DNA from: Halococcus qingdaonensis
Lineage (GTDB): Archaea > Halobacteriota > Halobacteria > Halobacteriales > Halococcaceae
Direction: 5' to 3'
DNA: 64,000 bases
Assembly: GCF_024508235.1 (NCBI RefSeq)
Contig: NZ_CP101943.1
Location: 806,001 to 870,000 of the forward strand
The translations under genes and the position numbers were made by a program. Shown one piece after another: positions 1-64,000 of the stretch. The notes under the pieces were generated by a model. The model saw only the letters and a list, made by a program, of their open reading frames with translations, ran no database searches and was not told the DNA's origin. Each line of letters opens with the position of its first letter. Positions within the stretch are counted from its first letter, which is position 1.

Positions 1-368
1 CCGACCCAGCTGTACACCTGCATCCGATCCCTGACCGGGCCACCAAGCAGTTCGTGCACGGGCGCGTCGAACTGCTTGCCCTTGAGATCCCAGAGCGCCT
101 GATCGACGCCCGCGATGGCGCTCATCAGTACCGGCCCGCCGCGATAGAACCCACCGCGGTACATCGCCTGCCAGTGATCCTCGATCGGATCCGGGTCGGC
201 ACCGAGCAGGTGGCTCTCGAACAGCTCTTCGACGGCCGCTCTGACCGTGTGTGCCCGTCCCTCGACGACGGGTTCGCCCCAGCCGACGCGTCCGTCACTC
301 GTTTCGACGCGGAGGAACAGCCAGCGCGGCGGGACGGCGAACAGTTCGTAGTCGGTGATCTCGCTCAT
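1..368 (-). CDS. dgoD: D-galactonate dehydratase, 3' end outside window
   Basis: Enolase-superfamily sugar-acid dehydratase, N-terminal 122 codons only; the gene runs off the left edge. The start [16 protein letters not shown] is followed by [20 protein letters not shown], an [11 protein letters not shown] stretch, [17 protein letters not shown] and ending near YSWVG. These match the N-terminal capping domain of the DgoD family, which converts D-galactonate to 2-keto-3-deoxygalactonate. The catalytic barrel with its metal ligands is outside the window. It lies 42 bases downstream of the sugar transporter ATPase on the same strand, so it is probably the last visible gene of that operon. Substrate is inferred from family resemblance. 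Confidence 0.8.
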
Positions 369-410
369 ATCCCTGGTCGGTGCGAACGGCTGAAAAACAC
401 ACCGAGTCGA

Positions 411-1583
411 TCAGAGCTGCGGCTCGATCCTTTCGGTGTCGTCGAGATTACGGTTGTGCAGCGCCTCGCCGGTCTCGCCGTCGAACAGGTGGATCGCGTC
501 CTCGGGAAGCCGTGCGGTCGCCGGCTGGCCCGCATCGATGCGGCGCAGCCCACCGATCGTCGCCACGAACGTCCGAGATTCGTCCATATCGAGCTCCGAG
601 GCGCTCTCGTCGCCCTCGAAGGCGAGATAGACGTTGTTGCCGCTGCCGACCGGCTCGACAACGTCGACCACCGTACGGAAATCGTGTCTTCCATCGCCCT
701 CGGTGGTGTCGACGAGTTCGATGTCCTCGGGACGGACGCCGAGGGTCACGTCGGTGACATCGCCGATGTCCGCGCTCGTGTCTTCCGAGAGCGGATATTC
801 GAAGTTCTCGCCGACGAGACGTCCGTCCTCGACTTCCATCTCGAAGAAGTTCATCGACGGCTCGCCGATGAACCCCGCGACGAACCGGTTTGCGGGTTCG
901 TGATAGGCCTCCAGTGGTGTGGCGACCTGCTGGAGCCGGCCGTCGTCGAGGATGGCGATCCGATCGCCCATCGTCATCGCCTCGGTCTGGTCGTGGGTCA
1001 CGTAGACCGTCGTCACGCCGAGGTCCTCCTGCATCCGCTGGAGTTCGGTCCGCATCTGTGAGCGCAGTTTCGCATCCAGGTTCGACAGCGGCTCGTCCAT
1101 CAGAAACACCGCCGGACTACGGACGATCGCACGGCCGAGCGCGACGCGCTGTTGCTGGCCGCCCGAGAGCTCGCTGGGCGTTCGATCGAGCAGCTGTTCG
1201 ATGCCCATCATCTTCGCGGCGGATTCGACCTGGTCGCGGATCTCGTCGTCGGGCATCTCCGTGCTCTCCTCGAGCCCGAAACTCATGTTCTCGCGCACGG
1301 TCATGTGGGGGTAGAGCGCGTAGCTCTGGAACACCATCGCGATGTCGCGATCGGCGGGCTGGCGGTCGTCGATCACGGTCCCGTCGAGACTGATCGTTCC
1401 CGACGAGACGGATTCGAGCCCTGCGATCATCCGGAGCGTCGTGCTCTTCCCACAGCCCGACGGCCCGACGAGAACGAGGAACTCGCCGTCGTCGATCTCG
1501 AGCGAGGCCTCGTCGACGGCGATGATGTCGTTGCCGCCGTCGTCGAACCGTTTCGTGACGCCATCGAGACTCAGTTCGGCCAT
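411..1583 (-). CDS. Sugar ABC transporter ATP-binding protein (MalK/UgpC type)
   Basis: Cytoplasmic ATPase that powers the sugar importer encoded just upstream. The 390-residue protein has Walker A GPSGCGKST (residues 40-48), a Q-loop near FQSYAL (85-90), the ABC signature LSGGQQQ (139-145), Walker B VFLMDEP (159-165) and the switch His197. A regulatory TOBE-type region follows from about residue 235, which is the standard MalK/UgpC layout. It is the fourth gene of the operon SBP, permease, permease, ATPase and has a 51-base spacer after the second permease. Sugar specificity cannot be read from the ATPase. Confidence 0.95.
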   Translation of the reverse strand: MAELSLDGVTKRFDDGGNDIIAVDEASLEIDDGEFLVLVGPSGCGKSTTLRMIAGLESVSSGTISLDGTVIDDRQPADRDIAMVFQSYALYPHMTVRENMSFGLEESTEMPDDEIRDQVESAAKMMGIEQLLDRTPSELSGGQQQRVALGRAIVRSPAVFLMDEPLSNLDAKLRSQMRTELQRMQEDLGVTTVYVTHDQTEAMTMGDRIAILDDGRLQQVATPLEAYHEPANRFVAGFIGEPSMNFFEMEVEDGRLVGENFEYPLSEDTSADIGDVTDVTLGVRPEDIELVDTTEGDGRHDFRTVVDVVEPVGSGNNVYLAFEGDESASELDMDESRTFVATIGGLRRIDAGQPATARLPEDAIHLFDGETGEALHNRNLDDTERIEPQL

Positions 1584-1634
1584 TCGATACCTCCGTTCGT
1601 TGGTTTGGATAGTAGTTCGATCATCGTTGTCTGT

Positions 1635-2570
1635 CTACGTTCGACCGGCAACACCCTGTGCGAACTGATCGCCGAAGATGATGAAGACGAGCAGCGTCGG
1701 CAGTGCGGTCAGGAACGCACCGGCCATCCGTAGCCCGAAGTCGACGCCTTCGAGGCTCGTCCCCAGTCCCACGAGCGAGAGCGTCACTGGGGCCGACGGT
1801 CCCGTGCCGCCGACGAGAATCAGTGCGAACAGCAGTTCGTTCCAGATCTGCGTGAACTGGTAGATCAACACCACCGCGAACATCGGTCCCGACAGCGGGA
1901 GGACGATCCGGCGGTAGATTTCGAAGACGCCCGCGCCATCGAGGCGCGCCGCCTCGACCATCTCGTCGGAGAGCCCCATGTAGTAGCCCCTGAACAGCAC
2001 TGTACTGATGGGGATTCCGTAGGAGGTGTGGGTCACGATCAGTTCGATGAGGTCCGCGTGATACGGTTCGAGCAACGGTAGCGCCCACAGCGGCGACAGC
2101 GCCGTTTCGAGCGGAATCATCGACCAGAACTGCGACAGCGGCACCAGTACGGCCTGGTACGGGATGAACACGCCGGCGACGAACAGCGCGAAAATCGGGA
2201 TCTGCCCCTTCCAGCTGATCTGTGTCAGTCCGTAGGCCGCGAGACTCCCGAACAGCGCGCCGAGCACCGTCGCCGGGATCGTCATCACGAGGCTGTTGAC
2301 CAACCCCGACGAGAGTGTATCGAGCGCCTCTGCCCAGTTCTGGAGGGTGAACCCGTCCGGTCCGGGCGGGAGATACGGCGCGGTGTTGATGACTGCCTCG
2401 TTGGTCTTGAACGACGTGACGAGCCCTGCTTCGAGGGGCACGAGGAAGTAGACGGCGATGAGCGCGAGTACTGCGTACAGGAGGATTCGTTTCCCGCCGA
2501 TCGCATCGCGCAGATCGCTCGTCGACGATTCGCCGTCGGTCGCGTCGGCTGTAACGGTTTCCTGACTCAT
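1635..2570 (-). CDS. Sugar ABC transporter permease (MalG type)
   Basis: Inner half of a binding-protein-dependent sugar importer. The 311-residue protein has about six membrane segments beginning around residue 29, and the cytoplasmic EAA loop EAARLDGAGVFEIYRR in the second half, which docks on the ATPase. Its start codon overlaps the stop of the other permease by four bases (2567-2570), so the two are translationally coupled. The acidic N-terminal tail (MSQETVTADATDGESS) is typical for haloarchaea. CUT1 family by architecture. Confidence 0.93.
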   Translation of the reverse strand: MSQETVTADATDGESSTSDLRDAIGGKRILLYAVLALIAVYFLVPLEAGLVTSFKTNEAVINTAPYLPPGPDGFTLQNWAEALDTLSSGLVNSLVMTIPATVLGALFGSLAAYGLTQISWKGQIPIFALFVAGVFIPYQAVLVPLSQFWSMIPLETALSPLWALPLLEPYHADLIELIVTHTSYGIPISTVLFRGYYMGLSDEMVEAARLDGAGVFEIYRRIVLPLSGPMFAVVLIYQFTQIWNELLFALILVGGTGPSAPVTLSLVGLGTSLEGVDFGLRMAGAFLTALPTLLVFIIFGDQFAQGVAGRT

Positions 2571-3613
2571 AGTGCACCCCTGCGGTACTGACTGTAGAGA
2601 TACGGGATGACGACGAGCAACGCGAGGACGTAGAGCACGATCGCGATCGCCGAGCCGTACGCCCAGTGCTGGTTCGAGTACGCTTCACGAACCATCAGCG
2701 TCGCGAGGATGTCGGCTCCTGCTGCGGGACGGTACTGGCCGAACAGCGCATACAGGAAGTCGAACGCTTTGAGCGCACCGATCATCAGCACGACGAGCGC
2801 GCTGATGACCGAGCCCCTGAGCTGGGGGATGATGACTCGCCAGTACATCTTGATCGTGCTCGCGCCGTCGATACGCGCCGCCTCGAAGTGTTCGTCGGGG
2901 ATCGCTTGCAATCCGGCGAGAAAGACCACCATCGCGTAGCCGCTGAACTGCCAGACCAGCGCGAAGATGACCGCTCCGAGCACGAGCTGTGGGTTGCCGA
3001 TCCAGTCCGGACTAAGTCCGCCGAGGCTCAGCACCGAGTTGATGATGCCGTTGTCGATGTCGTACATCCACGCCCAGAGCTGGGCGGTCACGACGAACGA
3101 GAGGCTGAACGGCAGCAGATACACCAGCCGGAACGTGTTCTGCAATCGAAGCGTCCGATCGAGCAGGATCGCGAGCACCAGCCCGAGCACGAGACAGAGG
3201 ACCGTGAACGCGATCAGCAGGACGAACGTGTTGCGCGCGGCGTTGATGAACGCCTCACTACCGAACAGTTCGGCGTACTGCTGGAAATCGAGCGTGGAGT
3301 AGTCCGGATCACCAAAGCCCTCCATATCCGTCAGCGAGATGAGGAAGTTCCAGCCGATCGCCCCGTAGACAAACAGCCCCATCAACAGGAATGGCGGGAG
3401 CCAGAACGGCAGCGAGCCGACGAACCGGCTGTTGCGCGGCGATCGCAGTCGATCCGATAGTCCTGTGCCGGCCGAGCCACGGCTCACGGTCGCCCCGCCG
3501 TCGGTGCGAACCGGGCTCTCGTCGTCGCCGGTGTCGCCCACGAGTCGGGTGCGAAGGTCACTCAGCCGTGATCGGATCGACCGTCCCACGTCAGTTCGAT
3601 CCGGAGACGGCAT
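2567..3613 (-). CDS. Sugar ABC transporter permease (MalF type)
   Basis: First permease of the sugar importer, 348 residues, with a long charged cytoplasmic N-terminus (about 65 residues) before the first membrane segment (LPFWLPPFLLMGLFVY). Six or so transmembrane helices follow, with the EAA loop EAARIDGASTIKMYWR. It overlaps the end of the substrate-binding protein gene by 23 bases and the next permease by four, a tightly packed operon. A later in-frame start cannot be excluded because of the overlap, but the upstream Met is kept here. Confidence 0.92.
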   Translation of the reverse strand: MPSPDRTDVGRSIRSRLSDLRTRLVGDTGDDESPVRTDGGATVSRGSAGTGLSDRLRSPRNSRFVGSLPFWLPPFLLMGLFVYGAIGWNFLISLTDMEGFGDPDYSTLDFQQYAELFGSEAFINAARNTFVLLIAFTVLCLVLGLVLAILLDRTLRLQNTFRLVYLLPFSLSFVVTAQLWAWMYDIDNGIINSVLSLGGLSPDWIGNPQLVLGAVIFALVWQFSGYAMVVFLAGLQAIPDEHFEAARIDGASTIKMYWRVIIPQLRGSVISALVVLMIGALKAFDFLYALFGQYRPAAGADILATLMVREAYSNQHWAYGSAIAIVLYVLALLVVIPYLYSQYRRGAL

Positions 3614-4964
3614 CGAGCATCCCCTTGGTTGCGGAGTCGAGGTTCCCCGAGCCGAGGAACTCGTTGGTGATCACGCCGTCGATATCCGAGTGGACATCGG
3701 GCAGCACGGCGAGCCCGTGGGCGATCGTCGGCGGTTTCTGCGAGACCTCGCTGTACTCCTTGATCGTCTTGGTGAGATACGGACCGAACTTATCCGTGGG
3801 GGCATCGGTCCGCGGGGGAATCGACCCTTTGTACTGGTTGAACGCGACCTGTGCCTCGGTCGTGCCCAGATAGGAGAGCCAGGTCTTTGCGGCCTCGGGA
3901 GCGGGCCCGTCGGCGGGGAACGGGAACGAGTCGAGATGCATCCCGTACATGTCGTCGGTACCGGGGAAGGTGACGTTGTTCCAGTCGTCCTCGTACTCGA
4001 AGTCGTCCTGGTTGCGGTAGGAGCCGGCGACCCAGTTGCCGTTGTGGACGAAGGCCGCGTCACCGCTCATGAACTTCTGATTGGCCTGCGTGAAGCCGAT
4101 GCTCGATGCGTCGTCGTTGATGTGGTCGTAGTAGTTCTGGACGGTCTGGAACGCCTTGCGCACCGCCTTCTCGTCGCCCTCGCCGTTGATGTAGTCCATG
4201 AACGCCTGATAGCCGGCCTGTCCCTGCATGACGACCTCCCAGAGCTGGAGCGTCGTGAACGGCGCTTCGAGCCCCTGTGCGAGACCGACGGCGTCGGTGT
4301 TCTGCTCGACCTTCTTGAGCGCGGCCGTCAGATCGCTCGGCTTCGAGAAGCTCGTCGGGTCGACACCCGCTTCCTCGACGACGGAGACGTTGTAGAAGAG
4401 GTCGTTCATCCGGTGGGAGCCGATCGGTACCGCAACGTATGGCCCCGAGCCGACGGATTTCGAGCTTTCACCGACCTGCGAGTACTGTTTGGCCTCCTTC
4501 GTGTAGTTCTGCTTGAGGTCCTTGGTCCAGACGTCGTCGCTGATGTCGCCGAGAAGCCCGGCGCTGGTGAACTGGACGAGGTTGTTGCCGGGCCAGTCGG
4601 CCCACGAGCTGGGGAGGTTGCCGTTCTGTGCACGGTTCGAGATGGTCGTGTCGAGATTGGTGTTGCCGCCGCCGCCGATGGCCTGGAAGTTCGTGTCGAC
4701 GTCGGAATGGGCTTCCTCGAACGTCTTGATGAGGTTGTTGATGGCTTTCTTGCCGTCGCCGCCGGTCCAGCCGTGGAGGACCTGCAGCTTGCCGCCACCA
4801 CCGGACGAGCCGCCACCGCTGCTGTTGTTTCCACCGCTCCCGTTCCCACCACCGCCGCCACCGCCACCGACACAGCCGGCGAGACCGACCATCGCGCCGG
4901 CGCTCGCCGCAGCGGTGCCCTTCAGATACGTCCGCCGAGAGTAGTTCGATTCGGAGTCAGACAT
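3591..4964 (-). CDS. Sugar ABC transporter substrate-binding lipoprotein
   Basis: Extracytoplasmic sugar receptor of the importer. The chosen start gives MSDSESNYSRRTYLKG, a twin-arginine motif, then a hydrophobic stretch and a lipobox LAGC, so the protein is exported folded by Tat and anchored by lipid. A second Met four codons upstream (4976) is possible but adds only MRRT. After the Cys comes a Gly/Ser/Asn linker of about 30 residues containing NGS and NSS sequons, then an extracellular binding protein family 1 fold. The first gene of the operon, reading away from gnaD. A TATA-like element lies around 4995-5001, giving a very short leader. Confidence 0.93.
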   Translation of the reverse strand: MSDSESNYSRRTYLKGTAAASAGAMVGLAGCVGGGGGGGGNGSGGNNSSGGGSSGGGGKLQVLHGWTGGDGKKAINNLIKTFEEAHSDVDTNFQAIGGGGNTNLDTTISNRAQNGNLPSSWADWPGNNLVQFTSAGLLGDISDDVWTKDLKQNYTKEAKQYSQVGESSKSVGSGPYVAVPIGSHRMNDLFYNVSVVEEAGVDPTSFSKPSDLTAALKKVEQNTDAVGLAQGLEAPFTTLQLWEVVMQGQAGYQAFMDYINGEGDEKAVRKAFQTVQNYYDHINDDASSIGFTQANQKFMSGDAAFVHNGNWVAGSYRNQDDFEYEDDWNNVTFPGTDDMYGMHLDSFPFPADGPAPEAAKTWLSYLGTTEAQVAFNQYKGSIPPRTDAPTDKFGPYLTKTIKEYSEVSQKPPTIAHGLAVLPDVHSDIDGVITNEFLGSGNLDSATKGMLDAVSGSN

Positions 4965-4994
4965 CGTTCGCCTCAAACGGCGTAACGAACCATC

Positions 4995-5001
4995 ATATAC
5001 T
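4995..5001 (-). promoter_or_regulatory. TATA element of the sugar transporter operon
   Basis: Read on the minus strand the sequence is AAGTATATGA, an AT-rich island in GC-rich surroundings, 31-37 bases before the binding-protein start at 4964. This predicts transcription starting about six bases before the ATG. No TrmB-type box is seen here. Confidence 0.45.
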
Positions 5002-5082
5002 TTTCGACGGATCGAACGGACCGCCCGCTTTCGGTTTCAGGCTCGATTCGGGAAATTTTTCGAGAGCTGAGTAGCCGCTGGC

Positions 5083-5154
5083 TCGACTGCGCCTCGCTCA
5101 GTCGAACGCCGTGGAACGGAGCTCCACGAGCTCGATGCGGCTACGCTGCATCGA
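5083..5154. repeat. Three consecutive short hairpins at the 3' end of gnaD
   Basis: Three inverted repeats follow each other: TCGACTG (5083-5089) with CAGTCGA (5099-5105); CGTGGA (5110-5115) with TCCACG (5123-5128), which also contains the palindrome GGAGCTCC; and TCGATGC (5132-5138) with GCATCGA (5148-5154). The third spans the gnaD stop codon (5141-5143). They could act as a transcription terminator or mRNA-stabilising structure for gnaD. No U-run follows. Confidence 0.5.
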
Positions 5155-6379
5155 ACAGCTCCTCACCGTCGACCATATGCTCGGCGACGGCATCCATATC
5201 GAGCGTCAGCCCGAGCCCCGGTCGCTCGGGGATCTCGATCGCGCCCTCCTGAATGACCGATTCCTCGACGAGCTCTGCCCACCAGCCGAGCTGATAGGAG
5301 TGGTACTCGACGGCGAGCGAGTTGGGGATGGCAGCGCCGACGTGGGCGCTCGCCATCGTGCCGACGGGCGAGGCGACGTTGTGCATCGCCACCGGCACGT
5401 AGTAGCTGTCGGCCATGTCGGCGACTTTTCTCGTCTCGCGCATTCCACCCATCTTCGGGAGGTCGGGCGCGACGACGTCGACGGCCTGCTCTTCGAGGAG
5501 CCGACGGTAGCCGTGTTTGCGATAGACGTTCTCGCCGGCGGCGATGGGGGTGGTCGTCCCGCGCGTGACCTCGCGCTGGACGTCGTGGTTCTCCGGCGGG
5601 ACGGGGTCTTCGAGCCACCAGACGTCGTGCTCCTCGATCGCCCGCGCGATGCGTTTAGCGCTCCCGCCGGTGAACGCCCAGTGGCAGTCGAAGGCCGCGT
5701 CGGCCCGCCCATCGAGGCGCTCGGTCACTGCTCTGACTATCTCGGCCTTGTGTTCGATCTCCTTGTTCCGGAGGTGGCGGTTGGCCTTATCCTTCTCATG
5801 ACCCGAGGGGACGTCGAGATCGAACTTGAGTGCGTCGTAGCCCAGTTCCTCGACGACGCGCTCGGCCTCGTCGGCGTTCGCCTGTGGGTCTTCCTCCTCG
5901 CCCGCGTGGCAGTCGCAGTAGACGCGCACCGAGTCACGATACTTCCCGCCCAGTAGCTGGTAGGCGGGCAGTTCGAGGATCTTGCCGGCGAGGTCGTGGA
6001 GCGCGATCTCGATACCCGAGATGGCCGTGATGACCGTCCCGCCGATCGAGCCCTCGCCGGACATCTTCTGGACGAGATGCTCGAACAGCCGATCGATGTC
6101 GAGCGGGTTCTCGCCGACGACGAACGGTGTCATCCGAGCGATGATCTCGGGCACCCCGGCACCCCAGTAGGCCTCGCCCGTGCCGACGATGCCCGCGTCG
6201 GTGTACACTCGCACCAGCGTCCACGGGAAATTGCCGTCGACCATCGTCGTCTGCACGTCGGTGATCTCGACGTCGCGCCCGCCGCCGCGTTTGGCCCGCA
6301 CGCCCATCGTCTCCGACGAGAGCTCGCGCATCGTGTACTCGGCGTTCGGGTCGTGCAGGTCGGCGTAGTCGATACCCAT
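5141..6379 (-). CDS. gnaD: D-gluconate dehydratase (enolase superfamily)
   Basis: Converts D-gluconate to 2-keto-3-deoxygluconate (KDG), the entry step of the haloarchaeal semi-phosphorylative Entner-Doudoroff pathway. The 412-residue protein begins MGIDYADLHDPNAEYTM, a conserved haloarchaeal N-terminus, and shows the barrel Lys185 (ALKFD), metal ligands Asp231 (FDCHW), Glu257 (WLEDP) and Glu283 (AGEN), and a C-terminal AMHN with the likely catalytic His. The KDG aldolase and KDG kinase are encoded close by. Related haloarchaeal paralogues act on galactonate or xylonate, so the exact substrate is inferred. The promoter has a TATA box at about 6403-6409, giving a leaderless mRNA. Confidence 0.82.
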   Translation of the reverse strand: MGIDYADLHDPNAEYTMRELSSETMGVRAKRGGGRDVEITDVQTTMVDGNFPWTLVRVYTDAGIVGTGEAYWGAGVPEIIARMTPFVVGENPLDIDRLFEHLVQKMSGEGSIGGTVITAISGIEIALHDLAGKILELPAYQLLGGKYRDSVRVYCDCHAGEEEDPQANADEAERVVEELGYDALKFDLDVPSGHEKDKANRHLRNKEIEHKAEIVRAVTERLDGRADAAFDCHWAFTGGSAKRIARAIEEHDVWWLEDPVPPENHDVQREVTRGTTTPIAAGENVYRKHGYRRLLEEQAVDVVAPDLPKMGGMRETRKVADMADSYYVPVAMHNVASPVGTMASAHVGAAIPNSLAVEYHSYQLGWWAELVEESVIQEGAIEIPERPGLGLTLDMDAVAEHMVDGEELFDAA

Positions 6380-6390
6380 GATTCGATGTT

Positions 6391-6409
6391 TACTCGTATT
6401 CTAATAAAA
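6391..6409 (-). promoter_or_regulatory. gnaD promoter with TATA box and TrmB-like box
   Basis: On the minus strand a TTTTATTA element (about 6403-6409) lies 24-30 bases before the gnaD start, the spacing of leaderless haloarchaeal promoters. Overlapping it is TATT-N7-GAGTA (6391-6406). This differs by one base from TACT-N7-8-GAGTA, the published Halobacterium salinarum TrmB operator. Overlap with the TATA box would suit repression when sugar is absent. Confidence 0.5.
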
Positions 6410-6424
6410 CGATGTCGTACCGGA

Positions 6425-7660
6425 TCAGTCGAGTGTCGCCAACCGATTGAGCGCCGAGACGATTCGCAGGACGGCGGCGGCTTCACCGCGATCGTAGACG
6501 AGTTCGTCGGTTCTGATGACGTGATCGAGCACGGCCCGCGAGGCGTGTTCGGGTGCGGCAGCGATCCCCTTCCCGTCGGCGACCCACTCCATCACGCGCA
6601 GGTCGGACTTCGAGTCGCCCATCACGAGCGCGAACGGATCGTCGACACCGAGCACGTCGAAGGCGGTCTCGACGCCGGCGACCTTGTTCAGCTCCAGGCT
6701 GCCGACCTCGGCGGCGTCGGCCTCGTAGTAGGCGACGTCGATGCGCTCGAAAGCCTCCGACAGCGCCGCCGGCAGTTCGTCCGGATCACGTTCGGATAGT
6801 CGGTCACGTCGTTCGAGCACGCCACGGATCTCGGGGTCGGCCGCGGCGTAGAACGCCCGTGCCCACTCGCTTCCCTCCTCGCTGTCGGTCCCCTCCGCCA
6901 CGATCGTCCCGAGCAGATCGACGAGATAGCAGAGCGCCTGATCGATGATCTCCCGAGCTTCCGGGCTGCCGGTCTCGGCGTTCGGCTTCAGAGTGACGTT
7001 GAACTCGTTGCCTTGGAGATGACATCCTTCGCGAACGCCGTCGGGGGCCTCGGGCAACACGCGCGAGCGCAACGCGTAGAAGACGTCCTGGATCCGCTCG
7101 TCGAGACGCTCGTAGAGCAATTTCTTCGTCTCCGAGCCGTGACCGGGCGTGAACACGCCGGTGCCGGCCTCGTAGACGATGCTCAACGTTCCGGAGTGGA
7201 CGAGTTCGCTGCCGAGCCCCTGGATGGCGAACCCCTTCACGTTCTCCAGGGTCTGGCCGGTGCAGATGACGACCGGGATGCCCGCCTCGTGGAGCTCGGT
7301 CAGGTAGTGGAGCGTCTCGCGCGGAATCTCGTTGTCGGTGCCGCCCGCGGATCTGAGGGTTTCGTCGACGTCGAGCACGAGGACGTTCACCCCGCGGTCG
7401 TGTTTGGTCAGGAGATCGAGCGCGGTGAACGCTTCCTCGCGGCTGGCGTGGGCGGCGATATTTGCGAGCGTTTCGCCGTACTGGAAGGCGTCACGGATCT
7501 CGTCCTTTCGCTCGTCGAGTTCGGTGGCGATCTCCTGGTAGCCTTCGAGCGCGACGCGCGAATCGACGGGCGGGAAGACGTCGATGAACCGCTGGTGGTC
7601 GCGCAGGCCGTCGGTGTCGAACGACTCGTAGAGCTCGTAGAGGAGATCGTACCGATCCAT
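6425..7660 (-). CDS. HAD-superfamily phosphatase, haloarchaeal, substrate unknown
   Basis: A 411-residue protein with an all-helical N-terminal region (about 1-110) followed by a HAD hydrolase domain: motif I LVLDVDETL, motif II VVICTGQT and motif IV MGDSKSDLRVM, all needed for Mg-dependent phosphoryl transfer. The cap insertion lies between motifs II and III (C2 type, as in sugar phosphatases). The start MDRYDLLYELYE is used; a longer frame upstream is basic, GC-skewed and overlaps the KDG aldolase, so it is rejected. The gene sits 47 bases downstream of kdgA and just before gnaD. A role as a sugar-phosphate or KDG-phosphate phosphatase is only an inference from this position. Confidence 0.8.
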   Translation of the reverse strand: MDRYDLLYELYESFDTDGLRDHQRFIDVFPPVDSRVALEGYQEIATELDERKDEIRDAFQYGETLANIAAHASREEAFTALDLLTKHDRGVNVLVLDVDETLRSAGGTDNEIPRETLHYLTELHEAGIPVVICTGQTLENVKGFAIQGLGSELVHSGTLSIVYEAGTGVFTPGHGSETKKLLYERLDERIQDVFYALRSRVLPEAPDGVREGCHLQGNEFNVTLKPNAETGSPEAREIIDQALCYLVDLLGTIVAEGTDSEEGSEWARAFYAAADPEIRGVLERRDRLSERDPDELPAALSEAFERIDVAYYEADAAEVGSLELNKVAGVETAFDVLGVDDPFALVMGDSKSDLRVMEWVADGKGIAAAPEHASRAVLDHVIRTDELVYDRGEAAAVLRIVSALNRLATLD

Positions 7661-7707
7661 AGTCGCCTCGGGGGTGCCGAGCGCATAAGCGTGTTCGCCC
7701 GCCCGAC

Positions 7708-8616
7708 TCAGAGCAACCCCTCGGCACGGATGGTGGCTTCGAGCGCCGATCGCTCCTCGTCGTCCATCCCGCGGAGCGGGCTCCGCAGCGGGCCGGCGTC
7801 GAACCCGCGCAGCGAGAGCGCGGCCTTCACACCCGCCAGATATGGCCCGCCCTTGAACGCGTCGCGCACCCGATAGAGGGTACTCTGGCACTCGCGTGCG
7901 TGCTCGATATCGCCCGCGGTGTACGACTCGTGGAGATCGACGAGCAGTTCGGGCAGTGCGTTCGCCACCGCGCTCACGCCGCCGGTACAGCCGACGAGCC
8001 GGCCGGGGAACTGCAGCGAGTCCGAGCCGGCGAGGAAGACGAACTCGGGATGGTCGTCGATGGCGCGACTGAGCCAGGGGACGTCCTTGCTCGAATCCTT
8101 GACGCCGGCGAGTCCGTCGATCTCGGCGAGCGCGTCGAGCGTCGCGTGGCTAAGTGCGTTGCCCGTTTTCGAGGGGATGTGATAGACGTAGATCGGGAGC
8201 TCGGTGGCCTCGGCGACGCGACGGTAGTGTTCGACCGCGCCCGTCTCGTCGACCGGGTAGTAGTAGGGTGTGACGACGACGAGTCCGTCTGCACCGGCCT
8301 CGGCGGCACGCTGGGCGCGGTCGACCGTGTGATACGTGCTCGGCGCACCGACGCCCGCGATGACCGGCACCTCGCCGCCGACCTCGTCGACGACCGCCTC
8401 GACGACGCCGGCCTGTTCGTCGCCGTCGAGCAGGGCGAACTCGCCGTTCGTTCCCAACGGAAAGACGCCGTGGACGCCCCGATCGACGACGAATCGGGCG
8501 TGGTCGGCCGTCGTCTGGTAATCGACCGATTCGTCCTCGTCGAATGCCGTCACCATCGGCGGGATGACGCCGCCGAGATCGAGCGGATCGTCGTTCGCAG
8601 TCGCATCGTGGCTCAT
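7708..8616 (-). CDS. kdgA: 2-keto-3-deoxy(phospho)gluconate aldolase, DapA/NAL family
   Basis: Class I aldolase cleaving KDG or KDPG to pyruvate and glyceraldehyde (3-phosphate). The 302-residue TIM barrel has the Schiff-base Lys173 in GVKDSS, the catalytic Tyr145 in YVYHIPS and the GTNGEF loop (55-60) that binds the pyruvate carboxylate. The family also contains dihydrodipicolinate synthase and N-acetylneuraminate lyase. Assignment to KDG aldolase rests on the neighbours gnaD and kdgK. The promoter has CGTTTATGATT about 25 bases upstream, so the mRNA should be leaderless. Confidence 0.85.
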   Translation of the reverse strand: MSHDATANDDPLDLGGVIPPMVTAFDEDESVDYQTTADHARFVVDRGVHGVFPLGTNGEFALLDGDEQAGVVEAVVDEVGGEVPVIAGVGAPSTYHTVDRAQRAAEAGADGLVVVTPYYYPVDETGAVEHYRRVAEATELPIYVYHIPSKTGNALSHATLDALAEIDGLAGVKDSSKDVPWLSRAIDDHPEFVFLAGSDSLQFPGRLVGCTGGVSAVANALPELLVDLHESYTAGDIEHARECQSTLYRVRDAFKGGPYLAGVKAALSLRGFDAGPLRSPLRGMDDEERSALEATIRAEGLL

Positions 8617-8699
8617 GGCGTTCGTTCTCGGTGTGTAATCATAAACGTCCGGGGAGCGGATTCCGCAACGCCTACCGTGCCGCCCCCGTAGATCGATTC
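8617..8699. promoter_or_regulatory. Divergent kdgA / kdgK promoter region
   Basis: The 83-base gap separates divergent kdgA and kdgK. A TAATCATAAAC element (about 8636-8646) gives a well-placed TATA box for kdgA on the minus strand. No clear TATA box stands 25-30 bases before kdgK. No TrmB-type box is present. Confidence 0.45.
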
Positions 8700-9653
8700 A
8701 TGACACCGGACGTACTCACGCTCGGCGAAACGATGGTGCTGTTCAGTCCCGACGAGCCGGGGCCGACGAAACACCAGCAGACGTTCAAGAAGAGCCTCGG
8801 CGGTGCCGAGAGCAACGTCGCGATCGCCCTCTCGCGGCTCGGCAACGACGTGGGCTGGTACAGCAAGCTCGGTGCGGACCCGCACGGCAACTACATCAAT
8901 TCGTTCGTCCGCGGCGAAGGCGTCGATACCGCGACCGTCGAATTCACCGACGACGCGCCGACGGGGATCATGTTCAAGGAACGGCGCGCGCTCGGGGAGA
9001 CCTCGGTCTACTACTACCGCCACGGCTCGGCCGCGAGCACGATGAGTGCCGACGATCTCCCCACCGATGCCATCGCGGACGCCGACTATCTCCATCTGAC
9101 TGGGATCACGCCCGCGCTGAGCGATTCCTGTCGTGAGGCGACCCTTGCGGCCATCGAGCGCGCACGCGAGGCGGGGACGACGATATCGTTCGACCCGAAC
9201 ATCCGCCACAAACTCTGGGAGAGCAACGAGGAGATGCGACGAACGCTGCTCGCACTCGTCGAGAAGAGCGACATCGTCCTTCCCGGAATCGAGGAGGGAC
9301 GGGCGCTGTTCGACACTGACACACCTGAAGCGATTGCGAACGCGTGTCGCGATCGGGGAGCTGCCATCGCGGTCGTCAAACTCGGTGCCGAGGGTGCGCT
9401 CGTCGACGATGGCGAGGCCACCCGCGTGCCGGGCTACGAGGTCGAGCGCGTCGTCGACCCCATCGGTGCCGGCGACGGGTTCGCCGCCGGTTTCCTCGAC
9501 GGCCGTCTTCGCGGCCTCGATGCGGTCGAAGCGACGAAGCGTGCCAACGCTGTCGGTGCGTTCGCCACCACTGTGACCGGTGACGTCGAGGGACTACCGA
9601 CCGAGCGCGAACTCGACGTGTTCCTCGGCGATCGCGAGGCGCTCCGGCGGTAG
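8700..9653 (+). CDS. kdgK: 2-keto-3-deoxygluconate kinase, PfkB family
   Basis: Phosphorylates KDG at C6 to give KDPG, feeding the lower Entner-Doudoroff branch. The 317-residue ribokinase-fold protein has the substrate region GGAESNVAIALSRLG (34-48) and the C-terminal PfkB signature DPIGAGDGFAAGF with catalytic Asp259 in GAGDG. The start MTPDVLTLGETM matches the family; an upstream in-frame start at 8631 would cross the kdgA promoter and is rejected. The divergent layout with kdgA suggests shared control, possibly by GfcR encoded at 25131-25757. Confidence 0.9.
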   Translation: MTPDVLTLGETMVLFSPDEPGPTKHQQTFKKSLGGAESNVAIALSRLGNDVGWYSKLGADPHGNYINSFVRGEGVDTATVEFTDDAPTGIMFKERRALGETSVYYYRHGSAASTMSADDLPTDAIADADYLHLTGITPALSDSCREATLAAIERAREAGTTISFDPNIRHKLWESNEEMRRTLLALVEKSDIVLPGIEEGRALFDTDTPEAIANACRDRGAAIAVVKLGAEGALVDDGEATRVPGYEVERVVDPIGAGDGFAAGFLDGRLRGLDAVEATKRANAVGAFATTVTGDVEGLPTERELDVFLGDREALRR

Positions 9654-9686
9654 CTGCGCCGTTCCGTTCGAAATCGTCGCCAGCGG

Positions 9687-10634
9687 TTATCGGCGACGCT
9701 CCTGGAACCGTTCGAGCAGTTCCAGCAGCTGTGCGTGGCCAGCGGGTGCGTACGCCAGTACGAGAAGGGCGAGCGCACGCGGGTCGTGCTCGCCGGCGGC
9801 GACCGCTCGCCGGAGTTCGCGCCGTGCTTTCGAACTCCTGCCGGCCCGCAGCAGCCGCTTGCCGTATTTGTATCTCGCCTTGCGTTCGAGCACCGCGCGG
9901 TGGGCCGCAACATCAGGTACTCGGTTCGCGAGGTCCGCGATCACCGTCAGTTCGGTCTCGTACATCAGTTCGAGGTCCGAACTCATCGACCCTGCTCGAC
10001 GGGTGTAGCACGCGAGCGGTTCGGCCACGCGCGCGGGTCGGTAGCTGGCGAACAGCCGTGCCCAGAGGTGGCGGTCCTCTGCCACCGGCAGGCGCTCGTC
10101 GAAGCGCTCGTCGGCGAAGCACTCCCGGCGGGCGAGCACGGTCGGCATCGGCACCCCGCCCTCGTAGAGGAAGTCGACATGGTGGCTGTCAGGATTGCGG
10201 ACCGACAGCGCGGACTGCCGGCGTTTCCTCCCATCCTCGACGAGATAGACGTTCGAGTAGACGATGTCGGCACCGTCAGCGACGGCCGCGAGCTGTCGGT
10301 CGAGTTTTTCGGGGAGCCAGCGATCGTCGGCATCGAGAAAGGCGATCAGTTCTCCGGTGGCGGCATCGAGTCCGCGATTGCGTGCCGCCGCGAGGCCGCT
10401 GGGTTTCTGATTCAGATAGGTGAATCCCTCGACACGGGCGGCGAGCTCGCGCAGCCAGGACACGTCGGAACTATCGACGACGATCAGTTCGACGTTCCCG
10501 TGGGTCTGTGCCGCGATGGATTCGAGCGCCGGGCCGAGCAACTCGCTGTCGTCATAGGTCGGAACGATCACCGATACGAGCGGTCCCCCACCCTGCTGGA
10601 GCGATTCGGGCAGCGAGACCGCTGAATCGGGCAT
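9687..10634 (-). CDS. Family 2 glycosyltransferase
   Basis: A GT-A fold sugar transferase of 315 residues. Starting at MPDSAVSLPESL, the sequence shows VSVIVPTYDDSELL, then the nucleotide-binding FLDADDRW with the DxD metal motif. The start is chosen because the upstream extension is Arg/Ser-rich and unlike a haloarchaeal protein. The C-terminal third is rich in Arg and Ala (ERKARYKYGKRLLRAGRSSK). It stands next to a flippase and three sulfatase-like genes, so cell-surface polysaccharide or glycan synthesis is likely. Donor and acceptor are unknown. Confidence 0.85.
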   Translation of the reverse strand: MPDSAVSLPESLQQGGGPLVSVIVPTYDDSELLGPALESIAAQTHGNVELIVVDSSDVSWLRELAARVEGFTYLNQKPSGLAAARNRGLDAATGELIAFLDADDRWLPEKLDRQLAAVADGADIVYSNVYLVEDGRKRRQSALSVRNPDSHHVDFLYEGGVPMPTVLARRECFADERFDERLPVAEDRHLWARLFASYRPARVAEPLACYTRRAGSMSSDLELMYETELTVIADLANRVPDVAAHRAVLERKARYKYGKRLLRAGRSSKARRELRRAVAAGEHDPRALALLVLAYAPAGHAQLLELLERFQERRR

Positions 10635-10735
10635 CGCCGTCCCTGATCGGGCCACTCGCTTGAACGTTCGGAGTCCGCTCGACGAGCGCCGGCGACGGAA
10701 AGGTACTAACCGACGTGGTGAGGACACGAAAGCGA

Positions 10736-12103
10736 ATGCGGGACGTGCTGCTCATCACCGTCGATTCGCTCCGGGCCGACCATCTCGGGTGTGACGGCTA
10801 CGAGCGGGAAACGACGCCGGCCATCGACGCGCTCGCGGCGAACGGCCACCGCTTCGCGAACGCCTTCGCCCACGCCTGCGCGACCCGTGCGTCGTTTCCA
10901 TCGATCCTCACCTCGTCGACCGCGCTCATGTACGGCGGGTACGAATCCCTCTCCGAGAACCGAACCCTCGTCACCGAGGCGCTCCCCGCCGCCTACCGAG
11001 CGGGGGGCTTTCACTCGAACCTCTATCTCTCGGCGGAGTTCGGTTATTCGCGGGGGTTCGATGCCTTTTTCGACTCGAAGAGTGACCCATCGCCAGCGGC
11101 CCGGGTGAAAGGAGCCGTCGAGGAGCGCCTCGACGAAGACGGCTGGCTCTACGGCGTTCTGTCGAGAGCGGTCGACACGGCTGAGAAAGAGGCCGGCATC
11201 AACGTCGGCTCGGCCTACGTCAGGGCCGATGAAATCACCGAGAAGGCCATCGACTGGGCCGAGAACGAGCGCGATGGCCCCCGGTTCCTCTGGACACACT
11301 ACATGGACGTCCACCATCCCTACCGTCCACCCGAGCGCCATCAGCGCGCGCTCGGGATCGATCCCGTCCCCGAGCGCGAGGCGATCAGGCTCCGCCGGAA
11401 GATGATCGAGGCCCCCGACGAGATCACCGACGACGAACGCAGGACACTGATCGACCTCTACGACGCCGAGATCCGCTTCACTGACACGGAGATCGGTCGT
11501 CTGATCGAGCGCGTTCGGGGGATGTGGGGCGACGACACGATGGTGATCGTCACCGCCGACCACGGCGAGGCGTTTGGCGAGCACGGAGGTTATAGCCACA
11601 CACAGACCTTCCACGACGAGATGCTCCACGTCCCGCTGATCGTGAGTTGCGGGGGCGATTCCCGAGTAACGACCCACGACGAACTCGTCGGATTGGCCGA
11701 CCTCACGCCGACCATCGTCGATTATGCGGGTGGCGAGCAGGCGAATTCGTTCGTCGGTCACAGTCTCCACCCGCTGCTCGACGGTGAGGGTGACTGGCCG
11801 CGCGAGCACGTCGTCGGTGACTGGGCCGACGGGAATCGTGGCGGCGGCGAGCGACGGTTCGCCTACCGTGACCGCCGCTGGAAGTACATCGAGCGCGGCG
11901 ACGGGCGCGTGCTCTACGATCTCGCGGCCGACCCCGGCGAGCACGAGAACGTCGCGGACGCCAATCCTGAGGTGTGCGAACGGCTTCACAGCGTGCTCGA
12001 CGAGCATCGAGGGCGGATCGCGGCGAGCGCCGACGACCTTCGGACCGTCGAGATGAACGAGAGTACCAAAAAACGCCTCCGCGACCTCGGCTACGCGGAG
12101 TGA
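10736..12103 (+). CDS. Sulfatase-like protein (alkaline phosphatase superfamily) 1
   Basis: 455 residues of the alkaline phosphatase/sulfatase superfamily. The N-terminal metal site is LLITVDSLRADHLGC and the second is VTADHGEAFGEHGG. The expected nucleophile region reads ACATRASFPSILTSS, which lacks the standard sulfatase C/S-x-P-x-R motif, so the activity could be a phospho- or sulfo-transfer or hydrolysis. There is no signal peptide or membrane helix. The gene starts 101 bases from the divergent GT2 and is followed nine bases later by the flippase. The C-terminus ends KKRLRDLGYAE, a tail shared with the two paralogues below. Confidence 0.8.
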   Translation: MRDVLLITVDSLRADHLGCDGYERETTPAIDALAANGHRFANAFAHACATRASFPSILTSSTALMYGGYESLSENRTLVTEALPAAYRAGGFHSNLYLSAEFGYSRGFDAFFDSKSDPSPAARVKGAVEERLDEDGWLYGVLSRAVDTAEKEAGINVGSAYVRADEITEKAIDWAENERDGPRFLWTHYMDVHHPYRPPERHQRALGIDPVPEREAIRLRRKMIEAPDEITDDERRTLIDLYDAEIRFTDTEIGRLIERVRGMWGDDTMVIVTADHGEAFGEHGGYSHTQTFHDEMLHVPLIVSCGGDSRVTTHDELVGLADLTPTIVDYAGGEQANSFVGHSLHPLLDGEGDWPREHVVGDWADGNRGGGERRFAYRDRRWKYIERGDGRVLYDLAADPGEHENVADANPEVCERLHSVLDEHRGRIAASADDLRTVEMNESTKKRLRDLGYAE

Positions 12104-12112
12104 GCGGCAGCG

Positions 12113-13531
12113 ATGCGCATCGGACAGACGTCGATCGTCAACTTCCTCTCGCAAATAGCGACGTCGATTTTCGGCTTCGTCGTCACCGTCTATCTCGCGC
12201 GCGAACTCGGCGACGCGGTGCTCGGCAACTACTTCCTCGTCGTCGCGGTGTTGGTCTGGCTGAAGGTGCTCGGCGGGCAGGGCATCCAGATGGCCATCCG
12301 CAAGCGCGTGAGCGAGGGTGAATCGGAGGCGGCGTTCTTCGGTGCGGGACTCACCCTCCAACTGGTCGCGTTCGTCGTGCTCGCGGGTACGATTCTCGTC
12401 TTCCGCGGGCCAGTCAACGACTACCTCAGAACCGACGCAGCGCTCGGGCTGATCGCGCTGCTCGCCACCGGACTCCTCGTTTGGCAGGTGCGAGCGGCGC
12501 TCGAAGGCCGTCATCGGGTGGCGCTGTCCTCGCTGCTCGGCCCGTTCGACCGCACCGCCCGTGGCGCGCTCCAGATCGGCGTCGTGGTCGTCGGTCTCGG
12601 CACTGTTGGCTGGCTGCTGGCCGGCTACGCGGTCGCCGAACTGCTGACGGGGCTCGTCGGCCTCTCGTTGCTCGCCATCCGTCCGCGGCTGCCGACCCGC
12701 GAACAGCTCTGGAGCCTGCTGGACTACGCGAAATACTCCTGGTTTTCGGGCATCGAATCGCGTACCTTCGCCTCGATGGACACGCTCGTACTCGCGATCC
12801 CTGCCTTCGCGATCTCGTCGGGCCAGATCGGCGTTTACGAGGTCGCCTGGAACCTCGCGTCGGTGCTCGCGGTGTTCGGCGCGTCGGTCAGCACGACGCT
12901 GTTCCCGGCGATCAGCAGGCTGTCGAGCGCCGGCGAGGACGGTATCGAGGGCCTCATCGACGACGCGGTGGCCTACTCCGGCCTGTTCGTCATCCCCGGT
13001 CTCGTCGGCTGTGCGGTCGTCGGCCGGCGCGTGCTCGCCATCTACGGCGCGGAGTTCACCCGTGGCTACACGATCCTGCTCGTCCTCGTGGCCGCCAGAC
13101 TGCTCTACGTCTACCAGTCACAGTTCACGAACGTGCTCGCGGCGATCGACCGACCCGACAGCGCCTTTCGGGTCAACGTCGCGTTCGTCGCCACCAACCT
13201 CGTGCTCAACGTGGCGCTCGTCGCGCTCGTCGGCTGGCTCGGCGCGGCCGTCGCCACCGCGACCTCGGCGACGATCGGACTGGTGCTCTCGTACTGGTAT
13301 CTCCGGCAGTACGTCACGATCCCGATTCCCCTCGGCGAACTGGCGAGCCAGGTGCTCGCCGCGGTCGCGATGGGCGTCGTCGTCCTCGTCGGCCGCGGGT
13401 TCGCCGGTGCGGGCGTCGCGTGGACGGTCGCACTGGTCGCCGTCGGCGGCGCTGCCTATTTCGCCACGCTGACCGCGCTCTCGCGGCGGTTCCGGGCGAC
13501 CGTCCGGCGGAACCTACCGGCTGTCGGATGA
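12113..13531 (+). CDS. Polysaccharide flippase (Wzx/MATE-like)
   Basis: Multi-pass membrane protein of 472 residues with roughly 12-14 hydrophobic segments. The N-terminus MRIGQTSIVNFLSQI and the early YLARELGDAVLGNYFL stretch are typical of the polysaccharide biosynthesis (Wzx/RfbX) flippases that turn lipid-linked glycans across the membrane. In haloarchaea AglR is a related protein in N-glycosylation. It begins nine bases after the preceding sulfatase-like gene and is probably co-transcribed with it. The substrate glycan is unknown. Confidence 0.87.
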   Translation: MRIGQTSIVNFLSQIATSIFGFVVTVYLARELGDAVLGNYFLVVAVLVWLKVLGGQGIQMAIRKRVSEGESEAAFFGAGLTLQLVAFVVLAGTILVFRGPVNDYLRTDAALGLIALLATGLLVWQVRAALEGRHRVALSSLLGPFDRTARGALQIGVVVVGLGTVGWLLAGYAVAELLTGLVGLSLLAIRPRLPTREQLWSLLDYAKYSWFSGIESRTFASMDTLVLAIPAFAISSGQIGVYEVAWNLASVLAVFGASVSTTLFPAISRLSSAGEDGIEGLIDDAVAYSGLFVIPGLVGCAVVGRRVLAIYGAEFTRGYTILLVLVAARLLYVYQSQFTNVLAAIDRPDSAFRVNVAFVATNLVLNVALVALVGWLGAAVATATSATIGLVLSYWYLRQYVTIPIPLGELASQVLAAVAMGVVVLVGRGFAGAGVAWTVALVAVGGAAYFATLTALSRRFRATVRRNLPAVG

Positions 13532-13595
13532 CTGTCGACATCTATTGTGTGGTGAAAGCCGAAGGCGTTTGGCGCTGCGACGCGGTTTCGGGACA

Positions 13596-14537
13596 ATGAC
13601 GTTCGCCGACTGGCTCGCCGAGACCGGAGCGCGGGTCGAGAGCGATGGAATGGCTGGCGTCTGCGCGAGTGCGTATGAACTGTGGATCGGCGCGCTCCGC
13701 CGGACCAACCGCTTCGCCGACTCCGGCGTCAATATCTACGACCGCCCGTGGGACGCGCTCGTGATCCTCGACGGCTGTCGCGCCGACGTTCTCCACGGCA
13801 TCGCCCACGAATACGAGTTCCTCGATAACCCGGGCATCCACCACTCGCCCGGTTCGACCTCCTACGAATGGATGGAGCGGACGTTCACCGAGGAATATCG
13901 CAAGGAGATGGAACGGACCGTGCAGGTTACCGCGAACCCACATTCCCAGCGGTTTTTCGACGATGATGATTTTCGAAAAATCGATGCAGTCTGGCGTGAT
14001 GCATGGGACGAAACTCGCGGAACAGTGCTCGCACGTTCGGTGACGGACCGTGCTATCGTCGCTGGCCGTGAGGAAGTCGGAACTGATGACCGTCTTCTCG
14101 TTCATTACATGCAGCCACACTTCCCTTCCGTTCCCGCACCGCTTATGAACGGGGTCGGTCTCGACGATTGGCTCGACGGGTCCGAGCATGCGTGGCAGGG
14201 CTTACGTCGAGGAGAGTTCACCGAACGCGACGTTTGGCTGGCATACGTGGAAAACCTCCGCTATGTACTCGACGACGTGGCGATTCTTCTCGAAAACCTC
14301 GATGCCGAGCGCGTCGCTATCACCGCCGACCACGGTAACGCCAAGGGTGAGTGTGGTATCTATGGCCACCCGAACGTTCCCCTGAACGTCCTCCGGAACG
14401 TTCCATGGTTCGTGACAAGCGCGACCGATCACCGGACGCGCGATCCTGATGTTGATTCAATGACTGGTGCGGAACCGTCCGACGAAACGGTTGCCGAGCG
14501 ACTCGAAGCACTCGGCTATGCAGACGAAGGTACGTAA
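13596..14537 (+). CDS. Sulfatase-like protein (alkaline phosphatase superfamily) 2
   Basis: 313 residues starting MTFADWLAETG. Metal-binding motifs are ALVILDGCRADVL (N-terminal) and ITADHGNAKGE (C-terminal). The nucleophile region is SPGSTSYEWM, without a sulfatase C/S-x-P-x-R. The tail ends RLEALGYADEG, like its neighbours. Base composition changes inside the gene: 13741-13800 has 43 G/C of 60 but 13921-13980 only 28 of 60, and lower GC continues through the next gene, which suggests recombination near 13880. The reaction is unknown; a surface-glycan modifying role is inferred from context. Confidence 0.78.
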   Translation: MTFADWLAETGARVESDGMAGVCASAYELWIGALRRTNRFADSGVNIYDRPWDALVILDGCRADVLHGIAHEYEFLDNPGIHHSPGSTSYEWMERTFTEEYRKEMERTVQVTANPHSQRFFDDDDFRKIDAVWRDAWDETRGTVLARSVTDRAIVAGREEVGTDDRLLVHYMQPHFPSVPAPLMNGVGLDDWLDGSEHAWQGLRRGEFTERDVWLAYVENLRYVLDDVAILLENLDAERVAITADHGNAKGECGIYGHPNVPLNVLRNVPWFVTSATDHRTRDPDVDSMTGAEPSDETVAERLEALGYADEGT

Positions 14538-14552
14538 TATACACAATATTAT

Positions 14553-15953
14553 CTACGCGTATCCGAGCGATTCGAGCCGTTGCTGAACTACGGACGATGT
14601 TGTGGTGGTTTCCTCAACGGCACGACGTTGAATTCGTTCGCGATGGGTTGCAAGATGATTCCGGAACTTCTCCGCACTGGCCGTATACTCGCCACTTCTC
14701 TCACCGACGATCTCTGCTATCGAGAGACCGTCTGGTGTTTCGTATCCGTATCCCGATGCCGTTGCGACGCCGGCCAGTTCGTGATCGGCCTCCGATGGGT
14801 CTCCACCGTCGGCGGTGACTCGTGCAGCGCTTCGGCGGTTGATACCGTGGTGTTCCGCGAAACAAGCGTACGGCTCGTCGGTGGCACTGTCCGACTGCTT
14901 GGCTACCCATTCGCCGACCGATTCGGTTGGAAGAACTCGGCCATCCGATGGAGCGTCCTCCTCCATCAGTGCCAGTACCGTTTGGTGAACATCGAGAAGG
15001 CTAGTTGGCGCGGCACACTGCTGGTCGGGAACACCCTCTCCCGAAATAATGCACGGTACGTGTGTGAGGCCCGGATATACTCCATATGCATGCTGCCAGA
15101 CGCCGTGTTCACCGAACATCTCTCCATGATCGCTGAGCGTGATGACGTAATCGAAATCCTCACGAAGCGCCGAAAAAATCTCCTCGTAAATATCGGCGAG
15201 ATAACGGACACTATCGTCGTAAGCCCGCTCCAAGAGTGCGGAATCGATGGGTGGACCCTCGCCAAGAGTTGCGGCGAGACCGTTGTAGCTATCACCGTCC
15301 TGTAACGAATCGCTATCGGATCGTCGATACGATTCGGGTGGTTCGTATGGCCAATGAGCCTCCATTAGGTTGACGAAGAGGAACTCGTCGCTACCGAAGG
15401 AGGTCTCCCGAACGAACTCGAGCGTTTCACTCGCACCATCGTCGTCGGGCTGTTGGGAAATACCGAGATCCCGGAGTTTGAGCAACGCACCACGTTTTAT
15501 CGACGGCCATGTCGCACAGTCTTCGGTGACACAACGCCGAAGCCCGGTGAGATATCGCCATGGCCCGCGGTTGCGTGTTTCCGTGACGAACGTTTCCCAG
15601 TCGAAGGTGTCTGTGTCGAGGTTCTGTACTCGCCACCCGCCGTCGAAGGAATCAAAGCCACGGTCGAACGCAAAGGGGGGAGTGATGTTGACGTTGTTCG
15701 AGAATCCGCGCGTCGTGTGGCCGGATTCGCTGAGAGTCTCGGCGAGCGTTGGCTCCGAACAGTCGAGTGTCGTGTTCCCAGCGTGAACGCCGATCTCGCT
15801 CGGGTATTTCCCGGTGAACAACGATGCATGCACGGGAATCGTCCATCTTCCGGTTGCCCACATGTTCTCGAACCGTATTCCCGATAGCCAGTCGAAATGG
15901 CGCTGAAACGCATCGTATCGGAGTGTATCCAACACCACCAGCGCGACGTTCAT
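14553..15953 (-). CDS. Sulfatase-like protein (alkaline phosphatase superfamily) 3
   Basis: 466 residues, convergent with the preceding paralogue (15-base gap). Motifs are ALVVLDTLRYDAF, WTIPVHASLFTG and TLSDHGEMFGEHG. In the nucleophile motif Thr takes the place of the formylglycine Cys/Ser, as in phosphotransferase and phosphodiesterase branches of the superfamily. The start MNVALVVLD is chosen; the upstream extension is Arg-rich. GC is low for this genome (15121-15180: 29 of 60). It ends VVQQRLESLGYA, the same tail as the other two. Probably acquired, and possibly modifies surface glycans. Confidence 0.8.
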   Translation of the reverse strand: MNVALVVLDTLRYDAFQRHFDWLSGIRFENMWATGRWTIPVHASLFTGKYPSEIGVHAGNTTLDCSEPTLAETLSESGHTTRGFSNNVNITPPFAFDRGFDSFDGGWRVQNLDTDTFDWETFVTETRNRGPWRYLTGLRRCVTEDCATWPSIKRGALLKLRDLGISQQPDDDGASETLEFVRETSFGSDEFLFVNLMEAHWPYEPPESYRRSDSDSLQDGDSYNGLAATLGEGPPIDSALLERAYDDSVRYLADIYEEIFSALREDFDYVITLSDHGEMFGEHGVWQHAYGVYPGLTHVPCIISGEGVPDQQCAAPTSLLDVHQTVLALMEEDAPSDGRVLPTESVGEWVAKQSDSATDEPYACFAEHHGINRRSAARVTADGGDPSEADHELAGVATASGYGYETPDGLSIAEIVGERSGEYTASAEKFRNHLATHRERIQRRAVEETTTTSSVVQQRLESLGYA

Positions 15954-15979
15954 CACCACCGCTATCGTCCGGGTCTGTA

Positions 15980-16843
15980 TTACTCTTTCTCCACACTCGA
16001 TTTCGGATACTCGGCGACGCTCTCGTGCTCCCAGATCAGGTCGAAGTAGCGCTTGAGCCCAGCCACAAAGGAACCGTTCTCGGTGAGTGCAGCCTGTCGC
16101 ATCGACAACGGGACGTCCTTCTCCTCGACGAGGAGAATTGCCCGCCCGCTCTCGTAGTCCATGCTCGGGTCGGCGAGCGTGCCCCGCCACGGCAGTTTCT
16201 CGGTGCTGAATCGCACGCCGACGGCCGGATACTCGGTCTCGATGCGATCGACGAGATCGGCCTGGATCGTGGCGTTGTCGGCGTCGAGCTGGTCGGGATG
16301 GAGCAGCAGTACCGAGATGTCGATGTCGCGCTCGATGGCGTCGGCCAGCGTCGGCGCGACGGTGTCGAGATACTCGAAGCTCTTGGAGATGATGCGAAGC
16401 TGCTCGTCGGCCTCGTGGTAGAGCCGCCGGGTCGCGGACTCGCTCGGTTCGCCAACGTCGACGACCGAGAACAGCTCCTCGGTGGGAGTCACGTCCTCGC
16501 TCGCGCGCTCGTAGCGGGGCTCGAACTCCTCCAAGAAGGCCGTGCGCTGTTCGTCGAGATCGGCGCGAAACCCCTCGTACTCCTGGCGTCGGTTCTCGAC
16601 GGCGCGTTCGAGGATCGTCTCGGGCGAGCGGGGCTGGTAGCGTTTCGGGCGTTCGGGGATCACCTTCACGAACCCGCGATCGGCGAGCGCGTCGAGCACG
16701 CCGTAGATGCGGGCTTTGGGGATGCCGGTGCTCTCGGCGAGCGTCGGGGCGGTCGTCCGACCCAGGGTCAACAGCTCCGTCAGCGCGCGTTCTTCGTACT
16801 CGGTGAGACCCAGCCTGTCGAGGGTCCCGGTGGGGTCGCTCAT
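15980..16843 (-). CDS. trmB: TrmB-family sugar-sensing transcriptional regulator
   Basis: 287 residues. An N-terminal winged helix-turn-helix (about 10-70: LGLTEYEERALTELL, AESTGIPKARIYGVLDALADRG) is followed by a linker and a C-terminal effector domain (about 110-287). In Halobacterium salinarum TrmB binds TACT-N7-8-GAGTA and shifts metabolism between gluconeogenesis and glycolysis in response to glucose. A box of that form lies in this gene's divergent promoter region (16913-16935), and sugar-catabolic genes lie nearby. The promoter GTTTACAAC lies about 27 bases before the start, so the mRNA should be leaderless. Orthology to H. salinarum TrmB is likely but not shown here. Confidence 0.85.
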   Translation of the reverse strand: MSDPTGTLDRLGLTEYEERALTELLTLGRTTAPTLAESTGIPKARIYGVLDALADRGFVKVIPERPKRYQPRSPETILERAVENRRQEYEGFRADLDEQRTAFLEEFEPRYERASEDVTPTEELFSVVDVGEPSESATRRLYHEADEQLRIISKSFEYLDTVAPTLADAIERDIDISVLLLHPDQLDADNATIQADLVDRIETEYPAVGVRFSTEKLPWRGTLADPSMDYESGRAILLVEEKDVPLSMRQAALTENGSFVAGLKRYFDLIWEHESVAEYPKSSVEKE

Positions 16844-16890
16844 GGTCGCCCTCCGGCGGGAGGGGTTGTAAACGCGCCGTCGGGGAAAGC

Positions 16891-16900
16891 TATTTAATAG
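16891..16900 (+). promoter_or_regulatory. TATA element of the 35-residue gene
   Basis: TATTTAATAG lies 36-45 bases before the start at 16936. The predicted transcription start is near 16920, inside the inverted repeat at 16913-16935, so a factor bound there should block initiation. Confidence 0.5.
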
Positions 16901-16912
16901 TTCGGCGTTAGG

Positions 16913-16935
16913 AGTTACTCGGAGAACGAGTAACT
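16913..16935. promoter_or_regulatory. TrmB box: 9-bp perfect inverted repeat
   Basis: AGTTACTCG (16913-16921), a five-base spacer GAGAA, and CGAGTAACT (16927-16935) form a perfect dyad ending one base before the ATG of the 35-residue gene. Within it lies TACT-N8-GAGTA (16916-16932), exactly the H. salinarum TrmB operator. The trmB-like gene is divergent with its start 70 bases away. The site could control both genes. As RNA it could also form a 9-bp stem-loop at the 5' end. Confidence 0.75.
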
Positions 16936-17043
16936 ATGGAAACGGACACGTCGAGCGACGACGAGCATCTCGCGGACGTCCCGGACGGCTGTGGCTGCAC
17001 CGAGATCTGGGAGCACCTGAGCGAACAGCGCGACGAGGAGTGA
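16936..17043 (+). CDS. 35-residue acidic CGC microprotein
   Basis: Short acidic protein reading METDTSSDDEHLADV, then PDGCGCTEIWEHLSEQ and RDEE. The CGC pair plus nearby His and Glu could bind metal. It is preceded by a TATA element and a TrmB-type dyad, which argues for a real, regulated gene, and it has the coding composition of its neighbours. I believe similar small haloarchaeal proteins exist next to trmB, but have no name for it. It lies between trmB and aglJ; function unknown. Confidence 0.65.
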   Translation: METDTSSDDEHLADVPDGCGCTEIWEHLSEQRDEE

Positions 17044-17097
17044 GGCCGGCGCGGGGAGTGCCAAAGGGTTTTGCGCGTGGCCCGACGAGAGCGGGCA

Positions 17098-18132
17098 ATG
17101 GCCGATCGCGGTGACGTCTGCGTCCTGATTCCTACCTTCGACGAGGCCGCGACCATCGGCGGCGTCGTCGACGGCTTCGTCGAGCGCGGCTTTTCCAACG
17201 TGCTCGTCGTCGATGGTCACTCGACCGATGGCACGCGAGAACTCGCCCGCGAACACGGCGCACGCGTCATCGAACAGTCCGGTCAGGGAAAGGGTGCCGG
17301 CAAGGGTCAGGCCGTCCGCGAGGGGATCGCCCACTCGACGGCCCCCTACATTCTGATGCTCGACGGTGACGGCACCTACCGGCCGGCCGACGCCGAGGCG
17401 CTGCTCGACCCGCTCCTCGCTGGCGAGGCCGATCACGTCATCGGTGATCGGTATGCCGATATGGCCGACGGCGCGATGACGCGGTTCAACGGGTTGGGCA
17501 ACCGGCTCATCAACCGTGCCTTCCGCACCGTCCACGGCCGCGATGTCGGCGACGTTCTCAGCGGCTATCGCGCGTTCACCCGCGAGTCGTTCGAGCGGTG
17601 CCGACCGACGGCCGAGGGGTTCGGCATCGAGACCGAACTCGCCGTCGAGTGCGTCAAACACGGCATCCCCACGCGGGTCGTTCCGATCACCTACCGCGCC
17701 CGGCCCGCCGAGTCGGAGACGAACCTCCGGCCCGTGCGTGACGGCGCGCGCATCCTGCTCACGCTCTATCGGCTGGCAAAGACGAACAACCCCCTGTTCT
17801 ACTTCGGCAGCGCCGGCGCGCTCTCGGGGTTCGTCGGTGCGATCCTGGCCGCCTACGTCCTCGTCGAGTGGCTCACGCTTCGCATCTCCCACGAGGTGCT
17901 CGCGGTCGCGGCGGCCTTTGCGGTCATCGTCGGCGTCCAGCTGGTGATGTTCGGCGTGCTCTCGGACATGATCCTCGCGATCAACCGCGAGCAGACGCGC
18001 CGGTTCGAGGGACTCGTCGCGAACGCACGGGACGATTCGCGACCGACGGCCGACGACGAGCCGCGAGCCGAGCGCGCTCGCGTGGACGACCGGCGCGAAC
18101 GCGTGAGCGGGCGGGCGGGCGAACGCGACTAG
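17098..18132 (+). CDS. aglJ: Dolichyl-phosphate glycosyltransferase AglJ-like (GT2)
   Basis: Adds the first sugar to dolichyl phosphate in haloarchaeal N-glycosylation. 344 residues: a GT-A catalytic domain (VCVLIPTFDEAATIGGVV, LMLDGDGTYRPADAEALL, DVLSGYRAFTRESF, GIETELAVECVKHGIPTRV) and two C-terminal membrane helices (about 240-300, ending LVMFGVLSDMILAINREQTRR). The whole pattern resembles Haloferax AglJ. The start MADRGDVCVL is preferred over the Arg-rich upstream Met. The last ~45 residues are a charged, low-complexity tail. The stop overlaps the convergent gene's stop by four bases. Confidence 0.9.
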   Translation: MADRGDVCVLIPTFDEAATIGGVVDGFVERGFSNVLVVDGHSTDGTRELAREHGARVIEQSGQGKGAGKGQAVREGIAHSTAPYILMLDGDGTYRPADAEALLDPLLAGEADHVIGDRYADMADGAMTRFNGLGNRLINRAFRTVHGRDVGDVLSGYRAFTRESFERCRPTAEGFGIETELAVECVKHGIPTRVVPITYRARPAESETNLRPVRDGARILLTLYRLAKTNNPLFYFGSAGALSGFVGAILAAYVLVEWLTLRISHEVLAVAAAFAVIVGVQLVMFGVLSDMILAINREQTRRFEGLVANARDDSRPTADDEPRAERARVDDRRERVSGRAGERD

Positions 18133-18449
18133 AAGAGCGAGCGGAGCCGCCCCAAAATTCCCGTCGAGCTCGAACGGCGATGGCGCTCGAACACCGGATG
18201 GAGCGCGTCGTGTAGTTCGTCCGCGGAGTCGAACCGTTCTTGCTCCGCGCGGTCGAGCGCCGTCGAGAGCGCCAGCCCGTTGCCGGCGGGATCACAGGGG
18301 ATCTCGGGGTCGTCGAGCACGCGGACCAGTTCCGCCGAGCCGATGGGATAGGAGACATTGGCGCGGTCGAGGCGCTCGGCGAGCGCGGCGATACCGAACG
18401 CAAGGCTCTCCGGCTCGTCGGCGTCGTCCTGCGGCGGTCTGACACCCAT
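18129..18449 (-). CDS. Small conserved-looking haloarchaeal protein, unknown function
   Basis: 106 residues, acidic in the first part (MGVRPPQDDADEPESL) and ending in a basic tail (RHRRSSSTGILGRLRSLF). It looks like two helical segments around a VSYPIGSAELVRVLDD core, resembling the small DUF5789-type haloarchaeal proteins; I could not confirm that. It is convergent with aglJ and overlaps it by four bases. No enzymatic motif, membrane helix or zinc motif is seen. Confidence 0.6.
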   Translation of the reverse strand: MGVRPPQDDADEPESLAFGIAALAERLDRANVSYPIGSAELVRVLDDPEIPCDPAGNGLALSTALDRAEQERFDSADELHDALHPVFERHRRSSSTGILGRLRSLF

Positions 18450-18568
18450 GACGGGGCGTAACGACCGAGCAACGAAAAACCTGCGGCACGAGCGCTCGTC
18501 GATCCCGTCCGTCGGTCGGTGGGGAGACAGGGTGAAGGTTTATTCGCCCGCCCACGGGAACCGTTCAT

Positions 18569-19531
18569 ATGGACGTTGGCGTGCTCACCGTGCCCCTTGG
18601 CGACCAGCCGCTCGACGAAACGCTCGCCTATCTCGGCGATCTCGGCGTCGACACCGCCGAACTGGGCTGTGGCGGCAACCCCGGCGACGACCACCTCGTG
18701 CGCGAGGAGTATCTCGACGACGAGGCCGCCCAGGAGGAGTTGCTGGATCGACTCGACGAGCACGATCTCCGAGTGAGCGCGCTCGCGACGCACAACAACC
18801 CGATCCATCCCGACGACGAGCGCGCCGCGGCGGCCGACACCGAACTCCGAGAGGCGATCGAACTCGCCGCCCAGCTGGGCGTCGACACCGTCACGACGTT
18901 CTCGGGGCTGCCTGCCGGTGGACCGAACGACGAGGTGCCCAACTGGATCACCGCACCGTGGCCGGCTGAGCACGAGGAGGCCCACGACTACCAGTGGGAG
19001 ATCGCCGAGGACTATTGGGCGGGGCTCGCCGAATTCGCCGATGATCAGGGCGTGAACGTCGCCATCGAGATGCATCCGAACATGCTCGTCTACGAGCCGA
19101 CGGGGATGGAGCGACTGCGCGAGGCCACCAACGAGCGCATCGGCGCGAACTTCGACCCCTCGCATCTCTACTGGCAGGGCATCGACGTGCCGCGGGCGAT
19201 CCGGTATCTCGGCGAGGCGATCCACCACGTCCACGCGAAGGATACCGGGCTCTACGAGGCCAACGCCGACGTGAAGGGCTATCTCGACACGACACCCTAC
19301 ACCGAGGAGGCAGAGCGCTCGTGGCTGTTCAGAACCGTGGGCTACGGCCACGGCGAATCCCACTGGAAGGAGGTCGTCTCGACCCTCAGAATGGTCGGCT
19401 ACGACGGCGCGCTGTCGATCGAGCACGAGGATTCGCTGACGAGTTCGCGCGAGGGGCTGGAGAAAGCCGTCGACGTGCTCTCGCGAGCAGTGTTCGAAAC
19501 TACGCCCGGCGACGCCTACTGGGCGGAGTGA
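18569..19531 (+). CDS. Sugar phosphate isomerase/epimerase (xylose isomerase-like TIM barrel)
   Basis: 320 residues of the AP-endonuclease 2/xylose isomerase-like family: MDVGVLTVPLGDQPL start, VALATHNNP-type strand (VSALATHNNPIHPD), VAIEMHPNMLVYEP, NFDPSHLYWQGIDV, HHVHAKDTGLYE and SIEHEDSLTS, which carry the Glu, Asp and His metal ligands. Members isomerise or epimerise sugars, including inositol derivatives. Two Gfo/Idh/MocA oxidoreductases and a PfkB kinase downstream form a plausible polyol or sugar pathway. TTTATT lies 27 bases upstream, so the mRNA is likely leaderless. Confidence 0.87.
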   Translation: MDVGVLTVPLGDQPLDETLAYLGDLGVDTAELGCGGNPGDDHLVREEYLDDEAAQEELLDRLDEHDLRVSALATHNNPIHPDDERAAAADTELREAIELAAQLGVDTVTTFSGLPAGGPNDEVPNWITAPWPAEHEEAHDYQWEIAEDYWAGLAEFADDQGVNVAIEMHPNMLVYEPTGMERLREATNERIGANFDPSHLYWQGIDVPRAIRYLGEAIHHVHAKDTGLYEANADVKGYLDTTPYTEEAERSWLFRTVGYGHGESHWKEVVSTLRMVGYDGALSIEHEDSLTSSREGLEKAVDVLSRAVFETTPGDAYWAE

Positions 19532-19576
19532 ACTCCTCACGAGAGTTTAAGGACGATCGGCCGTGTAGTGATACTG

Positions 19577-19864
19577 ATGAAGTCCATCACGACGGATGCA
19601 GACGTGCTCGGCGGTGATCCGCGTCTCGCCGGAACGCGCATCGGGGTCGCACACGTCTACCGTCGGTACGAAAACGGCGAAGCCCCCGAGGAGATCGCTG
19701 CGGGCTACGATGGGATCTCCGTCGCCGATGTCCACGCCGCACTCGCTTACGCGTTCGACAACCCTGAAACACTGCGCGAGATCGATCGCGAGGCTCGTGT
19801 TGCGGTCGATCGGATTCGCGACGAGCGACCGGTCGATCCCGATGAAATCATCGAGCGGGCGTAA
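19577..19864 (+). CDS. DUF433 antitoxin
   Basis: 95-residue DUF433 protein. The start MKSITTDADVLGGDPRLAGTR is characteristic: the VxGG/DPRxxGTR motif followed by an IxVxxVxxxxxxGxxPEEIA-like helix (HVYRRYENGEAPEEIAAGY). DUF433 proteins are antitoxins of VapBC-like or DUF5615 toxins and carry a DNA-binding helix-turn-helix. Its stop (TAA at 19862-19864) overlaps the first base of the next gene by one nucleotide, so the two are translated as a unit. TTTAAG lies 26 bases upstream. Confidence 0.88.
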   Translation: MKSITTDADVLGGDPRLAGTRIGVAHVYRRYENGEAPEEIAAGYDGISVADVHAALAYAFDNPETLREIDREARVAVDRIRDERPVDPDEIIERA

Positions 19865-20181
19865 TGCGGCTCCTCGCTGACGAGAACTGCCGGCCGGCAC
19901 ACGTATCGGCGCTCGATTCGGCCGGCCACGACGTGAAACGGGTCGGTGATCTCCTGCAAAAGGGCGCAAGCGATGGGGCAGTGCTCGCTGCGGGCCGGGA
20001 CACCGGTCGGATCGTCGTGACCTATGATCGAAAGGATTTCGCCGGCGTGACTGATCATGTCGGGGTGTTCATCGCCGACGAAGGGATGGCTCCGCGGGAC
20101 GTGCGTCGAACCGTCGAACGGATCGATCGTGCGTATCCGTCGCTCGATAACGTCGTCGAATTTCTCGCCGATTGGCACTGA
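19864..20181 (+). CDS. DUF5615 PIN-like toxin
   Basis: 105-residue PIN-like protein paired with DUF433. The N-terminus MRLLADENCRPAHV carries the acidic residues of DUF5615 (LADEN), and GRIVVTYDRKDFAG gives a second acidic cluster, as in PIN RNases that need Asp/Glu for Mg. RNase activity is expected from the family, not shown. Start overlaps the antitoxin stop by one base. The pair lies alone between an isomerase and an oxidoreductase, a typical location for a small mobile module. Confidence 0.85.
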   Translation: MRLLADENCRPAHVSALDSAGHDVKRVGDLLQKGASDGAVLAAGRDTGRIVVTYDRKDFAGVTDHVGVFIADEGMAPRDVRRTVERIDRAYPSLDNVVEFLADWH

Positions 20182-20249
20182 TACTGTTGGATAGATGCAC
20201 GTGGGGTTCGGACCCTGAAACCTAAGACGCCCTCGACTGTACGCCCGAT

Positions 20250-21362
20250 ATGGCACTGCAAATCGGCGTCCTCGGCTATCGGTTCATGGGCAGGGCCCAT
20301 TCGAACGCCTTCGCGCGCCTCCCGATGTTCTTCGACGACGCACCGGACATCGAGCGCCACACGCTCGTCGGGCGCGACGAGGACGCGCTGGCGGCTGCCG
20401 CGGATCGGTTCGGCTTCGCCAACACGGAGACCGACTGGGAGGCAGCCATCGACGAGGTGGATGTCTTCTACAACCTCGGACCGAACCACCTCCACCCCGA
20501 GCCGTCGATCGCGGCGCTCGACGCCGACGTACCCGTGTTCTGTGAGAAACCCCTCGCGCCCACGGTGGAAGACGCAGAGCGCATGGCCGAGGCGGCTTCC
20601 AAGAGCGACGCGATCGCCGGCTGTGCGTTCAACTACCGGTTCGTGCCGGCCATCCAGTACGCGAAGAACCTGATCGACGCGGGCGAACTCGGCGAGATCC
20701 GTCACGTCCGCGGGCGCTATCTCCAGGACTGGGGGACCGACCCCGAGGACCCCTGGTCGTGGCGCATGGACGAGGAGCTCGCGGGGAGCGGTGCGCTCGG
20801 CGATCTCGGCGCGCACACCGTCGATCTCGCGCGTTTCTTGGTCGGCGAGCAGGCCGGCGACATCGAACGCGTCAGCGGCCACCTGGAAACCTTCATCGAG
20901 GAGCGACCGGTGGACGGAAGCGACGAGCGCCGGCCCGTGACCGTCGACGACGCCTACTCGGCCCAGGCCGAATTCGCGGGCGGTGCGATGGGCACCTTCG
21001 AGGCCTCCCGGATGGCGAGCGGCCACAAGAACGATCACACCATCGCGGTCCACGGCTCGGCGGGCAGTCTGAAGTTTTCGCTCGAACGGCTGAACGAACT
21101 GGAGTTGCTCCTGGAAGACGGCCGTGGCTACGAGACCGTCCTCGTGACCGACGAGTCCGACCCCTACGTTGAGCACTGGTGGCCGCCGGGCCACGTCCTG
21201 GGCTGGGAGCACACGTTCGTCCACGAGGACTACGAGTTCCTCTCGGCGGTCGCCGAGGGCGAACCCTACGAGCCGTCGTTCGCGACGGCCTGTGAGGTCC
21301 AGCGCGTGCTCGGGGCCATCGAACGCAGCGACGAACGCGGCGCGTGGGTCGCCGTCGAATAA
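20250..21362 (+). CDS. Gfo/Idh/MocA-family oxidoreductase 1
   Basis: NAD(P)-dependent sugar or polyol dehydrogenase, 370 residues. N-terminal Rossmann fold (MALQIGVLGYRFMGRAHSNAF, with GxxGxxG-like GYRFMG), the cofactor/substrate EKP motif in VFCEKPLAPTV, and a C-terminal alpha/beta domain (FNYRFVPAIQYAKNLID). Residues DLGAHTVDLARFL match the substrate-binding D-x3-H motif of the family. Reaction is a reversible C-H oxidation of a sugar; substrate unknown. It lies in the same direction as the second oxidoreductase and the isomerase. Confidence 0.9.
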   Translation: MALQIGVLGYRFMGRAHSNAFARLPMFFDDAPDIERHTLVGRDEDALAAAADRFGFANTETDWEAAIDEVDVFYNLGPNHLHPEPSIAALDADVPVFCEKPLAPTVEDAERMAEAASKSDAIAGCAFNYRFVPAIQYAKNLIDAGELGEIRHVRGRYLQDWGTDPEDPWSWRMDEELAGSGALGDLGAHTVDLARFLVGEQAGDIERVSGHLETFIEERPVDGSDERRPVTVDDAYSAQAEFAGGAMGTFEASRMASGHKNDHTIAVHGSAGSLKFSLERLNELELLLEDGRGYETVLVTDESDPYVEHWWPPGHVLGWEHTFVHEDYEFLSAVAEGEPYEPSFATACEVQRVLGAIERSDERGAWVAVE

Positions 21363-21418
21363 CGGGTGGATCTGCCGGCGACAGTACGCTTATCCGCGGC
21401 TCACGGTTCGTTTCGACC

Positions 21419-22423
21419 ATGACGAACGACCAGTCACTCCGCGTGGGTCTCATCGGCACCGGCTACATCGGGACGACCGTCGGCGGCCAGTTCCATCACC
21501 ATCCGAAATCGACGGTGGCGGCGATCACCGAGATCGACGCTGACAGGCGTACGACCGCCGCCGAGCGGTTTTCGGTCCCATCGGCGGCGCTCTACGACGA
21601 CTACGAGGAGATGATCGCGGACGCGGCGCTCGACGCGATCCTCGTCGGGACGCCGCACACGCTCCACTACGAGCAGATCATGGCGGGGCTCGACGCGGAT
21701 CTGCACGTCTTCTGTGACAAACCGCTGGCGACCGATCTCGGCCACGCGAAGGAGATCGCCGAGCGCGTCGCAGCGAGCGATCGCACGCTGATGGTCGGCT
21801 ACCAGCGCCACCTCAATCCGGCCTTCATCTCCGCACGTGAGCGGTTCGAGGACACGAAACCGACGTGGATCACCGCCGAGATCACCCAGGACTGGCTCCC
21901 CCAGTTCACCGACACTTGGCGGACGGATCCCGACCTCTCGGGCGGCGGCATGCTCTACGATACGGGCAGTCATCTGCTCGATGGACTGCTCTGGACCTCA
22001 GGGCTGGAGCCGACGGCCGTCTTCTCGCGGATGGAGTTCGTCGACGACGAGCGGCGCGTCGACAGCGAAGCAACAGTATTAATCGAGTTCGCGAACGGTG
22101 CGACCGCGAACGTCTCGGTCTCGGGTGATCTCCCCTGTGTCCGCGAGCATATCCACCTCTGGAACGAGGATGGCGCGGTCTCGCTCGACGGCCGGCAGTG
22201 GGAGCCCCGCAGCGTCACCGACGTCGACACCGACAACACCGAACACGTCCCCTACATCGATCACGACGATCAGGTGAACAAGGCCGAGGCGTTCCTCACG
22301 GCCATCGAGAAGGGGAGCGCGCCGCCCGCGACGGTCCACGACGCGCTGCGCGTCACCGCCGTCACCGAAGCCGCTTACGAATCCGCACGCACGGGTGAGT
22401 GGGTCGACGTCGATCTCGACTGA
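21419..22423 (+). CDS. Gfo/Idh/MocA-family oxidoreductase 2
   Basis: 334 residues starting MTNDQSLRVGLIGTGYIG, a Rossmann GxGxxG. It has the VFCDKPLATDL variant of EKP, then YQRHLNPAFISAR and LYDTGSHLLDGLLW with a D-x3-H motif. The start is chosen at the ATG after TATA-like CTTATCC (21387); an upstream frame is rejected as it overlaps the previous gene's end. The two oxidoreductases share about the same fold but differ in the EKP/DKP site, so they probably use different substrates or directions. Confidence 0.9.
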   Translation: MTNDQSLRVGLIGTGYIGTTVGGQFHHHPKSTVAAITEIDADRRTTAAERFSVPSAALYDDYEEMIADAALDAILVGTPHTLHYEQIMAGLDADLHVFCDKPLATDLGHAKEIAERVAASDRTLMVGYQRHLNPAFISARERFEDTKPTWITAEITQDWLPQFTDTWRTDPDLSGGGMLYDTGSHLLDGLLWTSGLEPTAVFSRMEFVDDERRVDSEATVLIEFANGATANVSVSGDLPCVREHIHLWNEDGAVSLDGRQWEPRSVTDVDTDNTEHVPYIDHDDQVNKAEAFLTAIEKGSAPPATVHDALRVTAVTEAAYESARTGEWVDVDLD

Positions 22424-22497
22424 TCGTCGAATCGGTGGAACCAGCGTGAATCAACCGTTTTCAGAAGTGTTGTAGTAAGACGAACGATCGAATCGAT

Positions 22498-22531
22498 AGC
22501 ATTAATAAGAAGTTGGAACGACGACAGGAGA
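22498..22531 (+). promoter_or_regulatory. Promoter of the ABC-2 permease gene
   Basis: CATTAATAAGAAG (22498-22510) is a clear TATA-like AT-rich box ending about 22 bases before the ATG at 22532. The preceding 100-base gap has a low-GC stretch. The gene should be leaderless and independently transcribed. Confidence 0.5.
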
Positions 22532-23371
22532 ATGAGCGTCGTCGCCGTCACCAAGAAGGAGTTCCTGGACGCCGGTCGTTCATACACGTTCGTCGGGCTC
22601 GTCGCGCTGTTCGTGGCCTTCGGCGTCTTCTTCGCAGCCATCCAGTGGATCCCGAACCTCTATCGGACCGCCGCCGGCGATCGCAGCACGCTGGCGCTGC
22701 TGAACAGCATGCGACAGCCGTCGGTCTTCTTCGTCCCGCTGATCGCCCTCGTGGTCGGCTATGGGGCGATCGCCGGCGAGCGCGCGAGCGGCAGCATCAA
22801 ACTCCTGCTTGGGTTGCCGAACACGCGACGAGAGGTGTTCGTCGGGAAACTCGTCGGTCGGACCGCCGTTGTGACGGTCGCGATCGCGATCGGCTACGGC
22901 TGTGCCGCCCTCGTCGCCGTGCTCTCGTACGACTCCTTCGCGCTCGCCGAGTTCGTGACGTACACGCTGCTCTCGATGCTCTACGCGGCGGTCTGCATCT
23001 CGATCGCGATTGGGTTCTCCGCGAGCACGAAATCGAGATATCGGGCGCTCGCCGGCGCGGCCACGGTGTACGCGACGTTCCTGCTGCTGTGGGACGCGGC
23101 CGTGACGCTGCTCCAGGTCGTCTTCGTCGGCTACGTGGTCCAGCCGGGGGCGCTCCCGGCGTGGGTGTCATTGCTCAAGTATCTGAATCCATCGACGGCG
23201 TTTGCCCACGCGACGATCGCAGTCATCCCCGACGTCCGTTCGATCACGATGTTCCCCTATCTGGAGACGAGCTTCTGGGTCGACTGGTACGGGTTCGTGG
23301 TGCTCGGCTTCTGGACCCTGGTTCCGCTGGCGCTCGGCTACTGGTCGTTCAGCCAGGCGGAGCTGGAGTGA
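22532..23371 (+). CDS. ABC-2 type transporter permease (NosY-like), orphan
   Basis: 279 residues with about six membrane helices, beginning MSVVAVTKKEFLDAGRSYTFV, then a long extracellular loop and a GERASGSIKLLLGLPNTRREVF cytoplasmic loop that is diagnostic of the ABC-2/NosY permease family. No ATP-binding partner is encoded anywhere near, so it must pair with a distant ATPase or act differently. Its neighbours are sugar enzymes, which does not reveal a substrate. Confidence 0.85.
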   Translation: MSVVAVTKKEFLDAGRSYTFVGLVALFVAFGVFFAAIQWIPNLYRTAAGDRSTLALLNSMRQPSVFFVPLIALVVGYGAIAGERASGSIKLLLGLPNTRREVFVGKLVGRTAVVTVAIAIGYGCAALVAVLSYDSFALAEFVTYTLLSMLYAAVCISIAIGFSASTKSRYRALAGAATVYATFLLLWDAAVTLLQVVFVGYVVQPGALPAWVSLLKYLNPSTAFAHATIAVIPDVRSITMFPYLETSFWVDWYGFVVLGFWTLVPLALGYWSFSQAELE

Positions 23372-23463
23372 ACTACGATCCCGAACGAGGCAACGCATCG
23401 TAAACGAACGACCGCACCGAGCGGTGGGCGACGTTCAAATAGCTCCCGCCGACACGATCGGGT

Positions 23464-24414
23464 ATGCCCGATCCCGACGTTCTCGTCGCCGGCGAGGCGC
23501 TCGTCGACTTCCTGCCCGACCGATCAGGGCCGCTCCGGGATGTCGAGATGTTCAGCCGACGAGCGGGTGGCGCACCGGCGAACGTCGCCATCGCGCTCGC
23601 CCGACTGGACGAGCGGCCGTGGTTCCTCTCGAACCTCTCGACCGACGCCTTCGGCGAGTTCCTTGCCGACACGCTCGCCGCCGAAGGGATCCCCGAACGG
23701 TTCCTCACTTGCGACGAGGAGCATCGAACAACGCTCGCGTTCGTCTCTCACGACACCGACGCCGACCGAAGTTTCGAGTTCTACCGCACTGCGACCGCCG
23801 ATCAGCATATCGATCCCAGTGTCGTCAAGGACGACGCACTCAGAACTATCTCGTGGGTCGTTCTGGGCGGCGTCGCGCTCGCGAGCGAGCCCGCACGCAC
23901 GCGACTGCTCGATTTCGCCGAACGTGCGCGCGAGCACGGCTGTACGATCGTCCTCGATCCGAACAGGCGACCGGAGCTCTGGCCCGACGCGGCGACCTAC
24001 GAACGGGTGCTCAGCAAGGTACTCACGTTCACCGATATCTGCAAGGTTTCGGACGAGGACCTCGTGAGCACGCGCTTCGCCGACGAATCACTCGACTCGC
24101 TGCTCGATGCCGGGCCACACACCGTCGTCTCGACCCGCGGTGCGAACGGGGCGCATGTCGTCGCCGGCGAGGACGCATCCTGGGGACCCGACGAATACGA
24201 GCACGGTGGCTACGCGGTCGACCCGGCCGACACGACAGGTGCGGGCGACGCTTTTCTCGCAGGAGTGCTATACGGACTCACGAACGGCGAACCGATCGAC
24301 GAGGCGCTCGCGTTCGCCAACGCCGTCGCCGCGCTGACGACGACCGAACAGGGGGCGATCGCCGCGCTGCCCGATCGCGAAGCAGTGGCTGCGTTCCGCG
24401 ATAGTTCCGTATGA
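23464..24414 (+). CDS. PfkB-family carbohydrate kinase (fructokinase-like)
   Basis: 316 residues, start MPDPDVLVAGEALVDFLPD. PfkB features: GGAPANVAIALARL (substrate side) and the C-terminal DTTGAGDAFLAGVLYG with catalytic Asp in GAGD. Differs from kdgK, and the AGEALVDFLPDRSG start is like fructokinases (ScrK). Likely phosphorylates a ketose or related sugar produced by the isomerase or oxidoreductases upstream. TATA-like CAAATAG lies 28 bases before the start. Confidence 0.87.
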   Translation: MPDPDVLVAGEALVDFLPDRSGPLRDVEMFSRRAGGAPANVAIALARLDERPWFLSNLSTDAFGEFLADTLAAEGIPERFLTCDEEHRTTLAFVSHDTDADRSFEFYRTATADQHIDPSVVKDDALRTISWVVLGGVALASEPARTRLLDFAERAREHGCTIVLDPNRRPELWPDAATYERVLSKVLTFTDICKVSDEDLVSTRFADESLDSLLDAGPHTVVSTRGANGAHVVAGEDASWGPDEYEHGGYAVDPADTTGAGDAFLAGVLYGLTNGEPIDEALAFANAVAALTTTEQGAIAALPDREAVAAFRDSSV

Positions 24415-24646
24415 AAAGGGACGGTCGAAACTCGTAGCAGTATGTCGGTCTACGCGCCGGGAACCGCGCCGGCGACGAACCACCAGCTCGTTCCCGACGT
24501 TGGTTCGTCGTTTTTCTCCTCGGCTCTCGTGTGATCCCTGCGGTGTTGCCAGTTCATATTCGAATAAAGGGTTTACTCGAACTTGAATATTATGTTCTAC
24601 CGATATTTCTATCGTGGACGTTCACGAGGGATGGCCGGCTTCTGAA
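24415..24646. other. Gap between convergent genes with an AT-rich, TrmB-like island
   Basis: This 232-base gap holds no convincing gene. An AT-rich stretch at 24550-24610 contains the palindrome TATTCGAATA (24558-24567) and, at 24574-24589, TACTC-N7-AATA. Read on the other strand this is TATT-N7-GAGTA, one mismatch from a TrmB box. Two tiny frames (24442-24534, 30 codons; 24592-24645, 17 codons) are not supported by similarity. Confidence 0.4.
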
Positions 24647-25120
24647 CTACTGGCCCCACTGCCACCACGGCGGCAGCCGTTCGAGCACGGCGACCAGCCG
24701 GGGGAACAGTCTGACAGCACTGATCGAGAGGAGTGTTGCAACCACGAGCGAACCGAGCGCCGAGCCAAGAAACACGCCGACCGCAGCGCCGCCGACGGCC
24801 GCGAACGCGATGGCGAGGCTGTGATAGACGAGACGGACGAGAGCCGTTTCGTAGCTCAGCGACGGCCAGTCGAACGACTCGCTCCAGCGGATCGTACCGA
24901 TAGCGAGCGAGAGCGTCGTGACGGCAACCAGTGCGGCGAACTTCAGTTCGGCGTCGAACGGCGTATCGAGCAGCGCCAGCAACGTTGGAAAGCCGAATAT
25001 GACGACCTCCGCGAGACCGAAGAAGACGGTTTCGACCCAGCGCTCGGAGCCTTCCTTGCGGGTCGCTCGCGGTCCGCCCTTGCGCCGTTCGATGGCGTTG
25101 TCGGTCCCACGCCGACGCAT
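24647..25120 (-). CDS. Small integral membrane protein, haloarchaeal, unknown
   Basis: 157 residues with a basic N-terminus (MRRRGTDNAIERRKGGPRATRK) and four membrane helices (approximately VETVFFGLAEVVIFGF, LKFAALVAVTTLSLA, LVRLVYHSLAIAFAAVG and GSLVVATLLSISAVR). It starts ten bases after the gfcR stop on the same strand, so it is probably co-transcribed with gfcR. No known motif. A role in sugar regulation would be an inference from position only. Confidence 0.72.
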   Translation of the reverse strand: MRRRGTDNAIERRKGGPRATRKEGSERWVETVFFGLAEVVIFGFPTLLALLDTPFDAELKFAALVAVTTLSLAIGTIRWSESFDWPSLSYETALVRLVYHSLAIAFAAVGGAAVGVFLGSALGSLVVATLLSISAVRLFPRLVAVLERLPPWWQWGQ

Positions 25121-25130
25121 CCGTCGACGA

Positions 25131-25757
25131 CTATTCCTCGCGGCTCACGCGGATGACCTGGAGCAGCGACTTCACGGGGACGCCCTCCAGTTCCTCGACG
25201 CCGCGCTTGTCGACCAGCACGCCACAGCCGACCGGGCTGCCGCCCTCTTCGGTGATAGCGTCGATCGTCTCGGTCATCGTCGTGCCGCTGGTGATGGTGT
25301 CGTCGATCACGTAGCAGTCCCGGCCACGGATCTCGGCGAAATTTCGCGAGAAGCTCCCGCTCAGATCGTCGATGTCGCCCTCCTCCCACTGGTGTTTCCT
25401 GGGTGCGTACGCCGCGAGATCCGCATCGAGTTCGAGCGCCACGGTCGTCGCCAGCGGCGTCCCGGCTTTCTCGATCCCGACGACGAGATCGACGTCCTCG
25501 CCCCCGAGGAGATCGGCCATCGCGTGGCCGACGTCAGCGAGACGGGTGCTATCGCGCCCGAGCGCGCTCCAGTCGACGTGGATGTCTTCGAGCGCGTCCG
25601 ACGACTCCCGGGTAGTCGTGTCGCTCCCCTCGCCGCGATCGACCAGCCAGCTCGCCGTCTCGCGGGAGACGTTCAGCTCGTCGGCGATTTCGCCGTTCGA
25701 GAGACCCTGGCCCGCCAGCTCGTTCGCGCTCTCGATGAGGTCGTCGACGTTCTTCAT
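25131..25757 (-). CDS. gfcR: GfcR, PRTase-type transcriptional regulator of sugar catabolism
   Basis: 208 residues: an N-terminal helix-turn-helix (about 1-40, GLSNGEIADELNVSRETASWL) fused to a phosphoribosyltransferase domain with the PRPP-binding loop YVIDDTITSGTT (149-160). Formerly annotated as orotate phosphoribosyltransferase-like PyrE2. In Haloferax volcanii GfcR activates genes of glucose (semi-phosphorylative Entner-Doudoroff) and fructose degradation. In this window gnaD, kdgA, kdgK and the PfkB kinase are natural targets, although they are 15-20 kb away. TATA-like CCTATTAC lies about 25 bases upstream. A stem-loop sits between it and the ATG. Confidence 0.88.
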   Translation of the reverse strand: MKNVDDLIESANELAGQGLSNGEIADELNVSRETASWLVDRGEGSDTTTRESSDALEDIHVDWSALGRDSTRLADVGHAMADLLGGEDVDLVVGIEKAGTPLATTVALELDADLAAYAPRKHQWEEGDIDDLSGSFSRNFAEIRGRDCYVIDDTITSGTTMTETIDAITEEGGSPVGCGVLVDKRGVEELEGVPVKSLLQVIRVSREE

Positions 25758-25758
25758 C

Positions 25759-25777
25759 GCCGGGGGTTGCCCCCGGC
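25759..25777 (-). promoter_or_regulatory. 8-bp inverted repeat directly before the gfcR start
   Basis: GCCGGGGG (25759-25766), TTG, CCCCCGGC (25770-25777) is a perfect dyad one base before the ATG (25755-25757 complement). It lies between the TATA element (25780-25787) and the start codon, so it covers the predicted transcription start. It could be an operator for autoregulation or a 5' stem-loop limiting translation. Confidence 0.5.
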
Positions 25778-25805
25778 CGGTAATAGGTGTTGTCCGTCGG
25801 TTTCG

Positions 25806-26216
25806 TCAGTGTCGCAGCGTCGTTCGGTGGGTCGTGTCACGGCCCGATGTCGGTGACGGGATCTCGCCGCGGAGGTCGATCTCGCCGGCGATGGCACCCG
25901 GGGTGAGCGTGTCGGTCGACCCGTCCCGTCGAACGAGGCGGTTCACATGCTCCATGCACGACCGCAGTGCCTCGACGGCCGCCGCGCGCGTCGTCACTCG
26001 CCCGATCGAGCACTCGCTCGACGATTCCCCGGCGCGCAGGCGACAGGTGACCTCCCAACACTGCGTCAGTTCGAACGGGAGTGGCTGTGTGCCGTCGACA
26101 CACGTTGCCTCGACCTCCAGCCCGCCCGTACCGTGTGCGAAGACGAGTTCGTCCGCATCGATGCGCTTGCAGACCCAGCCGGACGGCAGCTGCACGTCCT
26201 CTGGCAGTGGACTCAT
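25806..26216 (-). CDS. Haloarchaeal hypothetical protein (136 aa)
   Basis: Protein beginning MSPLPEDVQLPSGWVCKRID. It contains beta-strand-rich segments such as LVFAHGTGGLEVEATCVDG and CWEVTCRLRAGE and five Cys residues (CK, CV, CW, CR, CS) with no zinc pattern. The shorter start is preferred over MCLKQVERIEM 10 codons upstream. No signal or membrane segment, unknown fold. It is upstream of gfcR on the same strand but with a 48-base gap containing the gfcR promoter. Confidence 0.6.
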   Translation of the reverse strand: MSPLPEDVQLPSGWVCKRIDADELVFAHGTGGLEVEATCVDGTQPLPFELTQCWEVTCRLRAGESSSECSIGRVTTRAAAVEALRSCMEHVNRLVRRDGSTDTLTPGAIAGEIDLRGEIPSPTSGRDTTHRTTLRH

Positions 26217-26292
26217 TTCTATCCTCTCCACTTGCTTCAGACACACGACAGCATCGTCGGGGTTCTGCCTGCACCTGCCGGCGGGCTAATAC

Positions 26293-27231
26293 CTAGGCGA
26301 ACTCGATGTCCTCGGTGAACCGGTCGACCAGCACGACGAGCGCGCCGCCGGCGATCGCGACCGCGAGGACGCCGCCGATCGCCGACGGCGTCGTATCCGG
26401 GGTGTTGTTCAGCACCTTGATCGCGGGCAGCCTGAGCGCGCCGACCATCAGACTCACCAAGAAGGTCAGTGTGGCCTCACGGTAGTTCGCGAGCGCCCAC
26501 CGGATCGCGTAGGCGATCGAGAACAGTCCGATCAGGGCTCCGATGCCGAACGCGACGACGACGATCCCGGGTTCGACGAGTGCCGCGAGGCTCCCGCCCG
26601 TGGCCAGCGCGGCGAGTGCGTTCGTGAATTCGGTGAGCGTCTCGGTCAGGTAGGTGTACTGGCCGAGCAACAGCAGGAAGAACGCGCCGGAGACACCGGG
26701 GAGGATCATCCCCGCGATGGCGATCGCGCCCGCGACGAAGACGAACAGCGGCGAGTTGGGCGCGGCGTTGCTCACTTCGCCGGAGACGAGGAAGGCGAAC
26801 ACGAACCCGACGACCGCGACCACGATCCGTCGAGTAGTATCGAGCGACACGTGGTCGGCGAGGACGATCGCGCTCGCGGCGATCAGCCCGAAGAAGAACG
26901 CGAACAGCGGGCCGGGATAGGCTTGTTCTGCGATGTGAACGAGGCGCGCGACGCTCACGATGGCCGTGGCGATCCCGAGCCCGAGCGCGAGCAGGAAAGG
27001 AATGTCCATCGCGACGAGCGCCGCCCGGAACTCGGCGCGGCCGCGTCGACGGTGGAGTCGCGGGAGATAGCGCAACGCGCGCGGATCGAGGCTCGTGATG
27101 GCCTGAATGAGTCGCTCGTAGATGCCAGTGATGAGCGCGATCGTCCCGCCGGAGACCCCCGGCACCGCGTCGGCGGCACCCATGAAGATCCCCTTCAGAT
27201 AGACCGTGAGCAGCTCGCGTCCGGCGCTCAT
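26293..27231 (-). CDS. DUF368 polyprenyl-phosphate translocase (PopT-like)
   Basis: 312-residue membrane protein with about eight or more helices. It shows the internal duplication of DUF368: ADAVPGVSGG (residues 21-29) and GMILPGVSGA (174-183). Bacterial DUF368 proteins were recently shown to return undecaprenyl phosphate across the membrane. The start overlaps the aglB stop by four bases (ATGA at 27228-27231), so it is translationally coupled to the oligosaccharyltransferase. The likely role is to recycle dolichyl phosphate after glycan transfer, an inference. A long upstream frame is rejected because it runs antiparallel-frame through aglB. Confidence 0.85.
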   Translation of the reverse strand: MSAGRELLTVYLKGIFMGAADAVPGVSGGTIALITGIYERLIQAITSLDPRALRYLPRLHRRRGRAEFRAALVAMDIPFLLALGLGIATAIVSVARLVHIAEQAYPGPLFAFFFGLIAASAIVLADHVSLDTTRRIVVAVVGFVFAFLVSGEVSNAAPNSPLFVFVAGAIAIAGMILPGVSGAFFLLLLGQYTYLTETLTEFTNALAALATGGSLAALVEPGIVVVAFGIGALIGLFSIAYAIRWALANYREATLTFLVSLMVGALRLPAIKVLNNTPDTTPSAIGGVLAVAIAGGALVVLVDRFTEDIEFA

Positions 27232-30200
27232 CCGTGCACCCCCATTCGTGCCCGACTTGGCACACTTGCCTCGGGAGCCGCCAGCGCGCTCGCCGAGCTG
27301 TTCGTGGTCGTCGATGCGTTCGTCGTTCCCGACGAGACGTTCGTCGATGCCGAAGCGTTGCCGGCTGCTGCGTTGCCGTCCGAGGCGTTGCCGGCCGTCG
27401 CGTTGCCGGAATCGTTCGTGCTCGCCGGTGGCGAGACCGACGTCTCGCTGAGGTCGACCGAGACGGTCTCGTTCGTGCGGCCGATGACCGCACCCTCGGG
27501 CACGTCGGCGGTCGCCGTCCACCGGCTGGCGTTCCCGTCCGTGCCCGTCACGGGCGTCCGGAAGCTGTACGGGCCGGTCGCCTGCACCGAGACGTTCGTC
27601 GCGCCCTTCTCGGTGCCCCACTGCTCGTAGCCGGTCGTCGAGTACGGCAGCGTCATGGTGAACTCGCCCTGTGCGTTCGTCTCGGCCTGCTGTGTGTAGT
27701 TGAACGTCGTGTCATTCGTGGTCGGCATTCGCATCTCGACGGTCGCTTCGACCGTGCTGTTCGGCGGTCCCTGTCCTTCGACGGTCGCCCCGTCGACGCG
27801 CTCGAACGTCTTGACCCAGTTCGTCGGGGTCTCGAACAGTTCGGTGGCGTTCAGTCCCGTCGTCTGGAGGCGCTGGAGCGCGCTCCGGTAGAGCGGTCCG
27901 GGACCGCTCGCGCTACCGATGGCGTTCTCCTGGCTCGCGTGGACCAATCGGTACTGTTCGAGCGCCGGCACGCGCTCCTGGGGATAGCTGCCGACGCCGC
28001 CGATCCGGGCGGTGCCGTCCTCCTCGACGAACTGGCGTGCGGCGGACATGTTGTCGAAACGCTTGACCGCGCTCTCGTTGCCAGATGGGGTGAACGCGCT
28101 CCGGAGACTCCCGTTCGACAGCCGCTGTGGGCTCTCGTAGTCGAGCACGACGGGTTTCTGCTCGACCGCGCTGCCGTGGTAGGTGTACAGCCGCGTGCGC
28201 ATCGTCTCGTAGTGGCGCTGTTCGTAGGCCAGGAACGCCGTCGTGGGCTGTTGCTGACCGCTCGACTGGCTGGCGATCGGCGTCAGATCGTCGTAGATCG
28301 ACAGCGGGCCGTCGTTGTACCACGTGAACGGCACGCTGTACAGCGCCCCGCCGGCCGGATCGGCCATCTTCCAGTTGACCATCACGTAGCGCACGCCCTG
28401 ACCGTCCGTGGTGCGTGCGATCTCGTTCGCGCGCGACGCGTTGGGCGCGAGCAGGAAGTTCGCCGCCTGTCCGGCGTTCTGCTGGAACGGGTTGGCCGTC
28501 GGGATCCGCTCGCCGAGCGTCGTGATCCAGTGGCCGTAGTCCCACCACGAGAGCACGCCGTAGGCTCCGTCGGGATAGTCGAAGTCGTCCGTTCTGTCGT
28601 ACTGCCCGTAGTAATCCATCGACTCGTTGCCGCCGCCGTAGGTTCCCTCGGCGGGCGTGTTGTTCGCCATCCAGTCGAGGCTGCTATCCCAGCCGGTGAG
28701 CGACGAACCGACGCCGGATTGCTGGTCGGCGTAGTCCCCGGCGGCCGTCGCGCTCGCGCTACCGCCGATGGCGAGCGGCGCGGTGATGAGGAGAACGACC
28801 GCGAGCACCGAGAGCACCTGATACGCCTGTAGATTGCGGAGACTGGAGCGTGCCTTGGTCGAACCGACGTACCGCAGTACCTGTCCGACGAAGTACGCAT
28901 TGAGAACGGCGACGGGAACGAGGAGGTAGTAGTTGAACCGCTGCTGGGTTAGCGTCGCGGCGGTCATGAGGGCGGCCCAGATGAGGACGAACAGGATGCC
29001 GGCACGCTCGCGGCTGCGTCCGAGGGCGAGCCGAAGGACCATCACCGCTGCGCCGGCGATCGCCGTCACCAGCGCCAGCCGATAGGAGCCGAGGAGGAAC
29101 TGTCCGGGGTTGCGCGGCGGGATCGCCTCGGCGACCGTCAGCGAGGTCGCGCTCGATCCGAAGCCAACGACGCGTTCGAGCTGGCTGACGAAAAACGAGA
29201 ACAGATCGGGCAGGGCGATCGCCATCACGAGCGCGCCGAGTACGAAGAGACCGAGGATCACGCCGGGGTAGTAGAGCCGCGGCAGGTCGCGCGCTTCGAG
29301 TTTGCGTGCGAGCCACGACATGAACACACAGCCGATCGCACCCGCGAAGGCCATCGCCGGATGGAGCAGCGAGAAGTTCGTCACGCTCACCTCGACGGTG
29401 TTGAACGAGATCAGGAAGCCGATGCCCGCGACCGCGAGCGCGACCGCACTCACGATGGCGACGTGTTCGGGGCTCTCGCCGCGGAGATACTCGATCGGGA
29501 GCACGATGAGCAGGAAGAGCCCGAAGATCCCCACGAGCAGGAGGCCGGGCGGCCACGCCCAGACGTAGAGCACGATGGCGATGCCGGCGAGAACGCCCCA
29601 GCCGAGCGGCCGGCGCAGGTTCGCGAGATCGCGCTCGACGAACTGCTCGTAGACGGGTTTCTCGCGCTCGGCGACCGCGAGCGCGACGACGATCGCCGCG
29701 ACCGCAAGCACCTGGAAGAGCACCTCGGCGGCGTGGTGGTCCGAAAAGCCCGCGACGGAGCGACTGAGAAACGTGCTCGGCGAGAGCGCGAGGATCGCGA
29801 CGCCGATGACCCCGCCGAACCGGCCGCCGAAGCGCTTGCCGAGATAGTAGGTGGGGATCGCGACGAGCGTCCCGATGACGGCCGGTGCGAACAGGAGGAC
29901 GAGCGCCGTCGTCTGTTCGGACGGACTGCCACCGCCGACGATCAGCGCGACGGTGGCGACGAGCTGGTCGTAGAGCGTACCGAACTGGCCGACGCTCGTC
30001 CCGGTAGGAAAGCTCGTCCACGGGTCGAACGGCATCGTCTGCGGCCAGTGTCTGACGACGTAGCGGACCTGTCGAAGGTGATACCACGCGTCGTTGCCGC
30101 TGAAGTAGACCTGCCCGCCGACGAGGAAGTTCCGCCAGTTGCGAACGCGGATCCAGAGCATGAACCCCGCGAGCGCGAGCAGCAGAGGGATATGGTACAG

Positions 30201-30272
30201 CCCTTCGACCCGGTCGAGCAGCGGCCCGAAATCCGGGAGCCGTTCGGCGAGCTGCTCCCTGCGTTGACTCAT
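27228..30272 (-). CDS. aglB: Oligosaccharyltransferase AglB
   Basis: Transfers the lipid-linked glycan to Asn of secreted and S-layer proteins at the outer face of the membrane. 1014 residues: an N-terminal DxD-like GNDAWYH (about 59), some 12-13 membrane helices, and a C-terminal globular domain with the WWDYG sequon-binding motif at residues 576-580. The last ~60 residues form an unusual Asn/Ser/Thr/Ala-rich tail with several NxS/T sequons (NDS, NAT, NAS, NVS, NSS). TATA-like CCTTATGCG lies about 28 bases before the start, so the message is leaderless. Coupled to the DUF368 gene downstream. Confidence 0.96.
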   Translation of the reverse strand: MSQRREQLAERLPDFGPLLDRVEGLYHIPLLLALAGFMLWIRVRNWRNFLVGGQVYFSGNDAWYHLRQVRYVVRHWPQTMPFDPWTSFPTGTSVGQFGTLYDQLVATVALIVGGGSPSEQTTALVLLFAPAVIGTLVAIPTYYLGKRFGGRFGGVIGVAILALSPSTFLSRSVAGFSDHHAAEVLFQVLAVAAIVVALAVAEREKPVYEQFVERDLANLRRPLGWGVLAGIAIVLYVWAWPPGLLLVGIFGLFLLIVLPIEYLRGESPEHVAIVSAVALAVAGIGFLISFNTVEVSVTNFSLLHPAMAFAGAIGCVFMSWLARKLEARDLPRLYYPGVILGLFVLGALVMAIALPDLFSFFVSQLERVVGFGSSATSLTVAEAIPPRNPGQFLLGSYRLALVTAIAGAAVMVLRLALGRSRERAGILFVLIWAALMTAATLTQQRFNYYLLVPVAVLNAYFVGQVLRYVGSTKARSSLRNLQAYQVLSVLAVVLLITAPLAIGGSASATAAGDYADQQSGVGSSLTGWDSSLDWMANNTPAEGTYGGGNESMDYYGQYDRTDDFDYPDGAYGVLSWWDYGHWITTLGERIPTANPFQQNAGQAANFLLAPNASRANEIARTTDGQGVRYVMVNWKMADPAGGALYSVPFTWYNDGPLSIYDDLTPIASQSSGQQQPTTAFLAYEQRHYETMRTRLYTYHGSAVEQKPVVLDYESPQRLSNGSLRSAFTPSGNESAVKRFDNMSAARQFVEEDGTARIGGVGSYPQERVPALEQYRLVHASQENAIGSASGPGPLYRSALQRLQTTGLNATELFETPTNWVKTFERVDGATVEGQGPPNSTVEATVEMRMPTTNDTTFNYTQQAETNAQGEFTMTLPYSTTGYEQWGTEKGATNVSVQATGPYSFRTPVTGTDGNASRWTATADVPEGAVIGRTNETVSVDLSETSVSPPASTNDSGNATAGNASDGNAAAGNASASTNVSSGTTNASTTTNSSASALAAPEASVPSRARMGVHG

Positions 30273-30385
30273 TGGCCGTATCCAGTCACAAAGTGCGCAT
30301 AAGGCTTGTGAAACGTCGCACGAGCCGTTGACGGACGCGACGACGAACGGAAACAGCTATCCGCCGACCTCCCACAGAGAGCGAC

Positions 30386-31333
30386 ATGCGGGTCTCAGTC
30401 GTGCTCTGTACATACGACGAGGCGTCGTTCGGACGCTTTCGCGACGCGGCCGACAGCGTGCTCGCTCAGAGCCATCCCACCGAGCTCGTGGTCGTCGTCG
30501 ACGGCACGCCGGCGCTCGCAGAGCGCGTCCGCGAGACCTACGGGAGTCACGACGACGTTCTGATCCATCTCAACGACGAGAACTGCGGCCTGCTCGAAAG
30601 CCGGAACACGGGTGCGGAGCTCGCCACCGGCGACGTCGTCGCCTTTCTCGACGACGACGCGCGCGCCCACCCCAGATGGATCGAGCGGCTCGTCGCGGCC
30701 TACGAGGATGAAGACGCGCTCGCGGTCGGCGGGCGGATGGTGCCCGAGTGGGTCGCCGGCAAGCCGTCCTTCCTCCCCGCGGAGTTCTACTGGCTCGTCG
30801 GCGTCACCCACCGCGGATTCGGGCCGGGCGGCGACGAGGAGCGCGAGGGGGAAGTCAGGAACACGTTCGGGTCGAACATCTCCTTTCGCCGCGAGACCTT
30901 TACGAGCCTCGGTGGGTTCGACCCGGCGATCGGCGGCCGGAAAGGTGACAAGAACCTCCAGGGTGGCGAGACAGAACTCTGTGCCCGCCTCGAAGAAGAG
31001 TACGACGAGGGTGTCCACTACGTGCCGGCCGCCAAGGTCGCCCACAAGGTCTTCGACTACCGGACGAAACCGCGCTGGCTCGCCGACCGCGCGTTCTGGC
31101 AGGGCTACTCCAAGCGGGCGATGGAGGGGTTGGTTCCCGATTCGACCGGCGAGGAGAGCGCCTTTCTCGGCCGATTGCTCACCGACTTCCTCCCTGGCCG
31201 GCTCCGAGAGCTGTCTCGCGAACCGACCGGCGGAAAGGTACTCCAACTGCTCTCGCTCGTCGTATTCACACTCTTGGTCGGACTCGGCTACTGTTACGGT
31301 GTCCTCAGCTCGCCCGACGAGTTCGAGCGATGA
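30386..31333 (+). CDS. Family 2 glycosyltransferase, AglE/AglG/AglI-like
   Basis: 315-residue GT2 starting MRVSVVLCTYDEASFGRF. The GT-A core has FLDDDARAHPRWIERL with the DxD motif, an acceptor region NTFGSNISFRRETF and GGFDP, and a C-terminal membrane helix (VLQLLSLVVFTLLVGLGY). The sequence resembles the AglE, AglG and AglI enzymes that extend the dolichyl-linked glycan in Haloferax. It is divergent from aglB across a 113-base gap and overlaps the next glycosyltransferase by four bases (ATGA), so they form an operon. The sugar added is unknown. Confidence 0.87.
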   Translation: MRVSVVLCTYDEASFGRFRDAADSVLAQSHPTELVVVVDGTPALAERVRETYGSHDDVLIHLNDENCGLLESRNTGAELATGDVVAFLDDDARAHPRWIERLVAAYEDEDALAVGGRMVPEWVAGKPSFLPAEFYWLVGVTHRGFGPGGDEEREGEVRNTFGSNISFRRETFTSLGGFDPAIGGRKGDKNLQGGETELCARLEEEYDEGVHYVPAAKVAHKVFDYRTKPRWLADRAFWQGYSKRAMEGLVPDSTGEESAFLGRLLTDFLPGRLRELSREPTGGKVLQLLSLVVFTLLVGLGYCYGVLSSPDEFER

Positions 31334-32355
31334 GTGGGGACGAAACGACCAGCGAGCGCGACGATCCGCGAGTGCTCTGGCTCACGCCCGACAAGCCGGC
31401 CGACATCAGCGTCGGCCGCCGCCGCATCGCCGACCGACTCGAAGCCGACGGAATCGACGTGACGCTTCGGGGCACGACGCCACGAACCGTGCTCCAGTCG
31501 TTGCGCGAGCACGGCGAGTACGACGCGGTTCTCGGCACGACCCGCTCCGGTGCGTTCGCGGGTTCGATGCTGAACTCCCTGGGGACGCCGTTCGTCGTCG
31601 ACCACATCGATCCCATTCGGCAGTTCGCCGACACACACGGAAGACCGCTCTCGCTCGCGGTGCGAGCCGCGGAGAACATTGCCTTTCGATCAGCTGATCA
31701 CACCCTCTACGTCTACGACGAGGAGCGAGAACGGGTCTCGCGCTACGCCCGCGAAACGACCAAAACCGACCTCGGGGTGAGCTACGAGCGCTTCGCGAAC
31801 CCCGATCCTGATATCGTCGAGGCTGCACGCGATCGGCTCCGCGAGGCGGGCGTCGATGCCGACGAGCGGCTGGCGATCTACGTCGGTGGTCTCGAACCGA
31901 TCTATCACGTCGAGGAACTCCTTGCAGCGATGGATCGTCTCGACGACTGGACGCTCGTCGTACTCGGGACGGGGTCGCTCGCGTCGGCCGTCGAGCGCGC
32001 CGCTGGCGAACGTGAGAACGTCGTCTTCCTCGGAACGGTGTCCCACGAGTCGATCCCGGGCTATCTCCACGCCGCCGACGTCGGCGTCTCGCTGGTCGAC
32101 GACCCGCACACGCTCAAGGTCCTCGAATACGCCGCGGCGGGGCTGTCGGTGGTGCAGGCACACGGCCGCGCCGAAGCACGATTCGGGGAGTACGCGGCGT
32201 TCTGTGAGTCTCATCCTCCGGAAATCGCTGCCGCGATCGAGCGCGCCGGCGAGCGGGAGGACGACGAGGCGTTCCGCGAGTACGCCAGCCGCTTCGATTA
32301 CGGGCAGGTTGCCGACACCTATCGGGCGGTTCTCACCGACGTGTTGGGTGAGTAA
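31330..32355 (+). CDS. GT-B fold glycosyltransferase (family 4 type)
   Basis: 341 residues. N-terminal domain RVLWLTPDKPADISVGRRRIA and C-terminal donor domain with IYVGGLEPIYHVEELL, VLGTGSLASAV, FLGTVSHESIPGYLHAADVGVSLVDD and the LKVLEYAAAGL stretch, where the E of EYAA is the usual GT4 catalytic Glu. Retaining transferase. No membrane segment, so it acts on the cytoplasmic side, probably on the same lipid-linked glycan as the preceding GT2. Start overlaps that gene by four bases. Confidence 0.85.
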   Translation: MSGDETTSERDDPRVLWLTPDKPADISVGRRRIADRLEADGIDVTLRGTTPRTVLQSLREHGEYDAVLGTTRSGAFAGSMLNSLGTPFVVDHIDPIRQFADTHGRPLSLAVRAAENIAFRSADHTLYVYDEERERVSRYARETTKTDLGVSYERFANPDPDIVEAARDRLREAGVDADERLAIYVGGLEPIYHVEELLAAMDRLDDWTLVVLGTGSLASAVERAAGERENVVFLGTVSHESIPGYLHAADVGVSLVDDPHTLKVLEYAAAGLSVVQAHGRAEARFGEYAAFCESHPPEIAAAIERAGEREDDEAFREYASRFDYGQVADTYRAVLTDVLGE

Positions 32356-32415
32356 TCGGCCGGCACGACGAGTCGATCCCGAGCGATTCAAACGCGCTCG
32401 CGCCCCTCTCGACGT

Positions 32416-33384
32416 ATGGACGACGATTCACACGAGAACGTCGTGCCGGGCAGCGACGAATCGCTCGATACGCCCGACGTGCACGGCTACGAGTTCCGTG
32501 ATGGAGTGGATTTCCAGGAGCTGCTCGCGAGCTACGCGACGACAGGCTTTCAGGCGACGGCGCTCGCCGAAGCCATCGACATCGCCGAACGGATGCAGGA
32601 GGCCGACGCGACGACCTACCTCACCTGTACCTCGAACATCATCTCCTCGGGACTGCGCGAGGTCGTCGCGGCGCTCGTCCGCGAGGGCTACGTCGACGTG
32701 CTCATCACCACGTCGGGCGCACTGACCGAGGACGTCATCAAGACCCAGAAACCGTTCAAGATGGGCTCGTGGAACGCCGACGAGGCGGCGTTGCGCGAGC
32801 AGGGGATCAACCGGCTCGGCAACATCTTCGTCCCCTCGAACCGGTACGTCTGGCTGGAGGAGTATCTCTACGACTTCTTCGACGACTTCTTCGCCGAAGA
32901 GAAAACCCGGACGCCGACGGCGTTCGCCAGCGAACTCGGGGCCACCCTCGACGACGAGAACTCGGTGCTCAAACAGGCCAGCGACAACGACGTGCCCGTC
33001 TACTGCCCGGCGCTCACCGACGCCGAGGTCGGCAACTTCCTCTACTACTACCGCCAGAGCTACGACCCCGAGGTGGATATCGCGCTGCTCGACGACTACG
33101 AGACGCTCATCGAGGGCGGGATGGACGCCGACACGACGGGCCTGATCGCCGTCGGCGACGGCGTACCGAAACACCACGCGATCATGACGAACCTCTTCCG
33201 TGGCGGAGCGGATTATGCGATCTACATCTCGACGGGGATGGAGGGCGACGGCTCGCTGTCGGGCGCGCCGCCGACCGAGGCCGTCTCGTGGGGGAAGATC
33301 AAGGCCGACGAGCGCAACTACACCCAGATCCAGGCCGAGGCGACGCTCGTCTTCCCGCTGCTGGTCGCCAGCGCGTTCTTCTGA
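32416..33384 (+). CDS. dys: Deoxyhypusine synthase
   Basis: NAD-dependent transfer of an aminobutyl group from spermidine to one Lys of translation factor aIF5A, essential for hypusine (or deoxyhypusine) formation. 322 residues of the DHS family with TCTSNIISSGL, ITTSGALTEDVIK, IFVPSNRYVWLEE and ISTGMEGDGSLSGA. The catalytic Lys is Lys294 in AVSWGKIK, matching the Lys of human DHS. It lies 60 bases downstream of a glycosyltransferase operon but its function is unrelated. Confidence 0.93.
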   Translation: MDDDSHENVVPGSDESLDTPDVHGYEFRDGVDFQELLASYATTGFQATALAEAIDIAERMQEADATTYLTCTSNIISSGLREVVAALVREGYVDVLITTSGALTEDVIKTQKPFKMGSWNADEAALREQGINRLGNIFVPSNRYVWLEEYLYDFFDDFFAEEKTRTPTAFASELGATLDDENSVLKQASDNDVPVYCPALTDAEVGNFLYYYRQSYDPEVDIALLDDYETLIEGGMDADTTGLIAVGDGVPKHHAIMTNLFRGGADYAIYISTGMEGDGSLSGAPPTEAVSWGKIKADERNYTQIQAEATLVFPLLVASAFF

Positions 33385-33408
33385 GGTTGCGACAGGCGTG
33401 TTCGGCAG

Positions 33409-34461
33409 TCAGAGCAGTCGGACCGATTCGGTCGATGGATCGATCTCGACTCGGCCACCGATCGGAACGGGACAGGTCGGATACGTGTGCCCGAACTCGC
33501 AATCGAAGACGACGGGTGCGTCCGGGTTGTAGGTTTCGAGGACACCGACGATCGCGTCGCGCTGCCGCTCTCGATATTCCGCTCGCCATTCCTGTGGGTT
33601 CTCCTCGGCGTGTGAGCGTGCGGCGGCGCGACCGACGAGAACGCCGTCGAACCGTTCGAGCAACCCGTGCTCGCCGAGTGCGCGGAGGTTCGCTCCGACG
33701 ACGGCCGGATCGGGGATCAGCTCGCTCGTCTCCAGCACGAGAACAGTACCATCCAGCGCGTCGGCGTCGGGCACGTAGCGGTCGGCGAGGAACTGCTCGA
33801 CGAGGACCTCGTAGCAACCGCCCCAGATCCGGCCGGAGACGGTCCCGTCGCCGCCACGCCAGGTTCGGCCGTCGGACTGTTCGATTTCGCGTGTCGTCTC
33901 GATCGACGCGGGATCCTCCCAATCGCCGGCCTCGTCGGTGAACACGTCGGCTTCGGTCCACTCGCCGATCGACTCCTCGAAGAGCGCACGCCCGAGGTAT
34001 TCCTCGGTGTAGTCGAACAACTCGCCGTCCATCGCGTATTCGAGCAGCGTCGAGCCGCCGTAGTACGAGACGATCCCCTGGTTCCAGAGAAAGAGTGCTA
34101 GGTTCGTGTTGTCCGAGTAGCCGTAGAACCGCGTCGGGTGTTCGCGGAGCACGTCGCCGTCGAGATGTGGCAGCACCGTGATCTGGTCGTGACCACCGAT
34201 GTTGGCGATCACGGCCGAGACGTCCGGGTCGCGGAAGGCGTCCATCACGTCCTCGGCGCGCGCTTCGGGGTTGTCCGCGAGCCACTCCGGATCGGCGGTC
34301 GCGGTCGGATATTCGATCGGTTCGAGGTCGAAGACCTCACGCATCCGTTCGAGCCCGAGTTCGTAGACGAACCGGGCGGATGCGGGCACGTTCGACGCCG
34401 GTGCGACGACCGCAACGCGATCACCTCGCTCGACAGGTGGTGGGGTGATGAATTCGGGCAT
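33409..34461 (-). CDS. Peptidase S66 (LD-carboxypeptidase/MccF family)
   Basis: 350 residues. The nucleophile Ser116 sits in FYGYSDNT and the catalytic His is His325 in CEFGHTYP, with a Glu in VLETSE. Bacterial relatives cut D-/L-peptide bonds of murein (LD-carboxypeptidase) or the antibiotic microcin C (MccF). Archaea have no murein, so the substrate is probably another isopeptide or a nucleotide-peptide conjugate. Convergent with dys, with its own promoter side toward the SOD gene. Cytoplasmic, no signal peptide. Confidence 0.87.
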   Translation of the reverse strand: MPEFITPPPVERGDRVAVVAPASNVPASARFVYELGLERMREVFDLEPIEYPTATADPEWLADNPEARAEDVMDAFRDPDVSAVIANIGGHDQITVLPHLDGDVLREHPTRFYGYSDNTNLALFLWNQGIVSYYGGSTLLEYAMDGELFDYTEEYLGRALFEESIGEWTEADVFTDEAGDWEDPASIETTREIEQSDGRTWRGGDGTVSGRIWGGCYEVLVEQFLADRYVPDADALDGTVLVLETSELIPDPAVVGANLRALGEHGLLERFDGVLVGRAAARSHAEENPQEWRAEYRERQRDAIVGVLETYNPDAPVVFDCEFGHTYPTCPVPIGGRVEIDPSTESVRLL

Positions 34462-34569
34462 GCCCGCTGTTCATCGAGGGCTCGGATAACGTTTCGCCGA
34501 CTCACGCCGTCGTCGAGCGAGCGTTGTGACTATCGGGCGGACGTCAAAAAAATCGTGAACTGAGGGGGT

Positions 34570-35181
34570 TTACTCGTGGTTCGATACGGTCTTCTGGTAG
34601 TTGTCCTCGGCAGCGTCCCAGTCGACGACCTCGAAGAAGGCGTCGATGAAGCTACCGCGGTCGGGACCGTAGTCGTAGTAGTACGAGTGTTCCCAGACGT
34701 CGAGCGCGAGCACGGGATGAGCGCCCCAGAGCGCACCCTCGTCGTGGTTGTCGACGGCTACGTTGCGCAGCTGGTCGGCAACCGGGTCGTAGATCAGGAG
34801 CGCCCAGCCCGAGGCAGCCGACGCGGCGGCCTCGAACTCGCCCTTCCAGCCCTCGTAGGAGCCGAAGTCCTCCTCGATGCGGTCGGCGAGATCCCCGGAG
34901 GGTTCGCCGCCGCCGTTCGGACTCATGTTCTCCCAGAACATGGTGTGGAGATAGTGTCCACTACCGTTGTGGGTCACGTCGCCGAGCGCGCCACCCGTTG
35001 AGGAGTAGTCGCCGGACTCGCGGTTCTCCGCGAGGGTCTCTTCGGCGCTGTCGAGACCGTTGACGTACCCCTGATGGTGGGTGTCGTGGTGCCAGTTGAG
35101 CACCTGCTCGGAGATGTGCGGTTCGAGGGCGTCGTAGTCGTACGGGAGCGGTGGAAGCTCCGGATTGGATCGTTCGGACAT
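34570..35181 (-). CDS. sod: Superoxide dismutase (Mn/Fe)
   Basis: Removes superoxide. 203 residues of the Mn/Fe SOD family starting MSERSNPELPPLPYDYD. Metal ligands are His31 (NWHHDTHH), His79 (HYLHTMFW), Asp161 and His165 (DVWEHSYYYDYG). The motif GALWGAHPVLALDVWEHSYY is standard for haloarchaeal Mn-SOD. The ORF continues upstream, but the start at 35181 is fixed by the RBS GGAGGAG eight bases before it and the family N-terminus. A TATA-like ATTTAAC (about 35219-35225) implies a leader of 10-20 bases. Confidence 0.95.
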   Translation of the reverse strand: MSERSNPELPPLPYDYDALEPHISEQVLNWHHDTHHQGYVNGLDSAEETLAENRESGDYSSTGGALGDVTHNGSGHYLHTMFWENMSPNGGGEPSGDLADRIEEDFGSYEGWKGEFEAAASAASGWALLIYDPVADQLRNVAVDNHDEGALWGAHPVLALDVWEHSYYYDYGPDRGSFIDAFFEVVDWDAAEDNYQKTVSNHE

Positions 35182-35344
35182 TGGTCTCTCCTCCACGCTA
35201 TGACACGGGTGGACCTCTGTTAAATGTTGAGGGGCGGCTGGTACCAATAGGCACGAATCGGCTGCCGGCAGCGTCATAGATGGCTGCAAATACTGTTGGA
35301 GGCGATCGTATTTCCTTCATCGATCGAAAACCGATCGATAACTA
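35182..35344. promoter_or_regulatory. Divergent promoter region, SOD and TSUP gene, with 8-bp dyad
   Basis: Holds the SOD RBS (near 35190) and TATA (about 35219-35225, minus strand) and, for the TSUP gene, an inverted repeat ATCGATCG (35319-35326), AAAAC, CGATCGAT (35332-35339). The repeat ends five bases before the TSUP start codon at 35345, where it could bind a regulator or form a 5' RNA hairpin. Confidence 0.5.
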
Positions 35345-36334
35345 ATGTCTGACGAACAACCTGGTTCGGATGGGCGGATCGGCGCGCTCGCACGGGAACT
35401 CGATGCGCTCCCGCTCGGAGACCGCCTCCGACTCGACCGAGCCAACTGGCGACGTATCGGGATTGCACTGGTCGTGTACGCGATATCGCTCTGGCTCCTC
35501 ACTGCGTTCGTCGTTCCACAGTTCACGCCCGACTCGGCCGACTCGGGCGGTCTGTTCGTCCCGCTCATCGTCGTTTCGGCGTTCGTCTTCGAGACGCTGG
35601 ATTCGGCCTCGGGGATGGGGTTCGGCGCGACGATCGGGGCGCTCCTGTTCGTTCTCGGCTACGACCCGCTCGCGGTGACGCCCGTGCTCCTCCTCTCGGA
35701 GGCGGCGACCGGCATCGTCTCCGGGCTCTTCCACAACGAGTTCCAGAACGTCGAGTTCGGCCTCGACAACGACTCGGCGGTCGAGGCGACGCGCGTGCTC
35801 GGCATCATCGTCGGCGTCGGCGTGCTCGCGGTCGTCGTCTCGGTCGTTCTGACCTACTTCCAGTTCTCGATCCCCGACGTGTACATCAAGAGCTACGTCG
35901 GCGTCGTCGTGCTGTTGATCGCCTCGGTCACGATCGTCCAGAAGTACGTCGGCTCGGCGACCGACTACCGCCCCCGACTACTGATCGGTTTCGCCGTGTT
36001 CGCCGGGCTGAACAAGGGGATCGCCGGCAGCGGCTACGGCCCCGTGATCACGCTCGGTGAGATCATCTCCGGAGTCTACGAGAAGAGCGCGACCGCGATC
36101 ACCTCCGCCGCCGAAGGGATCGTCTCGCTGGCCGGCATCGCCACCTTCTTCGGCATCACGGCCGCCGGTGTCGAGATCAATCTCATGCTGCTGCCCTCGG
36201 TGTTCGCCGGCGGGTTCCTCGCGGCGATCCTCGCGCCCTACACCGTCCGAACGCTCCCGAACCGCGCACTCCAGTATCTCGTCCCCGGCTACGCGCTGGT
36301 GCTCGTCGCCATCCTCTTCGCGCAGGTGCTCTGA
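35345..36334 (+). CDS. TSUP family permease (TauE/SafE type)
   Basis: 329-residue membrane protein with a cytoplasmic N-terminus (about 45 residues, MSDEQPGSDGRIGALAREL) and about eight membrane helices. The ETLDSASGMGFGATIGALLF stretch, early conserved Gly-rich motifs and the KGIAGSGYGPVITLGEI second-half motif match the TSUP family, exporters of sulfite, sulfoacetate and related anions. Its stop codon is directly followed by the convergent phr2 stop with no gap. Substrate unknown. Confidence 0.85.
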   Translation: MSDEQPGSDGRIGALARELDALPLGDRLRLDRANWRRIGIALVVYAISLWLLTAFVVPQFTPDSADSGGLFVPLIVVSAFVFETLDSASGMGFGATIGALLFVLGYDPLAVTPVLLLSEAATGIVSGLFHNEFQNVEFGLDNDSAVEATRVLGIIVGVGVLAVVVSVVLTYFQFSIPDVYIKSYVGVVVLLIASVTIVQKYVGSATDYRPRLLIGFAVFAGLNKGIAGSGYGPVITLGEIISGVYEKSATAITSAAEGIVSLAGIATFFGITAAGVEINLMLLPSVFAGGFLAAILAPYTVRTLPNRALQYLVPGYALVLVAILFAQVL

Positions 36335-37732
36335 CTACCCCTCACCGCGGGCGCGCTCGAACATTTCGATGGCTTCCTCGCGGCGCTCGCCGTGCTCACA
36401 GATCGGTGCCGGGTAGTCGGGTGCAGCCGATTCACGCTCTTCGTCGCTCAGTTCGTTCCAAGAGTGGATCGTCTCCGGATCGGCATCGTCGAGCTCCGGA
36501 ACGTAGGTTTTGATGTAGTCGGCGTCGGGATCGTATTTCTCGCCCTGTGTCATCGGGTTGAACACCCGGAAGTAGGGCTGGGCGTCCGTCCCCGTCGAGG
36601 CCGCCCACTGCCAGTTGCCGTTGTCGTTTGCGGTGTCGTGGTCGACGAGGCGCTCGCGGAAGTGGGCATACCCCTCTCGCCAGTCGAGCATGAGGTCCTT
36701 CGTCAGAAAGGAAGCGACGATCATCCGCACGCGGTTGTGCATGTACGCCTCCTCGCGGAGCTGGCGCATGCCGGCGTCGACGATCGGATAGCCGGTCGTC
36801 CCCTCCTTCCAGGCCCGGAGTTCCTCGTCGTCATCGCGCCAGTCGATCGGGTTCTCGTAGCTCTTGTAGTTCTCGACGACGAGCTCCGGGTTGTAGAACA
36901 GGACGTGTGCGAAGAACTCGCCGAAGGCCAACTCCCGGCGGTAGGCGTCGATCCCTTCGCGCTCGTCCTCGTCGGCGGCCTCTCTCGCCTCATAGATCCG
37001 TTCCGTGACCTCACGGACGCCGATCGTGCCGTAGTTGAGGTCCTGCGAGAGCCGCGAAGTGCCCTCATCGGCGGGATATTCACGTCCCTCGTCGTATTCG
37101 GCAATGGGGCCGTTACAGAACGCGTCGAGGCGATCGCGGGCCGCCTCGGTGCCCGCATCCGGGATCTCCGCAGCCGGTTCGTCGAAGCCGAGATCCTTGA
37201 TCGTCGGCAGCGCTTCGCCCTCGATGTCGGCGAGCGCATCCTCATCGGATTCTGGGTACGGTTCTGCCTTCTCGCGGTCGAGCCATTTGTCGCCGAAATA
37301 CGAGAACACCGAGTAGGGATCGCCGTCGTTGGTCGTGATGGTGCCCGGCTCGTGGTGGAGCGCGTCGTGGAACGCCTCGTGGGCGATACTCGCGTCGTCG
37401 AGCGCTTCCCGAACGCGATCGTCGCGTTCCTGGGCGAGGCCCGTGTAGTCGTGGTTCCAGAACAGCTCGTCGACATCGTGTTCGTCGGCAATCTCGGGGA
37501 GCGCCTCGGCGGGGTCGCCCTCAACGGTGTAGAGACCGCTGCCGCGCTCGCGGTAGAACTCCTGAAGGGAGTCGAGTGCCGCGAGCAGGAACGCGACCCG
37601 TGGCGGGCTCGCGTACTGGAGCACGTCGCGATCGAAGACGAAGACGGGGAGGATGGAGCCGTCCTCGGCGGCCGCCGCGAGCGCGCGGTTGTCCGCCGCC
37701 CGGAGGTCGCGGCGATGCCAGTGGATGCGCAT
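36335..37732 (-). CDS. phr2: CPD photolyase Phr2
   Basis: Light-driven repair of cyclobutane pyrimidine dimers, with FAD and an antenna chromophore. 465 residues: N-terminal alpha/beta photolyase domain starting MRIHWHRRDLRAADNRAL, and C-terminal FAD domain with HNRVRMIVASFLTKDLMLDW, DNGNWQWAASTGTDAQPYFR and FNPMTQGEKYDPDADYIK. Haloarchaea in sunlit brines use Phr2 as their main photolyase. Convergent with the TSUP gene; start at 37732 as the conserved MRIHWHRRDLR. Confidence 0.94.
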   Translation of the reverse strand: MRIHWHRRDLRAADNRALAAAAEDGSILPVFVFDRDVLQYASPPRVAFLLAALDSLQEFYRERGSGLYTVEGDPAEALPEIADEHDVDELFWNHDYTGLAQERDDRVREALDDASIAHEAFHDALHHEPGTITTNDGDPYSVFSYFGDKWLDREKAEPYPESDEDALADIEGEALPTIKDLGFDEPAAEIPDAGTEAARDRLDAFCNGPIAEYDEGREYPADEGTSRLSQDLNYGTIGVREVTERIYEAREAADEDEREGIDAYRRELAFGEFFAHVLFYNPELVVENYKSYENPIDWRDDDEELRAWKEGTTGYPIVDAGMRQLREEAYMHNRVRMIVASFLTKDLMLDWREGYAHFRERLVDHDTANDNGNWQWAASTGTDAQPYFRVFNPMTQGEKYDPDADYIKTYVPELDDADPETIHSWNELSDEERESAAPDYPAPICEHGERREEAIEMFERARGEG

Positions 37733-37918
37733 GGCCGAATCAGGGGTTCGGTCATCCTAAATCATCGGTTCCACGACCTCGGGGCGGACGAGCGGCCGAT
37801 TCCACGATCGAGTTCGACCCCCGCCCGTCCCCTTCGGAAAACGATCGAACTCGACGCCGGCGACGGCGAGGACCACCGCCACTCTTATGTAGTGTGTCCC
37901 CAACGATCATGAACGACA
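37733..37918. promoter_or_regulatory. Divergent promoter region, phr2 and Liv operon
   Basis: 186-base gap. For the Liv operon a TATA-like CTTATGT (37884-37890) lies about 30 bases before the start at 37919. No clear box is seen for phr2 within 60 bases. Otherwise nothing recognisable is present. Confidence 0.45.
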
Positions 37919-39382
37919 ATGGCTACCGATGGTAATGAAAAGCGGACAAAGCCGACCGATGAAAGCGATATATCTTCCGACTCAAACGATGGAAGAAACA
38001 GCGGCAGGAACCGCCGGACGTTTCTGCGAGCGACTGGTGGTGCTGCGTTTGCGACGACGGTCGCCGGCTGTCTCAGTCTCGGTGGAGGCGGCGGGGGCGG
38101 CGGTAACGGCTCGGGTGGGAGCAACGGTTCGGGCGGCGGTACCGGTTCGGACGGCAGCGGTGGCAACGGCTCTGGCGGCGGAGGCAACGGTTCGAGTGGC
38201 GGTGGAAGCGCCGACATCGAGGGGCCGGTCACAATCGGGGCGCTCGCCCCGAACCCCGAGAACGACCCGATCGGTGGCTCGATCGTCAACGGCGCGCGGC
38301 TCGCGGTACAGCAGCTCAACGACGACGGTGGTATCGGCGGTGCGGAGGTCAAGCTGGAGGTCGGCAACACCGAGAGCGATCCCTCGACCGGACAGCAGCG
38401 CTACCGCGAGCTCGTCTTGAACAAGAACGCCGACGTGACGACGGGGATCTTCACGAGCGAGGTGCTGCTGAACATCGTCGAGGACATGGCCCAGCAGCAG
38501 AAACTCCACATCACTGCCGGCGCGGCCACGACCGAGATCTCGCGGATGATCGCGGAGGAGTACGACAAGTACAAGTATCACTTCCGCGCCGGGCCGCTCA
38601 ACGACTTCGATCTCGGGCGGAACCTGCTCGACTTCGGCGAGGCCAACTTCGAGACGATGGGCTGGGGCTCGGCGTTTTCGATGATCGAGGACTACGCGTG
38701 GACCGAGCCGATCTCGGAGCTGTTCGAGAAGCGCCTCGGCGGCATCGGCGTCGACGTGGCCGGCTCCGAGCGCTACGCCAGCGGGACGACGAACTTCGGG
38801 CCGCTGTACGACGACGTGGCGAGTTCGGACGCCGACGGGGTGTTCACCGCGATGGCGCATACAGGAACGGAGGCCATCGTTCAGTGGGCCAAACAACAGC
38901 GCCCGTTCGGCTTTGCCGGCATCCACGTCCCGATGCAGCTCCCCTCGTACTACGAGTCGGTCAACGGGGCCTGTCTCTACGGCGTGACCCAGACCTCCGC
39001 GACGCCACAGAGCAAGGTCACGGAGAAAACCCAACCGTTCGTCAAGGCTTACAACAACGAATTCGACGGCTATCCGGTCTACACCGGCTACCACGCCTAC
39101 GACGCCGTCAAGCTCTACGCGGCGATGGTCGAGCAGACCGGGACGAAAGACGCGGACGAACTGGTGTCGGCGATGGAGCAGTCTTCCTTCACCGGAACGA
39201 CCGGGACGCTGAAGTTCTACGGCAAGGACAAGAAATACCCCCACGACCCGATCTACGGCGAGAACGCCATGTATCCGGTCTTCCTCCAGTGGCAGGAGGG
39301 CCAGAACGGCGGTGGCATCCAGGAGGTCATCTGGCCGAAGCAGTACGAGACGGCGAAATACCAACAGCCGGCGTGGATCTGA
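37919..39382 (+). CDS. Liv-type ABC transporter substrate-binding lipoprotein
   Basis: 487 residues. N-terminal Tat signal RNRRTFLRATGGAAF, lipobox TVAGC, then a Gly/Ser/Asn-rich linker of about 50 residues with several NGS sequons. From SADIEGPVTIGALAPN onward it is a branched-chain amino-acid (LivJ/K) type receptor (ADVTTGIFTSEVLLNI, YHAYDAVKLYAAMVEQ). Exported folded via Tat and lipid-anchored. First gene of a five-gene operon, followed after three bases by the permease. Ligand may be an amino acid or an organic acid; the CoA genes downstream favour the latter. Confidence 0.92.
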   Translation: MATDGNEKRTKPTDESDISSDSNDGRNSGRNRRTFLRATGGAAFATTVAGCLSLGGGGGGGGNGSGGSNGSGGGTGSDGSGGNGSGGGGNGSSGGGSADIEGPVTIGALAPNPENDPIGGSIVNGARLAVQQLNDDGGIGGAEVKLEVGNTESDPSTGQQRYRELVLNKNADVTTGIFTSEVLLNIVEDMAQQQKLHITAGAATTEISRMIAEEYDKYKYHFRAGPLNDFDLGRNLLDFGEANFETMGWGSAFSMIEDYAWTEPISELFEKRLGGIGVDVAGSERYASGTTNFGPLYDDVASSDADGVFTAMAHTGTEAIVQWAKQQRPFGFAGIHVPMQLPSYYESVNGACLYGVTQTSATPQSKVTEKTQPFVKAYNNEFDGYPVYTGYHAYDAVKLYAAMVEQTGTKDADELVSAMEQSSFTGTTGTLKFYGKDKKYPHDPIYGENAMYPVFLQWQEGQNGGGIQEVIWPKQYETAKYQQPAWI

Positions 39383-39385
39383 TCG

Positions 39386-40246
39386 ATGGCCGACATCGTC
39401 ACCATCCTCATCAACGGGACGGTCATCAGCTCGCTCTACGCGCTCGTCGCCATCGGCTTCACGATGATCTTCGGCGTCGGCGGCACGATCAACCTCGCCC
39501 ACGGCGGCATCATCACGGTCGGCGCGTTCTCGGCCTACTACGTCACGAACGCGGGCCTCGGCATCTGGGCGGGCGTGCTCGCGGCGATGGCGGTACCGGC
39601 GCTGTTCAGCGTGCTCCTCTACAAGGGGTTCGCCGAACGACGCGACGACATCATCATCGTGATGATCCTCACCCTTCTGGCCTCCATCGTCGTCGAGGAG
39701 GTCGTCCGTATCGTCGAGGGGAGCCAGCCCAAGGCGATCCCGGCGCTCGTCTCGGGCACCACCGAACTGCTCGGGAGTTCGGTACAGAACAACCTGCTCG
39801 TGGTGTTCGTCGTCTCGTGGCTGCTCATCGGCGGGCTGTTCGCGTTCGTCAACTACTCCAAGACCGGGAAGGCGATCCTCGCGACCAGCATGAGCCCGCG
39901 CGGCGCGGCGCTCGTCGGCATCGAAAGCGACCGCATCAACCTCTACACGTGGGCCATCGCCGGCCTGCTCGCGGGTATCGCCGGGCTCTTCCTGGGCTCC
40001 TACCAGACCGCGAACTGGGCGATGGGCCGCGAACCGCTCATCCTCTCCTTTTCGATCGTCGTGCTCGGCGGGCTCGGCTCGATCCGGGGAAGCCTCGTCG
40101 CGGCGTACGTGATCGGCTTCCTGGAGGTCATCACGACGTCGGCGATCGATCCGCGGCTGAGTGGCCTGGCCGGACTCGTCGTCCTCGTGGTCGTGTTGCT
40201 CGTCCGTCCCGAGGGCCTGTTCGGCCGGGAGCTCGCGGAGGCGTAG
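39386..40246 (+). CDS. livH: Liv-type ABC permease LivH
   Basis: 286 residues, about eight membrane helices, starting MADIVTILINGTVISSLYALVAIGFTM. The FGVGGTINLAHGGIITVGAF motif, MSPRGAALVGIESDRI loop and VVLGGLGSIRGSLVAAYVIG are characteristic of LivH. It ends directly at the start of LivM (TAG then ATG, no gap), so the two are co-translated. Confidence 0.92.
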   Translation: MADIVTILINGTVISSLYALVAIGFTMIFGVGGTINLAHGGIITVGAFSAYYVTNAGLGIWAGVLAAMAVPALFSVLLYKGFAERRDDIIIVMILTLLASIVVEEVVRIVEGSQPKAIPALVSGTTELLGSSVQNNLLVVFVVSWLLIGGLFAFVNYSKTGKAILATSMSPRGAALVGIESDRINLYTWAIAGLLAGIAGLFLGSYQTANWAMGREPLILSFSIVVLGGLGSIRGSLVAAYVIGFLEVITTSAIDPRLSGLAGLVVLVVVLLVRPEGLFGRELAEA

Positions 40247-41425
40247 ATGGCGGACGAACCCCTCTCCGCCGAACCTGCCGAGACCGACACCGACCGCTCG
40301 CTCGTCGGTTCGATGCTCGCCCCGCGCTACCTGCTCGGCGTGCTCGGTGTCGTGGCGTTCGCCGCCGTCCCGTTCGTCGGCATCTCGACGACACAGCTGT
40401 TGGTGCTCATCGGGGCGCTCTACTTCGGGATGTTCGCGATGAGCTGGGACGTCGTGTCGGGCTACACGGGCGAGATCAGTTTCGGTCACGCCCTCTTCTT
40501 CGCCGTCGGTGGCTACACGTCGACGCTACTCAACCTCGAACTCGGGCTGTCGCCGTCGCTCTCGATCCCGGTCGGTGTCGCGCTCGCGGCACTCGCGGGC
40601 GTCCTCATCGGCGTGCCGGCGCTGCGGATCCGGGGTCCGTATCTCTCCCTGATAACGCTCGTCGCGCCGCTCATCCTGCTCCAAGTGTTCATCATCTACG
40701 GCGACGTCTTCGGCGGCGAACTCGGACTGAGCTCGCCGGCGGCGCTGGTCACCGCCGACGAGTTCGACCTCGTCGTCACGGCGAACTACTACATCGCGCT
40801 CGGACTGTTCCTCGCCATTCTCCTCCTCCTGTTCGCCGTCACGCGCTCGAACATCGGCTCGGTGCTGACGGCGATCCGCGAGGACGAGGATGCCGTTGCG
40901 GCCGCCGGCCTGAACGTGGCGAAATTCAAGGTGTTCGCGTTCGTGCTGAGCGCGGCCATCGGCGGGCTCGCGGGTGCGATGTTCGTCCATACCCCAGTAG
41001 GAAGCCCGCGCCCGAGCCAACTGCTCGCGCTGATCGTGAGCATCGAGGTGCTCATTGCGGCCACCCTCGGCGGCATGGGCACCATCGTCGGCGCGGGTCT
41101 CGGCGGCGTGTTCTTCTACTTCGTCAACGATCTGCTCAACCAGCAGGAGTTCACCATCCCATTCGTGAACGTCGGGCTCAACGAGGCGAGCCTGCTGCTC
41201 TTCGCACTGCTGACGATGGTCCTCATCTACGTTCTCCCGCAGGGGGTGTTCCCGTCGGCGATACGCGCCGGTCGGCGGCTGCTCGGGCGTGCGCGCGGCA
41301 ACCCCGTAGCGACCGATGGCGGCCACGAGTCGGGTGGAGCCACGTCCCCGATCGAGCAGGCTGCGGATCGCTATCGGCGCGCACTCGAAGAGTTCGAAGA
41401 ACGGATCGGAGATGATGAGAAATGA
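40247..41425 (+). CDS. livM: Liv-type ABC permease LivM
   Basis: 392 residues, about ten membrane helices after a 25-residue acidic tail. VSGYTGEISFGHALFFAVGGY and AIREDEDAVAAAGLNVAKFKVF are LivM hallmarks, with the second coupling loop to the ATPases. A hydrophilic C-terminal tail (about 50 residues, ending RIGDDEK) precedes a four-base overlap with LivG (ATGA). Confidence 0.92.
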   Translation: MADEPLSAEPAETDTDRSLVGSMLAPRYLLGVLGVVAFAAVPFVGISTTQLLVLIGALYFGMFAMSWDVVSGYTGEISFGHALFFAVGGYTSTLLNLELGLSPSLSIPVGVALAALAGVLIGVPALRIRGPYLSLITLVAPLILLQVFIIYGDVFGGELGLSSPAALVTADEFDLVVTANYYIALGLFLAILLLLFAVTRSNIGSVLTAIREDEDAVAAAGLNVAKFKVFAFVLSAAIGGLAGAMFVHTPVGSPRPSQLLALIVSIEVLIAATLGGMGTIVGAGLGGVFFYFVNDLLNQQEFTIPFVNVGLNEASLLLFALLTMVLIYVLPQGVFPSAIRAGRRLLGRARGNPVATDGGHESGGATSPIEQAADRYRRALEEFEERIGDDEK

Positions 41426-42228
41426 GCACTGACAGCGACACGACCGGCGGGAGCGAACCGCTGACTGGGACGGAAAACGACGCGTACGGGCCCGACGACG
41501 GGCTACTGGTCCTTCGGAACGTCACGAAGCGCTTCGGGGGACTGACGGCGGTCGACGACCTCTCGTTCGCCGTCAGGGAGGGCGAGATCCTCGGGTTCAT
41601 CGGGCCGAACGGTGCGGGCAAGTCGACCACGTTCAACTGCGTGACCGGGACCTACCCCCCGACGGAAGGGACGGTCTGGTACGACGGCGAGGACACGACC
41701 GGGAACGCGGCCCACGTGATGGTCAAACACGGACTGGCGCGCACGTTCCAGTCGTTTCGCCCGCTCTCCGATCGAACGGTCCTCGAAAACGTCGCGCTGG
41801 CGCTCACGCCCGACAGACTCCTCACCCTGTCGGGTCTGCGTGGGAAGACGCGCGAGCGGGCGCGTGCCATCTGCGAGCGGGTCGGTCTCGGCGACAGGGT
41901 GGAGCTGTCGCCGAGCGAACTGCCTCACGCCGGGTTGCTCCGCCTCGAACTCGCGCGGGCGCTCGCGACCGATCCCGACCTCCTCCTGATCGACGAGCCG
42001 TTCGCCGGGCTGTCGAGCGGCGAGGTCGAGACCGTCTCCGACCTCCTCGCCGAGCTCCGTGACGAGGGGCTGACGCTGGTGGTGGTCGATCACAACATGC
42101 GCGGGCTGCTCTCGCTCATCGATCGGGCGATCGTCATCCGCTTCGGCTCGAAACTCGCCGCGGGAACTCCTGAGGAAATCCGGGCGAACGAGGCGGTCCA
42201 GGAGGCCTACCTGGGGGGTGGCAGATGA
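41422..42228 (+). CDS. livG: Liv-type ABC ATPase LivG
   Basis: 268 residues: Walker A GPNGAGKST, an ABC signature region LSPSELPHAGLLRLELARAL where the usual LSGG is replaced by SPSELPHA, and Walker B LLLIDEP. Overlaps LivM by four bases and LivF by four bases. The weak signature is a point of interest, because LivG normally carries LS[YH]G-type sequences. Together with LivF it forms the heterodimeric ATPase. Confidence 0.9.
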   Translation: MSTDSDTTGGSEPLTGTENDAYGPDDGLLVLRNVTKRFGGLTAVDDLSFAVREGEILGFIGPNGAGKSTTFNCVTGTYPPTEGTVWYDGEDTTGNAAHVMVKHGLARTFQSFRPLSDRTVLENVALALTPDRLLTLSGLRGKTRERARAICERVGLGDRVELSPSELPHAGLLRLELARALATDPDLLLIDEPFAGLSSGEVETVSDLLAELRDEGLTLVVVDHNMRGLLSLIDRAIVIRFGSKLAAGTPEEIRANEAVQEAYLGGGR

Positions 42229-42974
42229 GCACCGAGGCGGCCGGTGACGGAACTGCGACCGCCACCGACCAGGAGGGCGCGGCGCTCGTCGTCGACGACC
42301 TCCGCGTGTCGTACGGCAAGGTGGCCGCGCTCCGCGGCATCGACCTTCGGGTCGAACACGGCGAGATCGTCTCGGTGATCGGTCCGAACGGCGCGGGCAA
42401 GACGACGCTCGCCGAGACCATCACCGGCTTTCACGACTACCAGGGCAGCGTTCGGTATCAGGGGGCGGAGGTGAGCGGGCGCTCGACGAGCGACCTCGTG
42501 AGCGAAGGGCTCATCCACTGCACCGAGGGGCGCGACCTCTTCGGCCACATGAGCGTCGCGGACAACCTCTCGCTCGGGACGTTCCGTCGCGGCGACGCCG
42601 ACGAACGCCGCTCGTTCGTCTACGAGCTCTTCCCGGCGCTCGAAGAGCGCACCGACCAGCACGCGCGGACGATGAGCGGCGGCGAACAGCAGATGCTCGC
42701 CATCGGACGGGCGCTGATGAGCGCGCCCGAGTTCCTGATCCTCGACGAACCAACGCTGGGGCTCGCGCCGGTCGTTCTCGAGGACATCAGCGACGGGCTC
42801 GAACGCATCCGCGAGGCCGGCGTCACCGTCCTCCTCTGTGAACAGAACGTCACCTTCGCGATGGATCACGCCGATCGTATCGCGCTGCTCGAAAACGGCG
42901 AACTCGTCCGCGAGGACACGCCCGAGAGCCTCCGTGACGACGATTACGTCCGCGATGTCTACCTCGGCGGGTGA
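42225..42974 (+). CDS. livF: Liv-type ABC ATPase LivF
   Basis: 249 residues: Walker A GPNGAGKTT, signature MSGGEQQMLAIGRALM, and Walker B FLILDEPTLGLAP, as in LivF. Starts within a four-base overlap with LivG and closes the operon. The next gene follows after 103 bases and is an acyl-CoA ligase. Confidence 0.92.
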   Translation: MSTEAAGDGTATATDQEGAALVVDDLRVSYGKVAALRGIDLRVEHGEIVSVIGPNGAGKTTLAETITGFHDYQGSVRYQGAEVSGRSTSDLVSEGLIHCTEGRDLFGHMSVADNLSLGTFRRGDADERRSFVYELFPALEERTDQHARTMSGGEQQMLAIGRALMSAPEFLILDEPTLGLAPVVLEDISDGLERIREAGVTVLLCEQNVTFAMDHADRIALLENGELVREDTPESLRDDDYVRDVYLGG

Positions 42975-43077
42975 GCGAGTTTCTTACCGTTGGTAACGAA
43001 AAACGCTTTTCAACGAACGACTGGTTGTTCGAGGGGCAACCCTTTAAGCCGTGGCGTGCGTCCACACATGGGAATCC

Positions 43078-44682
43078 ATGACGAATCTCGTGACGGACGT
43101 CGCGTCGACGGTCGAGAACCATCCCGAAGCGACGGCGATAGCGTACGACGGGCAGGAACTGAGCTACGAGGCGTTCTGGTCCCGAACGGGGCAGTTCGCC
43201 GCCGGTCTCGACGCGGCGGGCGTCGACCCCGGCGATCGAGTCGGCATCTATCTCCCGAACCTCCCGCAGTACGTCGTCGCCTTCCACGGCGCGCTCAGGG
43301 CCGGGGCTGTCGTCGTCCCGATGAACCCCCAGTACAAATCCCGCGAGATCGGCCACCTCCTCTCGGACAGCGGTGCCGAACTGGTCGTCACGCTCGCCGA
43401 CCTGGTTCCCGTCGTCGGGTCGGTACGCGAGGAGACGGCCATCGAGACCGTGGTGAGCGTCGGTGACGATGCCGATGGTTCGATCACGTTCGAGGCGTTC
43501 CTCGGCGAGGATGAGCCTTCCGTCGTCGAGCGGGCGGGCGACGACGTGGCGTGCCAGCCGTACACCTCGGGCACCACGGGTCAGCCGAAGGGCGTGTTGC
43601 TCACCCACCACAACCTCGCCTCGAACGCACGGATGGCCGCCGATCTCGCCCCCGACGGGACAGGTGTCGGGGACCGCTCGCTCGGCGTGCTCCCGCTCTT
43701 TCACATCTACGGGATGACCGTCACGATGAACGCCGCACTGTTCTCGGGGGCGGCCTACTACCCGTTGCCCGAGTGGGACGCGCAGACGGCGCTCTCGCTC
43801 ATCGAGAACGAGGAACTGACGATCATGCAGGGCGTGCCGGCGATGTACAACGATCTCGTCAACCAGCCCGAGGCCGACGAGTTCGACCTCTCCACGCTGC
43901 GGTTCGTCAACTCCGGCGGGAGCAGCCTACCGATCGAGGTGCTGCGTCGGTTCGAGGAGCGGTTCGGGCTCCCGCTCTACGAGGGCTACGGGCTGACCGA
44001 GACCTCGCCGGTCACGCACTTCAACATGCCCGACGCCCGCCGCGTCGGCTCGATCGGGCGCACCCTCGACGGCGTCGATGCGATGATCGTCGATAGCGAT
44101 TTCGAGCCGGTCGAACGGGTTCCTGAGGGGCCGGTCGACGAGAGCGAGACCGATCTCGACGCGATCACGGGCGAGCTCGTCGTCGCCGGGCCCAATGTGA
44201 TGAAGGGGTATCACGACCGGCCGGCAGCCAACGAGGAAGTGTTCACCGAACAAGACGGAAAGCGATGGTTCCAGACGGGCGATATCGGCTACTGGGACGA
44301 GGACGACTTCTTCTACATCGTCGATCGAGAGAAACACATGATCGTGACTGGTGGCTACAACGTCTATCCGCGCGAGGTCGAGGAGTTGCTGTTCGAGCAT
44401 CCCGACGTGGCCGACGCCGCAGTCGTCGGCATCCCCGACGAGCGCCGTGGTGAGACCGTCAAAGCGTTCGTGGTTCCGACGCCGGACGCCGCTGTGACAG
44501 AAGACGAGATCAGGGAGTTCTGTCTCGAACGGCTCGCGGAGTACAAACACCCGCGCGAGGTCGCGTTCGTCGACGAACTGCCGCGGACGACCACCGGGAA
44601 GGTCCAGAAGTTCGAACTCCGTGAGCACGAAGGGGATGCGGCGGGTGCGGAGGGCGAAGAGGGCGAGGAGGTGGCCGAATGA
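43078..44682 (+). CDS. AMP-forming acyl-CoA ligase
   Basis: Activates a carboxylic acid to its CoA thioester through an acyl-adenylate. 534 residues of the ANL family: P-loop YTSGTTGQPKGVLLTHH (from residue 162), GYGLTETSPVTHF, GDIGYWDEDDFFYIVDR and the C-terminal catalytic Lys508 in TTTGKVQKF. The start MTNLVTDV is chosen at the ATG after TATA-like CTTTAAG; an extension of nine codons upstream is rejected. It overlaps the next gene by four bases, forming an operon for beta-oxidation. Acid chain length is unknown. Confidence 0.9.
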   Translation: MTNLVTDVASTVENHPEATAIAYDGQELSYEAFWSRTGQFAAGLDAAGVDPGDRVGIYLPNLPQYVVAFHGALRAGAVVVPMNPQYKSREIGHLLSDSGAELVVTLADLVPVVGSVREETAIETVVSVGDDADGSITFEAFLGEDEPSVVERAGDDVACQPYTSGTTGQPKGVLLTHHNLASNARMAADLAPDGTGVGDRSLGVLPLFHIYGMTVTMNAALFSGAAYYPLPEWDAQTALSLIENEELTIMQGVPAMYNDLVNQPEADEFDLSTLRFVNSGGSSLPIEVLRRFEERFGLPLYEGYGLTETSPVTHFNMPDARRVGSIGRTLDGVDAMIVDSDFEPVERVPEGPVDESETDLDAITGELVVAGPNVMKGYHDRPAANEEVFTEQDGKRWFQTGDIGYWDEDDFFYIVDREKHMIVTGGYNVYPREVEELLFEHPDVADAAVVGIPDERRGETVKAFVVPTPDAAVTEDEIREFCLERLAEYKHPREVAFVDELPRTTTGKVQKFELREHEGDAAGAEGEEGEEVAE

Positions 44683-45476
44683 GCGACGACGATGCGGTGC
44701 TGGTCGCCGTCGAGGACGGTGTGGCGACGCTGACGCTGAATCGGCCGTCGGTGCGCAACGCGCTCACCGAGGAGATCTCGTCCGGCATCATCGACGCGCT
44801 CACCGAATTGGAGGGCAGCGACGCGCGCTGTCTGGTGATCGAGGGCGCTGGCGGGGCCTTCTCTGCGGGTGGCGACGTGAACGCGATGGCCGAGCGGCTC
44901 GCGGGCGACGTGGCGCTCGACGAGGCCGTTCGACACATCAGCCAGGAGACCAGTCGGGCGGTCAAGCGCGTCGCGGAGTTCGACCTCCCCGTGGTGGCGA
45001 AGATCGACGGGATCGCCTTCGGCGCGGGCGCGAACCTCGCCATCGCGTGCGACGTACTGCTGGCGAGTGCCGAATCCAGGATCAGCTTCGGCTTCCGGCA
45101 GGTGGGGCTGGCGGTCGATTCGGGCACGTCCTATCTCCTGCCGCGGATCGTCGGCGCGAACACGGCTCAGGAGCTCGTCATGACCGGCGAACTCGTCGAG
45201 GCCGAGCGCGCCGAAGAACTGGGACTGTTCAACCACGTCTATCCCGACGATGAGTTCGACGAGCGCGCCGACGAGTTCGTGGAACAGATCGCCACCGGAC
45301 CGACCGTGGCGCTGCGTACCTCGAAACGGCTCGTCCGGCAGGGGTTCGAGAGCTCGCTCGATCAGGCGATGGAGAACGAGGCCGCCGCACAGGCCGCCGT
45401 CTTCGAGAGCGACGATCACCGTGAGGGGGCTGAGTCGTTCATGGCCGGCGAGGAACCCGATTTCGAGGGGCGATAG
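44679..45476 (+). CDS. Enoyl-CoA hydratase/isomerase family protein
   Basis: 265 residues of the crotonase fold. AGGAFSAGGDVNAMAER and DGIAFGAGANLAIACDVLLAS provide the oxyanion hole; FGFRQVGLAVDSGTSYLLPRIVG and the ELGLFNHVYPD end are normal. It is coupled to the CoA ligase by a four-base overlap (ATGA), with GAGGAGG as RBS. Hydrates 2-enoyl-CoA or isomerises it. Downstream is a dispersed repeat. Confidence 0.9.
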   Translation: MSDDDAVLVAVEDGVATLTLNRPSVRNALTEEISSGIIDALTELEGSDARCLVIEGAGGAFSAGGDVNAMAERLAGDVALDEAVRHISQETSRAVKRVAEFDLPVVAKIDGIAFGAGANLAIACDVLLASAESRISFGFRQVGLAVDSGTSYLLPRIVGANTAQELVMTGELVEAERAEELGLFNHVYPDDEFDERADEFVEQIATGPTVALRTSKRLVRQGFESSLDQAMENEAAAQAAVFESDDHREGAESFMAGEEPDFEGR

Positions 45477-45478
45477 CT

Positions 45479-45896
45479 GGTGCGGCCGCCGGCTGCGGCC
45501 GGCGGTTGCGGTCTGCGGTGGCGGTGCGGAACCTGGTGGATGAAGGGCGAGGTCGTTCGAAAGGCACTCTGTGCCTTTCGTGATGACGAAACGGCTTCGC
45601 CGTTTCGAACCACGCGCGAGCGACTGGAAGGAGCGAGTAGCGAACGAAGTGAGCGCGCCGAGGGCTTCTGCGGTGTTGTGCGTTTGCGGTAAGTCGTTGT
45701 GTCTGCGCGAGTGGAACGAGCACGGTTCGCCGGGAGTGACCGAGCGTAGCGAGGGAGCGAGCGGGAGTTTTCAGCGTAGCTTTTTGCAAGGACCCCGAGC
45801 GAGCCGAGCGGGACCGAAGGTCCCGCTGGCCGTGCGAACGGGCGCGGAGTGCCCGTGAGCAGACGCAGCGAGCGAATGGGGACGCAGTAAAAAGGT
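45479..45896 (+). repeat. Dispersed ~0.4 kb intergenic repeat, copy A
   Basis: Occupies nearly the whole gap between two genes and shares seven collinear blocks with copy B (59615-60016, opposite strand). These are 45479-45492, a perfect 14-mer; 45520-45552, 30 of 33 identical; 45652-45668, 16 of 17; 45720-45739, 18 of 20; 45755-45772, 17 of 18; 45833-45863, 28 of 31; and 45884-45896, 12 of 13. Copy A also has two inserted perfect hairpins with three-base loops, 45558-45580 (10-bp stem) and 45587-45607 (9-bp stem). No coding capacity is convincing. Confidence 0.8.
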
Positions 45897-45900
45897 CCGT

Positions 45901-47055
45901 TTAGAACCCTTCGCCGAGCAGTTCGCGCGCGATGACGTTCTTCTGGATTTCGCTGGTGCCCTCGTAGATCTGGGTGATCTTGGCGTCGCGGTAGAACCGT
46001 TCGACGTCGAAGTCGTCGACGTAGCCGGCACCGCCGTGGATTTGGACGGCCTCGTCGGCGACCTCGACGGCGACGCGCGAGGCGTATTCCTTGGCCATCG
46101 AGGCGAGCGTGGTCAGCTGCTCGTTTTTGTTGTCGACGCTCCAGGCGGATTTGTAGGTGAGCTGACGGGCCGCCTCGATCTGGGTGTGCATCTCGGCGAG
46201 CTTGTGCTGGATGGCCTGGAACTGGCCGATGGATCTCCCGAATTGCTCGCGCTCTTGAGCGTAGTCGAGCGCGCGTTCAAGTGCGCCCTTGGCGATGCCG
46301 ACGCCCTGGGCGGCCACGCCAGTACGAGTAGCGTCGAAGAACTGCATCTGTTGGAGGAAGCCCGCGCCCTGCGTGCCGACGAGGTTCTCCTCGGGGACGC
46401 GCACGTCGTCGAGGAGGAGTTCGGCGGTGTCGGAGGCGCGGATGCCGAGCTTGCCCGTGATCTTCTCGGCGGTGAACCCCTCTCTATCCGACTCGACGAT
46501 GATCTGCGAGAAGCCGTTGTAGCGGCCCTCGGCTTCCGGATCGGTCTTACAGAGTACGACGAAGTAGTCGCCCACGGAGCCGTTGGTGATCCACATCTTG
46601 TTGCCGTTGATCACCCACTCGTCGCCGTCCTTCTCCGCGCGAGTCGAGACCGAAGAGACGTCCGAGCCCGTGTCGGGTTCGGAGATAGCCGCGCCCATGA
46701 TCGCGTCGCCGCTCGCGATCGGCGGGAGATACTCCTCCTTCTGTTCGTCGGTGCCGGCCGCGATGATCGCCTCGGCCCCGAAGCCGGTACTCGCCACACA
46801 GAGACCGATTCCTGGATCGACGGCGAACAGTTCCTCGGAGATGATCGCCGTTTCGAGCGTCGAATAGCCCGCGCCGCCGTACTCGGCGGGGATGGTCGCA
46901 CCGAGCATGCCCATCTCGCCGGCGGTCTCGATGAGATCGTGGGGGTACTTCTCCGCTTTGTCGTACTCGCTCGCGATCGGTGCGATCTCGTTTTCGGCGA
47001 AGCGGCGCACCTCGTCGCGGATCTGTTTCTGTTCGTCGGACAGCTCGTAGTCCAT
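45901..47055 (-). CDS. Acyl-CoA dehydrogenase
   Basis: FAD enzyme for the first oxidation of beta-oxidation. 384 residues starting [19 protein letters not shown]. The N-terminal helical, middle beta and C-terminal helical domains are all present ([61 protein letters not shown]). The QIYEGTSE stretch holds the catalytic base region. TATA-like ACTTATTTG lies about 33 bases upstream. Convergent with the enoyl-CoA hydratase, separated by the repeat. Confidence 0.94.
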
Positions 47056-47223
47056 AGACGTTCGTTATACATCCCCACATCAAATAAGTTCGTAACCTGG
47101 AATAAACTCATCAGACGTTTCTGCAGGAGGGCGGTCGTTCGGCCGGTATCGGGGGTCGTTCGAGGAGAATGCTGTGGGGGACAGAAACGTTGAAGCCCCG
47201 TCGGTGAGTTCTAACGATGAATC
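47056..47223. promoter_or_regulatory. Divergent promoter region, acyl-CoA dehydrogenase and hydroxyacyl-CoA dehydrogenase
   Basis: 168-base gap. AT-rich ACTTATTTG on the minus strand (about 47086-47094) serves acyl-CoA dehydrogenase. No strong box is found for the plus-strand gene; TTCTAACG close to its start is weak. Nothing else was identified. Confidence 0.4.
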
Positions 47224-49191
47224 ATGAACGTCGACGAGATCGACACGATCGCGGTGCTCGGTGCCGGGAACATGGGCCACGGCATCGCCGAGGTCGCCGC
47301 GCTCGCGGGCTACGAAGTCCGTCTGCGTGACATCAACGAGGGGTTAGTTGAAAACGGCTACGACCAGCTCGAGTGGAGCGTCGGCAAACTCGAGGAGAAA
47401 GACCAGCTGACCGAGGAGGAGGCCGACGCCGCCCTCGACCGCGTGACGCCGCTGGTCGATCTCGAGGAGACGGTGTCGGGAACGGACGTCATCATCGAGG
47501 TGGTCCCCGAGAAGATGGAGATCAAACAGGACGTGTATGGGGAAGTCGAGCAGTACGCGCCCGAGGACGCCCTGTTCGCGACGAACACCTCGTCGCTGTC
47601 GATCACCGATCTCGCGGAGGTCACCGAACGACCCGAGCAGTTCTGTGGGATGCATTTCTTCAACCCGCCCGTTCGGATGCAGCTCGTCGAGGTCATCTCG
47701 GGCGAGCACACCAGCGACGAGACGCTCGACACCGTCGAGGCGCTCGCCGAGGAGTTCGGCAAGACCCCTGTCCGCGTTCGCAAGGACAGTCCGGGCTTCA
47801 TCGTCAACAGAGTATTGGTCCCGCTGATGAACGAGGCGGCGTGGCTCGTCGAGGACGACGTGGCGACGATGGCCGAAGTCGACAGCACCACGACGTTCGA
47901 ACTGGGGCTGCCGATGGGGAGCTTCGAACTCGCCGATCAGGTGGGCATCGACGTCGGTTTCCACGTGCTCGAATACATGCACGAGACTCTCGGGGACGCC
48001 TACGAGCCGTGCCCGCTGCTTGAGGAGAAGGTCGAGGCCGAGGAACTCGGGAAGAAGACGGGCAAGGGGTTCTACGACTACGAGAACGGCGACGGTGCGG
48101 ACATTCCCACGGACGCCGGCAGCGAAGAGATCGAAGCCAGACTCCTGGCCGTGATGGCCAACGAGGTCGCCAAACTCGTCGGCAACGACGTCGCGCCCGC
48201 CGTCGACATCGACGAGGCCGTCATGCTCGGCGCTGGGTTCCCCGAGGGCCCCGCCAAACTCGCCGACGGCGCGGGTCTCGATTCGCTCTACGAGACGCTC
48301 GACGAGCTCCACGAGGAAACCGGCGCGGCGCGCTACGAACCCGCCGACGCGCTCGAAGCGCACGCCGACGAGGGTTTCTACGGGAGCGACGACGAGGAAG
48401 AGGGCGTCGAGTTCGAGAGCATCCGCATCGAGCATCCCGGCGACATGGTGGGGAGGATCGTCATCGACCGCCCCCATCGGATGAACACGATCAACCCGCA
48501 GATCCTCGACGAGCTCGACACCGCGATCGACGTGCTCGAGGACGACGATGACGTGCGCGCGGTGTTGCTCGTCGGTGCCGGCGACGACGCCTTCTCCGCC
48601 GGTGCGGACGTCCAGTCGATGGCGGCGAACGCCGATCCGCTCGACGGGATCGAGCTCTCGCGCAAGGGCAAGGAGGCCTTCGGCAAGCTGGAGGAGTGTC
48701 CGATGCCGGTCGTCGCGGGCATCGACGGTCACTGTCTCGGCGGCGGGATGGAGCTCGCGATGTGTGCCGACCTCCGGGTAGCCTCCGAGCGCTCGTCGTT
48801 CGGCCAGCCCGAACTCGATCTGGGCCTCCTCCCCGGCTGGGGCGGCACCCAGCGTCTCCAACACATCGTCGGCGAGGGTCGTGCGAAGGAGATCATCCTC
48901 ACGGCCGACACCTACGACGCCGCCGAGATCGCCGACTACGGCTTCCTCACCGAGGTCGTCGACAACGGGGAACTCGAGGAGCATGCCCACGACCTCACCG
49001 CCGATCTCGCGGGCGGGCCACCGATCGCCCAGGAGTTCACCAAGCGCGCCATGCTGCGCGGCTGGGAGGATACCGAGGCCGGCCTCGAGATCGAATCCCA
49101 GGCGTTCGGCCACCTGCTCAACACCGACGACCTGATGGAGGGCGTCACGGCGTTCATGGGTGACTCAGACCCCGAATTCGAGGGGAAGTAA
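47224..49191 (+). CDS. 3-hydroxyacyl-CoA dehydrogenase / enoyl-CoA hydratase fusion
   Basis: 655 residues with two enzymes: an N-terminal NAD-dependent 3-hydroxyacyl-CoA dehydrogenase (Rossmann VLGAGNMGHG 11-20, EVVPEKMEIK, NTSSLSITDLAE, MHFFNPP, SPGFIVNRVL; second helical domain to about 390) and a C-terminal crotonase domain (IVIDRPHRMNTINPQ, DAFSAGADVQSM, DGHCLGGGMELAMCADLR, LGLLPGWGGTQRL). The dehydrogenase-first order is opposite to bacterial FadB. Likely hydrates enoyl-CoA and oxidises hydroxyacyl-CoA in one polypeptide. Fits the acyl-CoA genes nearby. Confidence 0.94.
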   Translation: MNVDEIDTIAVLGAGNMGHGIAEVAALAGYEVRLRDINEGLVENGYDQLEWSVGKLEEKDQLTEEEADAALDRVTPLVDLEETVSGTDVIIEVVPEKMEIKQDVYGEVEQYAPEDALFATNTSSLSITDLAEVTERPEQFCGMHFFNPPVRMQLVEVISGEHTSDETLDTVEALAEEFGKTPVRVRKDSPGFIVNRVLVPLMNEAAWLVEDDVATMAEVDSTTTFELGLPMGSFELADQVGIDVGFHVLEYMHETLGDAYEPCPLLEEKVEAEELGKKTGKGFYDYENGDGADIPTDAGSEEIEARLLAVMANEVAKLVGNDVAPAVDIDEAVMLGAGFPEGPAKLADGAGLDSLYETLDELHEETGAARYEPADALEAHADEGFYGSDDEEEGVEFESIRIEHPGDMVGRIVIDRPHRMNTINPQILDELDTAIDVLEDDDDVRAVLLVGAGDDAFSAGADVQSMAANADPLDGIELSRKGKEAFGKLEECPMPVVAGIDGHCLGGGMELAMCADLRVASERSSFGQPELDLGLLPGWGGTQRLQHIVGEGRAKEIILTADTYDAAEIADYGFLTEVVDNGELEEHAHDLTADLAGGPPIAQEFTKRAMLRGWEDTEAGLEIESQAFGHLLNTDDLMEGVTAFMGDSDPEFEGK

Positions 49192-49242
49192 CCACGGAAC
49201 GGAACGCTTAACAGGCGGTATCGGGAACGAACGGATGCGTTC

Positions 49243-49317
49243 GCTCGGTTGGTGTAGTCCGGCCAATCATTTCGGCCTTTCGAGCCGATGACCGGGGTTC
49301 GAATCCCCGACCGAGCA
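49243..49317 (+). tRNA. tRNA-Glu (UUC anticodon)
   Basis: 75 nucleotides. Acceptor stem GCTCGGT pairs with ACCGAGC and the discriminator is A; CCA is not encoded. Anticodon stem TCGGC/GCCGA encloses loop CTTTCGA, giving anticodon TTC. The T-arm stem is GGGG/CCCC around TTCGAAT. No intron. Confidence 0.93.
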
Positions 49318-49568
49318 TTCTTCTGCGAACGACGTGACGAAGAGCGTGCAGGGAGTAGATTCGAGCAGGCCAGTCGCGCGCAGCGATAGCGAGCATTACT
49401 GATGGATCCGTGGAATGCTCTCCATACCCGAACCGTTCCGTCCATTCCCTGTCGGCGAACGATAGGGCGCTCCCGATGGGTCGGATCCGACAAAATGGAC
49501 TCCGGAAACCATTATCAGCGCGTGCAGGCACAACCGTTTCCCGCTGGCTGGCGATACGTTTCGGGAGG
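49318..49568. other. Gap between tRNA-Glu and the AI-2E family gene
   Basis: About 250 bases without a gene. It contains AT-rich ACCATTATCAG (around 49509), a possible promoter for the AI-2E gene, and nothing else I can identify. A frame running through it upstream of the AI-2E start is Ser/Arg-rich and not believable. Confidence 0.4.
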
Positions 49569-50765
49569 ATGTCAGATCGCACCCCTGAGCTACTGTCCGA
49601 TCGCAGACGGCTCGGCTGGTGGCTGTTCATCGGACTGCTCACTATCGTCGCAGCGTTTCTCGCGTACTCGTTCGTCGGCATGATCGTACTCAGCGTTTTC
49701 GGCTACTACGCGACCCGTCCGGTCAACCGACATCTGCGGCGGACGGTTGAATCGGACAGTGTTGCAGCAGGCATCACCGTTCTGGTGGTCGTGGTTCCGA
49801 TCCTGCTGCTCATCGGCTACGTCGGTTTCAATCTCTTCCAGCAGCTCCAGCAAGCGATCGGTACCGGTGGCCCAGCGACGTTTGGGCTCGTCGACCTCAG
49901 TGCGCTCCCGGCTGCTCAGCGCGAAACCGTCACTACGCTGCTCCGCGATCCAACCCAGTTCATCAGCCAACCACAGCAGACCCTTCAAACGGTGGTTCAA
50001 CTCGGAGGACAGGTCCTCGGAGCAGTTGGAGGCAGCATCGTTTTCTTGGGGCTCGTCGTTGCGCTTTCGTTTTTCCTGTTACAGAACGATGTGGCTCTCT
50101 CGCGCGGATTCCGCGAGCTGTTCGGCGGTCGTGATACCACCGCGTATGCGTATGCCATCGCGGTCGACGAGGATCTGGAATCGGTGTTCTTCGGCAATCT
50201 CCTGTTCGTCGTCGCGATGTCGGTCATCTCGGTGGGCACCTACGAAGCAACGAACCTGCTCGCTCCCGAAGCACTCCACGTTCCGATGGTACTCGTGTTG
50301 GGGGTTCTAACCGGCATCGCCAGTCTCATTCCGATCGTCGTCGGCAAGGTGATCTACCTGCCGATCGTCGCCTATCTCGGCTTTCAGGCCGTGCGTTCGG
50401 GCGGGAGTTTCCTGTTCGTCGGCGGGGCGTTGGTGGCGTACTTTTCGATTCTGGACATCCTTCCGCAGACGTTCCTGCAGCCGTATATCACTGGTCGACA
50501 GCTCGATATGCTGGTGTTGATGTTCGGCTACATCCTGGGACCGATCCTGTTCGGCTGGTACGGCTTTTTCCTCCTGCCGATCGTCTTCATCCTCATGCTC
50601 GAAGCGATTCGGATCGTGCTCCCCGAACTGGTCCACGGCGAGGAACTCACTCCGGACGTTTCGCTCGGTGAGGGCGTCGGAACCGACCCACAGTCCGCAC
50701 ATGAGGCTCCTACCGAAGAGACGACCGATACGTCGCCCGAAAACGACGATACGACCACCGACTGA
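49569..50765 (+). CDS. AI-2E family transporter
   Basis: 398-residue membrane protein of the AI-2E (YdiK/TqsA) family, with seven to eight helices. Start MSDRTPELLSDRRRLGWW, with a GGGAGG ribosome site directly before the ATG; a 53-codon extension upstream is rejected. Features are VVVPILLLIGYVGFNLF, LVVALSFFLLQND, EDLESVFFGNLLF and LGVLTGIASLIPIVV. It ends with an acidic, Thr-rich tail (~40 residues). Substrate unknown; some relatives export autoinducer-2, others Na+/H+. Confidence 0.9.
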   Translation: MSDRTPELLSDRRRLGWWLFIGLLTIVAAFLAYSFVGMIVLSVFGYYATRPVNRHLRRTVESDSVAAGITVLVVVVPILLLIGYVGFNLFQQLQQAIGTGGPATFGLVDLSALPAAQRETVTTLLRDPTQFISQPQQTLQTVVQLGGQVLGAVGGSIVFLGLVVALSFFLLQNDVALSRGFRELFGGRDTTAYAYAIAVDEDLESVFFGNLLFVVAMSVISVGTYEATNLLAPEALHVPMVLVLGVLTGIASLIPIVVGKVIYLPIVAYLGFQAVRSGGSFLFVGGALVAYFSILDILPQTFLQPYITGRQLDMLVLMFGYILGPILFGWYGFFLLPIVFILMLEAIRIVLPELVHGEELTPDVSLGEGVGTDPQSAHEAPTEETTDTSPENDDTTTD

Positions 50766-50860
50766 CGGTTGACTGAAAAACAGCGACGATCGCGGGTCGT
50801 CTCATACGTACTGCACAATTCTCTCTGCCAGACCCTCCAGTTCCACTCTCCACACGTACC

Positions 50861-51181
50861 TCATTTCCACGGATTCGAGACGAGCTCCGCCTGCACCGTC
50901 GCCCCGACCTCGACGTGACAGTCCGACCGCGGCTTCGCGATACAGAGCAGGACGTAGCCCTCGGTACTGTGGCGTGGTTTCAGCGCACGCGCTCGTTCGG
51001 TATGGACGAGTTCGCCCGTGATCAGTCGACCCGTACAGGTGCCGCAGGCTCCGTACAGACAGCCATAGGGAAGCGTCTGCTCCGTCCGTCGGGCGGCTTC
51101 GATGACGGTTTCGTCGGCAGCGACCGTGATCGTCCGGGTTGGGCCGTCGCGCCAGTCGAGCGTCACCTCGTGGGTGGCCAT
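50861..51181 (-). CDS. Plant-type 2Fe-2S ferredoxin
   Basis: 106 residues. Cys41, Cys46, Cys49 and Cys80 in YGCLYGACGTCTG...LLCIAKP give the C-x4-C-x2-C-xn-C pattern of plant-type ferredoxins. Starts MATHEVTLDWRDG. The start (51179-51181) lies directly at the stop of the SBP56 gene (51182-51184), so both form one operon. It could carry electrons from methanethiol oxidation. Confidence 0.9.
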   Translation of the reverse strand: MATHEVTLDWRDGPTRTITVAADETVIEAARRTEQTLPYGCLYGACGTCTGRLITGELVHTERARALKPRHSTEGYVLLCIAKPRSDCHVEVGATVQAELVSNPWK

Positions 51182-52585
51182 CTACTGCCAGACGTCGCTC
51201 GTGCAGTCGCCGCCGGGCCAGCGGATCTCGTGGGCACGCGCCGGGCCACCGGGTGCGTCGCCGAAGTCGACGAGGAACTCCTCGTCGAGTTCCATGCGCC
51301 CCTCCTCGGGATAGATGTCGGCTTTCATCATCAGCGAACCCTCGTCGGCGATGTCGGGATAGAACTGGTTGTCCCACGACGAGAACAGCGACGTGGTCCA
51401 GTAGAGCCGGCGGCCGTCGCGGCTGAGCTGGAGCATCTGTGGTGCACCGCGGATCTCCGTGCCCTGGATCGACTGTCGATCGCCGAAGTTGCCGCCGGCC
51501 CAGATCCGATCCACGAGTCGCGGGTTGCCCGTATCGCTGATGTCGTACATCCGGCAGTCGCCGTGCAGCCAGTTCGAGAAGAACAGATACTGGTCGTCGA
51601 GCGAGATCAGGGTGTCCGTCACCAATCCGGGGACGGGCATCTCCCAGTCGGGGTGCTCGCGATCGTCGATCTCGATGACCGTTTCCCAGTCCCACGTACC
51701 GTCGTTGCGCTCCCAAAAGCGGATGATGTTCGACGAGAGCGCTGCACCGACGTAGCCCTCGGTCGCCTCGGGGTTGTGGAGCATTCGAATCTCCAGCGGG
51801 ATTGCCCCCTCCTCGCCGAACGCCAGCGTCTCCCGATGTTCCCTCGTCTCCCAGTCCCAGATGTGGATGCTGTCGCCATACCGACCCGCTTCGACGTCGT
51901 CGAGATCGAAGCCCGGATAGTAGGTCTTCGGGGCGGCCCACTCCGTCGAGAGCATCACCCCATGCCGGGGCTGATACCAGTAGTCGTACTGCATCTCGAC
52001 GTCGCCGCGGTCGGCCTCCCAGTGGCCGTCGATCGAGAAATCATCTTGATCGAGCTGGAGGAATCCGCCGGGAAGCTCGCCGTCGGCGTTGCCGAGCATG
52101 CTGATGACGATCTTCCCCTCCGGCACGCAGTGGACGGTGTGCGGTGCCGAGAGGTCGTGTGCGAACACTTCCTCGGGTTCGATGACGTGCTCGATCTCCG
52201 GCTCTCGCGGGTCGGACGCATCGAGAACGTGGATGCGCGAGGAGCGCTGGCCGGGAACGATCAGGTGGTCGCGCTGCAGCCCCTCGGTGTGACACGACGA
52301 CGAACAGCTGTTCCAGCCGAAGTGGTGGAGCTCGTCGCCCTCGTTCGGCATCTCGACCCTGTCGATGATCTCGCTGTACCGCTCGGAGGTCGGATCGACG
52401 TCGATGACGGCGACGAAATCCGGTTCGTCGGTGTCCATGCCGACCCGCGGTGCCATGACGAACGCGGTCTCCTCGCGCGCCGATTCGGTCCGCATCGCTG
52501 CGGGCGTCGGATAGCCCGGTCCCTCGACGTCGTGATGCTCGTGGCCGTGTGTGGCTCCCGGATCGCTCGATTCGTCGCTACTCAT
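51182..52585 (-). CDS. Methanethiol oxidase / selenium-binding protein SBP56
   Basis: 467 residues of the SBP56 beta-propeller family, similar in length to human SELENBP1. Motifs include EVFAHDLSAPHTVHCVPEGKI-like His region (HTVHCVPEGKIVISMLGN), DGELPGGFLQLDQDDF, DYWYQPRHGVMLSTEWAAP and FFSNWLHGDCRMYDISD. Members oxidise methanethiol to formaldehyde, sulfide and H2O2 in bacteria and humans with copper. The start MSSDESSDPGATHGHEHH has a His-rich tip. TATA-like CTTATTA about 25 bases upstream (minus strand) implies a leaderless mRNA. Confidence 0.9.
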   Translation of the reverse strand: MSSDESSDPGATHGHEHHDVEGPGYPTPAAMRTESAREETAFVMAPRVGMDTDEPDFVAVIDVDPTSERYSEIIDRVEMPNEGDELHHFGWNSCSSSCHTEGLQRDHLIVPGQRSSRIHVLDASDPREPEIEHVIEPEEVFAHDLSAPHTVHCVPEGKIVISMLGNADGELPGGFLQLDQDDFSIDGHWEADRGDVEMQYDYWYQPRHGVMLSTEWAAPKTYYPGFDLDDVEAGRYGDSIHIWDWETREHRETLAFGEEGAIPLEIRMLHNPEATEGYVGAALSSNIIRFWERNDGTWDWETVIEIDDREHPDWEMPVPGLVTDTLISLDDQYLFFSNWLHGDCRMYDISDTGNPRLVDRIWAGGNFGDRQSIQGTEIRGAPQMLQLSRDGRRLYWTTSLFSSWDNQFYPDIADEGSLMMKADIYPEEGRMELDEEFLVDFGDAPGGPARAHEIRWPGGDCTSDVWQ

Positions 52586-52706
52586 GACGAGCAGTACCAT
52601 CGATATGCTAATAAGTGCTTGGTGGTACCAACTCACATATTTGGTTGGACGTCTCCCGATGATTGATCAAGGATGTCGCGGACGTCCGTGCAACTACCGC
52701 TCTAGT

Positions 52707-52714
52707 TTTATAAT
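52707..52714 (+). promoter_or_regulatory. Strong TATA element
   Basis: TTTATAAT within a TAGTTTTATAATTTAGATTTC-like AT-rich stretch stands 26-33 bases before the ATG at 52740. It is among the clearest archaeal TATA boxes in the window and faces the plus strand, toward the tiny frame there. Confidence 0.5.
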
Positions 52715-52739
52715 TTAGATTTCATTTCCTACGTCGATC

Positions 52740-52808
52740 ATGGCTGACCCGGGCGCTGTCTCTCGCGGAAATCGGTACGTTCGCCGTTGGCTGGAGCGAA
52801 GCACATGA
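52740..52808 (+). CDS. Possible 22-residue leaderless microprotein
   Basis: Frame reads MADPGAVSRGNRYVRRWLER then ST, 22 residues and basic, unlike most haloarchaeal proteins. A strong TATA box at 52707-52714 predicts transcription starting only about five bases before the ATG. It may be a small protein, a leader, or simply a promoter for a small RNA; no similarity supports it. It overlaps no neighbour. Confidence 0.3.
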   Translation: MADPGAVSRGNRYVRRWLERST

Positions 52809-52841
52809 GTCCGAATACAGCGGAAAAACGGCCGGCGAGAA

Positions 52842-52949
52842 TCAGACGTCGATGACGTTGTTGCAGTGCGTACACGGCACCTGATCCGAGCTATCCATCT
52901 CGTCGTACTCAGTCTCGTTCCCGCATTCCTCGCAGGTCACTGTCGCCAT
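52842..52949 (-). CDS. CPxCG-like zinc ribbon microprotein
   Basis: 35 residues with two Cys pairs, CEECGNET and VPCTHCNN, that would bind one Zn. Small zinc finger proteins of this type are common in haloarchaea; some act in regulation or swarming and lipid control. The chosen Met (MATVTC) is preceded by GGTTACG-type sequence and a much longer upstream frame, which is rejected as it crosses the CspA promoter. Confidence 0.75.
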   Translation of the reverse strand: MATVTCEECGNETEYDEMDSSDQVPCTHCNNVIDV

Positions 52950-53182
52950 GGTTCGGTTACGATTTCGTACGGTATGAACGTTCGGCGTCCTGTAGGGACC
53001 GTCGTCATGACTCCTTGGAGTCGCTCCGAGTTCCGATCGCTTCGCATTCGCACTCGTCACCCGATCCATCGATGACTCCGGGACGGTCCACGGCCGGACG
53101 ATCCACGGTACGCACGCTCCGGGTCCGTGATACCGCTCCTCGCACAACCCTTATCCCCGGATGGGCGTTGGGTTTGCTTGCA

Positions 53183-53377
53183 ATGGCAACTGGTACGGTC
53201 GACTTCTTCAACGACACGGGCGGTTACGGCTTTATCGACACTGAGGACTCCGAGGAGGACGTTTTCTTCCACATGGAGGACATCGGCGGCCCGGACCTCG
53301 AAGAGGACACCGAAGTCGAATTCGACATCGAACAGGCTGACAAAGGACCGCGAGCGACCAACGTTACCCGACAGTAA
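53183..53377 (+). CDS. cspA: Cold shock protein CspA
   Basis: 64-residue OB-fold RNA/DNA-binding protein. RNP1-like GGYGFID (about 13-19) and RNP2-like DVFFHM (26-31), with acidic surface. Starts MATGTVDFFN. RNA chaperone. A T-rich stretch (CGATTTTTATG near 53413) follows the stop and may terminate transcription. The gene is divergent from the zinc ribbon gene, with a 230-base gap. Confidence 0.94.
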   Translation: MATGTVDFFNDTGGYGFIDTEDSEEDVFFHMEDIGGPDLEEDTEVEFDIEQADKGPRATNVTRQ

Positions 53378-53483
53378 CGCCGCTCAGCGACGCGGACGAA
53401 CAACGAACCATCGATTTTTATGCGCAGCTTGCAACCGAGCGACGGCTATCCACAACGTGGAACCCAGTAGGAAACCGAAGGGC

Positions 53484-54275
53484 TCAGATCGCCGTCCAGC
53501 CGCCGTCGACGAATAGGAGCTGGCCGGTGACGTAGGAAGCGTTCTCGCTGGCAAGGAAGAGCGCTGCGCCGGCGTTGTCGTCGGGATGGCCGGCCCGCCC
53601 GAGCGGAACGGGTTTGATGAACCCACCTTCCTCGCCGGCAGCTTCCTGAGCCTCGTCGGACCAGCCCTCGGTGAACTCGGTGGCGATCTGACCGGGCGCG
53701 ATCGCGTTCACCCGGATGTCGTGCTCGGCGAGTTCGAGCGCCGTGCCCTTGGTGACCATCTTGATCGCCCCCTTGGTCGAGTCGTACTGTACCTGGCCGT
53801 GCTGGGCGACCCACGAGGAGATCGAGGCGGTGTTGACGATGCTCCCCGGTTCGTCGCGGTCGATCATGTCCCGTGCGGCGGCCTGCGTCCCGAAGAAGAC
53901 CCCGCGAACGTTCGTGTGATGCAGGCGGTCGAAGTCCTCCTGTTCGACGTCCAGGAAGGCCTCCGAGTGTTGGACGCCGGCGTTGTTCACCATCACGTCC
54001 ACACCGCCGAACTCGCGCGCGGCTTCGACGACCGATTCGAGTTCGTCAGGATCCGAGACGTCCGTCTCGACGTACTCGCCGGTGCTGCCCGATTCGGCGA
54101 TGAGCTGGTGGGTCGGCACGTCCTCGCCCTCCATCTTCGGCTCCTCGCGCACGTCGGCGACGATCACCGTCGCGCCCGCACGCCCGAACCCGAGCGCGAT
54201 GGCGCGGCCGATACCCGCGCTGCCGCCGGTGACGATCACGGTCTCGTCGCTATAATCGAAGTTCGCCGTTCCCAT
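53484..54275 (-). CDS. SDR family oxidoreductase (glucose 1-dehydrogenase-like)
   Basis: 263 residues: TGGSAGIG (16-23) NAD(P)-binding motif, NNAG (97-100), catalytic Ser near 152, Tyr164 and Lys168 in YDSTK, and the C-terminal ASYVTGQLLFVDGGW. Classical SDR; substrate unknown, though the nearest families are glucose 1-dehydrogenase and 3-oxoacyl-ACP reductase-like. Start MGTANFDYSDETVIVTGG is preferred over an upstream MRAGA. Convergent with cspA. Confidence 0.9.
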   Translation of the reverse strand: MGTANFDYSDETVIVTGGSAGIGRAIALGFGRAGATVIVADVREEPKMEGEDVPTHQLIAESGSTGEYVETDVSDPDELESVVEAAREFGGVDVMVNNAGVQHSEAFLDVEQEDFDRLHHTNVRGVFFGTQAAARDMIDRDEPGSIVNTASISSWVAQHGQVQYDSTKGAIKMVTKGTALELAEHDIRVNAIAPGQIATEFTEGWSDEAQEAAGEEGGFIKPVPLGRAGHPDDNAGAALFLASENASYVTGQLLFVDGGWTAI

Positions 54276-54317
54276 AGCCCCTGCTCGCACGTCACAGCCT
54301 TAAATCCGCTGCCGGCG

Positions 54318-55178
54318 CTACTCGCGGCGGTCCTGCAACTGCACGACGCCCGGTTCGCCGACGTCCACACGATCGCCGATGGAGACGATCTCGACGACTC
54401 GTGGGTACTCGTAGGAGGCCGCGTGCTCGTGGACGATCTTCGGATCGGAGCCGACACCCTTCCACATGTCCCAGTGGACGGGCATCAGTCGATCGAGATC
54501 GAGCTGGTTCGCCGCCTCGACGACCTGCTCGCCGTCGTTGTACCAGTCGGTGGGGTAGGTTTCTGGAGGATTGTCCTCGGTGTGGAAGATGTTCCCGACG
54601 GTACCGTACGCGAGCACGCCGAGATCGATGTCGAACTCGTCAGCGATGTCGGAAAACTCGTCGGCCGGACGGGAGTCACCCGCCGCGAAGAAGGTGCCAG
54701 ATTCGTGTTCGACGACGTAGGTCACCGGCTCCTCGGCATCGGGGTCGTTCGCGCCGCGGACGTGGATCGAGAGATCGCCGACGGTGAAGTCGTCACCGGG
54801 CGCGACGGTCTCGGCTGGGGGAGCCTCGACATCACCATCGTAGTTCGGCGCGTCCTGGGAGGCCGCGGGCGCGTAGAGGTCGCCGCCGCAGTCCTCGACG
54901 AGCGCACGGTGGGAGGGCGGATGCATGTGGTCGATGTGCTCGTGGGTGACGAGAACGGCGTCGCAGAGCGAGGCGTCGGCGGGGTCCATCGGCACAGGGA
55001 TCATCCGGATCGTGCGCGGTGGCGATCCGTCGCCGAGATACGGATCGAGGTAGATCGTCGTTTCGGCGGTGCGGAGGACGTAGCCATTACAGCCGAGATA
55101 CCAGACCGCGAGTCCGTCCGGGTCGGCGGCCTCGATCTCGTTCTGTACGAACCAGTCGCCCCACGTCGAGTGTACCAT
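54318..55178 (-). CDS. MBL-fold metallo-hydrolase (UlaG-like)
   Basis: 286 residues with the metal motif THEHIDH (His79, His81, Asp83, His84), then GDSRPADE (second metal) and PVHWDMWKG. The layout GxLGxxxxL-type start WYLGCNGYVL, without a substrate-specific insertion, resembles L-ascorbate-6-phosphate lactonase-like hydrolases. It lies upstream of the SDR gene on the same strand with a 42-base gap, so both may be co-transcribed. Confidence 0.88.
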   Translation of the reverse strand: MVHSTWGDWFVQNEIEAADPDGLAVWYLGCNGYVLRTAETTIYLDPYLGDGSPPRTIRMIPVPMDPADASLCDAVLVTHEHIDHMHPPSHRALVEDCGGDLYAPAASQDAPNYDGDVEAPPAETVAPGDDFTVGDLSIHVRGANDPDAEEPVTYVVEHESGTFFAAGDSRPADEFSDIADEFDIDLGVLAYGTVGNIFHTEDNPPETYPTDWYNDGEQVVEAANQLDLDRLMPVHWDMWKGVGSDPKIVHEHAASYEYPRVVEIVSIGDRVDVGEPGVVQLQDRRE

Positions 55179-55476
55179 ACCGCGCAGGCTTCGCCCTCGA
55201 TGCTAATATACTGCCGGCCGGCTCTCGTCGATCGTCCGCGCCACCCGTGGCCCGTCGCGATCGGCGCGCGCTCGCGCTCGTGTGCGAACGAAGATGAGCA
55301 CCGAACGCGAACACTGTGCGAGGGATGAGCGAGGAGCGTAGCGACGAGCGAATCGGCTGGGGAGGGATGTGGGCGGTGCGGGGCGGTTGCGGTCCCTCAT
55401 TTGAGTCAGGATTCGTCGTTAGGAGATCCGCTTCCATCGGCACATCCGAAAATACGATTGCTCGCCTGAATTCGAC
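55179..55476. other. Gap with weak repeat-like sequence
   Basis: 298 bases without a gene. Stretches such as GAGCGAGGAGCGTAGCGAC and the exact 13-mer GGCGGTTGCGGTC (55382-55394) also occur in the dispersed repeat copy A (45501-45513). This might be a degenerate or partial member of that family, but most of the sequence does not align. No promoter is obvious. Confidence 0.3.
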
Positions 55477-56640
55477 CTATTCGTAGGTTCGTCCGCCAGT
55501 TTTGTGCTCGTCGATGAACTCCCAGTCGTACTCGATGCCGAGTCCAGGACTGTCGGGAACGGCAACGGTGCCGTCGCTATCGATCGAGTCGAGTTGATCC
55601 TCGTACTCCTCGTAGATCGGTGGAGCGGTGTTCTGACAGTCGGGATGGACGAGCGCCATCTCGTAGTAGTTCGCGTTGCGCATCCCGGCCATGCAGTGGC
55701 GCTGGGCCGGCCCCGGCGAGTGGATCTCTACGTCGAGACCGTGGCCCTCGGCCATGTGGGCGATCTTCATCGCGCCGGTGATGCCCGCGTCGTATTCGGG
55801 ATCGGCGCGGACGAAGTCGGTCGCCTCGCGGTCGACGAAGTCGGTGTGCGATTCGAGCCCGCGGACGTGTTCGGTCTGGAGGATCGGCGTGTCGAGCTGC
55901 TGGCGGAGCTTCCGGTGGGCGTGCTGGGAGATGCCGCCGTCGCGGAAGGGGTCCTCGTACCAGAGGAACTCCTGTTCGTCGCACGCCCGGCCCACCTTCA
56001 GCGCGTCGCCGAAGGTTTCGTACTCGCAGGCGGGATCGATCATCAGATCCATCCTGGGCACGCGCTGGCCGACCGCGCGGACGGTCTCGACTTCACGAGC
56101 GATGTCCCGGCGCTCGTCGCTACCGCCCCAGCCGTGGATCTTGAACCCGCCGTAGCCCAGCTCCTGGCACTGCTCGGCGAAGTCTGCGTAGGCTTCCGGC
56201 GAGTCGAGTCCTCCGTTGTCGTCGGCGTGATAAGTCGAGGCGTAGGCGGGCAGGCGCTCGCGATACTGACCGAGCAGTTCGGCGATGGACGCGCCGTAGT
56301 GTTTGCCGGCGAGATCCCAGAGCGCGATGTCCACCGGACCGATCCCCATGCGGTCGTATTTCCGGAGGGCGCGTTTCATCTCCGACCAGTGGCGCTCGCG
56401 CCGGAGTGGGTTCTTCCCGATGAGGTAGTCGGCGACCTCGTGGAACTGGGCGAACGCCGGGGAGTTGCCGCCGACGAACTCGCCGGTGAGATCTCCGTCG
56501 GTGTGAACACGAATGCTGAACAGCCGACGTTCGGTGGTCTCTCCGGGCTCGTAGACGAGGTTGAACCCCGGATCGGAGCCGACATCGGAGAGCGTGTAGC
56601 TGAATTCCGTCGTTTCGATGCGCGTGATTTCCGGCGGCAT
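55477..56640 (-). CDS. Enolase superfamily sugar-acid dehydratase/racemase
   Basis: 387 residues of the mandelate racemase group. Lys167-x-His169 (FKIHGWGG) on the second barrel strand, metal ligands Asp202 (MIDPACEY), Glu229 (WYEDP) and Glu257 (QTEHVRG), and His307 (VEIHSPG). The KxH variant, with a Gly-Trp after it, differs from galactonate and gluconate dehydratases in this window, so the substrate is different. Likely acts on an acid sugar or a related hydroxy acid. Start MPPEITRIETTEF. Confidence 0.85.
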   Translation of the reverse strand: MPPEITRIETTEFSYTLSDVGSDPGFNLVYEPGETTERRLFSIRVHTDGDLTGEFVGGNSPAFAQFHEVADYLIGKNPLRRERHWSEMKRALRKYDRMGIGPVDIALWDLAGKHYGASIAELLGQYRERLPAYASTYHADDNGGLDSPEAYADFAEQCQELGYGGFKIHGWGGSDERRDIAREVETVRAVGQRVPRMDLMIDPACEYETFGDALKVGRACDEQEFLWYEDPFRDGGISQHAHRKLRQQLDTPILQTEHVRGLESHTDFVDREATDFVRADPEYDAGITGAMKIAHMAEGHGLDVEIHSPGPAQRHCMAGMRNANYYEMALVHPDCQNTAPPIYEEYEDQLDSIDSDGTVAVPDSPGLGIEYDWEFIDEHKTGGRTYE

Positions 56641-56817
56641 GACGGCCCGCTACACAACCGTGATAGAAAAACCCATTTGTGTCATCCCGCTTTTCGCTGT
56701 CGGCACTCCACGATCACGTCGATCTGCCGATCTCGATGATCACGTGTCTGCGCCGCGTTCGCTGGTCCGTCAGTCGAACCGGTGGCCGTATATGGCGGCC
56801 GATACAACCCCCGAACA

Positions 56818-58017
56818 ATGACTTCCAGCACGGACCGCACAGCCACGGATCGGTCGGACGGCCGTCTCGGAAGCCGGCGTCTCGGGCGCGCCATGCTCAC
56901 GGCCGTCCTCCTCGTCGCCGGGCTCGGCTCCATGCCGATCGCCTCCGCTCACGGCGGGACCGTCACGGTCAACGGGTTCAGACTCGAACAGTGGTTCGGA
57001 CTCGTCCCGCTCGTCGTCGGTCTCGGGATCGTCGTCGCCAGTCAGTATCTGCATCGCCTGCGGCCGGCTGCGGCCCGCTATCGCCTTCACGGCACCATCG
57101 TCGGTCTCGTGGTGGGGATCGTCGGCGCGATCTGGATCGTCCAGCTTTCGCCCTACGAGTGGCTGACCGCCCAGCCGATCGTCCCGCGGGCGATCCACGC
57201 CCCGCTGATGCTGCTCGTCGGCGGGGGAATCATGCTCGCGAGCGTGCTCGTCGGCCAGTTCCGCTGGTCCCGGCAACCCCGATTCGCCGGTCTCGGCGTC
57301 CTGCTGGGGCTGTGGGTCGCCTATCCCGGCCTGTCGGTGTTCGGGCTCTACACCGAGACGAACTCACTGGGTTATCTCATCGTTCTCGGCCTCGTCATCG
57401 GGCTCGGCTACGTCCTCTATCGGGACGCCGGCGGTCTGATCCGCCAGCTTCTCGCCGACCGGACGGCCCGTCGGTTCGGGTTCGCCGTCGGCGGACTTTC
57501 GGTGCTCTTCTTCGCGTTCTCGTCGGGCATGCTCTATCTGATCCCCGATGACGGCACCGGCGTGTCGCTCTCGGAACAGATCGTCTCCGTGCTGCCGGTG
57601 GCCGACCCGCTGGTGATGTGGCCGGCCGTCGAGTTCTGGTATCCCAACGTGCCGATCGGCGGGGTGATCTCGGTCGGAACGGTGCTCCTCGTTACCCTGT
57701 TCGGCACGCTAATTGGGTTGAACGCGGCGCTCTTCGCCTTTCAGTCCGGTAGCGGGACCTCCCAGACGGGCGCGGGCATCGCCGGCATCGCCGCCCCGCA
57801 GGCGTGCTGTTGCTGCGGGCCGGCGCTCTCGCAGATCGCCGTCGTCGTCCTTGGCCCGTCGGCCGGCGCGCCGATCTATCTCCTCTTTGGCGATCCCTCG
57901 TCGTCGATCGGCTCGCTGTTTTTCGTCGCCAGCGTCGCCGTCCTGACGGGGTTGCTCGTCCGCGCTACCGACCGGCCCGACGAACCCCAGCCCGAACCCG
58001 CGACCGCGCCCGCATAA
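56818..58017 (+). CDS. Multi-pass membrane protein with a CCCC motif, unknown
   Basis: 399 residues. Possible signal or first helix LTAVLLVAGLGSMPIASAHGG (near 27-47), then about nine helices. A tetra-cysteine, Cys330-Cys333 in PQACCCCGPALSQ, is followed by a Gly/Pro/Ala-rich loop (LGPSAGAPIYLLFGDPSSS) and two final helices. Such clustered Cys in a membrane protein could bind copper, iron or a thiol cofactor. A conserved His follows (ASAHGG). I recognise no family; a metal transport or sensing role is a guess. Start MTSSTDRTAT is preferred over one 12 codons upstream. Confidence 0.68.
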   Translation: MTSSTDRTATDRSDGRLGSRRLGRAMLTAVLLVAGLGSMPIASAHGGTVTVNGFRLEQWFGLVPLVVGLGIVVASQYLHRLRPAAARYRLHGTIVGLVVGIVGAIWIVQLSPYEWLTAQPIVPRAIHAPLMLLVGGGIMLASVLVGQFRWSRQPRFAGLGVLLGLWVAYPGLSVFGLYTETNSLGYLIVLGLVIGLGYVLYRDAGGLIRQLLADRTARRFGFAVGGLSVLFFAFSSGMLYLIPDDGTGVSLSEQIVSVLPVADPLVMWPAVEFWYPNVPIGGVISVGTVLLVTLFGTLIGLNAALFAFQSGSGTSQTGAGIAGIAAPQACCCCGPALSQIAVVVLGPSAGAPIYLLFGDPSSSIGSLFFVASVAVLTGLLVRATDRPDEPQPEPATAPA

Positions 58018-58187
58018 TTCGCGGACGATACTGTCGATATCCGAGCAGTTCGTCCGCTGTTGACGACGGAGCGGCTATCCGTTCGGACGAATCAGTACTG
58101 ACTCACGACGCGCAACTCGAATATAGAAACGAACAGCACCCGCGCCCGAACGATGAAAAAGAGAGCGCGTCGCCCGCCCTCGATCGA

Positions 58188-58787
58188 TCAATCGTCCTCG
58201 TTGGCGATGAGCCGTGACTCGACGAGATCGACGACGGCCTCGCGGGCGGCGGTGACGTCGTCGTCGGTCGTCACGCGGCGCAACATCGCGCCGGTGACCG
58301 TCGACACCAGCAGCGTGGCCGTCTCCTCGACACCGATCTCGCGGAAGCTCCCGTCGTCGATGCCGGCGGTGAGCACGTCGACGAACGCGTCGTGGATGAG
58401 TCGGTCGACGCGGGTGAACTGCTCGCGGTATGCCGCCTTCGAGAGCGCCCGCGAGCGCAGCTCGAACAGCGCGAGCTGGAACTCCCGATGTTCGTCCGGC
58501 GGCGACTCCGGGAGTAACTCGTCGACGAGCGTCCACAGCTGTTCGTCCGGGCTCTCGTCCCTGTCGATCGCGTCCTCGATGGAGAACTGGTCGAGCAGAT
58601 ACGAGAGAAACGCGATGAGGATCTCGTCTTTCGTGTCGTAGTGGTAGTAGAGCAGCGATTTGCTCTTGTCGAACTCGTCGGCGATCGCTTGGATCGTGAG
58701 GTCGGCGTACCCGTGCTCACAGAGGGCTCGATACGTCGCCTCCATGATATCGATCTGTGTCTCGTTGCGGGCGGTGTCCGCACTCAT
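58188..58787 (-). CDS. TetR-family transcriptional regulator
   Basis: 199 residues. N-terminal HTH (about 15-60: IDIMEATYRALCEHGYADLTIQ, IADEFDKSKSLLYYHYDTKDEIL), including the typical LYYHYDTKDE. The C-terminal ligand-binding domain is helical. An imperfect dyad, TAACTAA-CTAT-TCAGTCA (58790-58807), directly precedes the start and is a candidate autoregulatory operator. Target genes are unknown; the acyl-CoA genes or the membrane protein nearby are possible. Confidence 0.92.
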   Translation of the reverse strand: MSADTARNETQIDIMEATYRALCEHGYADLTIQAIADEFDKSKSLLYYHYDTKDEILIAFLSYLLDQFSIEDAIDRDESPDEQLWTLVDELLPESPPDEHREFQLALFELRSRALSKAAYREQFTRVDRLIHDAFVDVLTAGIDDGSFREIGVEETATLLVSTVTGAMLRRVTTDDDVTAAREAVVDLVESRLIANEDD

Positions 58788-58789
58788 GG

Positions 58790-58807
58790 TAACTAACTAT
58801 TCAGTCA
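58790..58807. promoter_or_regulatory. Imperfect dyad before the TetR gene
   Basis: TAACTAA (58790-58796), CTAT, TCAGTCA (58801-58807). The halves match at five of seven positions as inverted repeats, two bases before the start codon. Such dyads are typical of TetR operators. Confidence 0.45.
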
Positions 58808-58863
58808 AGATGGAAAAATGCATCGCTCCGCGTGTTGATTCGCTCGCCACTTCGTCTCGCTCA

Positions 58864-58936
58864 CGGGCGCGACGGGATTTGAACCCGCGACGTCTTGGTC
58901 CGGAACCAAGAACTCTATCCACTGAGCTACGCGCCC
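58864..58936 (-). tRNA. tRNA-Arg (CCG anticodon)
   Basis: 73 nucleotides on the minus strand. Acceptor stem GGGCGCG pairs with CGCGCCC, discriminator G. D-arm GCTCAGTGGATAGAGT, anticodon stem CTTGG/CCAAG with loop TTCCGGA (anticodon CCG), T-arm GCGGGTTCAAATCCCGT. CCA is not encoded and no intron is present. Confidence 0.94.
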
Positions 58937-58980
58937 ACAGAACAGGAGAGGGAGGTCGGTGCTTTAGGCGTTGTGATAGC

Positions 58981-59565
58981 TCAGGGCGTTTCGTTCGTTT
59001 CGAGCGTCATGTCGGACGTCGGGTAGGCGACACAGGTCAGCGTGTAGCCGTCGCCGACTTCGTCCTCGCTGAGCATCTCCTGGCCATCGTGGGTGAGATA
59101 GTCCTCGGAGGGGCCGTCGGCGACGTGGCCGCCACAGGAGAGACACTGGCCCGCACGGCAGGCGTAGGGAAGGTCCCAGCCCTGCTCCTCGCCGGCTTCG
59201 AGCAGCGTCTGGTTTTCGGGCACGTCGAGCGTCTCGCCTTCCTTCTCGTACTCAACCTCGTACACCTCGGCCTCGTCGTCCGGGATGGCGGCCGGACTCT
59301 CGGACTCCTCGCCCTCCTCGCTTTCGGCGATTTCACCCTCGGCACCACCCTCGCCGCCGATCGCTCCGGCCGGTGCCCCACCGCCACCGATCGACCGGTT
59401 CATCGGCTCCGGGAAGTTCGTGTCCGGAATGCTCTCGGCACGCCGTTCGAGAACCGACTGCGAGACGTCGTCAGGGATGGGGCGCTCGGTGCCCGAGGAG
59501 AGATGCAACACCACCGTCATCAGCACCAGCAGAACGCCTATCGACAGCCCGAATGCCTCGACCAT
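58981..59565 (-). CDS. Membrane-anchored 2Fe-2S ferredoxin
   Basis: 194 residues: an N-terminal membrane helix (about 4-22, AFGLSIGVLLVLMTVVL), a Gly/Glu/Ser-rich linker (about 58-95, including GGGGAPAG), and a ferredoxin domain with Cys136, Cys141, Cys144 and Cys178 (ACRAGQCLSCGG...TLTCVAYP). The anchor is unusual for a plant-type ferredoxin; it would hold the domain at the inner membrane face, near respiratory enzymes. Start MVEAFGLSIG. Confidence 0.88.
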   Translation of the reverse strand: MVEAFGLSIGVLLVLMTVVLHLSSGTERPIPDDVSQSVLERRAESIPDTNFPEPMNRSIGGGGAPAGAIGGEGGAEGEIAESEEGEESESPAAIPDDEAEVYEVEYEKEGETLDVPENQTLLEAGEEQGWDLPYACRAGQCLSCGGHVADGPSEDYLTHDGQEMLSEDEVGDGYTLTCVAYPTSDMTLETNETP

Positions 59566-59614
59566 GTCCGGCGTATGGAAGGGCGGTTTAACTACCTATT
59601 GATTCCCCGCACCT

Positions 59615-60016
59615 ACCTTTTTGCTGCGGGGGTGCGCGCCGGTGGCATCTGCTCGCGGGCCGGAGGCCCGCTTGCACGGACCGAGGCGGCGGAGCCACCT
59701 CGCGGCGCTCAACCCTCTTCTCACGGGCGCTTCGCGCCCGTTCGCATGGTACGATGGACCTCCGCTCCCTCTTTACTTGTAAAATATGGACCGAAAACTT
59801 CCGCTCGCTCGCACTTCGTGCTCACTCGCGGCGAACCGCGCTCACTGCGTTTGCGCGGACACGGCTGCTCTCCGCAACCGTCCCGCACGGTAACTGAAGC
59901 CCTCAGCGCGCTCCCTTCGGTCGCGGCACTCGCTTCGCTCGTGCCACACGCCTCGCCCTTTATCCGCCAGGTACCGCACCGCCGCCACAGCACCACAGCC
60001 ATCCGGCGGCCGCACC
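59615..60016 (-). repeat. Dispersed ~0.4 kb intergenic repeat, copy B
   Basis: Inverted copy of the element at 45479-45896, filling the gap between the ferredoxin and acyl-CoA synthetase genes. Collinear blocks on the minus strand: 60003-60016, 59951-59983, 59896-59912, 59822-59841, 59793-59810, 59716-59746 and 59615-59627. It has hairpins such as CGGGCC-GGA-GGCCCG (about 59656) and ACGGGCGC-TTC-GCGCCCGT (about 59723). Copy B lacks the two extra hairpins of copy A, so length variation is by inserted hairpins. Confidence 0.8.
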
Positions 60017-60108
60017 ACCGCCGCGCGGGTGCGGCTGTCACCTCGGCATCAAATCCCACCGCCTGTGTCCGGGCCAACAGCTATGGTCGCCGCGTGACAT
60101 CGACGACC

Positions 60109-62070
60109 ATGAGCGACGGGGATTGGCGCGCGGCCGAGCGCGACCACACCGACGAAGTCATCGGCACCGACACCATCCCGCGACTGTTCGAGCGGAGCGC
60201 GACCCGCAACGCCGACCGACCGGCCCAGCGATACAAGGGCGACGTCCACGAGCGCTCGCTCGCCGGTACCGTCATCAGACGCGCCGACCCCGGCGAGTAC
60301 GTGACGCTCAGCTACGAGGAACTCCAGTCGATCGTCCGCTCGCTCGCGGCCGGATTCCGCGATCTCGGTGTCGAGAGCGACGACAGAATTGGGATCTTCT
60401 CCGCATCGCGCATGGAGTGGGCACAGGCCGATTTCGCCTTGCTGGCCGCTGGCGCTGTCGTCACGACGGTATACAAGGAATCCTCGCCGCGACAGGTCGA
60501 GTATCTCCTCGACGATCCCGGTGCCACCGGGGTGATCGTCGACAGCCGCGACCGGCTCGAACGCGTGCTCGACGTCGAGGACACACTCGAGCTCGAGTTC
60601 GTCGTCGTGCTGGACGATATTTCGACCGACCGTGACGACGTGTTCACGATCTCGGAGGTCTACGAGCGCGGCGAGCAGACCTTCGACCGCGCGGCCTACG
60701 AGCGCTGGCTGAGTGAACGCACACCCGACGACCTGGCGAGCCTCATCTACACGTCGGGAACGACGGGCAAGCCCAAGGGCGTCAGGATGACTCACCGGAA
60801 CTTCCGTGCGAACATCAATCAGCTCAGAAAGCGCTTCGGCGATCGTCCCGACAAGTCTGCAGATCTCCCTTCGGTGGGTCGCGAGACGGTCGCGCTCTCC
60901 TTTCTCCCGCTCGCACACGTCTTCGAGCGCCTCGCGGGCCACTTCTTCCTGTTCGCGAGCGGTGCGACCGTCGCCTACGCCGAGAGCGCCGATACGGTGG
61001 CCGAGGACATTCAAACCGTCCAGCCGACGACGGCAACCAGCGTCCCGCGCATCTACGAACGCATCTTCGACTCGATGCGCGAGGACGCCGACTCGGCCAT
61101 CAAACGTCGTATCTTCGAGCGCGCGGTCGCGGCGGCGAAGCGCACCAGCCGTCAGGACGACCCGGGCCGGACGCTTCGCTTCGAGCGCGCGCTCGCCGAT
61201 CGCCTCGTCTACAGCACCGTGAAGGAGGCGATGGGTGGTAACATCGAGTTCTTCATCAGCGGCGGCGGCAGCCTCTCGCCGGAGCTCGCCAGACTGTTCG
61301 ACGGGATGAATCTGCCGATCTACGAGGGCTACGGGCTCACCGAAGCCGCACCCGTCGTCTCGGTCAACCCGCCCGAGGCACCGAAACCCGGCACACTTGG
61401 TCCAGCACTCACCGGCGTCGAGACGAGACTCGACGCGTCGGTCCTGCCAGCCGATCAGTACGACCGCGACGGCACGGTCGGCGAACTGCTCGTCCGCGGG
61501 CCGAACGTTACCGATGGATACTGGGAGAACCCCGAGGAGACCGACGCCGCCTTCGAGGACGACGACTGGCTGCGAACCGGCGACATCGTCGAACGCGATG
61601 TGGATGGCTATTTCGTCTATCACGAGCGGCTGAAACAGCTGCTGGTGCTCTCGACGGGCAAGAACGTCGCCCCCGGACCGATCGAGGACGCCTTCGCCAC
61701 CTCCGAGCGGGTCGAACAGGCGATGGTGCTCGGCGACGACGAGAAGTTCGTGAGCGCTCTGGTGGTTCCGAACTTCGAGGGGCTGCGCGCGTGGGCCGCC
61801 CGGAAAAATCTCGAACTGCCGAGCGAGCGCGCGGCGCTCTGTCGCGACGAGAACGCCCGCGAATGGGTCGACGCACACGTCGAGAACGTCAACGAGGAGC
61901 TCGAACCCCACGAGCAGATCAAGCGTTTCGAACTCGTCCCGACCGCGTGGACGCCCGAAAACGACCTTCTCACGCCGTCGTTGAAGAAAAAGCGCCGCAA
62001 TATCAGAACCCGCTTCGCCGATCGGATCGACCGCATCTACGCGACCGAGCAGCCGGCGGCCGACGATTAG
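60109..62070 (+). CDS. Long-chain acyl-CoA synthetase (AMP-forming)
   Basis: 653 residues of the FadD type. P-loop YTSGTTGKPKGVRMTHRN (from residue 214), SFLPLAHVFERLAGHFF, GGGSLSPELARLFDGM, YEGYGLTEAAPVVSVNPPE and WLRTGDIVERDVDGYF. The C-terminus has LKKKRRNIRTRF. Activates free fatty acids to CoA esters. Start MSDGDWRAAERD; an upstream GTG at 60094 is possible. A very long frame upstream runs through the repeat and tRNA and is not coding. Confidence 0.9.
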   Translation: MSDGDWRAAERDHTDEVIGTDTIPRLFERSATRNADRPAQRYKGDVHERSLAGTVIRRADPGEYVTLSYEELQSIVRSLAAGFRDLGVESDDRIGIFSASRMEWAQADFALLAAGAVVTTVYKESSPRQVEYLLDDPGATGVIVDSRDRLERVLDVEDTLELEFVVVLDDISTDRDDVFTISEVYERGEQTFDRAAYERWLSERTPDDLASLIYTSGTTGKPKGVRMTHRNFRANINQLRKRFGDRPDKSADLPSVGRETVALSFLPLAHVFERLAGHFFLFASGATVAYAESADTVAEDIQTVQPTTATSVPRIYERIFDSMREDADSAIKRRIFERAVAAAKRTSRQDDPGRTLRFERALADRLVYSTVKEAMGGNIEFFISGGGSLSPELARLFDGMNLPIYEGYGLTEAAPVVSVNPPEAPKPGTLGPALTGVETRLDASVLPADQYDRDGTVGELLVRGPNVTDGYWENPEETDAAFEDDDWLRTGDIVERDVDGYFVYHERLKQLLVLSTGKNVAPGPIEDAFATSERVEQAMVLGDDEKFVSALVVPNFEGLRAWAARKNLELPSERAALCRDENAREWVDAHVENVNEELEPHEQIKRFELVPTAWTPENDLLTPSLKKKRRNIRTRFADRIDRIYATEQPAADD

Positions 62071-62109
62071 CGGGCTCCCGACCGGATCGGTGGAAAAGCA
62101 GGAAGCGGT

Positions 62110-63177
62110 CTACGACCGACCGATGACGCCCGTCGTCGTGGCGACCTCGCGGGCGGCGCTCTCGTTCATCCCGTTGCCGAGGATCGTGTAGCGGTCGCGG
62201 ATCTCGTGGGCGCTCGTGAGCGCCTCGACGATCGCCGCGTCGTCGATGCCGAGTTCGGCGGCGGTCGTCGGCGCGCCGAGACCGGCGAGCGCGTCGCGGA
62301 TGTTCGTCCATCTGCCCGCCTCGCCGCTGTGGAGGTACTCCGTCAGAATCGAGCCCACACCGACCTGGTGGCCGTGCAGCGCCGCGCCGGGGGCGATGCG
62401 GTCGAGCTGGTGGCTGAAGAGGTGTTCGGCACCGCTGGCCGGTCGCGAGGAGCCGGCGATCGACATCGCTACCCCGGAGGAGACGAGCGCCTTGACGACG
62501 ACCCAGGCTGACTCCTCCAGACCCTGCTTGATCGAATCGGCGTTGTCGACGAGCATCTCGGCGGTCATCTGACTCAGTGCGCCCGCGTACTCCGAATATT
62601 CGACGTTCTGGAGGCGGTGGGCGAGCTGCCAGTCGCGGACAGCAGTATAGTTCGAGATGATGTCGGCGCAGCCGGCGGTGGTGAGCTCCCAGGGCGCGTC
62701 GGCGATGATTTCGGTGTCGGCGACGACGGCGAGGGGCGGCTCGGCAGCCACGCTGTGGCGCGAGTCACCCTCGGGGACTGACCCACGCCCGGAGACGATG
62801 CCGTCGTGGCTCGCGGCTGTCGGCACGGAGACGAACCCCATGTCGACCGAGTCGCTCGCCATCTTCGCGATGTCGATCGGTTTGCCGCCGCCGACGCCGA
62901 CGAGAAAGCCCGCCTCCTCGGCGCGGGCGGTCTCGATGACGCGCTCGACGGCCTCGAAACTCGCCTGTTCGACGACGACCGTCGCCGGCTCCATGCCGTC
63001 CGTGGCGAAGTCGGCGACGACGCGCTCGCCGGCGACTTCGCGCGCCGTCGGACTGGTCACGACGAGTGGCTGGCCGGTCAGGTGGAGCTCGGCGATGGCC
63101 TCGGTCGTCTGCGGGAGCACGCCGTGGCCGACCACGACGTTGCGCGGCAGGCGGATCCACGTGGTCTTGTCGAACAT
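62110..63177 (-). CDS. egsA: sn-Glycerol-1-phosphate dehydrogenase
   Basis: NAD(P)H-dependent reduction of DHAP to sn-glycerol 1-phosphate, the archaeal lipid backbone. 355 residues with VGVGGGKPIDIAKM (NAD binding), PTAASHDGIVSGRGSV, and metal-ligand region GAEHLFSHQLD (His) and GHQVGVGSILTEYLH (His). An archaeal signature enzyme. Start MFDKTTWIRLPRN is the family N-terminus. Downstream of the epimerase gene on the same strand, possibly one operon (47-base gap). Confidence 0.95.
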   Translation of the reverse strand: MFDKTTWIRLPRNVVVGHGVLPQTTEAIAELHLTGQPLVVTSPTAREVAGERVVADFATDGMEPATVVVEQASFEAVERVIETARAEEAGFLVGVGGGKPIDIAKMASDSVDMGFVSVPTAASHDGIVSGRGSVPEGDSRHSVAAEPPLAVVADTEIIADAPWELTTAGCADIISNYTAVRDWQLAHRLQNVEYSEYAGALSQMTAEMLVDNADSIKQGLEESAWVVVKALVSSGVAMSIAGSSRPASGAEHLFSHQLDRIAPGAALHGHQVGVGSILTEYLHSGEAGRWTNIRDALAGLGAPTTAAELGIDDAAIVEALTSAHEIRDRYTILGNGMNESAAREVATTTGVIGRS

Positions 63178-63224
63178 GGCCCCTCTCGCCGCCGGGTCGC
63201 CAAACCGTTTGTCCTCCCGTCACC

Positions 63225-64000
63225 TCAGAGCGTATCGAGCACCGAGAGCACCCGCTCTTCGGCCTCGCGATCGGGACCGTTCTCGCGGCCGGTGCGATCG
63301 CTCGCGCGGTGCTCGTCGACCGTTCGTGCGAGCGCTTCCTGGATCGGTGTCGCCGTCCAGCCGAGCGTCGAGAGCCGGTGGGTGTCGAGTACGTGTGGGT
63401 ACGAGCGATACAGCGGGAAGTCGTCGAGCGCCAGATCGGCGGCAGCGAGTTCGCGCTCGTTGGCGGTCACGATATCCACCTCGGTGTCGAGCGCGTCGGC
63501 CGCGAGCTCGATCCATTCCGAGAGGATCGGCAGTCGGCGATCGCCGACGTTGTACGCCGCGCCGGGGGTGCCCTCCTCGGCGACGATCCGGAGCGCGCGG
63601 GCCACGTCCTCGACGAAGACGAGGTGGCGCAGACAGTCGCCGTCGCCGGGCACCAGCACGCGATCGTGGTTGTCGACCCGATCGAGCCAGTAGTCGAACC
63701 GTTCGGTGTAGTCGTGCGGGCCGTAGACCACTGGCGGGCGTACGCTCATCGCCGCCGCACCGTCGGCAGCGGCGTCGCTCACGACGCGGTCGATTTCGGC
63801 CTTTCGCGGCCCATAGGTCTCCTGTGAGTCGTCGGTCGCCTGCTCGGCGGTGCAGTCGTGGAGGGCGGTCTCGCCCTCGCGTTTGGGGATCTCCTCGCTC
63901 CCGTAGGCCGCGCCGCTCGAGATCACGACATACCGGCTGTCGTCGAACAGCTCGATCGCCGTTCGGGCCTCGTCGGGGTGGTAGGCCACGCAGTCGATGA
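63225..64000 (-). CDS. NAD-dependent epimerase/dehydratase, 5' end outside window
   Basis: Extended SDR, about 258 C-terminal codons; the frame remains open to the right edge, so the start is outside. Visible parts are YVVISSGAAYG, the YGPRK catalytic pair (YxxxK), VRPPVVYGPHDYTERFDYWL, FVEDVARALRIVAEEG and AYNVGDRRLPILSEW. Likely a nucleotide-sugar epimerase or related reductase. The N-terminal NAD-binding GxxGxxG is not visible. Continues into egsA's operon. Confidence 0.85.
   Translation of the reverse strand, partial: IDCVAYHPDEARTAIELFDDSRYVVISSGAAYGSEEIPKREGETALHDCTAEQATDDSQETYGPRKAEIDRVVSDAAADGAAAMSVRPPVVYGPHDYTERFDYWLDRVDNHDRVLVPGDGDCLRHLVFVEDVARALRIVAEEGTPGAAYNVGDRRLPILSEWIELAADALDTEVDIVTANERELAAADLALDDFPLYRSYPHVLDTHRLSTLGWTATPIQEALARTVDEHRASDRTGRENGPDREAEERVLSVLDTL

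Follow-up and report, generated by a model that had tools for sequence, protein, structure and literature searches.

A conserved aglB-DUF368 gene pair in Halobacteria and a candidate translocase for the return of dolichyl phosphate

Protein glycosylation from a lipid carrier requires, in any cell, that the spent carrier be returned across the membrane. Our literature search found no enzyme for this return that had been demonstrated in an archaeon. A gene pair in Halococcus qingdaonensis raises the question of which protein might perform the step: the gene for the oligosaccharyltransferase AglB is followed, with overlapping ends, by a gene for a membrane protein of the DUF368 family. Here, we describe the pair within a 64,000-nucleotide stretch of the H. 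qingdaonensis genome (the window) and its counterparts in 145 evenly sampled Halobacteria genomes, in which adjacency was determined from gene coordinates. The identity, order, conservation, family membership, and history of the DUF368 genes, as well as their pathway context, are read directly from the genomes. We consider it likely that aglB and, on its 3' side, DUF368 form an operon already present in ancestral haloarchaea and that DUF368 encodes a translocase that returns dolichyl phosphate (DolP) after glycan transfer; we infer that DolP is the substrate, which way it is moved, and what powers the movement. What is new here is the pathway assignment (haloarchaeal N-glycosylation) for an already known family.

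The overlapping genes and their pathway context

Both genes lie on the minus strand (Table 1). At their junction, the plus strand reads TCAT, which is ATGA on the minus strand, and these 4 nt hold both the TGA that terminates aglB and, overlapping it, the ATG that starts the DUF368 open reading frame (ORF). A preliminary description of the locus had reported this start/stop overlap, and the sequence and the profile identities of the two genes confirm it. AglB matched TIGR04154 (E = 2.7e-267) with 889 bits, above the subfamily cut-off of 450, as well as the Pfam families STT3, AglB_core, and AglB_L1, and its translation contains the WWDXG motif as WWDYG. The DUF368 protein matched PF04018, described in Pfam as undecaprenyl phosphate translocase-like, with 225.7 bits (E = 8.6e-67; gathering cut-off, 26), and is encoded by a single copy in the 2.70-Mb genome. 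Its start is credible because homologues begin at a near-identical position (MREW..YLKG). Taken alone, the ATGA overlap is ordinary and is weak evidence of a functional link. With the window as a baseline, 6 of 32 codirectional pairs have a -4 start, and -4/-1 overlaps are the most frequent spacing of unidirectional gene pairs in prokaryotes (PMC10666635). The -4 overlap is kept in all three sampled genomes of the genus (that of the window and two others). DUF368 is followed at a short distance by a minus-strand gene for a GfcR-type transcriptional regulator, with an unassigned 146-aa ORF between the two.

Table 1. Features of the window discussed in the text
Feature	Position	Strand	Evidence or remark
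MOP-type membrane protein	12113..13531	plus	Weak SpoVB-type match, 6.4e-13, below cut-off
aglJ, first glycosyltransferase on dolichyl phosphate	17071..18132	plus	TIGR04182, 441 bits (cut-off 325)
GfcR-type transcriptional regulator	25131..25757	minus	NF045507, 340 bits
146-aa ORF	25806..26246
DUF368 / PF04018 (VCA0040-like, PopT-type), predicted polyprenyl-phosphate translocase	26293..27231	minus	312 aa
ATGA start/stop overlap	27228..27231	minus	Read from sequence
AglB C-terminal tail	27231..27480	minus	Low complexity
aglB, archaeal oligosaccharyltransferase	27228..30272	minus	1014 aa; TIGR04154, PF02516, PF22627, PF18079, WWDYG
aglG, glucosyl-dolichyl phosphate glucuronosyltransferase	30386..31333	plus	NF041394, 463.8 bits (cut-off 440); divergent from aglB
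Family 4 type glycosyltransferase	31330..32355	plus	PF13692, 6.3e-13; ATGA overlap with aglG

The DUF368 protein is an internal duplication: its halves align with each other (hhalign E = 1.5e-12; probability, 97.7), and each carries one invariant motif of the P-G-V/I-S-G type (PGVSG at residues 24 to 28 and LPG-SG at residues 177 to 182). In a confident AlphaFold2 model (pLDDT, 91.6), each P-G-x-S-G motif falls at a short broken helix, and these breaks may resemble those of transporters with re-entrant hairpins. Scores against the PopT equivalog families (NCBIfam NF052563 and NF052564) were 76.2 and 202.7 bits, below the cut-off of 400, and we therefore class the protein as a PF04018 homologue predicted to work like PopT rather than as PopT itself. 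A sequence search for solved structures of the family returned none. Structural relatives were also sought by fold; the best matches (Foldseek, E = 0.08; VIA-align, Z = 8.2 over 117 residues, SLC19A3) scored within the range of unrelated helical bundles, and the fold comparison is therefore uninformative. Viral copies of DUF368 were searched for, and none was found.

The window also contains aglG, a family 4 type glycosyltransferase gene, and, about 9 kb away from the pair, aglJ (the TIGR04182 profile match in this ORF begins near 17113). The MOP-type protein might flip the charged lipid carrier. In Haloferax volcanii, AglJ and AglG load the first two sugars onto dolichyl phosphate (PMC4335974). 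No PF00953 enzyme (GPT/WecA type, which makes pyrophosphate-linked carriers) was found in the H. qingdaonensis genome (95% complete). With AglJ and AglG present and no such enzyme, the gene content is that of a Haloferax-type DolP-monophosphate pathway, and AglB should therefore release DolP monophosphate directly. Judging from these genes, the released DolP should match the substrate expected for DUF368, with no prior phosphatase needed. Pyrophosphate products, which the preliminary description had offered as an alternative recycled species, are thus unneeded.

The AglB C terminus, in the window as well as in 80 aglB loci, is a variable low-complexity tail rich in N-X-S/T sequons, which in haloarchaeal tails are often arranged in tandem (NETATNETATNET...). 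The tails contain 4.7 sequons per 100 aa, whereas the core contains 0.85 and shuffling the tails would give 1.5. AglB may be one of its own substrates.

Linkage and history of DUF368 genes in Halobacteria

AglB was found in all 145 genomes (above the cut-off in 144) and PF04018 in 144. In 97 genomes, DUF368 is the next gene 3' of aglB and has the same orientation; counting those within 3.5 kb raises this to 100, and the adjacency occurs in 8 of 10 families and 40 of 58 genera (36 always and 4 sometimes). A survey of this linkage in other haloarchaea had been suggested in the preliminary description, and the linkage found is conserved far above chance. In a separate collection of organism-named haloarchaeal records, aglB is immediately upstream of DUF368 in 15 of 21, with examples in Haladaptatus, Halorhabdus, Haloglomus, Natrinema, Halolamina, Halorubrum, and Haloferax; at least two genomes of this collection also occur in the surveyed genome sets. 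Among 15 Haloferax genomes, 14 have aglB upstream of DUF368, either directly or with one gene between them, which at the one locus checked by profile is aglM on the opposite strand.

We determined the spacing at 80 aglB-DUF368 junctions. Fifty fall within -4 to +10 nt (9 at -4, 14 at -1, and 27 at 0 to +10), and the remainder are at 11 to 60 nt (n = 6), at 61 to about 200 nt (n = 18), or over 1 kb (n = 6). Outside the genus of the window, the exact ATGA-type -4 overlap is scattered. Translational coupling requires a spacing of about -4/-1 and is almost gone by about 20 nt (PMC10666635); it is therefore credible for this locus and for many genera but not universal to the pair. The earlier claim that the overlap couples translation of the two genes is accordingly reasonable for this locus, whereas tight coupling fits only some genomes.

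Close adjacency to aglB is absent in 48 of the 145 genomes, mostly those with a detached DUF368 paralogue. In a FastTree phylogeny of 139 DUF368 proteins, linked copies are scattered through the families of the class Halobacteria, and most unlinked copies form one clade (support, 1.0). Many Natrialbaceae-like and Haloarculaceae-like genomes (inferred family names) have their sole copy in this detached clade, which also includes second copies from six genomes that keep both (G005, G025, G044, G091, G107, and G143). The detached copies examined adjoin housekeeping genes. Read most simply, the tree would start from an ancestral aglB-DUF368 pair; a detached paralogue would have arisen later and, in certain lineages, taken the place of the linked DUF368 gene. 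A few further unlinked copies, those of genome G029 and genus g9 among them, look like relocated genes of the linked type. Presence of the detached clade (L163-L182 and others) goes together with loss of the copy beside aglB. A replacement transporter 3' of unlinked aglB is not supported, as mostly convergent genes or nothing is found there.

Proposed role of DUF368 and alternative explanations

In the cycle that we propose, AglJ and AglG would add sugars to DolP on the cytoplasmic face, and a separate flippase would bring the charged lipid to the outside. AglB would then transfer the glycan onto Asn residues in S-layer and other proteins, freeing DolP monophosphate on the outer leaflet, and the 2-fold repeated DUF368 protein would flip this DolP inward for reuse by AglJ. 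Such a return of DolP after glycan transfer had been suggested from the overlap, which itself lends it little; the conserved linkage, the pathway context, and the known activity of the family give it good support. A bolder version, in which AglB and DUF368 form a physical complex made cotranslationally from the overlapping genes and DolP is handed directly to the translocase, seems doubtful to us. We know of no carrier-recycling glycosylation machine of this kind in any domain.

The linkage itself could be explained in other ways. Gene order is largely common to close relatives, as is generally known, and the pair might be leftover synteny devoid of functional meaning. However, adjacency extends over 40 genera with the tight spacing seen in 50 of 80 junctions, and the flanking neighbors are far less conserved than the pair: in gene counts that rest on crude gene calling, aglB has divergent aglG as its 5' neighbor at 49 of 102 loci, and the gene 3' of DUF368 belongs to the most frequent family at only about 10 loci. 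Since the flanks are less stable than the pair, mere shared gene order is very improbable. The linkage might instead reflect a shared lipid pool, with DUF368 flipping the carriers of other surface polymers (exopolysaccharide or DolP-hexoses) or contributing to lipid balance in general at high salt. Sit et al. (PMC9876793) suggested a role in adaptation to high salt or alkalinity, and in roughly one genome in three DUF368 is retained away from aglB, with second detached copies in some. Yet the linked gene, spanning 8 of 10 families, is phylogenetically the widespread form, and H. qingdaonensis has no copy other than the linked one, which makes such a shared-pool explanation quite unlikely in our view.

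DolP could also be returned by DedA (VTT) proteins, leaving DUF368 an accessory or conditional part (at a given pH or salt), in line with the conditional redundancy of both families in bacteria. DedA (PF09335) is found in 145 of 145 Halobacteria genomes and in control archaea without DUF368, and the only surveyed genome without DUF368 (G021 [L204]; 1.9 Mb in 120 contigs) still has AglB along with two matches to DedA. Because DedA is universal in the same genomes, DUF368 need not be the sole carrier. DUF368 is nevertheless present in 144 of 145 genomes, and no DedA gene was seen adjoining aglB in the loci examined; we regard DedA as the actual DolP carrier, with DUF368 in a secondary place, as unlikely.

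Outside Halobacteria, the phylum sample yielded DUF368 in just 42 genomes, and the family is missing from most of the remaining archaea there, even though AglB is widespread in archaea. In five Methanomicrobiales-like genomes, DUF368 and STT3 share a strand and are 12 to 16 kb apart; we rejected a linkage in these methanogens, as the genes there (chaperonin, TiaS, uracil phosphoribosyltransferase, and a regulator, at one locus) are unrelated. In Methanobrevibacter, DUF368 comes after uvrA, not after an oligosaccharyltransferase gene. The universality of DedA, the DUF368-less genome, and the distribution in the phylum together indicate that the role of DUF368 is probably major, partly redundant, and specific to haloarchaea. 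DolP return in Halobacteria would then probably depend chiefly, though not solely, on DUF368, which would not be a general archaeal solution.

Halobacteria have no peptidoglycan, and a role in DolP return could help account for the near-universal presence of DUF368 in this class. The conserved pairing of a translocase with an oligosaccharyltransferase provides a defined candidate that can be tested in haloarchaea amenable to genetics.

Comparison with known systems

Earlier publications cover the DUF368 family, its bacterial activity, and the testing of one archaeal member in a heterologous host. The DUF368 protein of H. volcanii at least partly restores the alkaline growth of Vibrio cholerae lacking VCA0040, and dolichol phosphate and halophiles are discussed in the same study (Sit et al., PMC9876793). 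The idea of archaeal recycling is thus not wholly new; the remark in the preliminary description on a step without a known archaeal enzyme agrees with our literature search. We found no mention of aglB in the searched text of Sit et al. (PMC9876793). The searched literature yielded no description of an aglB-DUF368 operon. The companion paper naming PopT reportedly used synteny analyses and may already contain the pairing. The published agl cluster of Haloferax is drawn from aglJ to aglM (PMC5867893), and that of Halorubrum lacusprofundi is drawn from Hlac_1062 (aglB) to Hlac_1075 (PMC10384203). The DUF368 genes of both genera would sit just beyond these limits, and the gene appears to have been omitted from glycosylation genetics and knockout screens.

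Among known systems, the agl pathway of H. volcanii (AglJ-AglG-AglI-AglE-AglB) resembles that of the window in its aglB, aglG, and aglJ genes and in the predicted DolP-monophosphate carrier. AglR and Agl15, membrane proteins proposed for lipid-carrier flipping in Haloferax N-glycosylation (PMC3871713), differ from DUF368 in that their proposed role is to move charged carriers to the outside rather than to bring the spent carrier in. In bacteria, DedA/UptA proteins (PF09335) have been proposed to carry out the return step for undecaprenyl phosphate; unlike DUF368, they belong to an unrelated Pfam family and were not seen beside aglB in a nonsystematic look. DUF368/PopT of V. cholerae (VCA0040) shares with the window protein a PF04018 match well above the cut-off, the duplicated halves, and the conserved PGVSG motifs. 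The haloarchaeal protein differs in having a host without peptidoglycan, a carrier that would be dolichyl rather than undecaprenyl phosphate, and a gene placed in an N-glycosylation operon.
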